Assembly (NCBI GenBank): GCA_030038955.1
Contig: JASHQV010000170.1
Span: 1 to 36,200, forward strand
Length of the DNA stretch: 36,200 nucleotides
DNA from: Solirubrobacteraceae bacterium
GTDB taxonomy: Bacteria > Actinomycetota > Thermoleophilia > Solirubrobacterales > Solirubrobacteraceae
Direction: 5' to 3'
Shown here: one piece after another, positions 1 to 36,200 of the stretch
Layout of the letters: the number at the start of each line of letters is the position of its first letter
Position numbering within the stretch: the first letter of the stretch is position 1
Notes under the pieces: generated by a model
The model's database searches: none
What the model saw: only the letters and a program-made list of their open reading frames with translations
Told to the model about the DNA's origin: nothing
Made by a program: the position numbers and the translations under genes

Positions 1-366
1 GACGGGCTCGTATCGCTCGGCTTCCCCGACGACGACGCCTGGGCGACGCTGCTGGCCGGCGCGCGGGCGTTCTGCTACCCGACGCGCTACGAGGGCTTCG
101 GGCTGCCGGCGCTGGAGGCGGCGGCCAGCGGCACGCCGGTCGTGTGCGCGCCGGTGGCGTCGCTCCCCGAGGTTCTCGACGACGCCGGCTGCTGGGCGAC
201 CGAGCCGTCGCCGCGGTCGATCGCCGACGCACTGGTGCGCGTGCTCGAGGACGAAGACTGGCACCGTTGCCAGCGCGAGCGCGGGATCGCGCGCGCACGC
301 GCCGCCGCCTCGTGGAGCGACTGCGCCAACGTCCTGCTCGAGGCCTACACCCGTGCGGCAGCATAG
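1..366 (+). CDS. Glycosyltransferase family 4 (GT1/GT4-like), C-terminal part; 5' end outside window
   Basis: Frame 1 is open from base 1: DGLVSLGFPDDDAWATLLAGARAFCYPTRYEGFGLPALEAAASGTPVV..., the classic GT4 E-G-F-G-L-P-x-L-E-A nucleotide-sugar motif. Confidence 0.9.
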   Translation, partial: DGLVSLGFPDDDAWATLLAGARAFCYPTRYEGFGLPALEAAASGTPVVCAPVASLPEVLDDAGCWATEPSPRSIADALVRVLEDEDWHRCQRERGIARARAAASWSDCANVLLEAYTRAAA

Positions 367-1537
367 GCCGACCGTCCTGCACGTGCTCGAGGCGTGCGCC
401 GGCGGGACCGAGCGCCACGTGCTCGACCTCGTCAGCCACGTGCGTGAGTTCGATCACCTCGTCGCGGTTCCCTCGATCCATCACGGCGTCGTGACCGCGG
501 CGGCTGCGGCGCGCCTGCGCCGGGCCGGCGCGCGCGTCGAGCTGGTCGAGATGAGCCGCTCACGCGCACCGCACCGGCACGCGGTCGCGATCGCGAACCT
601 GCGCGCGCTCGTGCAGCGCACGCACCCGGCGATCGTCCACGGTCACAGCTCGATCGGCGGCGTGATCGCGCGGCTGGCCGCGCGCGGCACCGGCGTTGCC
701 GTCGTCTACACGCCCCACGGCTTCAGCCGCTCGCGGGCGGCGCTGACGCTCGAGCGCCTGCTGGCACCGTACTGCGACCGCGTGATCGCGGTGTCCGAGA
801 GCGAGCGCCAGTACGCGCTTGCGCACGGGATCGCCGATCTCGAGCAGCTCGTCGTGATCCACAACGGGATCGCGCCAGCGCCGCCACGGCCGCTGCAGCC
901 GCCGCTGCGCACGCTGCTCGGGATCGACGGGCGGGCTCCGTTGGTCGGCTGCGTCGGGCGGCTCGCGTGGCAGAAGGCACCCGAGGTGTTCGTCGCCGCG
1001 TGCGCCGCCGTCAGCCGCACCGATCCCGACGCGCAGTTCGTGCTGATCGGCTCCGGGCCGCGGCAGCGCGAGGTCGCGCGCGCCGTGGCGCGGGGTCGGC
1101 TCGGCGGACGCTTCCATCGGCTGGCGTCGCTGCCGCGGGCGGCGGCGGCGCTGGGCGAGCTCGACGTGTTCGCGCTGCCGTCACGATTCGAGGGAGCCCC
1201 GTATACCCCGCTCGAGGCGATGGTCGCCGGCACGCCCGTGGTCGTCAGCGACGTGGCCGGCAACCGGGATCTCGTCGTCAACCGGGTCAACGGCATCGTC
1301 GTCCCCCGAGACGACCCCGAGGCGCTCGCACAGGCGATCGTCGCGCTGCTGGCGGACGCGAGCCTGCGAGACGTGCTCGTGCAGGCGGCGCGTCGCACGG
1401 TGGCGCGCTTCGACGTCGACGCGATGGCAGTCGCCACCGCTCGCCTCTACCGCGAGCTCTGCACCGGCTGTCTCCCGGCCACCTCAGCGAAGGCCGGCGA
1501 ACAGCTCGGCGTGGGCGCGCACGCTCTCGTCCCATGA
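353..1537 (+). CDS. Glycosyltransferase family 4
   Basis: ORF 394 aa; VLHVLEACAGGTERHVLDL N-terminus, VGCVGRLAWQKAPEVFV and RFEGAPYTPLEAMVAGTPVVVSDVAGN motifs. Overlaps the upstream gene by 14 bp. Confidence 0.9.
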   Translation: MRQHRPTVLHVLEACAGGTERHVLDLVSHVREFDHLVAVPSIHHGVVTAAAAARLRRAGARVELVEMSRSRAPHRHAVAIANLRALVQRTHPAIVHGHSSIGGVIARLAARGTGVAVVYTPHGFSRSRAALTLERLLAPYCDRVIAVSESERQYALAHGIADLEQLVVIHNGIAPAPPRPLQPPLRTLLGIDGRAPLVGCVGRLAWQKAPEVFVAACAAVSRTDPDAQFVLIGSGPRQREVARAVARGRLGGRFHRLASLPRAAAALGELDVFALPSRFEGAPYTPLEAMVAGTPVVVSDVAGNRDLVVNRVNGIVVPRDDPEALAQAIVALLADASLRDVLVQAARRTVARFDVDAMAVATARLYRELCTGCLPATSAKAGEQLGVGAHALVP

Positions 1538-2560
1538 GAAGCGGGCGGCGCGCTCGAGGCCGCGCTCGGACAGCTCGCGCCAGCGCTGCTCGTCGTCGAG
1601 CACGGCGCGAGCCGCGCGCGTCAGCGCCGCCACGTCCCCGTCCGGTACGAGCACGCCGGCGTCACCGACCACCTCGGTCAGCGAGCTGTTGTCGAACGCC
1701 ACCACCGGCGTCCCGCACGCCATCGCCTCCAGCACCGGTAGCCCGAAGCCCTCGTAGCGGCTGCTCATCACCAGCACGCGTGCCCGCTGGTACTCGCCGA
1801 CCAGGTCGTCGGTGAAGCCGAGCAGCTTGATCCGTTCGGGCGCCGGCGCCTGCGCCCGAACGCGGCTCACGACTGGCTCGACCCACGGCGCGATCCTGCC
1901 CGCCACCCGCAGGCGCTCGCGGTAGCCGAGCTCGGCGAGCGCACCCACGAGCGCGAACGCCTCCGGATAGCCCTTGCGGCGCGAGTATTCGCCGACCATC
2001 AGCAGATCGTGGCGCGCCTCCGGCTGCGCATCGCGGGGTGGCACGAAGCGGGCGTCGACGCCGTGCGGGATCACCTCCACCCGCCCAGGATCGAGCTGCA
2101 GCGCCTCGATCCCGACCGCCGCCGTGTGGCGCGAGACCGCGATCACCGCGTCGGCGCGGCGGTAGCGCTCGGCATGGCGGCGCCAGCGGCGCCGCTCGGC
2201 CGCCAGCGCCGGATCGGCGAACGCGAGCGGGATCACATCGTGCAGCGTCTGTACCCACCGAGTCCGGCAGCGCCACGGTGGGTCGAGCGCCGGGCTGTGG
2301 AGCAGCTCCGCGTGCGCGCGCACGAGATCTGCAGGCAGCAGCAGCTCGTGCTGCGCGCGGCGCCAGCGCGCTGGCGCCGCGCGCCACGCCGGCAGCGCGC
2401 GAACGCCCTCCGGCAGCGCCGTCCCCGGCCGGCACAGCGCCGTGACGCTCAGCTCGGGACGGCGCGCGAGCCCGCCCAGCAGCTGGCGCACGTACGTCCC
2501 AATCCCGCGATACGCGGAATCGTCGCCGAGCGAGCTGGCGTCGACGAGTAGCCGCGTCAC
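1484..2560 (-). CDS. Glycosyltransferase family 4
   Basis: ORF 358 aa; DASSLGDDSAYRGIGTYVRQLL N-terminus, SSRYEGFGLPVLEAMACGTPVVAFDNSSLTEVVGDAG. Confidence 0.92.
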   Translation of the reverse strand: MTRLLVDASSLGDDSAYRGIGTYVRQLLGGLARRPELSVTALCRPGTALPEGVRALPAWRAAPARWRRAQHELLLPADLVRAHAELLHSPALDPPWRCRTRWVQTLHDVIPLAFADPALAAERRRWRRHAERYRRADAVIAVSRHTAAVGIEALQLDPGRVEVIPHGVDARFVPPRDAQPEARHDLLMVGEYSRRKGYPEAFALVGALAELGYRERLRVAGRIAPWVEPVVSRVRAQAPAPERIKLLGFTDDLVGEYQRARVLVMSSRYEGFGLPVLEAMACGTPVVAFDNSSLTEVVGDAGVLVPDGDVAALTRAARAVLDDEQRWRELSERGLERAARFSWDESVRAHAELFAGLR

Positions 2561-2579
2561 TGTGCGCGCAGCTGCCGCA

Positions 2580-3446
2580 TCAGTAGTTGACGACCCCGTA
2601 CCTCAAGGCCCCGCTGATGCGCCCCACGCAGTTGCTGGCGCAGACCAGCCATCCCCCGCGCCGCCGACGGTTGGCGAGCGGGTGCCATGCGTGAACCAGC
2701 AGGGCGCGGTAGACCGGCCACCGGTCCCGCCAGCGAACTGGTGGAACCGCGCCGTCGAACTTACGGCGCAGCAACCCCTCCACCTGCCCGTACAGGTACT
2801 GCTGGCGCATCAGTCCGCCGAGATCGGACCGCAGCCGGTAGTGCATGATCGCGTCCTCGCGATATGCCAGCGCTCCACCCTGTCGCTGTATGCGCCACGA
2901 CAGATCGACATCGTCGCCGCAGATCGTGAACGCTTCGTCGCAGCCGCCGATGCCTTCGAACGCCTCCCGTCGCACGGCGCAGTTCGCTCCGACCGCGAAG
3001 TGGAGGTAGTTCAGCGCCGTCGGGCGGCGAAGGTCCTCGTCGGAGATCGCGCGCCAGCGCCGAGCGAGCTCCGCGTTGAGCAGCTCTATCTCCAGGCACC
3101 CCCCAACGATGTCCGCAACTCGAGCGCCGGCGGACAGCGCGCTCAGCCAGCGACCGTCGGCGATGTCATCGGCGTCGCAGAACGCCAGGATCCGTCCGTT
3201 CGAGGCAGCCGCACCAACGTTACGAGCGTAGGCGAGGCCGGCTCGCTCGCTGGCGGTGACGACGCGCAGCTCCGGAAATCGGGAGCTCCATCGCCGTACG
3301 ACCTCGACCGTGCCGTCGGTCGAGCCGTTGTCGACGACAACCAGCTCCCACGGGTGCGCGAAGTCTTGAGCAGCCAACGCCGCCAGCTGGTCGCTGATGG
3401 TGCTCGCGCCGTTGCGGACCCCGAGGATGACGCTGGCTTCGATCAT
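2580..3446 (-). CDS. Glycosyltransferase family 2
   Basis: ORF 288 aa; SVILGVRNGASTISDQLAALAAQ...ELVVVDNGSTDGT...FCDADDIADGRW; GT-A fold signature. Confidence 0.9.
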   Translation of the reverse strand: MIEASVILGVRNGASTISDQLAALAAQDFAHPWELVVVDNGSTDGTVEVVRRWSSRFPELRVVTASERAGLAYARNVGAAASNGRILAFCDADDIADGRWLSALSAGARVADIVGGCLEIELLNAELARRWRAISDEDLRRPTALNYLHFAVGANCAVRREAFEGIGGCDEAFTICGDDVDLSWRIQRQGGALAYREDAIMHYRLRSDLGGLMRQQYLYGQVEGLLRRKFDGAVPPVRWRDRWPVYRALLVHAWHPLANRRRRGGWLVCASNCVGRISGALRYGVVNY

Positions 3447-4420
3447 CGGCGCCCACCCACGGGCCGTGGACCCGCTCGCCTCACGGCGGCGCGCAGCCGC
3501 GAGACGGCGCTACGGGGGAGCGCCGCGGCGATCAGCGCCTTGCCGAACCCCTTCGCCAGCCCCGGGCCGACGAGCGGCGATGCCAGCAGGAACGGCGCCG
3601 TGAGGATGCCGTGGATCGTGGCGCCCAGCGCGGCGCGGTAAGCGCCCTGCTGGAAGCCGATGTCCGCATCGCGGAGGTGCTCGCGCGCCTCTGCCGCACG
3701 TCTAGCGCGAGGATCCGCGACTGCCGGTAGATGCCGCGCGACCACGCGGCGCTCGGCGTCGCGAAAGCCTGGCGCGTCCCGATCGAGGCCGTGCGGCCTG
3801 TGAATCAGGACCGTGTCGGGCACGATCGCCACCGGCCCCCGGCCGCACAACCTCAGCCAGAGCTCCTGATCCTCGGCGACCGACAGCCCATCCCGCCAAC
3901 CCCCGAGCTGTCTCAGGAGCTCGGTCTGCATCAGCGACTGGCCTCCCAGTGCAACCCAGCCGGCCAGCAGCTCGACTCGAACGTCCACGAGTCGCGGCCG
4001 CTTCGGGAACGAGGGCCGTCGCTGCAACCCGTCGACCTCGTGCACCACCGCACCGGCACTGGCGCAGGCCGCTGGATCGGATGTCAGCGCCCGGGTCAGG
4101 ACTTCGAGTGACGCGGGCAGCAGCTCGTCGTCGTCGTCGAGGAACAGAACCGCCGGCGACCTCATCAGCTCGAGCCCCCGATTGCGGGCCACCGAGCGCT
4201 CGGCGTGCTCAGCGAGCCGCCGCACGCGGATCCGTGGATCATCGAGGCGGTCCAGGTAGGCCGCCGTGCCGTCCGTGGACGCGTCATCGATGACAACCAG
4301 CTCCCACTCGGCGAGCGTCTGCGAGCGAACGCTGCGGATCGCTCGCTCCAGCTCACGCCGACGGTTCCGCGTCGGGATGACGACGCCAGCCGCGGGCACG
4401 GTGGAGGATGCCTGGGCCAT
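3443..4420 (-). CDS. Glycosyltransferase family 2
   Basis: GVVIPTRNRRRELERAIRSVRSQTLAEWELVVIDDASTDGT...LFLDDDDELLP. Start placed at MAQASST (4420) rather than at the ORF start 4480, which would overlap the upstream gene. Confidence 0.88.
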   Translation of the reverse strand: MAQASSTVPAAGVVIPTRNRRRELERAIRSVRSQTLAEWELVVIDDASTDGTAAYLDRLDDPRIRVRRLAEHAERSVARNRGLELMRSPAVLFLDDDDELLPASLEVLTRALTSDPAACASAGAVVHEVDGLQRRPSFPKRPRLVDVRVELLAGWVALGGQSLMQTELLRQLGGWRDGLSVAEDQELWLRLCGRGPVAIVPDTVLIHRPHGLDRDAPGFRDAERRVVARHLPAVADPRARRAAEAREHLRDADIGFQQGAYRAALGATIHGILTAPFLLASPLVGPGLAKGFGKALIAAALPRSAVSRLRAAVRRAGPRPVGGRR

Positions 4421-4427
4421 GTCGAGC

Positions 4428-5639
4428 TCAGACGAACCCGGCGCCGGCGCGCTCGGAGCGAGCCCAGCGCTCGATCGCATGCTCGTGTGCAGCCAGCGTC
4501 AGATCCGCCACGCGGGCTGGATCGCTGATCCGGGCGATGTGAGCGGCGCCGGCCTCGCCTGCCGCCTGCGCTCGCTCGCGATCGCGGAGCAGCTCGATCA
4601 GGGCCTCGGCCCAGCCGTCATGATCGTCGAGCTGCACGATCCGTCCGGTCACGCCATCCTGCACCAGATCCCGGAAAGCGGGTATGTCGGAGACGACCGC
4701 CGGCCTTCCGACGGCGGACGCCTCCGCGACGGCGTTTCCGAAGCTCTCCCACCGGGAGGGGAACGTGCACACGGTCGCGCGTCTCAGCTGCTGTTCGACG
4801 CCGGCGCGATCGAGCTGACCTGTCAGCTCGATCGCGCCGGCCACCCCCAGCCGCTGCGCCTCGCGTAGCAGCCAGCCAGAGGACGGCATCGCACCTGGAG
4901 CGACCACGTCCCTGCCGACGAATGTGAAGCGCGCGTCGGGCACCGCTGCGAGCACTTTCGGAACGGCCCGGAGCACGAGCTCCGGGCCCTTGCGCGGCTC
5001 GAGGCGCCCGACGAACGTGACCCGCGGCGTGCCGGTACGCGGCATCGGGCTGACCTGCGGCAGTCGAACCGGGTACGGGATCGCGTGCAGAGCCAGTTGG
5101 TCGAGGCGCATCCAGCCCCTGACCTCATCGAGGTTGGCGCGCGTACTGACGATCACGTTCGCGCGTTTGGCCGATGCCTCCTCGAGCCGCGCGGCGAGCC
5201 TTCCGTCGAGACCGTGGAGATGCACGCCCTTGCCCGCATACCGGAACAGCTGACGCGCGCTCGAGTGCAGGCGGACGACGAGCGGAAGCCGTCCCCGAAG
5301 CGACAGCCCTAGCCCCTCCGCCATCCATTCGGGACACTCGACGACGTCCGCTTCCAGCCCAAGCCGAGGAACCAACCTGGCGACGGAGACAGCGAGCAAG
5401 ATCCGGAGCCAGCTCTCTGGCGCGTACAGAGCCGGCCGTAGCACGGGCGGGAGGCAGTAGCGGTGCACGGTCACGCCGGCAGCCTCGCTGCGGCTCGCGG
5501 GCTGCTGGTCGACGACCGACAGCACGTGCACCTCGGCGCCCTTTGCTGCGAGAGCCTCCGATAGGACATCGACGTAGGTGCCGATTCCTCCCCAATCCGT
5601 TTCTGGCGGCATCTCTTGCGAGACGAACAGGATCCTCAT
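4428..5639 (-). CDS. Glycosyltransferase family 4
   Basis: ORF 403 aa; MRILFVSQEMPPETDWGGIGTYVDVLSEALAAKG...FVGRLEPRKGPELVLRA...FPSRWESFGNAVAEASAVGRPAVVSD. Confidence 0.92.
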   Translation of the reverse strand: MRILFVSQEMPPETDWGGIGTYVDVLSEALAAKGAEVHVLSVVDQQPASRSEAAGVTVHRYCLPPVLRPALYAPESWLRILLAVSVARLVPRLGLEADVVECPEWMAEGLGLSLRGRLPLVVRLHSSARQLFRYAGKGVHLHGLDGRLAARLEEASAKRANVIVSTRANLDEVRGWMRLDQLALHAIPYPVRLPQVSPMPRTGTPRVTFVGRLEPRKGPELVLRAVPKVLAAVPDARFTFVGRDVVAPGAMPSSGWLLREAQRLGVAGAIELTGQLDRAGVEQQLRRATVCTFPSRWESFGNAVAEASAVGRPAVVSDIPAFRDLVQDGVTGRIVQLDDHDGWAEALIELLRDRERAQAAGEAGAAHIARISDPARVADLTLAAHEHAIERWARSERAGAGFV

Positions 5640-6922
5640 GCGCGGGCACCAACGGCGCAGCCGGCCGCGTGATCGGCGGCACGCACGATCTCCTCGACGG
5701 TCCGCGTTGCAAACCGCGCAATCGTGTGGCCCGCCGCAGTCCGCTTCCCGCCATCACGGAGTCGTTGGCGCAGCCGCTCGTCTTGCGCCAGTCGCCGGAT
5801 CGCCTGCGCGAGTCCGAGCTCGTCGTCGGCGCTGAACACGAGCGCGTTCTCGCCATCGCGCACGAACTCCGCAGTTCCGCCGCGGGCCGTGCCAACGACC
5901 GGACGCCCGACCGCCATCGCCTCCAGCGGCACCAGCCCGAACGGCTCCTCCCAGCGAACCGGGAACACGATCGCATCGGCGCCCCCGTAGACGGCGCGCA
6001 GCTGCTCGGCGCCGGCCCAGCCCTCGAATCGGACCCGCCCGCCCGCACCGACCGCCTCCGCCAGCCGCCGCAGCTCCTCGATGTGGCGGTCGTCTCCCGT
6101 GCCCCAGATCGACAGCGACGCGACGCGCGGAAGCCGCGCGAGCGCGCGTATCGCGGTGTCAATTCCCTTCTGGCGGTCGATCCGCCCGACGTACGCGAGC
6201 CGCCAGCGCCACGGTTGCGAGGGGAGGGGTTTGAGAGATCGCTCGTCGATACCGGGATAGACCACCGTGCACGAGTCCCCGCTGAGGCCGGTCGCCAGTC
6301 CGCGCGCAAGCGTGTAATGCGAGTTGAACACGAACCTCCCCGCGCGACTCAGATCGAGCTTGGTCGGAATCCCAGACAGACGCTCGGCCAGCGACGCGAG
6401 CCGCACCCGCCTGCCTCGCCACAGTCGGATCCACTGGTCGTACTCGGGGCCATACACGAGCCAGTCGTCGTGGACGTTGAACACGGCGGTCAGCCCGGCC
6501 CTCCTGACCCGCTCGATCAGCGACAGCGACATGCACCCCATCGACCACCACGAGATGACGTCCGGCCGAAACTCGCACATGTGACGAGCAAGCTCGGCCG
6601 CGTTGTGCCGCTCGAGCACGAGACGCTCGGCCACGCTCAGCTTCGGGAACTCGTAGCGCCGGAGATCCCAATACCAGCGCAGCGTCCGGTACACATCGGC
6701 ATCGTCCTCGCCACGCGCATCGGAATCGCGGTAGTCCGAGGCGAGGATCCGAACCTCATGGCCCTCCAGCCGGGCGCGAGCCATCGCCGCCTCCCACATC
6801 AGCTCGTAGCCTCCCGCATGTTGAGGCGGATACATGTTGCCGACGGCAAGGATCCGGAGGCCGGCGGCTCGCTTACCCGCTTGGCCTGAGCGCTCTGAAG
6901 CGGCGGCGACTGCACCCGACAC
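5636..6922 (-). CDS. Glycosyltransferase family 4
   Basis: ORF 428 aa; ILAVGNMYPPQHAGGYELMWEAAM...YVGRIDRQKGIDTAIRAL...FPVRWEEPFGLVPLEAMAVGRPVVGTARGGTAEFV. Confidence 0.92.
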   Translation of the reverse strand: MSGAVAAASERSGQAGKRAAGLRILAVGNMYPPQHAGGYELMWEAAMARARLEGHEVRILASDYRDSDARGEDDADVYRTLRWYWDLRRYEFPKLSVAERLVLERHNAAELARHMCEFRPDVISWWSMGCMSLSLIERVRRAGLTAVFNVHDDWLVYGPEYDQWIRLWRGRRVRLASLAERLSGIPTKLDLSRAGRFVFNSHYTLARGLATGLSGDSCTVVYPGIDERSLKPLPSQPWRWRLAYVGRIDRQKGIDTAIRALARLPRVASLSIWGTGDDRHIEELRRLAEAVGAGGRVRFEGWAGAEQLRAVYGGADAIVFPVRWEEPFGLVPLEAMAVGRPVVGTARGGTAEFVRDGENALVFSADDELGLAQAIRRLAQDERLRQRLRDGGKRTAAGHTIARFATRTVEEIVRAADHAAGCAVGARA

Positions 6923-6936
6923 GTGATCAGCGGGCG

Positions 6937-7836
6937 CTACAGCGTCGGCGTGGGCGCCGTGCTGATGACCGTCTGGATGGTGTTGATCGCGCTCGTCACG
7001 GTTTTCTGGACCTTCGTGAGTAGCGACTTCGCCGGAGAGGTGGATCCGGATCCGCTCCCCGATCCCGATCCGCCACCCGATCCCGATCCGCTGCCCGATC
7101 CCGCCCCCGGCGATCCCGACCCCGTGCTGCCGGCCCCCGATGATCCCGAGCCCGAGGGAGAGCCAGCGCGCGCGCCCGGCGCTGCCTGTGCCGGGCTGCC
7201 AGCCGACCCTGTAGAGATCGGCGCCCTCGCGCCAGCCGCCGCGCCAGAGGAGCCTACGGCGGCGCCGCCGCGGTCGCGATCGGAAACCCTGTGCGCGCTG
7301 CGATCGCCATGGTGCCGGGCACCCAGGCGACCGCCACCCGCAGCCGCCTTGACGGGTTGCGGCATCCGTGTGTTGATGGCGGCTTGGACGTGGTGATCGG
7401 CGCTACCGCCCCGATCGGCGGCCAGCAACGCCAGCGATGCCACGATCACTGCCGACGCGAGTACCAGCGCGGGGGCGAGGAGGCTGGGGCGACGTGCTCG
7501 TGGCCGCCGTAAGGCACGCGTGAGAACGACGTGCGCAAGCGCGGCAGGACCGGGAAGCCACCGCGCTGCTCGCTCCTCCGCTGGGCTCGCGGCCGCGCTC
7601 GGCGCGGGCTCCGAGACGGTGTCGCTCCAGTCGGCCGGCAGCCATTGCGAGTCCGCCGCCCGTCGCGCGGCCGGATCGCTCGGTCCTTGATCCGCTCGGA
7701 GCTGATCGCCCAGCACGGCAGCGGGGTCGCCGCGCGCCGTCTCCCGCACAGCTGGGTTCGCCGCCGACGTTCCGGCGCCAGCCGGAAAACGCGAACGTGT
7801 GCGCAGCCACCCAAGTCTCATGCGCGTCAGCGCCAT
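6937..7836 (-). CDS. Hypothetical single-pass membrane protein with a long Gly/Ser-rich C-terminal region
   Basis: ORF 299 aa; hydrophobic segment LLAPALVLASAVIVASLALLAA followed by a GSGSGSGSGGGSGSGSGSGS linker and SPAKSLLTKVQKTVTSAINTIQTVIS. Start uncertain; no family recognised. Confidence 0.55.
   Translation of the reverse strand: MALTRMRLGWLRTRSRFPAGAGTSAANPAVRETARGDPAAVLGDQLRADQGPSDPAARRAADSQWLPADWSDTVSEPAPSAAASPAEERAARWLPGPAALAHVVLTRALRRPRARRPSLLAPALVLASAVIVASLALLAADRGGSADHHVQAAINTRMPQPVKAAAGGGRLGARHHGDRSAHRVSDRDRGGAAVGSSGAAAGARAPISTGSAGSPAQAAPGARAGSPSGSGSSGAGSTGSGSPGAGSGSGSGSGGGSGSGSGSGSTSPAKSLLTKVQKTVTSAINTIQTVISTAPTPTL
7040..7165. repeat. Low-complexity tandem-like repeat (gatcccgatccg units) encoding the Gly-Ser linker on the minus strand
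   Basis: Repeated gatccsgatccsc units are visible around 7043-7160. Boundaries approximate. Confidence 0.7.
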
Positions 7837-7994
7837 CGACCAAGGAACGGATCAACGTCAGATTTCTGTCGCCGCGGGCCAGAGCAGTGGCGGATTTGCC
7901 CACCTGGCTGATCCTCTCGGCGGCCAGACTCTGCCGGACTCAGTTGACCGAGGTAGCTGCATCTCCACCTCCGGCGATCCTTTACGCTGAGCAG

Positions 7995-9542
7995 ATGGCC
8001 GCCGAGCCGCAGGGGATTGTCGACGACCGCCGCCGAGGCATCGTCGACCTCCGTCGCCACACGGCTCGCGGCGTGATCGTCAACAGCCTGTTCCAAGCCG
8101 GCCTGGTCGGTGTGAGCGCACTGCGCGGCTTGATCGTCGCGGCCTTCCTGACCCGAGCCGACTATGGCGTGTGGGGCCTCGTCAGCGTCACCCTATGGAC
8201 CGCCGTGGGGCTGAAGGCTGTGTTCGGCGCAAATGACAGATACATCCAACAGGCTGATGAAGATCAGGAGCAGGCATTCCAACGAGCATTTACGGTGGAG
8301 CTCAGCTTCGCTGCTGCAATCGCGCCCGTCGCTGCTGGCGTCGTCATGGCATACGCAGTCTTGTCCGGACACTCGGTGGTGATTGCCCCTGGTCTGACGC
8401 TGCTCCTGCTCCTACCTTCGACCGCGTTGCAGTTCCCGCTCGCGATCTTCTACCGCCGGATGGACTATCGACGCCAGCGCCTCCTCAGCGCCATCGAGCC
8501 CTTCGGAGGGGCGATCGTCATGATCGTGCTTGCGATCCTCGGTGCCGGATACTGGAGCTTTGTCATCGGCGCAGTAGCGGGATCCTGGGTCGGCGCGCTC
8601 GTCGCGATCTACGCCTCACCGTTTCGACTCGCGATCCGCTACGACCGTGGCACGATGCGCCAGTACGTCCAGTTCTCGACGCCGCTGCTCATCTCCGGAC
8701 TCGCGGCATTAGCGATGTTTCAGGCGCTGACGCTGATCGGCGTCGGCATCATAGGTCTCGCGGGCATCGGTGCCTTTACACTCGTTGGCAACCTGGTGCA
8801 ATTTACTAGCCAGGCCGACGCCATCCTTACTGAGACTCTCTATCCAGCGGTGTGTGCGGTACGAGATCGAGTCACCGTCGTCTCGGAGCTCTTTGTCAAG
8901 TCAAATCGGCTCTCGCTGATGTGGGCCGTGCCATTCGGAATCGGCCTGACGTTGTTCGGCTCCGACCTGATCCACTTCTGGCTTGGTCGTCAATGGCTGC
9001 CCGCAGTGCCTCTTCTTGAGATCATGGGTATTGTGACTGCGGTTGAACAGGTTGGCTACAACTGGGCCGCGTTCACGAAAGCACGAGGGATCACATGGCC
9101 GGTCGCCGTAACCGCGGTCATTCTCTCCGCCGTGGTTGTCGGGTCCTCCGTGCCGTTGATGCACAAGTTCGGGCTCATCGGGCTCGGCTATGCCTTCGCG
9201 ATCGGCGAAGCGGTCGCGTTGGCTTTGCGCGGAATCTGGTTGATCTATTTCTTCAACCGCGTCTCGATCGTGTCACATCTGCTCCGCGCGTTTGCGCCAA
9301 CGATCATTGCAGCGCTCCCGATTCTGGCCTTGAGAGCGGCGTCCGGAATGGAGACAAGCTTGCCCGCGGCCTTGGGCATGTTGAGCCTGTACGTGGTCCT
9401 GACGATCGTCGCAACGGTCGCGCTGGAGCGGCCCCTCTTGCAAGAGGCGATCGGATATTTCCACCGGCGCGGCTCGCTGCTGCCACCGACTCCGGCCAGC
9501 CCGGCAGAGGGTCCATCGCTTGCGTCTGCGGCTGGTAAGTAG
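7995..9542 (+). CDS. Polysaccharide flippase (Wzx / MATE-like, oligosaccharide flippase family)
   Basis: Multi-pass hydrophobic ORF; RGVIVNSLFQAGLVGVSALRGLIVAAFLTRADYGVWGLVSV is a typical Wzx N-terminus. Start placed at MAAEPQ (7995). Confidence 0.88.
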   Translation: MAAEPQGIVDDRRRGIVDLRRHTARGVIVNSLFQAGLVGVSALRGLIVAAFLTRADYGVWGLVSVTLWTAVGLKAVFGANDRYIQQADEDQEQAFQRAFTVELSFAAAIAPVAAGVVMAYAVLSGHSVVIAPGLTLLLLLPSTALQFPLAIFYRRMDYRRQRLLSAIEPFGGAIVMIVLAILGAGYWSFVIGAVAGSWVGALVAIYASPFRLAIRYDRGTMRQYVQFSTPLLISGLAALAMFQALTLIGVGIIGLAGIGAFTLVGNLVQFTSQADAILTETLYPAVCAVRDRVTVVSELFVKSNRLSLMWAVPFGIGLTLFGSDLIHFWLGRQWLPAVPLLEIMGIVTAVEQVGYNWAAFTKARGITWPVAVTAVILSAVVVGSSVPLMHKFGLIGLGYAFAIGEAVALALRGIWLIYFFNRVSIVSHLLRAFAPTIIAALPILALRAASGMETSLPAALGMLSLYVVLTIVATVALERPLLQEAIGYFHRRGSLLPPTPASPAEGPSLASAAGK

Positions 9543-9673
9543 GCTCTGGGGGCATCCGCTCCGCCGGTCGAGCGTGCGTCACGCATCGGTTGGCTCTCAC
9601 GAGCTTGACTCTCAGTCGGGTTGAAGGAGACCGGCGCCCCTCGAGGGGTGGATCGATATTCTGCGCCCGACAG

Positions 9674-10507
9674 ATGGTCGCCGATCGATCTCAGCTGCTG
9701 AGCTCCTTTGGACGGCGGATACGGACGTATGGCCCTGCGCTTGTTGGCCGCTACTGTGCTCCCGCCTGTCGCTTCGTGATCCTGTCTACGGGCAGGACAG
9801 GTAGCGAGTTGCTCGTCTCCCTGATGGACTCGCATCCGAGAGTCCGCTGCGAAGGCGAGCTCCTCGCCGGTGGGCATGGCCTGCCAACCGAATACGTCAC
9901 AGCGCGTTCTGCCGTTGCCGGCCTTCAGGGAATGGAGGCGTACGGATGGAAGCTGCTACTTAGCCAGTTTCGCAATCCTGGCGGTGCCATCCACGGGATC
10001 GGCGATCCCAGTGGCTATCCCGCCCGCCTACACGCTATGGGCTATCACTTGATTCTTCTCCTGAGACGCAATCCCGTTCACCAAGCCCTGTCGTACATAA
10101 TCGGCAGCAATCGACAGTTCCACTATCGGACCGGCGATGGAATGACGTTTGCGCCTATCGACGTTGATCCTGTAGATCTGATGGCTGCGACCTGGATCAT
10201 CGAGGCAGATACCCAGCTACTGCAGAGCTTTGTGCGTGACGTCCCTCATCTCGTACTGACGTACGAAGATGCCTTGCTGCCGTCAGCAGCACATCAAGTG
10301 ACTGTGGACAGGGTATGTGAATATATAGGCATCGACTCCGCACCAATGAGAACTGATCTCGTCAAGCTCACGCCGACTCGATTGCGGGAAGCGGTCTCCA
10401 ACTTCGCGGCAATCGCGGAGCTGTTTAGCAAGACGCGCTACGCTCGCTTCCTCGACGTCGATGACGAGCGCTCGTGTGAATGCTCCTGCGAGAGCACTGA
10501 GCAGTGA
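9674..10507 (+). CDS. Putative sulfotransferase (Stf0/PAPS-dependent-like)
   Basis: FVILSTGRTGSELLVSLMDSHPRVRCEGELL resembles a 5'-phosphosulfate-binding loop; LLRRNPVHQALSYIIG resembles the 3'-phosphate motif. Start placed at MVADRSQ. Confidence 0.75.
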   Translation: MVADRSQLLSSFGRRIRTYGPALVGRYCAPACRFVILSTGRTGSELLVSLMDSHPRVRCEGELLAGGHGLPTEYVTARSAVAGLQGMEAYGWKLLLSQFRNPGGAIHGIGDPSGYPARLHAMGYHLILLLRRNPVHQALSYIIGSNRQFHYRTGDGMTFAPIDVDPVDLMAATWIIEADTQLLQSFVRDVPHLVLTYEDALLPSAAHQVTVDRVCEYIGIDSAPMRTDLVKLTPTRLREAVSNFAAIAELFSKTRYARFLDVDDERSCECSCESTEQ

Positions 10508-10582
10508 CTGCGTCCCGCCAGCAGGTGGGTCGACCGACTCGGATGCAGCTGATGGCTACGTGTGACTGCAGCGGTTGCGGAA

Positions 10583-11620
10583 TCACCGATCCATGACCGC
10601 ATGCAGTGTGTTTATGTGAAACTCATTCAATAGACCGCGATTGGTGAAAGATTGCCGCAACGACTCGGCTTGGTCGATGTCACCATCGTAGTGGCTGAGG
10701 AGGACTCTCGCCGCTCGAAGTCCGGAGTGCTTCTCTGCCGGGGTGACATCCAGCCAGTGCCGAAAAGCCTGCTCTATCTCGAAGTCGTCGAACGATGAGC
10801 GGCCAAGCTCAAATCTGGAGGCTCGCGGCGGCACCGCACTCGCCACACGGAACACCAGCGACTCGGATCGCGGAATGTCTCGGGCCGGGACAAGGAAGTC
10901 GATGAGCCGATAGGAGATCAGCGGGATCCAAGGTGTGAAGCAGTGGCTGAAGTCTTGATGCATGAGGTGGCCGCTGGTCGGCAGCAATGCCGGATAGAGC
11001 TCACGCACGATGTGAGAGGCCAGTTCCCAGGACTTCATCGCGTCCACGATTAGGAGCTCAATCGGTCCATTGCGCCACGTCTCCTGGAGGAGGTCACCCT
11101 CATGAACGGCGATCCGCTCGCGCCACCGCTTGACCACGAGCTCGAACTCAGGCCGGAACGAATCACCAGGCTTGTACGGGCCCAGGCGGGTGGGTGGCGA
11201 ATGGATATCCATCCATCCTTCCCATCTGAATTGATCGTATGCGTGGATCATCGAGGTGCGGGTCGATCGCCGAGGGTTGGCGGCAAGACCCATTGCGAGG
11301 GACGCTGTGGTGGATCCAAGCCACGAGCCGAGGTCGACCACGGCACCAGCGCCAGTGAGCTCTTCCTGGGCGTGCCACTTCAGGTACGCCCGCTCAGTCA
11401 GTGCCGTCATGCCGGGTATGCGCGACCGCTCGAATTGCTGGCGCAGCACTCCCGCCCGATAGAGCTGCGAGAACCGCGCGACCCGCCGGCCGGACAGCCT
11501 GTAGAGCGCCAGCGGAAGTGACCATACCGCGTCTGACGCGATGAGTGCGACGTCCGCATGGAGCAGCTGCAGGCTTCGTCCCCACACTCGTCGCAGAGTT
11601 CGAGCAGCTCCCGACTGCAT
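10583..11620 (-). CDS. Putative SAM-dependent methyltransferase (TylF/macrocin-like fold)
   Basis: AGAVVDLGSWLGSTTASLAMGL (motif I-like), IELLIVDAMKSWELASHIVRELYPALLPTSGHLMHQDF. Start uncertain (ATG 11620 or TTG 11674). Confidence 0.6.
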   Translation of the reverse strand: MQSGAARTLRRVWGRSLQLLHADVALIASDAVWSLPLALYRLSGRRVARFSQLYRAGVLRQQFERSRIPGMTALTERAYLKWHAQEELTGAGAVVDLGSWLGSTTASLAMGLAANPRRSTRTSMIHAYDQFRWEGWMDIHSPPTRLGPYKPGDSFRPEFELVVKRWRERIAVHEGDLLQETWRNGPIELLIVDAMKSWELASHIVRELYPALLPTSGHLMHQDFSHCFTPWIPLISYRLIDFLVPARDIPRSESLVFRVASAVPPRASRFELGRSSFDDFEIEQAFRHWLDVTPAEKHSGLRAARVLLSHYDGDIDQAESLRQSFTNRGLLNEFHINTLHAVMDR

Positions 11621-11651
11621 CGATGATGAGCATACGCGGGGCAGTCGAAGG

Positions 11652-12362
11652 TCAGTGCCGACGGGTGAGCACAAGGCAGAACTGCTGCCCCTCGCCGATC
11701 ACGTGCTCAACGTCCATCGCAGCCTCGGCCGCTGTCCGCCGCAGGTCCGAGAGCTCGATCATCGATCCCCTCCAACGGGAGTCGTGCTGCCCGCTCGGAA
11801 GACGACCGACTGATGCAAGTAGTCGGTCACGTATGCGACGCCGGATCGACGCAGCCGCGTGGATGCGGGGGTCATTGGAGATTTGAAACGCGGCCCAACC
11901 ACCGACGCGAAGCACTCGCCCCATCTCGCGAACGTAGTTGAGAGTCACGCCGGGATCTGGGATGTGCTGGAACACAACATGAGAGATGCACGCATCGGCG
12001 GAGGCCGAGCCAACTCCGTCAAGGGTCGTTCCGTCTCCCCGTATCCACACGACATTGGCGAGTGTGCTGTTGTGCTGCTTCGCCAGTTCGAGCATCCGTG
12101 GCGAGACATCAAGCGCCCGGACGGATGCTGCCCGGCTGCTGATCGCGCGAGTCAGCCTCCCGACCCCGCATCCGATCTCCAGCACCTCGTCGTGTGGGTC
12201 GATCGACTCGTCCAGAGGCTGCAGCAGCCGATCGAGATCTCGCTCTCCGTCGGCCCAGAAACGTTCGAGATCAGGATGGCCGTACTCGAGGCGATTGTCG
12301 ATGAAGTAGAACGCGTCCTCTTCGGCGCGGGCATCCCAGAAGCTCGCCATCCCAGAACCCAT
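11652..12362 (-). CDS. Class I SAM-dependent methyltransferase (Methyltransf_11-like)
   Basis: DEVLEIGCGVGRLTRAISSRAASVRALDVSPRMLELAKQ...ACISHVVFQHIPDPG. Start placed at MGSGMASFW (12362). Confidence 0.85.
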   Translation of the reverse strand: MGSGMASFWDARAEEDAFYFIDNRLEYGHPDLERFWADGERDLDRLLQPLDESIDPHDEVLEIGCGVGRLTRAISSRAASVRALDVSPRMLELAKQHNSTLANVVWIRGDGTTLDGVGSASADACISHVVFQHIPDPGVTLNYVREMGRVLRVGGWAAFQISNDPRIHAAASIRRRIRDRLLASVGRLPSGQHDSRWRGSMIELSDLRRTAAEAAMDVEHVIGEGQQFCLVLTRRH

Positions 12363-12526
12363 CTGAGAGATCGTAAGCCGCGACAGAGCAGGCGAGCGCC
12401 GGTTCCGCCGGCGCCTCCTAGCGTTCAGGCAGGCGCTCGGGACTGCGGCGCCGCCGATGCCGGCACAGCTACTCTCAGGCGGATCGTGAGCGAAGACGCC
12501 CACTTCTGGCGGCGCGGCCCCACTAG

Positions 12527-13363
12527 ATGGAGTGCGGCGTTGCTGACGTGGTGCCGAAGCTGATGCCACGGCTCGAGATCAGGTCACGGCTGCGTTCCCG
12601 CCTTGCCCGGGCGCGGGCACGCAGGTTAGAGGCTCGTCTCGCCGGACCCAAGCTCGTGCGCGCCTTCGGCCACGCATTCCCAGAAGCCGTGTTCATCGAG
12701 ATCGGCGCCAACGACGGCGAGCAGGAAGACCATCTTCACTCGATGATCACGAGCTCTCGCTGGCAAGGGGTGATGGTCGAGCCCGTGCCGTATGTGTTCG
12801 AACGCCTACGCGCAAACTATGCGGGCGTGGCAGGCGTTGAATTCGCCAACGTCGCGATCACCGACCGGGACGGGTCGCTGCCGTTCTACTACCTGGCACC
12901 GTCAGAGGACTATGCCAGCGAGGGTCTGCCGCAGTGGTACGACGGGATCGGCTCGTTCTCACGCGAGGCCGTGCTCGACCATGCACGGCTGATCCGGGAT
13001 ATCGAGCAGCGGATGGTCGAGACCACGGTTCCGTGTCTGACCTTCGAGTCGCTGTGCGCTGAGCACGAGCTCGATCGAATCGACCTGCTGTTGATCGACA
13101 CCGAAGGGCACGACTTCGAGATTCTCAAACACATCGACTTCACTCAGTGGCATCCCACGGTGGTGATCTACGAGCACTTCCATCTTTCACCCGGCGACCG
13201 GCAGGAATGCCGTTCGATGCTCGAAAGCGCCGGCTATCTGACGTTGCCCGAGGGATTCGATACCTGGTGTCTGCACCGAGACGCCGGAGACGACTTGCTT
13301 CACGTGTGGCGCTCGCTGCGCGCCGCCATTCCGCCACTCGCGGAGGAGGACGAGCCGCGATGA
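12527..13363 (+). CDS. FkbM-family methyltransferase
   Basis: EAVFIEIGANDGEQEDHLHSMI...GVMVEPVPYVFERLRANYAGV...IDLLLIDTEGHDFEILKHIDF; FkbM pattern. The start could also be 12563. Confidence 0.88.
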   Translation: MECGVADVVPKLMPRLEIRSRLRSRLARARARRLEARLAGPKLVRAFGHAFPEAVFIEIGANDGEQEDHLHSMITSSRWQGVMVEPVPYVFERLRANYAGVAGVEFANVAITDRDGSLPFYYLAPSEDYASEGLPQWYDGIGSFSREAVLDHARLIRDIEQRMVETTVPCLTFESLCAEHELDRIDLLLIDTEGHDFEILKHIDFTQWHPTVVIYEHFHLSPGDRQECRSMLESAGYLTLPEGFDTWCLHRDAGDDLLHVWRSLRAAIPPLAEEDEPR

Positions 13364-14373
13364 AGGGAATCGGGCGCTTGCGGAGCCTGCTGGACAGTCA
13401 GATCTCTCAGGACGATGGGCTGCCGCCACTCACCGACGAGGATCGTCGTTATCTGACACGGCTCTACGACGACAGCGTGCCGCTGCCCGTCGAGGCGAGC
13501 GAGCTAACGAGCGAGAATCCGCGCCTGATCGAGCTGCGTGATGCCTACAGTCGGCTTGACCTTCCGGTGCTGAGCCTGTCCCGCTGGAACCGCAGCGCAG
13601 TCAGCTCCTTCCTCGACCTGAGATGGTTCAGGGGGGAGACGCTGTTCGTCTGGCACTACCGGGAGCTTCCACGCGTCAGCCAGCTGAAGTACTTCGTGTA
13701 CGCCCGATATGTGCGTGACCGAGACGAGCTGGGACTCCTGGATCGACTCACCGAGGATGGCCTGTTCGGGTGCTGGACGTATTCGTTTCGTGGCTGGGGG
13801 AGGGTGAGCCGCGATCTGCTGCAGTCGATCAACGAGATCTCGTACCTCGAGCGCCAGCTGAAGCTTTCGGGCCAGCCCTCGATCAAGGTGCTCGACATCG
13901 GCGCGGGATACGGACGGCTGGGGCATCGAATGGCTCAGGCGCTCGACAACGTGTCCGACTACTGCTGCGTGGACGCGGTGCCAGAGGCGACGTTCCTGAG
14001 CGAGTGGTATCTGCGCTACCGAGGATGCTCGCCGCCGGCTCGTGTAGTGAGCCTCGACACGCTCGACGAGCAACTTGCACCGCGCACGTTCGACCTGGCG
14101 GTCAACATGCACAGCTTCTCCGAGTGTCCTCTGGCCGCCGTGAGCTGGTGGATCGACCGACTCGTGGAGCTCCAGGTATGTCGCTTGTTGATAATCCCAA
14201 ACGAGCCAGACGCGCTGCTCAGCACCGAGGGCGACGGAAGCCGTGTCGACTTCTCCCCAGTGCTTGACGAGGCCGGTTTCGAGCTCGTTCACTGCGAACC
14301 CGTGATCAGCGACGAGGCTATCGCCGAGTTGCTGCCGCTCCACGACCGTTTCTACCTCTACGAGAGACTGTGA
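13360..14373 (+). CDS. Putative sugar O-methyltransferase
   Basis: Start ATG overlaps the upstream TGA (ATGA). LDIGAGYGRLGHRMAQAL (SAM motif I), VNMHSFSECPLAAVSWW, YLYERL terminus. Confidence 0.75.
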   Translation: MKGIGRLRSLLDSQISQDDGLPPLTDEDRRYLTRLYDDSVPLPVEASELTSENPRLIELRDAYSRLDLPVLSLSRWNRSAVSSFLDLRWFRGETLFVWHYRELPRVSQLKYFVYARYVRDRDELGLLDRLTEDGLFGCWTYSFRGWGRVSRDLLQSINEISYLERQLKLSGQPSIKVLDIGAGYGRLGHRMAQALDNVSDYCCVDAVPEATFLSEWYLRYRGCSPPARVVSLDTLDEQLAPRTFDLAVNMHSFSECPLAAVSWWIDRLVELQVCRLLIIPNEPDALLSTEGDGSRVDFSPVLDEAGFELVHCEPVISDEAIAELLPLHDRFYLYERL

Positions 14374-15275
14374 CGGAGCTGCACGTAGCTTGCGCAAGTG
14401 ACGCGAGCTACCTCCCACATAGCGCCGCGATGATCCATTCGGCGATCACCGCGGGTGGCGCCCGCATCATCCACTTCCTCCACGGAGCCGATCTGCCCCG
14501 CCCTGAAGCCGCCAAGCTCGAGGGGATGGTGGACGCACTGGGTGCGAGCATCAGCTTTCACGAGATCGCGTCTCGGCGAATCGCTGGCCTCCCGGTCGAC
14601 AATCGGTTCGGACCGGCCATGTGGTATCGGATCTTCGTCGGCGAGCTGCTCTCCCTCGACCGGGTCCTCTACCTCGACATCGACACACTTGCTCTCGACC
14701 GTCTGGCGCCGATCATGGAATTCGACATAAGCGATGTCTACCTGGGTGCTGTGAGGAACGTGTTCATGGAGTTCCATAGCCATCGGCCGCGTCAGGTGGG
14801 AATCGAGGCGTCGAAGTACTTCAACAGTGGGGTGCTGCTGCTCAATCTCGAGCTGATGCGCACGGAGCAGTTCTGCGACCGGGTTGTTCGGCTGATTGCG
14901 GAGGATGACGGGCGCATGGAGTGGCCCGATCAGGATGCGCTCAATCTGGCCGCGGCCGGCCGTTGGATGGCGATGCCCCCACGTTGGAACTGCATGAACA
15001 CGCTGCTGACTCGCCGCCAGCTCGCGGTCGAGGCCTTCGGGGACGATCCCGTGCGAGAGGCGATCCAGAACCCGGCGATCCGCCACTTCGAGGGCCCTGA
15101 CCTCAACAAGCCATGGCACCTGCTCCACGACCGGCGCTGGCAGCAGATCTACCGTCAGCACCGTAGCGCGACCCCGTGGCCCGACTTTGCCATGGAGGGA
15201 CGGACGCTTCGGAATCAGGTCAAGCGATTGGCGTGCGACCTCGGGTGGCTGGCTGCGCCCAGGGGCGAGGTGTGA
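14370..15275 (+). CDS. Glycosyltransferase family 8
   Basis: GTG start; RFGPAMWYRIFVGELLSLDRVLYLDIDTLALDRL (GT8 DxD), FNSGVLLLNLELMR, DQDALNLAAAGRW. Confidence 0.9.
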   Translation: MTELHVACASDASYLPHSAAMIHSAITAGGARIIHFLHGADLPRPEAAKLEGMVDALGASISFHEIASRRIAGLPVDNRFGPAMWYRIFVGELLSLDRVLYLDIDTLALDRLAPIMEFDISDVYLGAVRNVFMEFHSHRPRQVGIEASKYFNSGVLLLNLELMRTEQFCDRVVRLIAEDDGRMEWPDQDALNLAAAGRWMAMPPRWNCMNTLLTRRQLAVEAFGDDPVREAIQNPAIRHFEGPDLNKPWHLLHDRRWQQIYRQHRSATPWPDFAMEGRTLRNQVKRLACDLGWLAAPRGEV

Positions 15276-15979
15276 TGGCGCTCGCGCGGTTCAACCCGGA
15301 CCGTGGCTCGGTTCGTGGCTACCGTCGATCGCATCCGCTCGCCTACATCATCCGCGAGCTCCCCGCCCGCCTCGAGGCGCTCGCCCCAGACCTTAGGTGC
15401 ACCGCGAACGGCCGCCTGCTGGACTATGGATGTGCCGACGTCCCGTACCGCCGGTTGTTTCCCAAATCGGTCGAGTATCTGGCGGCGGATCTGCCCGGGA
15501 ACCCGAATGCCAACGTCACCATCAATCCGGACGGATCAGTGCCGCTCGACGAGGCAAGCGTCGACGCGATCCTGTCGACCCAGGTTCTCGAGCACGTCGC
15601 AGACCCTGGCCTCTACCTGAGCGAGTGCCGCCGAGTGCTGAAGCCCGCCGGCCGGATCCTGCTCTCCACCCACGGATTCATGGTCTACCACCCAGACCCG
15701 GTCGACCTCTGGCGCTGGACGTCCGCTGGGATCCGGGAAGCGATAGAGCGGGCCGGTATGCGAGTCGTCTGCTTCGAGGGCATCATGGGGCTGACGGCCA
15801 GCGGGCTCCAGCTGGTTCAGGATGGCATCAGGTACCGGCTCCCCGCTCGCCTGAGGCCGGCCTTCTGCGCCGCGATGCAGACATTGGTCGCCGTCGCCGA
15901 CCGGCACGAGTCGGACGAGAGCCGTAACCGCAACGCACTCGTATTCGCCTTGATCGCGGAGAAGCCCGCGAGCATCTAG
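15275..15979 (+). CDS. Class I SAM-dependent methyltransferase
   Basis: RLLDYGCADVPYRRLFP...VDAILSTQVLEHVADPGLYLSECRRVLKPAGRILLSTHG. ATG overlaps the stop of the upstream GT8 (TGATG). Confidence 0.88.
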   Translation: MALARFNPDRGSVRGYRRSHPLAYIIRELPARLEALAPDLRCTANGRLLDYGCADVPYRRLFPKSVEYLAADLPGNPNANVTINPDGSVPLDEASVDAILSTQVLEHVADPGLYLSECRRVLKPAGRILLSTHGFMVYHPDPVDLWRWTSAGIREAIERAGMRVVCFEGIMGLTASGLQLVQDGIRYRLPARLRPAFCAAMQTLVAVADRHESDESRNRNALVFALIAEKPASI

Positions 15980-16827
15980 GAATTGACCGCGATCCGTCCG
16001 GTGTAGTCGATGCGGGACAGCAGCAGCGGACGACCCACCTCGGCTAAGTACTCGTCGACGGCGCGACGGGCACCCTTCCAGTGACCGTAGTCGTCGATGA
16101 GCAGTACCCCAGCCGGAGTGAGCCGCGGGAGCAGGTGCTCGAGCTCGTGATGGGTTGACTCGTACCAGTCGGTGTCGAGGCGAAGGAGGGCAAGCTCGGA
16201 GGGTGCTTGCTCGGGCAGCGTCTGCTCGACCGGGCCGCGGACGAAGTGCAGCAGCTGTTGGGGATAGCCGGTGCCCTCGAGCAGCGAGCGCACAGCCTCC
16301 TCGTTGAAGGTCTCGGGCGAGAACAGCTCTGACCAAGGACGCTGCTCCGAGCCCTTCGCCTCCTGCCACGTCTCCCTGGCCGGCGGATCGAATGAGGAAA
16401 GATCGTGCTCACCCGGCGCGGTCATACCTTCGAATGTGTCGTAGAGGTAGATGTCGCGGTCGGTCACGCTTAGCTCCTGCAGGGTGAGGATCATCGCCAG
16501 GATCGAGCCACCCCTCCATACACCGCACTCCGCGAACGCGCCGGAGAGCTGTCGCGCGACGCAGTACCGCACGGCGTCGACCAGTGCGAGCATCCGCGGC
16601 GCGCTGGTCATCGAGTACTGCAGGCTGGTTGTGACGATGCGCCGATCGGCCTCATCCGCCTCGGCGAGCAGCCTGTGAGCCGGATCGTCTTCCGGCGCAG
16701 CAGCTCGGGGATGCGCCAGCACACGACGGATCGTGCCTCGTGCACCGCCCCAGCGGGCGTGCTCGATCGCTGGGAACAGAGGCTTTCGCACGCCAGCAAA
16801 GGATCGCACAGCCCTGACTGACGTCAT
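15976..16827 (-). CDS. TylF/MycF-family (macrocin O-methyltransferase-like) methyltransferase
   Basis: GAFAECGVWRGGSILAMIL...YLYDTFEGMTAPGEHD...LALLRLDTDWYESTHHELEHLLPRLTPAGVLLIDDYGHWKGARRAVDEYL. Confidence 0.92.
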   Translation of the reverse strand: MTSVRAVRSFAGVRKPLFPAIEHARWGGARGTIRRVLAHPRAAAPEDDPAHRLLAEADEADRRIVTTSLQYSMTSAPRMLALVDAVRYCVARQLSGAFAECGVWRGGSILAMILTLQELSVTDRDIYLYDTFEGMTAPGEHDLSSFDPPARETWQEAKGSEQRPWSELFSPETFNEEAVRSLLEGTGYPQQLLHFVRGPVEQTLPEQAPSELALLRLDTDWYESTHHELEHLLPRLTPAGVLLIDDYGHWKGARRAVDEYLAEVGRPLLLSRIDYTGRIAVNS

Positions 16828-16880
16828 CTTCGAGCGATCGGCGCCCCGCAGATGCGCCTGCGGTAGCGTCCCGGCCGGCG

Positions 16881-17738
16881 ATGCCTGGCCAGCCCACAGT
16901 CGATACAGCTGCGTTGCAGAGACGCGTCGCCGGCAATCACGACTGGTACCACACGCTCGAGCTGGCGCCGGGGGTCGTCACTCCGGGCGTCGTCGACGTC
17001 CGGCCGATTGTGTCTCGCGTTCCGATCCCGACGTCGTTGGCTGGGATGCGCTGCCTCGACATCGGCACCTGGGATGGCTTCTGGGCGTTCGAGATGGAGC
17101 GGCGCGGCGCCGCCGAGGTGCACGCTGTCGATGTCCCCGACCCGTACCGGTGGGACTGGCCTGCCAGGGCGAGGATCCGCGAGTCCTATGACGGTGGCAA
17201 GGAGAACCTGGAGCTGATCAAGCGCAACGGCAACGGGTTCCCGATCGCGCGCGAAGCGCTCGGCTCGGCGGTCGAACGCCACGAGATGACGGTCTATGAG
17301 ATCTCTCCGGAGCGGCTCGACAGCTTCGACTTCGTGTTCGTCGGCTCGATCCTGCTGCACCTGCGCGACCCGGTCGGCGCACTTGAGCGGATCAGGGCTG
17401 TGGCCAGGGGCGAGGTGGTGTTCAACGACTGCATCGAGTACGTCCTCAGCAAGCTGCTCCCTCGGGTCCCGATGGCGCGGTTGGACGCCGAGGATCGCGT
17501 TTGGTGGTGGCAGCCAAACCTCGCTGCTCTTCAATCGATGATCGAGCAGGCAGGCTTCGAGGTGCTCGCGCGCGGCAGGCCATATTTCGTGCCGTTCGGG
17601 CCCCGGTACGAGGTCCCTCGCCGCACTCCCCGGAGCATCCTCGGGCGACTTCGCGATCCGAAGGGATGGGAGGAGCTCGTCCTCTTCCGCAAGGGGATCG
17701 CGCACGTCGCTCTCCGGTGCCGTCCGCTTCTCACCTGA
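16881..17738 (+). CDS. Class I SAM-dependent methyltransferase (DUF1698/CmoB-like)
   Basis: DWYHTLELAPGVVTPGVVDVRPIV...CLDIGTWDGFWAFEMERRGAAEVHAVD...VFVGSILLHLRDPVGALERIR. Confidence 0.85.
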   Translation: MPGQPTVDTAALQRRVAGNHDWYHTLELAPGVVTPGVVDVRPIVSRVPIPTSLAGMRCLDIGTWDGFWAFEMERRGAAEVHAVDVPDPYRWDWPARARIRESYDGGKENLELIKRNGNGFPIAREALGSAVERHEMTVYEISPERLDSFDFVFVGSILLHLRDPVGALERIRAVARGEVVFNDCIEYVLSKLLPRVPMARLDAEDRVWWWQPNLAALQSMIEQAGFEVLARGRPYFVPFGPRYEVPRRTPRSILGRLRDPKGWEELVLFRKGIAHVALRCRPLLT

Positions 17739-17782
17739 GCGCCGCGGAGCAAATATTGAGCCTGCCGTGCGTTTGGTGGCAG

Positions 17783-19354
17783 GTGGATTCTGTCGCTCGC
17801 AGATACGACCTGTCGCCGGGCCTTGGCAGCAGAGCCACCGGCGGTGCCGTGTGGCTGCTGACGATCCTCGTCATCCTCGCCGTCTACTTCTCGCCGAGGC
17901 ACCTGATTTCGCCGCAGACAGCGGTGACCGGCCTCGTCGGGCTGGGCATCATCGCGATCGCCGCACGCTGGCCCGACCGGAGCCTGATCATCCTGATCGT
18001 GCTGCTCCCGTTCCAGGGCTTCATCCTGGCGAAGCTGTGGGCGTGGGGGATGCCGACCTCAATCGTCAGACATCTCGGAGCCTGGAAGGAGTCGCTCGCG
18101 ATCGGCGTGATCGTGGCCGGCATCCGCAACTACCTGGCCGGCGGCCGGCGGGCGGACGCGCTCGACCGGGTCGGGCTGGGGTTCGCGGTGATCGTGGCGC
18201 TGTACGCGGTCGCGCAGGACGTGGTCATTCCCTCCGCCGCGGCGTCGACCAGCGTCCGCGTCCTCGGCTTCCGGCAGGACGCGGGCTTCGTGCTGCTGTT
18301 GCTCGGCGCCCGGCATGCGCCGCTGCCGGACAGGTTCCTGGACCGGGCTGGCCGCGCAGCGCTCGCGGTCGCCGTGGTCGTGGCGGGCGTGTGCGTGTTC
18401 GAGGCGCTCGACGTCTCGGGCTGGAATCGCTTCGTCGTCAACACGATCCAGTACACCCGCTACGAGATCGACGTGCTTCACGGGAACCCGCCGAATCCGT
18501 ACAACATCACGGTGTACGGCAACGTCGGCGGCACCCAGATCGTGCGGGCAGGCTCGGTCTTCCTCAGCGCCTTGAGCTGCGGCTTCTATCTCGTGCTCGG
18601 GTTCGCGCTGGCGCTCGAACAGGTCATGCGCGGTGGTCGCGCGCGATGCTTGACGATGCTCGCGCTGACGCTGATCGGCGCCGGCATCCTGCTGACGCAA
18701 ACCCGGAGCGCGATTCTCGCCACCCTGATCGTCGCGTGGTTCGCGTTCAGGCCGGCTGCCGGCCGCCCGGGGCACTGGCGCACACGGATCGCGCTGCTGG
18801 TCGCAGCGCTGGCGATCGTCGCTATCCCCACAGCGATTTCGACGGGGCTCGCCAAGCGCATCACGGCGCCGAGCAGCAACAGCGACAACGCCTCTCACGT
18901 GTCCGCTTTCTGGAACGGTGTGCACACGATCGAGCGCCACCCGCTCGGGACCGGTCTGGGAAGCTCCGCGGGCGTCGGCCAGCAATTCGCGGCCCAGGGG
19001 TCCGAGGTGGTGATCCCGGAGAACAACTACTTGCAGGTCGGCATCGAGCTCGGAGTGGTGCCGATGCTCGTGTTCGCGGCCCTCACCGTGACGCTGGTGC
19101 TCAACCTGCGCGCGGCCGCACGCCGGCGCTCGGACACCGTGATCGCCGCCGCGTCGGCTGCGGCGGCTGGACTGGCCGTGGCCGCCTGGTTCCTTCAGAT
19201 CTGGATCGATTTCTCGGTCGCGTGGACGCTGTGGAGCTTGGCCGGAGCGGCGCTCGGCGCGAGCCGCGTCGCGGCTGCGGACCGGGAAGCGCCGGCGGTC
19301 GCCTCCGGGTCAGATCTCCGTCGCGAGTCATCTGGGTGGCTATTGCCAGCGTGA
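17783..19354 (+). CDS. O-antigen ligase/polymerase-like (Wzy/WaaL) membrane protein
   Basis: About 10 hydrophobic segments; Wzy_C-like loop HTIERHPLGTGLGSSAGVGQQFAAQGSEVVIPENNYLQVGIELGVVPML. Start uncertain (GTG 17783 proposed; the ORF is open from 17501). Confidence 0.82.
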   Translation: MDSVARRYDLSPGLGSRATGGAVWLLTILVILAVYFSPRHLISPQTAVTGLVGLGIIAIAARWPDRSLIILIVLLPFQGFILAKLWAWGMPTSIVRHLGAWKESLAIGVIVAGIRNYLAGGRRADALDRVGLGFAVIVALYAVAQDVVIPSAAASTSVRVLGFRQDAGFVLLLLGARHAPLPDRFLDRAGRAALAVAVVVAGVCVFEALDVSGWNRFVVNTIQYTRYEIDVLHGNPPNPYNITVYGNVGGTQIVRAGSVFLSALSCGFYLVLGFALALEQVMRGGRARCLTMLALTLIGAGILLTQTRSAILATLIVAWFAFRPAAGRPGHWRTRIALLVAALAIVAIPTAISTGLAKRITAPSSNSDNASHVSAFWNGVHTIERHPLGTGLGSSAGVGQQFAAQGSEVVIPENNYLQVGIELGVVPMLVFAALTVTLVLNLRAAARRRSDTVIAAASAAAAGLAVAAWFLQIWIDFSVAWTLWSLAGAALGASRVAAADREAPAVASGSDLRRESSGWLLPA

Positions 19355-20469
19355 GCATCAGGGTCGCGCTCGACGCCACCCCCGAGTTGGTCGCCTCGAC
19401 TGGCGTAGCTCGTTACAGCCGCGAGCTGCGCCTGGCGCTGTCGCGCCGGTCGGACTGCGAGGTGTCGGGATTTGCGCTCGGGCGCCGCGTCGAACGCGTG
19501 CCCGCGGGTGTTCGCCACGTTCCCGTGCCGCTGCGGGCGATCCATGTGGCCTGGCAGACCCTGGGTCTACCGAGCGCTGAGCGGATCGCTGGGCAGGTCG
19601 ACATCGTCCACTCGCTTGACCTGATTCCCCCGCCGACGCGGCTGCCGCTGGTGATCACGGTTCACGACCTCGTCACCCGCGAGCTGCCATCGCTTCACAG
19701 CCGCCGCGCACGCAAGATGCAGCGGCGACAGCTGGCCGGCCTCGAGCGGGCGGCTGCGATCCTCGCGGTGTCCGGCAGCACCGCTGAGTCGTTGGTCGAC
19801 ATCGGCGTAGATCCCCGTCGGATCCACGTCACGCCCAACGGTCTGACGCGGCTGCCGCCGCCGGTCGAGCCCCCGATCGAGGGTCCGTTCATCCTCGCCG
19901 TTGGAACCCTCGAGCGCCGAAAGGGACACGATTTGCTGCTGCGCGCGTTCGCAGCTGCCCGTCTCCAGGGCCTGCGGCTGGTCTTTGCCGGTCCGACGGC
20001 GGGACGCTCCGAGGAACTGCAGATGCTGGCTGGTGAGCTGGGGCTCCGCGAACGTCTGCTGATCCTGGGTCGCGTCGACGACGCAGCGCTGGCGGGCCTG
20101 TACCGGGCCGCGACTGTGTTCTGCATGCCGAGCCTCGGCGAGGGCTTCGGACTCCCGGTGTTGGAGGCCCTGGCCGCTGGGCTTCCCGTGGTGGCGAGCG
20201 ATCTCCCCGCGATCCGAGAGCTGGCTGGTGGCGTCGCGGAGTTGGTGGCGCCCGGTGATGTGGATGCGCTTGCCGCCGGCCTGCGCCGGATGCTGGACGG
20301 CGACTCCCTGAGACGGCGGTGTCGCGAGCAGGGGCCTTCGCGAGCGTCGCGATTCAGCTGGGAGGCCACCGCGGCGGCCACGGTCGGCGCCTACCGAACC
20401 GCGCTCGAGCGTGCGCACAGCGCCGGCAGCCTCACCGTGGATCGGCCCCACACGCTCAGCGGGCGCTGA
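19351..20469 (+). CDS. Glycosyltransferase family 4
   Basis: GTG start overlapping the upstream TGA; ALDATPELVASTGVARYSRELRLAL...LAVGTLERRKGHDLLLRAF...MPSLGEGFGLPVLEALAAGLPVVASDLPAIREL. Confidence 0.9.
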   Translation: MSIRVALDATPELVASTGVARYSRELRLALSRRSDCEVSGFALGRRVERVPAGVRHVPVPLRAIHVAWQTLGLPSAERIAGQVDIVHSLDLIPPPTRLPLVITVHDLVTRELPSLHSRRARKMQRRQLAGLERAAAILAVSGSTAESLVDIGVDPRRIHVTPNGLTRLPPPVEPPIEGPFILAVGTLERRKGHDLLLRAFAAARLQGLRLVFAGPTAGRSEELQMLAGELGLRERLLILGRVDDAALAGLYRAATVFCMPSLGEGFGLPVLEALAAGLPVVASDLPAIRELAGGVAELVAPGDVDALAAGLRRMLDGDSLRRRCREQGPSRASRFSWEATAAATVGAYRTALERAHSAGSLTVDRPHTLSGR

Positions 20470-20509
20470 AGATGGCACAAGAAAGCGCGCGCCGGAACGT
20501 TGCGTGGAC

Positions 20510-22066
20510 GTGATCACCGAACAGACGAGCGCACCCGCTCGCTACGTGACGCTGCGCGATTACCTGCGCGTGCTGCGCCGCTACCGGCTGATGATCGTCA
20601 TCGTGGGGTTGGTTGGCGCGGCTGCGGGCCTCGTCTACGCGGGCCAGCAGGCGCCCGTCTACACGGCCGCCGCCCAGGTCAGCTTCCAGGACCCGACCGG
20701 TGATCTGGGCGTCGTCGGCCTCGCGTCGAGCTCCGTCGAAACCCCCGCGCAGGTGGCCGCGACCGAGGCGGCGCTCGTCACCACGCCGAGCGTGATGCAG
20801 CAGGTCAAGCATGCGCTCGGGGTCCCGGCCTCCGCCCAGGCGCTGGCGGGTGCGGTCTCCGCGCAGGTGTCGGCTACGTCGGGTCTGCTGCAGGTCAGCG
20901 CGACGGGCTCGAGCTCGAGCTTCGCTGCGAGCCTGGCGAACACCGTCGCGAAGGTGGTTGTCTCGCAAGCCAACGCGCAGACGCGGACGCAGTTCACGCA
21001 GCTTGCTCGGACGGTCAAGGGAGAGATTGCGCGGCTGCGGTCGGCGGCGACCCCCGGCCGCGCCAGCGAGCTGGCGTTCTATGCGGACGAGCTTGGCAGG
21101 CTGAACACGCTCGCAGGATTCGCCGGGTCGGCGCAACTTGTCGCCCCCGCTCAACTCCCGGGTCCATCTTCGCCGAGTCGCGCCAGAAGCGCGCTCTTGG
21201 GGCTCCTATTCGGTCTCCTGCTGGCGATCGCCGCCGCCTTCCTGCGCGACTCCACGGACCGGCGCCTGCGCAGCGCACAGGAGATGAGGCAGTCCTACGA
21301 GCTGCCCGTGGTGGGGCACATCCGCAGTCAGGCGATGGGTCAAGTGGCGCAGTTCTCGAATGGCTCGAGCCACGCCCCCACGATCGACCTTGAAGCTTTC
21401 CGCATCCTGCGCCGCAACCTCGCGGCCCTCGAAGGCGACCGTTCGCCCCAGTCGATTCTCGTCACCAGCGCCGTGCGCGGGGAGGGCAAGACCACCGTCG
21501 CCAGCTCGCTGGCGTTCGCGATCGCCGCTGCCGGCCGCCGCACCCTGCTGGTGGACTGCGACCTGCGCCGGCCTGCGCTCGCGGCGCGCCTCGGCATCGA
21601 TGAGTCTCCCGGGATCACCGATTACCTCGCCGGAGCGGTTTCGCCGCAGGACATCCTCAGACTCGTCACGCTTGCGGAGCCGCGGGGCAGCGATGACGCA
21701 GCGCCGGCGAGCAATGGGCACGCACCGGCGGCGCGCGCTCCGCAACTTGTGTTCATTCCATCGGGCTCGCGCACGGCAAAGGCCAGCGAGCTTCTGGGCT
21801 CCTACCGGTTCAACGAGTTCATCCAGCAGGTCAGCGAAGCCTACGAGGCGGTGGTGTTCGATTCGAGTCCGCTGCTGCCGGTAGCGGACACGCTGGAGGT
21901 GCTTGCCCGCGTCGATGCAATCGTCGTCTGCGCGCGGGCGTCCGAGACCACCCGGGAGCAAGCATCGGCAGCCCGCGAGGCGCTCTCGCGCTTTCCCAAG
22001 CGCCCGACCGGCCTCGTTGTCACCGGGATCAAGCCGGGTGGCGACGACTATGACGCCTACGCCTAA
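20510..22066 (+). CDS. Polysaccharide co-polymerase/BY-kinase fusion (Wzz domain plus CpsD/CapB-like tyrosine kinase)
   Basis: N-terminal YLRVLRRYRLMIVIVGLVGAAAGLVYA (Wzz TM1); C-terminal Walker A SAVRGEGKTTVASSLAFA, Walker A' TLLVDCDLRRP, VVFDSSPLLPVADTL; short Tyr tail DDYDAYA. GTG start (20504 or 20510). Confidence 0.9.
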   Translation: MITEQTSAPARYVTLRDYLRVLRRYRLMIVIVGLVGAAAGLVYAGQQAPVYTAAAQVSFQDPTGDLGVVGLASSSVETPAQVAATEAALVTTPSVMQQVKHALGVPASAQALAGAVSAQVSATSGLLQVSATGSSSSFAASLANTVAKVVVSQANAQTRTQFTQLARTVKGEIARLRSAATPGRASELAFYADELGRLNTLAGFAGSAQLVAPAQLPGPSSPSRARSALLGLLFGLLLAIAAAFLRDSTDRRLRSAQEMRQSYELPVVGHIRSQAMGQVAQFSNGSSHAPTIDLEAFRILRRNLAALEGDRSPQSILVTSAVRGEGKTTVASSLAFAIAAAGRRTLLVDCDLRRPALAARLGIDESPGITDYLAGAVSPQDILRLVTLAEPRGSDDAAPASNGHAPAARAPQLVFIPSGSRTAKASELLGSYRFNEFIQQVSEAYEAVVFDSSPLLPVADTLEVLARVDAIVVCARASETTREQASAAREALSRFPKRPTGLVVTGIKPGGDDYDAYA

Positions 22067-23012
22067 CCTCGCGCTCGCGACTGATCGCCCGGCATCGGTG
22101 GCGCCGCACGCGATCTCTGCGGCTGTCGACGAAGCCGCTCGCGGTGCGACCGTGCGGGCGCTCGCCACCGACGCCGCGTGCGCCGAGCTCGTGACTGCCT
22201 GGCGCGCGCGGGCGATCGAGTCGATCCTGGTGAAGGGCGTGACCACGGTCGAGTGGCTGTACCGCGACGAGCCTCGTGGGTACGTGGATGCTGACCTGCT
22301 CGTCGCCCCCGACCGCCTGGCCCGCGCCGCCACCGTGCTCCGCGAACTTGAATTCCGCCCCGCTGCGGAGCGCAACTCGGAGCATGCGCACCCGTGGATC
22401 CGCGGCTCTGACCGCACGATCATCGACCTGCACGCGACTCTATGGGGGGCCACCCGCCCGCCCGCACGGGTTTGGCGGGAGCTCCAGGATTGGGTGGAGC
22501 CGTACGCGATCGGAGGAGTCATCGTCCGGGTGCCGAACCTGCCCGCTCGCGCGCTCAGCGTCGCGCTGCACGCCGCGCAGCACCGCGATGTGCCGGCAAA
22601 GCGCGCGGACCTCCGGCGCGCCCTCGAGCACACATCGCTTGCACACTGGCGGGCGGCCGAGCGTCTCGCCGATCGGTTGGGCGCGCTGCCGCTGATGGGT
22701 GCGGGTCTCCAGCTCGAGCCCGACGGTCAAGCGCTGTTGCGGCAGCTCCCGCTCGCCCGTGCCGGCTCGCTCGCAGAACGCGACAAGGCGGCCCTGGCGA
22801 TTGGATTCGCGCGGATCGCGACGGCTCGAGGCGTGCGCGGGAAGGCCTCCGTGATCGTGGCCGCGGTCGCGCCCCTCTCGGACGAGCGGGCTGGCAGGCA
22901 GTTCAACCCGGCGCTGCGCTTCTGCCGACGGATCACCTGGCTGCTGCGGGGGATCCCCCGGACGGTGATCTCGATCCGGCGGGCACGAGCCGATGGCCGC
23001 AAGCGGGTTTGA
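22050..23012 (+). CDS. Nucleotidyltransferase family protein (NTP_transf_5-like), RiPP-locus associated
   Basis: ESILVKGVTTVEWLYRDEPRGYVDADLLVAPDRLARAATVLRELEF...IIDLHATLWG: the GxxxxxxLY-x-D-D-LLV pattern of this family. ATG lies inside the last codons of the upstream BY-kinase. Confidence 0.8.
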   Translation: MTPTPNLALATDRPASVAPHAISAAVDEAARGATVRALATDAACAELVTAWRARAIESILVKGVTTVEWLYRDEPRGYVDADLLVAPDRLARAATVLRELEFRPAAERNSEHAHPWIRGSDRTIIDLHATLWGATRPPARVWRELQDWVEPYAIGGVIVRVPNLPARALSVALHAAQHRDVPAKRADLRRALEHTSLAHWRAAERLADRLGALPLMGAGLQLEPDGQALLRQLPLARAGSLAERDKAALAIGFARIATARGVRGKASVIVAAVAPLSDERAGRQFNPALRFCRRITWLLRGIPRTVISIRRARADGRKRV

Positions 23013-23015
23013 GCG

Positions 23016-24044
23016 GTGTCCGAGCCACAGGTCAGCGTGATCATTCCGGCGCGCGACGCAGCGCCGACGCTCGCGCGTACCCTCGAAGCGCTCGAGTGCC
23101 AGCAGTTCGCGGGCGATTTTGAGGTGATCGTGGTCGACGACGGCTCGCGAGACGAGACGGCCGTGATCGCCCGCCGTCATCGGCCGCCCGTACGGTTGCT
23201 CCACAACGACGCCAGCCACGGCCCGGGGGCCGCGCGCAACACGGGCGTGCGTGCCGCCCGAGCGCCGGTGCTGGCGTTCACCGATGCCGACTGCTTTCCA
23301 ACGCTGCGATGGCTCGCCGAGGGATGTCGCGCGCTTGCGGACGCCGATCTGATCCAGGGTCGCGTCGCTCCGGATACGGCCGCCGATCGCACCCCGTTCG
23401 ACCGTTCGTTGTCGGTCGAGTCCGATCGAGGCTTCTACCAGACGGCGAATCTGTTCGTGCGCAGGGACACGTTCGAGGCGATCGGCGGCTTCAGGGACTG
23501 GGCGCTGGAGCAGCCGGGAAGACGGCGTTGGTCGGTCGATCACAGGCGAGCGCGGGCGATGCGCACGCCGATCGGCGAGGACACGCTGTTCGCGTGGAGC
23601 GGACACCGTCTCGGGCTACGAGCCGCGTTTGCTCCGTACGCGCTGGTCGAGCACGCGGTCGTCCGGGGCAGCGTAGGGGACACGGTTGCCGACCGTTGGC
23701 ATTGGACACGCGACATGCCAGGGCTCGCTCGTCTCGTGCCAGAGCTGCGCACGGCAGTCTTCTATCGCCGCTTGTTCTTCGCTGACTGGACCGCGAAGTT
23801 CGACTTCGCGCTGGCCGGTCTGATGACTACGGCGCTTACGCGACGCAGGCTGTGGCTGCTGGCGACGGCTCCCTACGCTCGCCACGTTTGGCGCGATACC
23901 CGGCCATACCGCGAGGGTCCAGGCTCCCGACTCTCGCGTGCTCGCCGAGCAGGCGCGCACATTCTCGGAGCGCCGGTGGTCGACGCCGCAACGCTCGGGG
24001 GATTGGCAGCCGGCAGCCTCGCATGGCGCTGCCTGGTGCTCTAG
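23016..24044 (+). CDS. Glycosyltransferase family 2
   Basis: GTG start; QVSVIIPARDAAPTLARTLEALECQQF...FEVIVVDDGSRDETAV...GPGAARNTGVRAARAPVLAFTDADCFP. Confidence 0.9.
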   Translation: MSEPQVSVIIPARDAAPTLARTLEALECQQFAGDFEVIVVDDGSRDETAVIARRHRPPVRLLHNDASHGPGAARNTGVRAARAPVLAFTDADCFPTLRWLAEGCRALADADLIQGRVAPDTAADRTPFDRSLSVESDRGFYQTANLFVRRDTFEAIGGFRDWALEQPGRRRWSVDHRRARAMRTPIGEDTLFAWSGHRLGLRAAFAPYALVEHAVVRGSVGDTVADRWHWTRDMPGLARLVPELRTAVFYRRLFFADWTAKFDFALAGLMTTALTRRRLWLLATAPYARHVWRDTRPYREGPGSRLSRARRAGAHILGAPVVDAATLGGLAAGSLAWRCLVL

Positions 24045-24046
24045 CA

Positions 24047-24388
24047 ATGGCTTTCAGCGGACACTACGATCGGGCCGTGAGCGAGCCGCGGGAGCCGCGG
24101 CTGTCGCTGCGCCACAGCGACGTCCGGGCCCGGAGCTTCAACGAAGAGACGATCGTGCTTGACCTGCGGAGCTCGGTCTACCTATCGACGAACCCGGCCG
24201 GCACGATCCTGTGGCAGCAGCTCGAGCGGGGCACCACTCGGTCCCGCATGATCGAGGCGTTGGTGGACGAGTTTCAGATCGACCCGGAGCGGGCCGGCGC
24301 CGACGTCGACGCCTTCCTCGACGACTGCTGGCGGCGCGAGCTGATCGTCGCCGCCGATCAGCCGCCCGCACCCGGAGCTGACGGCTGA
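24047..24388 (+). CDS. PqqD-family RiPP recognition element (lasso B1-like)
   Basis: LSLRHSDVRARSFNEETIVLDLRSSVYLSTNPAGTILWQQLERGTTRSRMIEALVDEFQIDPERAGADVDAFLDDCWRRELI; typical PqqD/RRE. The start could be GTG 24077. Confidence 0.88.
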   Translation: MAFSGHYDRAVSEPREPRLSLRHSDVRARSFNEETIVLDLRSSVYLSTNPAGTILWQQLERGTTRSRMIEALVDEFQIDPERAGADVDAFLDDCWRRELIVAADQPPAPGADG

Positions 24389-24399
24389 TTGCTTGTCAG

Positions 24400-24549
24400 C
24401 TAGCGAGCCGGAACGATGCTTCCGACCAGCTGGTTCTGCTCGGTGCTGTACATGTCGTGGCTGAAGCCGATCTTGTTGAAGCCCTGCTGGGTCAACTCCT
24501 GCAGCGAGCCCAGCTCACGGATCGCGGGTGCTTCGTATGACCTTTTCAT
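24400..24549 (-). CDS. Putative lasso-like RiPP precursor peptide (49 aa)
   Basis: Hand-translated minus strand: MKRSYEAPAIRELGSLQELTQQGFNKIGFSHDMYSTEQNQLVGSIVPAR*. Leader Y-E-A-P-A-I-R-E-L-G-S-L-Q-E-L-T matches the lasso leader pattern YxxP...(L/I)..LG....(L)T recognised by B1/RRE. Purine-rich AAGGGCAGGGAC immediately 5' of the ATG. Lies between the B1 and kinase genes. Below the ORF-track length cutoff. Confidence 0.82.
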   Translation of the reverse strand: MKRSYEAPAIRELGSLQELTQQGFNKIGFSHDMYSTEQNQLVGSIVPAR

Positions 24550-24593
24550 GTCCCTGCCCTTCGGTCGTCGTACCTCCCATCCGCAATTGTCCC

Positions 24594-25457
24594 ATGCAGG
24601 CTAAGCCCCGTCAACGACCAACCGCAGTCGGAGCGTACGGCTTTCGGGTCAGCGGGCTGAGCGACGGGACGGCACAACTGATGCCGGTGCCGGCCGAGTG
24701 GCCATCGCTCCAGATCGAGCGCGTGCTCGGCGGCGTCGCCACGCCAAAGCCTGCCCGAACACTCCGAATCACCGATCAATATGCTGAGTTGTGGCTACCG
24801 GCCGGGGACCGCATCGAGCTGTTCCGCGAGCCTCTGACCGTCCGGGTCACGAGCCGGGATCCGGTCCACGCCGACGCGATTGCCCACCCTTACCTGGGAC
24901 TTCCGGCCGCGATTGCAAGCGGTTGGCGCGGACGTCTCGCATTCCACGGCGGCGCGTTCGCGCATCAAGGCCGGGCGTGGGCGCTGCTCGGAGGACGCAC
25001 GGCTGGAAAGAGCGCGACGCTGGGTCAGCTGATGAGAGCCGGCTATCCGATCGTCTGCGACGACGTCCTGATCGTCGATCGAACGACCGCGTTCGCGGGG
25101 CCCCGCGCGATCGACCTGCGCGAGGATGCGGCAGCGCTACTTGGCGGCCAGGAGCTCGGAGTCGTCGGCAACCGCACCAGGTGGCGATTGCGGCCGGAGC
25201 CAAGTCCACCTGAGCTTGCGCTCGCCGGACTCGTGTTGCTCGAGTGGGGCGACAGCGTCAGGCTTGAGCCGCTGGCTGCCGAGGAGCGGTTGCGCGCGCT
25301 GGCGGCATCGAGTGCTTTCACTCACGGGCGGGAGGCAGCGGTCGCCTACCTGGAGCTGGCGGCGCTCCCGGGCTGGCGTTACGTTCGCCCCGCCAAAGTT
25401 GCACAGATCGAGGCGCAGACGGATCAGCTGGTGGCTTCGCTGAGCCCCTGCACGTGA
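24594..25457 (+). CDS. HPr kinase/phosphorylase-like protein (lasso-locus kinase-like)
   Basis: Walker A in WALLGGRTAGKSATLGQLMRAGYPIVCDDVLIVD; HPrK-like fold pattern. Start placed at MQAKPRQRP (24594); it lacks an evident SD. Confidence 0.78.
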   Translation: MQAKPRQRPTAVGAYGFRVSGLSDGTAQLMPVPAEWPSLQIERVLGGVATPKPARTLRITDQYAELWLPAGDRIELFREPLTVRVTSRDPVHADAIAHPYLGLPAAIASGWRGRLAFHGGAFAHQGRAWALLGGRTAGKSATLGQLMRAGYPIVCDDVLIVDRTTAFAGPRAIDLREDAAALLGGQELGVVGNRTRWRLRPEPSPPELALAGLVLLEWGDSVRLEPLAAEERLRALAASSAFTHGREAAVAYLELAALPGWRYVRPAKVAQIEAQTDQLVASLSPCT

Positions 25458-26590
25458 AGCCACCCCTGCTGAAGCAAGAGCGTCGTGCGGGCGTCGGGCT
25501 GCTCGGACCGCAGCTCGCCGTGCAGCCGCTCCGTGTCGACATCGCGTGAGTCGACGCCGCTCCCGTCCCAGCCGGTGACGAACGCCTGAGCCCGTGGTCC
25601 CCAGACTGCGCCTCCAAAGGTCGCCTTCGAAGGGCGGCTCAAGACCGCATCGGGCAGCAGCGTGCCGCAGAGTAGTCGCATCGCCTCGGTGCGGTTGCGA
25701 AAGCCGTGCGAGCCGCCGGCGAGCGCGAGCTCAGCGAGCACCCGACGATCCAGGAACGGGTTGCAGACCTCGACGTCGCGTCCCTGGGCGACCAGGGCGA
25801 TCGTCCCGTCCAGCGCGGCGAACGCTCGGCTTGCGTACCAGTGGCGCAGGGCGCGGTCCCACCGGTACGGGTAGCGCCGCTGATCGCGGACTAGCGCGCG
25901 TCGGACCCGCGTCAGTCCACGTGGGGTCAGCCATCCGTACCCCTCAGGAGGCCTCCGCCAGAGCCACAGCTGCTCCCGCACCCGCCGCGGCAGCATCGCG
26001 ATCGCCAGCTGCCGGAGCGAGCGGCCGGGCACGCCGGTCGAGAACAACTCGTCTCCGCCGATCCCGGTGAGCACGGTGCCGCCGCGCGCGAGCTCGATCA
26101 CCGGCCCGTGCATGTACGCGTTGGCGGGCCAGCGGATCCCATGCGCCTTGAGAAAGTCGGTCGCAGCCGAGCCGAGGACGTCGAGCTCGTCGCTCAGCGC
26201 AAGGACTTCGACCTCATCGAGACGCAGGTGCTCGAGCACCATCTCCTGCCACGCTGCCTCCGCGCTGGCCGGCACATGCGCGAAGCGCATGATCGCCGGG
26301 ACGGGCAGCTCCAGTCCGTGACGGCGAGCCACATCCGACGCCAGCGCTAGCACGGCGCTCGAGTCGCGGCCACCGGAGAAGCTGACCACGCAGGGCGGGT
26401 GCGAGAGCGCCGCAATCAGGACGGCTTGGAGTGCCGCGTGTAGTCCATCCGCTCGCGGCGTGCCATCCGCTCGCGGCGTGGGAAGCGGCTCGGCTGACTC
26501 GTCCGGGCCGAGCATCAGACTGGCGAGCAACTCGATCTCGCGAGGCTGGGGCACTGGGCGTGTCGTCGCACACTCGGCTCCGGTGCTCAT
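25424..26590 (-). CDS. Asparagine-synthetase-like macrolactam synthetase (lasso C-like), lacking the N-terminal glutaminase domain
   Basis: VVSFSGGRDSSAVLALASDVARRHG (PP-loop SGGxDS), VLTGIGGDELFSTG, EVCNPFLDRRVLAELALAGG. Start MSTGAEC at 26590, 2 bp after the ABC stop codon. Confidence 0.87.
   Translation of the reverse strand: MSTGAECATTRPVPQPREIELLASLMLGPDESAEPLPTPRADGTPRADGLHAALQAVLIAALSHPPCVVSFSGGRDSSAVLALASDVARRHGLELPVPAIMRFAHVPASAEAAWQEMVLEHLRLDEVEVLALSDELDVLGSAATDFLKAHGIRWPANAYMHGPVIELARGGTVLTGIGGDELFSTGVPGRSLRQLAIAMLPRRVREQLWLWRRPPEGYGWLTPRGLTRVRRALVRDQRRYPYRWDRALRHWYASRAFAALDGTIALVAQGRDVEVCNPFLDRRVLAELALAGGSHGFRNRTEAMRLLCGTLLPDAVLSRPSKATFGGAVWGPRAQAFVTGWDGSGVDSRDVDTERLHGELRSEQPDARTTLLLQQGWLHVQGLSEATS
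26445..26480. repeat. Perfect 2 x 18-bp tandem repeat (ccatccgctcgcggcgtg)
   Basis: ccatccgctcgcggcgtg at 26445-26462 repeated directly at 26463-26480; encodes TPRADG-TPRADG in the cyclase N-terminus. Confidence 0.9.
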
Positions 26591-26592
26591 GC

Positions 26593-28470
26593 TCAGCTCC
26601 GGTACTGACTGGCCTGGAGCTCGAACAACTCCGCGTAGTAGCCGGCTGCGGCGAGCAGCTGCCGGTGCGTGCCCTGCTCGTGGATGCGCCCGTCCCGCAA
26701 CACGTAGATCCGGTCGGCACTGCGAACGGATGCGAACCGGTGCGAGATCAGCAGCACCCCGCGGCCGGCAAACAGTGTGCGCATGCTCGCGTACAGCGCC
26801 GCCTCCGCCCGAGGGTCCAGCACCGAGGTCGGCTCGTCGAGGATTACCACAGGCGCGTTGCGGAAGAACAGTCGCGCGAGCGCGATCCGCTGCCACTCAC
26901 CGCCGGACAGGTCGCTGCCGCCGAAGAATGCGGGCCCGAGGATCGTCTCGTAGCCTGCCGGTAGGCTCGCGATCGTCTCGTGGATCCCAGCTGCCCGAGC
27001 CGCGCGCTCGACCGCGCCGGCGTCCTCGAATCTCCGGTGATCGCCCAGCGCGATGTTGTCGTAGGCGGGCAGCAGATAGTGCATGAAGTCCTGGAAGACG
27101 ACCGCGACGCGCCGGCGCGCCTCGGCGGGATCGAGCGTCGAGGCATCGATTCCATCCCAGGCCACCACTCCTGTCGTCGGCGCATACAGGCCGGCCAGCA
27201 GCTTCGCCAGCGTGGTCTTGCCTGAGCCGTTCTCTCCGACCAAGGCCACCACCTCGCCGCGCCGCAGCTCCAGCGACACCCCAACCAGGCTTGGGCTCCT
27301 GCGGCTCGGATACGTGAAGCCAACGTCGACGGCGGTGAGCAGCTCCGGCTCGTGGACAACAGGGACGGTGCGGCGCGACGCCCCGACCCTGGGAGCGGCG
27401 CCCACGAACGACAGGTAGTCCTCCAGGTACAGCGAGTTCTCGTACAGACCCGCCGAGCCGTTGGCCAGGCCGTGGAGGCGTCCGCTGAGCAGGACCATCG
27501 CGGTCGCGGCCGAGCCAGCCTCCGCCAGCGTCATCCGACCGCTGGTCACGAACCAGACCAGCACGGCCAGCAGGCCGGCGCTCAGCACCGCGGTCGCCAG
27601 CTGCCCCGCGAGCGCGAGCCGCATCCGCCTGGTCAACACCTCGCGCAGCTCGTCCAGCAGCTGCCTGTAGATCGCGTACTGGCGATCGGCCAGGAAGGCC
27701 CCCGTCCCGAACGCGCGAATCTCCTGGGCCGGCGGCTTCGTGGTCAACGTCTCGAACAGGTACTGCTGCCGACGCAGGCGCTCGGTCTGCTCGACCGACT
27801 GCCGGTAGCCGAGGCGGCCGGCGCGGTTGGTCGCGAACCAGATCGGGACGTAGGCGACCAGCGCGAGCAGACAGAAGAGCGGCTGGATCAGCAGCAGCGC
27901 CACGGCGATGCCGCCGATCGAGAGCACCGCTCCAGCAGTGGTGATCAGCTCCTGCACCATCATCGCCGGGCGCGATGTGGCAGCCAGCTGCGCACGCTGC
28001 AGCCGGTCGTGGAAGCGCGGTGCCTCGTAGGTGATCAGGTCAACCGCGATCGCGGTGCGGACGATCGCGTCGGTGGCGTGCAGCGCGACCAGGTGCGCGA
28101 GCAACCGGCCGCGCAGGCCGAGCAACGTGCCCGCCGTCCCGAGCACGACGGTCAGCGCGGTGATGCCCGCCAGCTGAGGGAGAATCGCCCCGAACGCAAC
28201 CGCATGAGCGCCGGTGAGGTGGCCGAGCAGGCTTCGGACCAGCAGCAGCTCGCCGGCGAGCGCGGCCGCGGTCAGCGCCTGCAGTGCGATCACCTCTAGC
28301 AGCTCCCGCCTCGCCGCACGCCACACGATCCCGAACGACACGGCAACAAGGTGCGGGAAGCGCGTCAGCCGCCGCCGGGTCGGCGTGAAGTAGTCCTGGA
28401 GCGTGAAAGCAGGATCGTCGGAGGCCTCGACGCCCAGCTGCGTGACCGGCTCGGTGTGAACGTCGGTCAT
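26593..28470 (-). CDS. ABC transporter, fused permease-ATPase (lasso D-like exporter)
   Basis: ORF 625 aa; TM region, then Walker A VALVGENGSGKTTLAKLLAGLY, signature DLSGGEWQRIALARLF, Walker B VVILDEPTSVLDP, H-loop LLISHRF. Confidence 0.95.
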   Translation of the reverse strand: MTDVHTEPVTQLGVEASDDPAFTLQDYFTPTRRRLTRFPHLVAVSFGIVWRAARRELLEVIALQALTAAALAGELLLVRSLLGHLTGAHAVAFGAILPQLAGITALTVVLGTAGTLLGLRGRLLAHLVALHATDAIVRTAIAVDLITYEAPRFHDRLQRAQLAATSRPAMMVQELITTAGAVLSIGGIAVALLLIQPLFCLLALVAYVPIWFATNRAGRLGYRQSVEQTERLRRQQYLFETLTTKPPAQEIRAFGTGAFLADRQYAIYRQLLDELREVLTRRMRLALAGQLATAVLSAGLLAVLVWFVTSGRMTLAEAGSAATAMVLLSGRLHGLANGSAGLYENSLYLEDYLSFVGAAPRVGASRRTVPVVHEPELLTAVDVGFTYPSRRSPSLVGVSLELRRGEVVALVGENGSGKTTLAKLLAGLYAPTTGVVAWDGIDASTLDPAEARRRVAVVFQDFMHYLLPAYDNIALGDHRRFEDAGAVERAARAAGIHETIASLPAGYETILGPAFFGGSDLSGGEWQRIALARLFFRNAPVVILDEPTSVLDPRAEAALYASMRTLFAGRGVLLISHRFASVRSADRIYVLRDGRIHEQGTHRQLLAAAGYYAELFELQASQYRS

Positions 28471-28473
28471 CGC

Positions 28474-28905
28474 TCAGAGCGTCAGCAGGCGCCCGTACTC
28501 GGGGGGCGCCGGCGGCAGCAGCGCGCTCCCGTCGAGCTCCACCCACGCGTGCGCGTCGAGGCCGATCTCTGCTCCCGGACGGACGGCGATCACCAGCGAG
28601 GCGTCGACGACGCCGCGGGCGGCGAGCATTCGCAACAGCACCAGCGAGCAGAGCAGACAGCTCGAGTCCACGCGCAGCCACTCGAGCGTGCGAACGACGG
28701 CGCGACCGAGACGTCGCTCGTCGGCGCGGCTCTCAGAAGTCGCCCGTGCCGAGCACCGGACCAACGCCACCGTGCGCGGGAGCGGATGGCGACGGATCGT
28801 CCAGCGAACCCGCCCATAGCTGACGATGATCTCGCTGACCAGCCGCAGCCTCCCCACCGACGAGAGGCGCGCGGGAAGCCGCTCCCCGAGCTCCGTCACG
28901 GTCAT
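28474..28905 (-). CDS. Lasso-type transglutaminase-like leader peptidase (B2-like)
   Basis: RTLEWLRVDSSCLLCSLVLLRMLAARGVVDASLVIAVRPGAEIGLDAHAWVELDGSALL: Cys/His (AHAWVE)/Asp arrangement of Transglut_core3. Confidence 0.88.
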   Translation of the reverse strand: MTVTELGERLPARLSSVGRLRLVSEIIVSYGRVRWTIRRHPLPRTVALVRCSARATSESRADERRLGRAVVRTLEWLRVDSSCLLCSLVLLRMLAARGVVDASLVIAVRPGAEIGLDAHAWVELDGSALLPPAPPEYGRLLTL

Positions 28906-28960
28906 CGTGTGGTCAAGGTAACGGTTGCGAGCGGTAAGGCGCGCCGGTGAGGCGCTGGGT

Positions 28961-30997
28961 CTACTTGCGCGAACGGCGGTGGCGACGGCGCTCGCGCCGG
29001 CGCGCCTTGCCGCGGCGGTGGCGCCGTGCCTCGTGGTGGTGTCGCTTGTGTCGCTTGTGTCGCTTGTGCGTCGTCGATGACGTGTGAGCGCCGGCAGCAG
29101 GCGACAGCGTCACGTACGCCGCGTCGCCGTCGCCGACGGCCGGGATCGTGACCTGCGCGGTCCCGTCCTTGACCGGCACGTCGGCGATGTGGGTGGTCGG
29201 CGGCGCATCGGGCACGTCGTTGTCGCCGAGCTGATCGACCGCGTCGTTCGGCAGCCTCTGAACGGTCACGTCGACGGCACCAAGCGACCACGGCACGGCG
29301 AATGACAGCGACAGCTTCACCGGTCCAGCGGCTGCGGCGTGGAACTGCGGGCACTGCTGTCCGCCCCAGCAGTCGTCGGCGCGCCCGACGAGCACCTCGA
29401 GCGTCTTCGTCGCATCGCTCCTCGTGGCGAGCGCGTAGATGTTCGCGCCCGACGCGACCGCCGGCAGCCGCTGGCCACTCATCTGCGAGTAGTCGAGCAT
29501 CACCCAGTAGGGCATCTGCGGCTCACCGTCCGCTCCCAGCAGGCCATCGAGCTCGCTGCTGCATGCTGCCGCTGCGGCGCACGTGATCATCGCTTCGTTG
29601 GCGCCGGCGCCCTCCAGCGCTGAGAAGTCCCCGACCATCCAGCCGGGGATGTTGACCGCGTACGTGGGGCCGTACTCGTTGACGAAGATCTGCGTGCCGC
29701 TGAGCGCCGGATACTGCGCCAGCAGCGCGCGCGCGGCGAGCACGTGGTCGGCGATCGCATCCGGCGACCAGTAGTCGCGGTAGCCGCCGGGGAGCGCGAC
29801 CGGCACCGATCCGGCGACGAGCGTCGGCGAGGTCCCTACGGTCGTCCCATCCTCATGCCAGGAGATCGCCGCGAAGCGGTAGCCGGTCGCCATCTCCCAG
29901 TTGAGGAAGTCTGTGAGGCTGAGGTCGTAGCCAGGCTGCGAGAGATCGCCGGCGGAGCTCAGCAGGAAGGCGCTGATGCTCGGTCCGACGACCTGAGCGC
30001 CCGGATCGGCGGCCTTGATCGCCTCGTATGCGGTGCCGTACACCGACAGCCACTGGTCCACCGAGCCCGTCGACGCCGGCTCGTTCCAGACGTCGAAGTA
30101 GTCCGGCAACTCGCCGGCCTGGGCGCGCTGACGGACGTCGTTGTAGATGAATGAGTAGTAGGTCGAGAGGTCACCGTACGGCGCGTCGTAGTAGGCGTGG
30201 TCCGCGTTCCAGGCCCAGTCCTCCCAGTCGCTGGTGAGATCGAGGCTGACCTTTGCGCCGGCCGAGCGTGCCAGCCCGAACACCCCACCCGACGGCTCGT
30301 TCAGCCCCACCTGCCCCAGCCGCCACTGGCGTGGGTGGAGCGCGTCGACGAGCTGCTCGTCGTGCGGCGTGATCGTCACGCCGGCGTCGGTGTTGAAGCC
30401 GTCGAGGAAGCCGAGCGCCGCATGCGTCAGCTCGCCGCTCGGGGTCGCCCCGATGTGCAAGGTGCACGTACCCGTCAGGCACTGGTTGCTCGGGTAGTCG
30501 TACGTGAACTCGCCGCCGACGCTGAGCGGCGAGGTCCCGCACGCGTCGTGCACCTGGACGTCGACGATGCCGCCGAAGTTGGCCGGCACGACCGCGCGGA
30601 TCTGTGAGTCCGACAGCACCTCGAAGCTGGACGCCGTGATCACGTAGCCGTGCTGGAGGTCATCGCCGAACCAGACCTCGTAGGAGCCGGCGCAGGCGTC
30701 GCCGGCGCCGACGAAGCCGGAGCCGTCGATCGTGACCGTCTCGCCGCCGAGCACGGAGCCCTCAGCTGGCGACACCGAGGTGACCGCTGGAGCGGTTGCT
30801 GCCTGCGCCACGGTGGCCGACAGCGCCTGCCAGGCGACGAGTGCGAGCAGCGTCAGCAAGCACGACAGCGCGTCTGGGCAGTGTGATTGGAGGCAGCGGG
30901 AATGGCGGCGGCGTGGGGGCACAGCGGTGTCCCCATCGGCCTCGTGGCGGTGTCGCTTGATCTCGAGCGCGTCGGGCTCCAGCGGCCGTCCAGGCAA
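28961..30997 (-). CDS. Secreted IPT/TIG-domain plus GH39-like glycoside hydrolase with a polybasic C-terminus
   Basis: Signal peptide LLTLLALVAWQALSATVAQA|AT; IPT/TIG VTSVSPAEGSVLGGETVTIDGSGF; GH-A clan acid/base YFDVWNEPAS and nucleophile-like IFVNEYGP; tail HKRHKRHKRHHHEARRHRRGKARRRERRRHRRSRK. Confidence 0.8.
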   Translation of the reverse strand: MPGRPLEPDALEIKRHRHEADGDTAVPPRRRHSRCLQSHCPDALSCLLTLLALVAWQALSATVAQAATAPAVTSVSPAEGSVLGGETVTIDGSGFVGAGDACAGSYEVWFGDDLQHGYVITASSFEVLSDSQIRAVVPANFGGIVDVQVHDACGTSPLSVGGEFTYDYPSNQCLTGTCTLHIGATPSGELTHAALGFLDGFNTDAGVTITPHDEQLVDALHPRQWRLGQVGLNEPSGGVFGLARSAGAKVSLDLTSDWEDWAWNADHAYYDAPYGDLSTYYSFIYNDVRQRAQAGELPDYFDVWNEPASTGSVDQWLSVYGTAYEAIKAADPGAQVVGPSISAFLLSSAGDLSQPGYDLSLTDFLNWEMATGYRFAAISWHEDGTTVGTSPTLVAGSVPVALPGGYRDYWSPDAIADHVLAARALLAQYPALSGTQIFVNEYGPTYAVNIPGWMVGDFSALEGAGANEAMITCAAAAACSSELDGLLGADGEPQMPYWVMLDYSQMSGQRLPAVASGANIYALATRSDATKTLEVLVGRADDCWGGQQCPQFHAAAAGPVKLSLSFAVPWSLGAVDVTVQRLPNDAVDQLGDNDVPDAPPTTHIADVPVKDGTAQVTIPAVGDGDAAYVTLSPAAGAHTSSTTHKRHKRHKRHHHEARRHRRGKARRRERRRHRRSRK
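29040..29070. repeat. Short tandem repeat, three gtgtcgctt units encoding KRH-KRH-KRH on the minus strand
   Basis: tgtcgcttgtgtcgcttgtgtcgcttgtg read directly in the sequence; boundaries approximate. Confidence 0.8.
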
Positions 30998-31096
30998 CTC
31001 CGCGCAGGCCTCGCCAGGTGTCCGTTTGCCCGTCTCGGACGGCGATCGCGAGCGCCGCCGTGAAAGCGGTGGACGCGCTCGCCGTTCTATGGGCGC

Positions 31097-32629
31097 ATGG
31101 CCAGGAGAAGACGCACCGCGGGGGGGAGCGCGCTGGCGGACACGGCGCTCGAGCTTGCCGCGCCTGCCGCGTCGGCTGTGGCGGCAGGCGCGGAGCTGGA
31201 TGTTGCCGCGACCGCTGCTTCGCCTACGGCGGCGGACGCGGCGGTCGCAACGCCAGCGACCTCCGGGCGGGTGCTTCGCGATCGAGCGACCACCGCCGAG
31301 CTCGTCGTCGTCACCCGCGATTCGGAAGCCGATCTGGCGCGCTCACTTGCGTCGATCCGCGAGTCCGCGGGGCGCGCGCATGCAGGTCTCCTGTTCATCG
31401 ACCTCGGGTCGAGCGACGGCACGCGCTCGTTCATCGCCAGGCACGCGTTCGCTGCACAGGGCGTGTGGCTCGAGCCGCGCGACTCGTTTGCCGACGCGGT
31501 CGCCGTCGCGGCAGCCGTCTCGGAGGCCGACGTGATCGTGCTGCTGAGACCGACCGCGACGCCATCTTCGCCGGAGGCGCTGTGCGATCTGATCGAGCAT
31601 CTCGAGGCGCATCCCTATGCGGCGATCGCGGTGCCGGCCCTGCAGGGTCACGGCGGCCGGATTCTGCGCACGGTGAGGCCGGTGCCGCGGACTGATGGCT
31701 ACGCGCCCGTCGAGTGTGCGCTCGGGGTGGCGATGGCGATCCGTCGCGAGGAGCTGCAGGCGGTGGGAACCCTGCGAAGGCGAGCGGCGGGCCGTCTGGA
31801 GGAGCTCGACCTGTGCATGCGGCTCCGCCGCCGCGGGCGCGAGATCCACTACCTGCGCGCTGTCCGCTTCATCGACGCTGGCGGCCGTACCGCCTCGCGT
31901 GTCTGCTCGCGTCGCTTGAGCCGGCGGGCGCGGATGATGCTGGCGCTTCACCCCGGGTTCGCGTTGCGGCTACACCGACGTCCCAGCGCCGCAAACGGGG
32001 TCGCGCGTGGACTCGCGAGGGGCTTCGACATCGTCGCCGCGCTGGCGCTGATCGTCGTGCTCGCGCCCCTGCTGCTCGCGATCGCGCTCGCCGTGCGCCT
32101 TGACTCCTCTGGTCCGGCGTTGTTTCGCCAGGTGCGTCTCGGCATCGGCGCGCGATCGTTTCAGATGTTCAAGTTCCGCACGATGCAGCACAACGCGGAT
32201 CCGCGCATCCACCAGCAGTTCGTGCGCGAGATGATCGGCAACAACCTCGCCGCCGACGTCACGCGGTCGGTCACGATCTTCAAGGTTCACCCGGACCCGC
32301 GCGTCACGCGCGTGGGCCGCCTGCTGCGGCGCACGAGCCTCGACGAGCTGCCCCAGCTGTTCAACATCCTGCGCGGCGAGATGACGTTCGTCGGCTTCCG
32401 ACCGCCGATTCCATACGAGCTTGACGCCTACCCTGAGTGGTACTACCGCCGCTTCGACTCGAAGCCCGGTCTCACCGGTCTGTGGCAGGTGAGCGGGCGC
32501 AACGAGCGCAGCTATGACGAGATGGTGCGGCTCGACATCGAGTACGCCAACCGCCGCAGCTGGCTGTTCGCGGCGGTGGTGCTGATCCGGACGATCGGGG
32601 TCGTGTTGAGTGGGCGCGGGGCGTGCTGA
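31097..32629 (+). CDS. Fusion of a GT2-like domain and a priming bacterial sugar transferase (undecaprenyl-phosphate hexose-1-P transferase)
   Basis: N-terminal [45 protein letters not shown]-terminal [55 protein letters not shown]...[25 protein letters not shown]...[14 protein letters not shown]. Confidence 0.9.
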
Positions 32630-32632
32630 GCG

Positions 32633-33799
32633 CTACCGCCTGGGTTGCAGGCTGCGGAGCTCGAAGCCCGGCCTGGCGCGGAACTCCTTGGCGAGGCGCG
32701 CCCGGAACGTCGCGTATCGTCGCATCGCCTCGCTGCGGCGCCCCGTCGCCAGCAAGGCGCTGCAGAGGGCCCGGTGGACGTCGGAGTCGAACGGCTCGAA
32801 CTCCGTCAGTCGCTCGAGGTTGGCGATCACGGACGCGTGGTCTCCGCTCGCCATCGCAATCCGCGTGAGCGCGCGCAGGCTGTCGGTCGCCATCGTGCGT
32901 AGGCGATCACGTTCGACCATCGCCCATTCCGCGTAGGGCTCGTCCGCGAGCAGATCGCCGCGGTACAGCGACAGCGCCAGCTCCAGCCGCTCGGCGGCAG
33001 CTCGTGCCTCACCGCGCTCGGCTGCGTCGAGCCCGTCCCGCGCTGCCTCGGTGAACGTGTCCGCGTCGATCCTGACGTGCCGGCGATTGATCGCGTATCC
33101 GCCGCGCACGGTGATGATGAACGGAGTGCCGCCACGTGGTGAGCGCCCGGGCTCGAGTCTGTCGCGCAGACCATGGATGAAATGGCGCACGCTGGAGAGC
33201 GCCTCCCGGCCAGAGCTCGGCCACAGCGCCTCGGCGATCTCCTCGGCCTGGACGACGCGGTCGCGCTCGCAGATCAAGTACTTCAGCACCTGCCCTGGTC
33301 GCTGCTGCAGCCAGTTGCCGCCGAGCGGTCCCTCGCGGCTGTCGACCCGAATCCGGCCGAGCGCCTTGATCGTCAGCTCAGGCCCGCTGATCCAATGGGG
33401 GTCCGAGCGCCGACGCCGGTCGCGCGCATCGCCGGGGCGCAGGTGGAGCAGCACGCCCGTGTCGAGACCGAGCGGCGTGGTCGTCACCCAGACGGCGCTG
33501 ACGCGGCTCCCCGGCAGCGTGTCGACGCGGATCTCGGGGAGCGTTTCGCCGGTTCGCGAGGCGCGCTGCACGAGGCACTCGTGATGGCATGGGCCGCCGG
33601 CCGCACGGCACGCAAACATCTCGTGGCAGGCCGTCGGAGGGCCCGCCTCGCGAGCGCCCCAGCCCATCTCGACGGCCGCTTCGTTCGCGGCCAGCACGCT
33701 GCCCTGCTCGTCGACGACGACGAGCGCGTACGGGAGCCGCTCGTAGATCGCCGTTGCAAATCCACTCGATGCCTCCACTAATTCCAGCCTAACAGCCAT
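32633..33799 (-). CDS. PAS-domain plus SARP-type (OmpR-like wHTH and BTAD) transcriptional regulator
   Basis: PAS YERLPYALVVVDEQGSVLAANEAAVEMGW; wHTH VLKYLICERDRVVQAEEIAEALWPSSGREALSSVRHFIHGLRDRLEPG; BTAD RRHVRIDADTFTEAARDGLDAAERGEARAAAERLELALSLYRGDLLADEPYAEWAMVERDRL. Confidence 0.87.
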   Translation of the reverse strand: MAVRLELVEASSGFATAIYERLPYALVVVDEQGSVLAANEAAVEMGWGAREAGPPTACHEMFACRAAGGPCHHECLVQRASRTGETLPEIRVDTLPGSRVSAVWVTTTPLGLDTGVLLHLRPGDARDRRRRSDPHWISGPELTIKALGRIRVDSREGPLGGNWLQQRPGQVLKYLICERDRVVQAEEIAEALWPSSGREALSSVRHFIHGLRDRLEPGRSPRGGTPFIITVRGGYAINRRHVRIDADTFTEAARDGLDAAERGEARAAAERLELALSLYRGDLLADEPYAEWAMVERDRLRTMATDSLRALTRIAMASGDHASVIANLERLTEFEPFDSDVHRALCSALLATGRRSEAMRRYATFRARLAKEFRARPGFELRSLQPRR

Positions 33800-33984
33800 T
33801 CTAATCGTGACGCGCCGGCTCCTCCCTAGCCTCCGATCTTCGTCCAGGTGAATGGGTTCCAGGCTTCCGCGGCGCTACGTGCGGGGATGGCGGAGTGGTT
33901 CCCGGGAACGCCTCGCGGAGCGTCACGCGCAGCTCGTGGCCCTCCGGATCGATCAGAGACGACGCACGACGCGGGAGACACAAC

Positions 33985-34590
33985 ATGGCGCAGGGGTCCT
34001 TTCAGCGCAAGCGCACGCTTGAGCCTGAGCGACGGCCGGGCGAGGTGGAGCGAGCGGTCGCCCGCGCAAAGCGGGGAGATCGCTCCGCGATCCGCTTCCT
34101 GTACTTGCGCTATGCCGGCAACGTCTATGGCTATGCCAGGTCGATCGTTCGCAACGACCACGACGCCGAGGACGTCGTGCAGCAGGTGTTCACGCGCATG
34201 CTGACGGCGATCGAGAGCTACGAGCAGCGAGCGGTGCCGTTCTCTGCCTGGCTGCTGCGAATCACCCACAACATGGCGATTGACTGCCTCCGTCGGCGCA
34301 CCCCGGTATGCGAGCAGCCGGATCTCGCCGTGGCTGATTCACACTCCGAGCTCGAGGCCGCTCAGCTTCGGACCGCGCTCCGCGACGCGCTCGCGGGGCT
34401 GCCCGACGTGCAGCGGGAGATCGTCGTGCTGCGCCACTTTGGCGGGCTCTCGCCGGGCGAGATCGCCGAACGTCTGGGACGTTCGGAGGACTCGATTCAC
34501 GGGTTGCACCACCGCGGGCGGCGGGCGCTCAAGGACGCGCTCACGCAGGCCGGCACGAGTCCGTCGGTTCGCTTGCAAGCTCCGGTGTGA
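33985..34590 (+). CDS. RNA polymerase sigma-70 family (ECF-like) sigma factor
   Basis: Region 2 FLYLRYAGNVYGYARSIVRNDHDAEDVVQQVFTRML; region 4 ALAGLPDVQREIVVLRHFGGLSPGEIAERLGRSEDSIHGLHHRGRRALKDAL. Start placed at MAQGSF (33985). Confidence 0.92.
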   Translation: MAQGSFQRKRTLEPERRPGEVERAVARAKRGDRSAIRFLYLRYAGNVYGYARSIVRNDHDAEDVVQQVFTRMLTAIESYEQRAVPFSAWLLRITHNMAIDCLRRRTPVCEQPDLAVADSHSELEAAQLRTALRDALAGLPDVQREIVVLRHFGGLSPGEIAERLGRSEDSIHGLHHRGRRALKDALTQAGTSPSVRLQAPV

Positions 34591-36200
34591 GTGGACGCGT
34601 GGCGGGCGGTCCCAGCGGACCGGCATCGGGTCGCAGCACGACCACGTGACTGTGCGCCCGGGCGGCGATTTCGCCAACCACCTGGTTGGGACGGTGGTCT
34701 TGGGTCTCAGGGCCGAGCACGATCATCGCCGCGCGGAGCTGAGCGGCGCGGGCGAGGATCCGCGTCGCGATGTCGGCATGGCTGCCGGTCACGTGCAGCA
34801 GCTCGCCCGTGGTGTCGACGCCGGCAGACTGCAGTTGCCTGACGGCGCTCCGAAGTCGCGAGGCGGCGACGGCATCGGATTCGAGATCGACCGTGTCCTC
34901 GCCGGCGACGACGTTGCGCTCGGCGACATGCAGAACGTGCACCTCCGCGTTCTCAGCGCGTGCGAGTGGCACGGCCATCGTGGCAACTGCGTCGCCGTTG
35001 GTGCCGTCGATCGCGAGCACGAGCCGGCGCCGCTGGGAAGTGGCGATGTGCGCCGGGCCGCTCACCGCTTGGGTGGCGATCCCGGACATCGTCTCGTCCT
35101 CGATCGGCACCAGGGACTTGCGGTAGAAGATCAGCAGCACGACCGCGATCGCGGTCATCCCGGCGCCGAGGTAGAAGGGCGCTTGCACGGCGACGTGCTC
35201 GCCGAGCTTGCCTGCGACGAAGGGGGCGATCGCGCCGCCGCAGAAGCGGACGAAGCTGTAGGCGGAGGAGGCGATCGGCCGCGCGACCGGCGTGGACTCC
35301 ATCACGACCTGGGTCATCAGCGTATTCGTGATCCCGAAGAACATGCCTGAGCAGATCACGCAGACGATCAGCGCTGCCTGCGAGCTGTGGGCAACCGCCA
35401 TCACGAGCAGCACGACGACGATCCCGGTAAATGCCCCGCCAAGACCGATCACGTCGGAGTAGCGCCGTGACAGGCGGGGAGCGACGAACACTGCGAAGAT
35501 CGCCAGCAGGAGCCCCCAGCCGGTGAACGTGTAGCCGAGCTGGTGGACTTTCAGATGCAGCGGGAACGGCGCGTAGCCGAGCAGCGTGAAGAACCCGAAG
35601 TTGTAGAAGATCGCGGTCAGCCCGCTACCGCGGGTGGCACGGTGGCGGAGCGCCTTGAGCGGTTCGATCACCGAGACTCGCTGCGCCGGGACGGGCGTCC
35701 TCGGCAGGAAGCCGGCGACCGCGACAAATGCGATCGTCATCAGGCAAGCCACGCCGTAGAATGGCCCGCGCCAGCTGATCCCGCCGAGCTCGCCGCCGAG
35801 CAGAGGGCCGAGCGAGATCCCAAATCCGAGCGCGGCCTCGTAGATCATCACGGCGCTGGCGACGCCGCCAGAGGCGGCCCCGACGATCACCGATAGGGCC
35901 GTCGCGATGAACAGCGCGTTGCCGAAGCCCCAGCCGGCCCGCAACCCGACGATCGCGCCAACCGTGCCCGAGGAGCCGGCGGCGGCGCTGAACACGATGA
36001 TCAGCACCAGCCCGCACAGCAGTGTCTTCTTGGCGCCGATGCGGCTCGCGACGACGCTCGAGAACAGCATCGAGATGCCGGTGAACGCGAAGTAGCTCGT
36101 GAACAGCAGCTCGACATCGCTCTCCGAGGCGTGGAGGCTGTGAGCGATCGCCGGCAGGATCGGATCCACCAGCCCGAGGCCCATGAACGAGACGACAGCC
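34541..36200 (-). CDS. MFS transporter with C-terminal universal stress protein (USP) domain; 5' end outside window
   Basis: FMGLGLVDPILPAIAHSLHASESDVELLFTSYFAFTGISMLFSS... 12-TM MFS pattern; C-terminal RRLVLAIDGTNGDAVATMAVPLARAENAEVHVLHVAERN...AAMIVLGPETQDHRPNQVVGEIAARAHSHVVVLRPDAG (USP-like). The frame stays open to the window edge (AVVSF upstream of the ORF-track Met). Confidence 0.88.
   Translation of the reverse strand, partial: AVVSFMGLGLVDPILPAIAHSLHASESDVELLFTSYFAFTGISMLFSSVVASRIGAKKTLLCGLVLIIVFSAAAGSSGTVGAIVGLRAGWGFGNALFIATALSVIVGAASGGVASAVMIYEAALGFGISLGPLLGGELGGISWRGPFYGVACLMTIAFVAVAGFLPRTPVPAQRVSVIEPLKALRHRATRGSGLTAIFYNFGFFTLLGYAPFPLHLKVHQLGYTFTGWGLLLAIFAVFVAPRLSRRYSDVIGLGGAFTGIVVVLLVMAVAHSSQAALIVCVICSGMFFGITNTLMTQVVMESTPVARPIASSAYSFVRFCGGAIAPFVAGKLGEHVAVQAPFYLGAGMTAIAVVLLIFYRKSLVPIEDETMSGIATQAVSGPAHIATSQRRRLVLAIDGTNGDAVATMAVPLARAENAEVHVLHVAERNVVAGEDTVDLESDAVAASRLRSAVRQLQSAGVDTTGELLHVTGSHADIATRILARAAQLRAAMIVLGPETQDHRPNQVVGEIAARAHSHVVVLRPDAGPLGPPATRPLTPELASEPTDSCRPA

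What the first reader, a model, noticed from the sequence alone, without database searches (positions are those of the whole stretch)
24400..24549. Short RiPP precursor missing from the ORF track: lasso-type leader on a non-canonical core
The minus strand encodes MKRSYEAPAIRELGSLQELTQQGFNKIGFSHDMYSTEQNQLVGSIVPAR. The leader YEAPAIRELGSLQELT fits the RRE-binding lasso leader consensus. The core does not fit: counting from the Gly after TQQ, the first acidic residue (Asp32 of the precursor) is position 10, outside the usual 7-9 ring. A conventional start two residues after the Thr would put Gln at position 1. Starts at Phe24 (F1...D9), Asn25 (N1...D8), Lys26 (K1...D7) or Ser30 (S1...E8) would give permitted ring sizes but need an atypical leader/core boundary or first residue. 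The ring may be unusual, the cleavage site shifted, or the ATP-dependent enzyme may make a different (for example Lys side-chain) isopeptide.
Basis: partly seen in the sequence, partly recalled or inferred. Interest (0 to 1): 0.88.

Follow-up and report, generated by a model that had tools for sequence, protein, structure and literature searches.

The report
Lasso-type peptide with Lys-anchored ring motif
This short gene really encodes a lasso-type peptide precursor, and it belongs to a widespread actinobacterial group in which a lysine sits a fixed 6-7 residues before the likely ring-closing aspartate while the distance to the usual starting point floats, which suggests that the ring is closed from the lysine and not from the peptide's end.

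Summary
The ORF is real: 49 aa, minus strand 24400-24549, over the curated cut-off of the lasso-leader family, in a locus with PqqD/RRE, B2 peptidase, AsnB-type synthetase, HPrK-like kinase, ABC exporter and nucleotidyltransferase, inside an exopolysaccharide region.

Homologous loci (67 non-redundant precursors beside this synthetase family) show a pattern. One kind is canonical (no such Lys; mostly Gly/Ala at residue 1; Asp at 8/9). The other, including the window, has Lys exactly 6 (27) or 7 (8) residues before Asp, while Asp ranges from residue 7 to 24. Of 30 precursors with Asp at residue 10 or beyond, 27 have that Lys. Leader Thr(-2) is invariant (35/35). On the synthetase tree the leader-to-Lys length changes at least 21 times; Lys-Asp spacing takes two values.

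Best reading: the enzyme joins the Lys26 side chain to Asp32 (26-atom ring, against 25/28 in 8/9-residue lassos). Main rival: a shifted leader cut just before Asn25 or Lys26. The chemistry is inferred, not tested. I found no description of this in the open-access library searched.

The parts
24400..24549 (-). Precursor peptide gene (49 aa)
   Evidence: translation; NF033521 over cut-off; homologous ORFs in sister loci
24520..24537 (-). Leader RRE-binding motif YEAPAI (Y5-I10)
   Evidence: matches leader family and all relatives
24490..24492 (-). Leader Thr20, position -2 of the conventional cut
   Evidence: invariant in 35/35 Lys-type precursors
24454..24474 (-). Lys26-x5-Asp32 unit (KIGFSHD), proposed ring
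   Evidence: K-x5-D or K-x6-D in 35 of 67 precursors, far above shuffles
24418..24420 (-). Ser44, candidate phosphorylation site
   Evidence: inference from conserved near-C-terminal Ser in relatives and the adjacent kinase
24047..24388 (+). PqqD/RRE (B1) protein
   Evidence: PF05402 E=1.4e-14; NF033530 below its cut-off
24594..25457 (+). HPrK-like kinase, divergent from the precursor
   Evidence: weak TIGR04352/FomB matches, Walker A GGRTAGKS in the translation, conserved divergent synteny
25424..26590 (-). AsnB-type macrolactam synthetase (synthetase domain only)
   Evidence: PF00733; AlphaFold2 and fold search
26593..28470 (-). ABC exporter (fused permease/ATPase)
   Evidence: PF00005, MsbA-like
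28474..28905 (-). B2 leader peptidase
   Evidence: NF033537 over cut-off, PF13471
22050..23012 (+). Nucleotidyltransferase (NTP_transf_5), possible tailoring enzyme
   Evidence: PF14907 E=1.7e-22; start codon assigned by eye

Best explanation
The ORF is the precursor of a lasso-type, probably phosphorylated RiPP. PqqD binds the YxxPxI leader and B2 cuts after T20-Q21 as usual. The synthetase adenylates Asp32, and the attacking amine is the side chain of Lys26 in place of the N-terminal amine. This gives a 26-atom Lys-Asp macrolactam carrying a short free N-terminal segment (QGFN) and the C-terminal tail, which may thread the ring. HPrK phosphorylates a Ser near the C-terminus, the nucleotidyltransferase may decorate it, and the ABC protein exports the product. 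Shown here by comparison: the genes, the leader, the fixed Lys-Asp unit and the floating leader distance. Inferred: cut site, nucleophile, threading and tailoring.
For: Lys lies at D-6 in 27 and at D-6 or D-7 in 35 of 67 non-redundant precursors beside this synthetase family; shuffles give means of 5.3 and 10.2 with maxima of 15 and 20 in 10000. Of 30 with Asp at residue 10 or beyond, 27 have this Lys, against 8 of 32 with Asp at 7-9 (Fisher 1.7e-7); 25 of those 27 have no acid at 7-9, so a normal lasso ring from the T-2 cut is not possible in them. Asp sits at residues 7 to 24 in Lys-type cores while Lys-Asp spacing takes two values; on the synthetase tree the leader-Lys length needs at least 21 changes, Lys-Asp 7. 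Near neighbours differ by an indel before Lys: TDKKYGVSDGFTFMG (L156) and TQDKKWGGSDGFTFMG (L158); QFKSFGAADG (L073) and QVNKTLGANDG (L064). Relatives without Lys return to the canonical register even inside the window's clade: GVGLASTD and GATGLLTD, G1-D8 (L067, L087). Leader Thr(-2) is invariant in 35/35, so the cut site has apparently not moved; residue 1 is less constrained in Lys-type (Gly/Ala/Ser/Cys 14/35) than in canonical cores (19/24; p=0.004). Ring atoms: Lys side chain K-x5-D 26, K-x6-D 29; backbone amine D8 25, D9 28.
Against: No product is known. I found no published lasso-type cyclase that uses a Lys side chain as ring nucleophile; known ones use the N-terminal amine (PMC4979651, PMC13352647). 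Lariocidin has Lys2 six residues before its ring Asp8 in an ordinary N-terminal ring (PMC11451635). Thr, Ile or Val stand two before Lys in 11 of 35 cores, which could be read as a second cut site. Eight Lys-type cores also permit a normal ring. L092 and L119 have Asp at 10 with neither Lys nor an acid at 7-9. The anchor rule (first Asp from residue 7 on) was my choice after seeing the data. The tree was a quick one, and precursors are paired with synthetases by distance.
Confidence: 0.5

Rival explanations
1. Shifted leader cut: B2 (or another protease) cuts just before Asn25 or Lys26, and the backbone amine of that residue closes an ordinary lasso ring on Asp32 (Asn25-Asp32 of 8 residues, or Lys26-Asp32 of 7). 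Lys is then residue 2 or 1 of a normal ring.
For: Ring sizes become 8/9 (from the residue before Lys) or 7/8 (from Lys), all legal. Lariocidin has Ser1-Lys2-...-Asp8 (PMC11451635). Asn can be residue 1 (metanodin, PMC12670498). Thr, Ile or Val at Lys-2 in 11 of 35 cores; Ile/Val(-2) is known in phosphorylated lasso peptides (PMC10368454).
Against: Leader Thr(-2) remains invariant (35/35) at its usual place although Lys is up to 17 residues further on. The residue before Lys is free (G, N, S, Y, H, D, F, P and others), with no constant motif at a fixed distance. The window has Phe at Lys-2.
Confidence: 0.3
2. The Lys is conserved for another reason (binding of a target or of an enzyme, or another modification), and the core either makes an unusually large ring from Gln22 (11 residues, 34 atoms) or stays linear.
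For: Fusilassin enzymes tolerate ring sizes of 7-10 in engineered cores (PMC13352647). Linear phosphorylated relatives of lasso peptides exist in Bacillota (PMC13381572).
Against: Asp positions reach residues 13-24 in relatives, far beyond any known ring; the linear peptides of Bacillota lack the synthetase, which is present here.
Confidence: 0.15
3. Chance or decayed ORF that is not translated.
For: It lies on the opposite strand to its two neighbours, and only about 45 bases separate its start from the divergent kinase start.
Against: Leader family match over the cut-off, conserved divergent synteny with the kinase in 22 of 41 Lys-type precursors, conserved Lys-Asp unit.
Confidence: 0.02

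Closest known systems
Lasso peptides with split B1/B2 (general class)
   Same: Leader YxxPxI with Thr(-2), PqqD-type RRE, B2 peptidase, PF00733 synthetase, ABC exporter
   Different: No acid at residues 7-9 from the Thr(-2) cut; instead a Lys fixed 6-7 residues before Asp
Paeninodin / pseudomycoidin type phosphorylated (glycosylated) lasso peptides (PMC9266682)
   Same: HPrK-like kinase and nucleotidyltransferase in the cluster; near-C-terminal Ser conserved in relatives; location in polysaccharide loci as described for Bacilli (PMC13381572)
   Different: The window lacks a C-terminal Ser (Ser44 is sixth from the end); the core geometry differs; actinobacterial
Lariocidin / triculamin (PMC11451635)
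   Same: Lys six residues before the ring Asp; in LAR-B that Lys carries an isopeptide bond
   Different: The lariocidin ring is Ser1-Asp8 through the N-terminal amine; its Lys2 is bonded to the C-terminal carboxyl of Arg17 in a trimmed isoform, not to Asp
Metanodin (PMC12670498)
   Same: Asn tolerated as ring-forming residue 1 (bears on the Asn25 rival)
   Different: Obeys Thr(-2) and the expected ring size
Graspetides (from general knowledge and PMC13097080 abstract)
   Same: Side-chain to side-chain macrolactam is the proposed kind of bond
   Different: Made by ATP-grasp ligases; the synthetase here is AsnB-type

Membership tests
lasso peptide | Leader with YxxPx[ILV] RRE motif and Thr at -2 | tested here: met
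   NF033521 over cut-off; Thr(-2) in all Lys-type relatives
lasso peptide | RRE (B1) and B2 peptidase encoded nearby | tested here: met
   PF05402; NF033537 over cut-off
lasso peptide | AsnB-type macrolactam synthetase | tested here: met
   PF00733; model and fold matches; activity not shown
lasso peptide | Asp/Glu at residue 7, 8 or 9 of the core after the Thr(-2) cut | tested here: not met
   Asp32 is residue 11, no acid at 7-9
lasso peptide | Threaded ring formed by the N-terminal amine | not testable with these tools
   needs MS/NMR of the product
paeninodin-type phosphorylated lasso peptide | HPrK-like kinase in the cluster | tested here: met
   (family scores weak, synteny conserved)
paeninodin-type phosphorylated lasso peptide | C-terminal Ser | tested here: not met
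   window ends GSIVPAR; 37 of 41 Lys-type relatives have Ser in the last three residues
linear polyphosphorylated peptide (LPP) | No macrolactam synthetase in the cluster | tested here: not met
   a synthetase is present; the SpI-type peptidase of LPPs was not searched for
graspetide | ATP-grasp ligase | tested here: not met
   none among the eight neighbouring proteins scanned; not every ORF of the window was scanned

The most novel reading that the evidence does not exclude
A branch of lasso-type cyclases has switched nucleophile: it closes the ring from an internal Lys side chain, so the ring unit (K-x5/6-D) is free of the leader junction and can sit up to about 17 residues into the core. 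This would be a lariat with an N-terminal overhang, a new RiPP macrolactam architecture that lasso-mining rules based on an acid at residue 7-9 would miss.
Probability: 0.45. Interest if true: 0.9.

Novelty: new variant of a known kind. Interest (0 to 1): 0.74.

Why it matters
Reviews state that lasso rings are closed by the N-terminal amine on an acid at residue 7-9 (PMC4979651). A widespread actinobacterial group whose Lys-Asp spacing is fixed while the distance to the leader is not would break that rule, widen the chemistry of AsnB-type cyclases, explain a set of precursors that such rules would miss, and point to a way of placing a ring away from the peptide's end.

Tried and rejected
Ring S30-E36, F24-D32 or an 11-residue ring from Q22: the positions are not conserved in relatives. 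N-K-x-G-x3-D and GSxVP as conserved motifs: rejected; K-x5/6-D and a C-terminal Ser hold up instead. Claiming the missing glutaminase domain of the synthetase as a novelty: dropped, because McjC is described as lacking it too (PMC4979651). Searching a phylum sample with the kinase found almost nothing beyond the window, and searching by the precursor alone finds nearly nothing. Five literature searches gave no description of a Lys side-chain ring made by a lasso-type cyclase; most subscription-journal papers and bioRxiv are not in that library, so this is weak evidence of absence.

Full report
Observation. The minus strand 24400-24549 encodes the 49-residue peptide exactly as reported. It matches NCBIfam NF033521 (lasso leader) at 1.7e-6, over the curated cut-off. 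T20 is the conserved Thr at -2, so the conventional core starts at Q22; K26 is residue 5, D32 is residue 11, and no acid stands at 7-9.

Locus. Plus strand: NTP_transf_5 nucleotidyltransferase about 22050-23012, GT2 glycosyltransferase 23016-24044, PqqD/RRE 24047-24388, HPrK-like kinase 24594-25457. Minus strand: the precursor, between PqqD and the kinase; the AsnB-type synthetase 25424-26590, convergent with the kinase; the ABC exporter 26593-28470; the B2 peptidase 28474-28905. Other long ORFs of the window read as glycosyltransferases and a Wzz/BY-kinase-like protein (by inspection), so the cluster sits in what looks like an exopolysaccharide region. Paeninodin-like lasso clusters of Bacilli also sit in capsule loci and use HprK kinases and NTP transferases (PMC13381572).

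The synthetase. Pfam finds only the PF00733 synthetase domain in it and in five relatives. AlphaFold2 on 53 homologues gives pLDDT 91.5. The best fold matches are beta-lactam synthetase, the hydroxyamidotransferase TsnB9, asparagine synthetases and carbapenam synthetase, at modest TM-scores of 0.37-0.58. FSGGRDSS is invariant in 53 homologues. A missing glutaminase half is not new for this enzyme type: McjC is described so (PMC4979651).

Relatives. The synthetase family was found in 13 of 399 sampled genomes of the class, 13 of 146 of the family, and at 61 loci of a named genome collection: Solirubrobacterales, Acidimicrobiia, Blastococcus, Modestobacter, Nocardioides, Cellulomonas, Pseudonocardiaceae and others. 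Their loci were scanned with a leader HMM. A genome of the window's genus, whose coordinates coincide with a Solirubrobacterales MAG, carries two such loci (L066, L075).

Two kinds of core. One kind is canonical: ANLFGxxxD, GQSxGSRLD, GNIFQRGHD, with Asp at residue 9 in 25 of 32 synthetase rows and mostly Gly/Ala at residue 1. The window's kind has Lys a fixed distance before Asp: QGFNKIGFSHD (window), ASNKDFTAPSD (L049), GCNKDYVGSD and TGCYWNKQFGGTD (L048), QVNKTLGAND (L064), TRIHKNTGTGD (L072), SYDTHKTQGGGD (L082), DTGIPTGSKYPSTTSD (L120), GTGTPTITPPQSGKVPSSTSD (L089). The 7-residue spacing often contains Pro.

Statistics. Among 67 non-redundant cores the Lys-to-Asp offset peaks at 6 (27 cores), with 9 at offset 7, 8 at offset 2 and 3 or fewer at any other offset. 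Shuffling the residues upstream of Asp gives 5.3 on average at offset 6, never more than 15 in 10000. Asp at or beyond residue 10 goes with this Lys (27/30 against 8/32), and 25 of those 27 have no acid at 7-9. Of the three exceptions L086 has Glu at residue 8, which is canonical; L092 and L119 remain unexplained.

Evolution. On the synthetase tree (quick method, 72 rows) the window lies in a 36-row set with SH-aLRT 99 that holds 30 Lys-type, 4 other and 2 without a usable Asp; a second Lys-type set (L079, L083, L089, L120) lies apart. The leader-to-Lys length needs at least 21 changes, Lys-Asp spacing 7, and leader-to-Asp distance in the canonical rows 4. Indels therefore accumulate before Lys, not between Lys and Asp. 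Inside the window's clade L067 and L087 have no Lys and return to G1-D8.

Mechanism. An enzyme group that serves both G1-D8 cores and floating K-x5-D cores most simply uses either the N-terminal amine or the Lys side-chain amine on the same activated Asp: the ring has 25 atoms in the first case and 26 in the second (28 for D9 and 29 for K-x6-D). The invariant leader Thr(-2) argues that the cut stays where it always is. The main rival, a cut just before Asn25 or Lys26 with backbone-amine closure, also gives legal ring sizes, and lariocidin shows Lys at D-6 in such a ring. Against it stand the free residue before Lys (including Pro), the lack of a constant cut motif, and Thr(-2) kept although Lys may be 17 residues away. 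I put the side-chain reading at 0.5 and the shifted cut at 0.3.

Tailoring. A Ser in the last three residues is found in 37 of 41 Lys-type and 44 of 52 other cores (11.8 and 16.3 expected from composition). This fits C-terminal Ser phosphorylation as by PadeK and hexose addition as by PsmN (PMC9266682). The window's own core ends GSIVPAR, so its candidate is Ser44. This part is inference.

Limits. There are no product, expression or structure data. Precursor and synthetase are paired by distance. The Asp anchor rule was set after looking at the sequences. Family scores for the kinase are weak; its identity rests on its P-loop and conserved position. The literature searched is open-access PMC only.

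Noticed in passing
L063 692-760; L076 4442-5182: Acidimicrobiia loci with the same synthetase, kinase and PqqD carry one (L063) or seven tandem (L076) leader ORFs with very short cores (VPGSIT, VDGSFGDREQP, DDGSVFDADPTN), at least one without any acid.
   Followed up: partly
L011, L018, L021, L024, L027, L028, L030, L032: A different family of the class has lasso-type leaders on short cores, most with a W-x-C-S motif (e.g. AWQCSVTVPPPPA); probably another RiPP kind that shares the leader.
   Followed up: no
L048 5867-6004; L075 9938-10069; L023 1109-1393: Lys-type cores with a Cys pair (CYWNKQFGGTD...NCSS, CFLGKQWGGHD...NCSA, CVFNKTFGEPD...TTCS), suggesting an added disulphide.
   Followed up: partly
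L092 9191-9334; L119 4094-4195: Two cores with Asp at residue 10 but neither the Lys nor an acid at 7-9; they break the two-kind rule.
   Followed up: no
window 353-24044 and 31097-32629: Many glycosyltransferase-like ORFs and a Wzz/BY-kinase-like protein surround the cluster, which looks like an exopolysaccharide locus (by inspection of translations).
   Followed up: no
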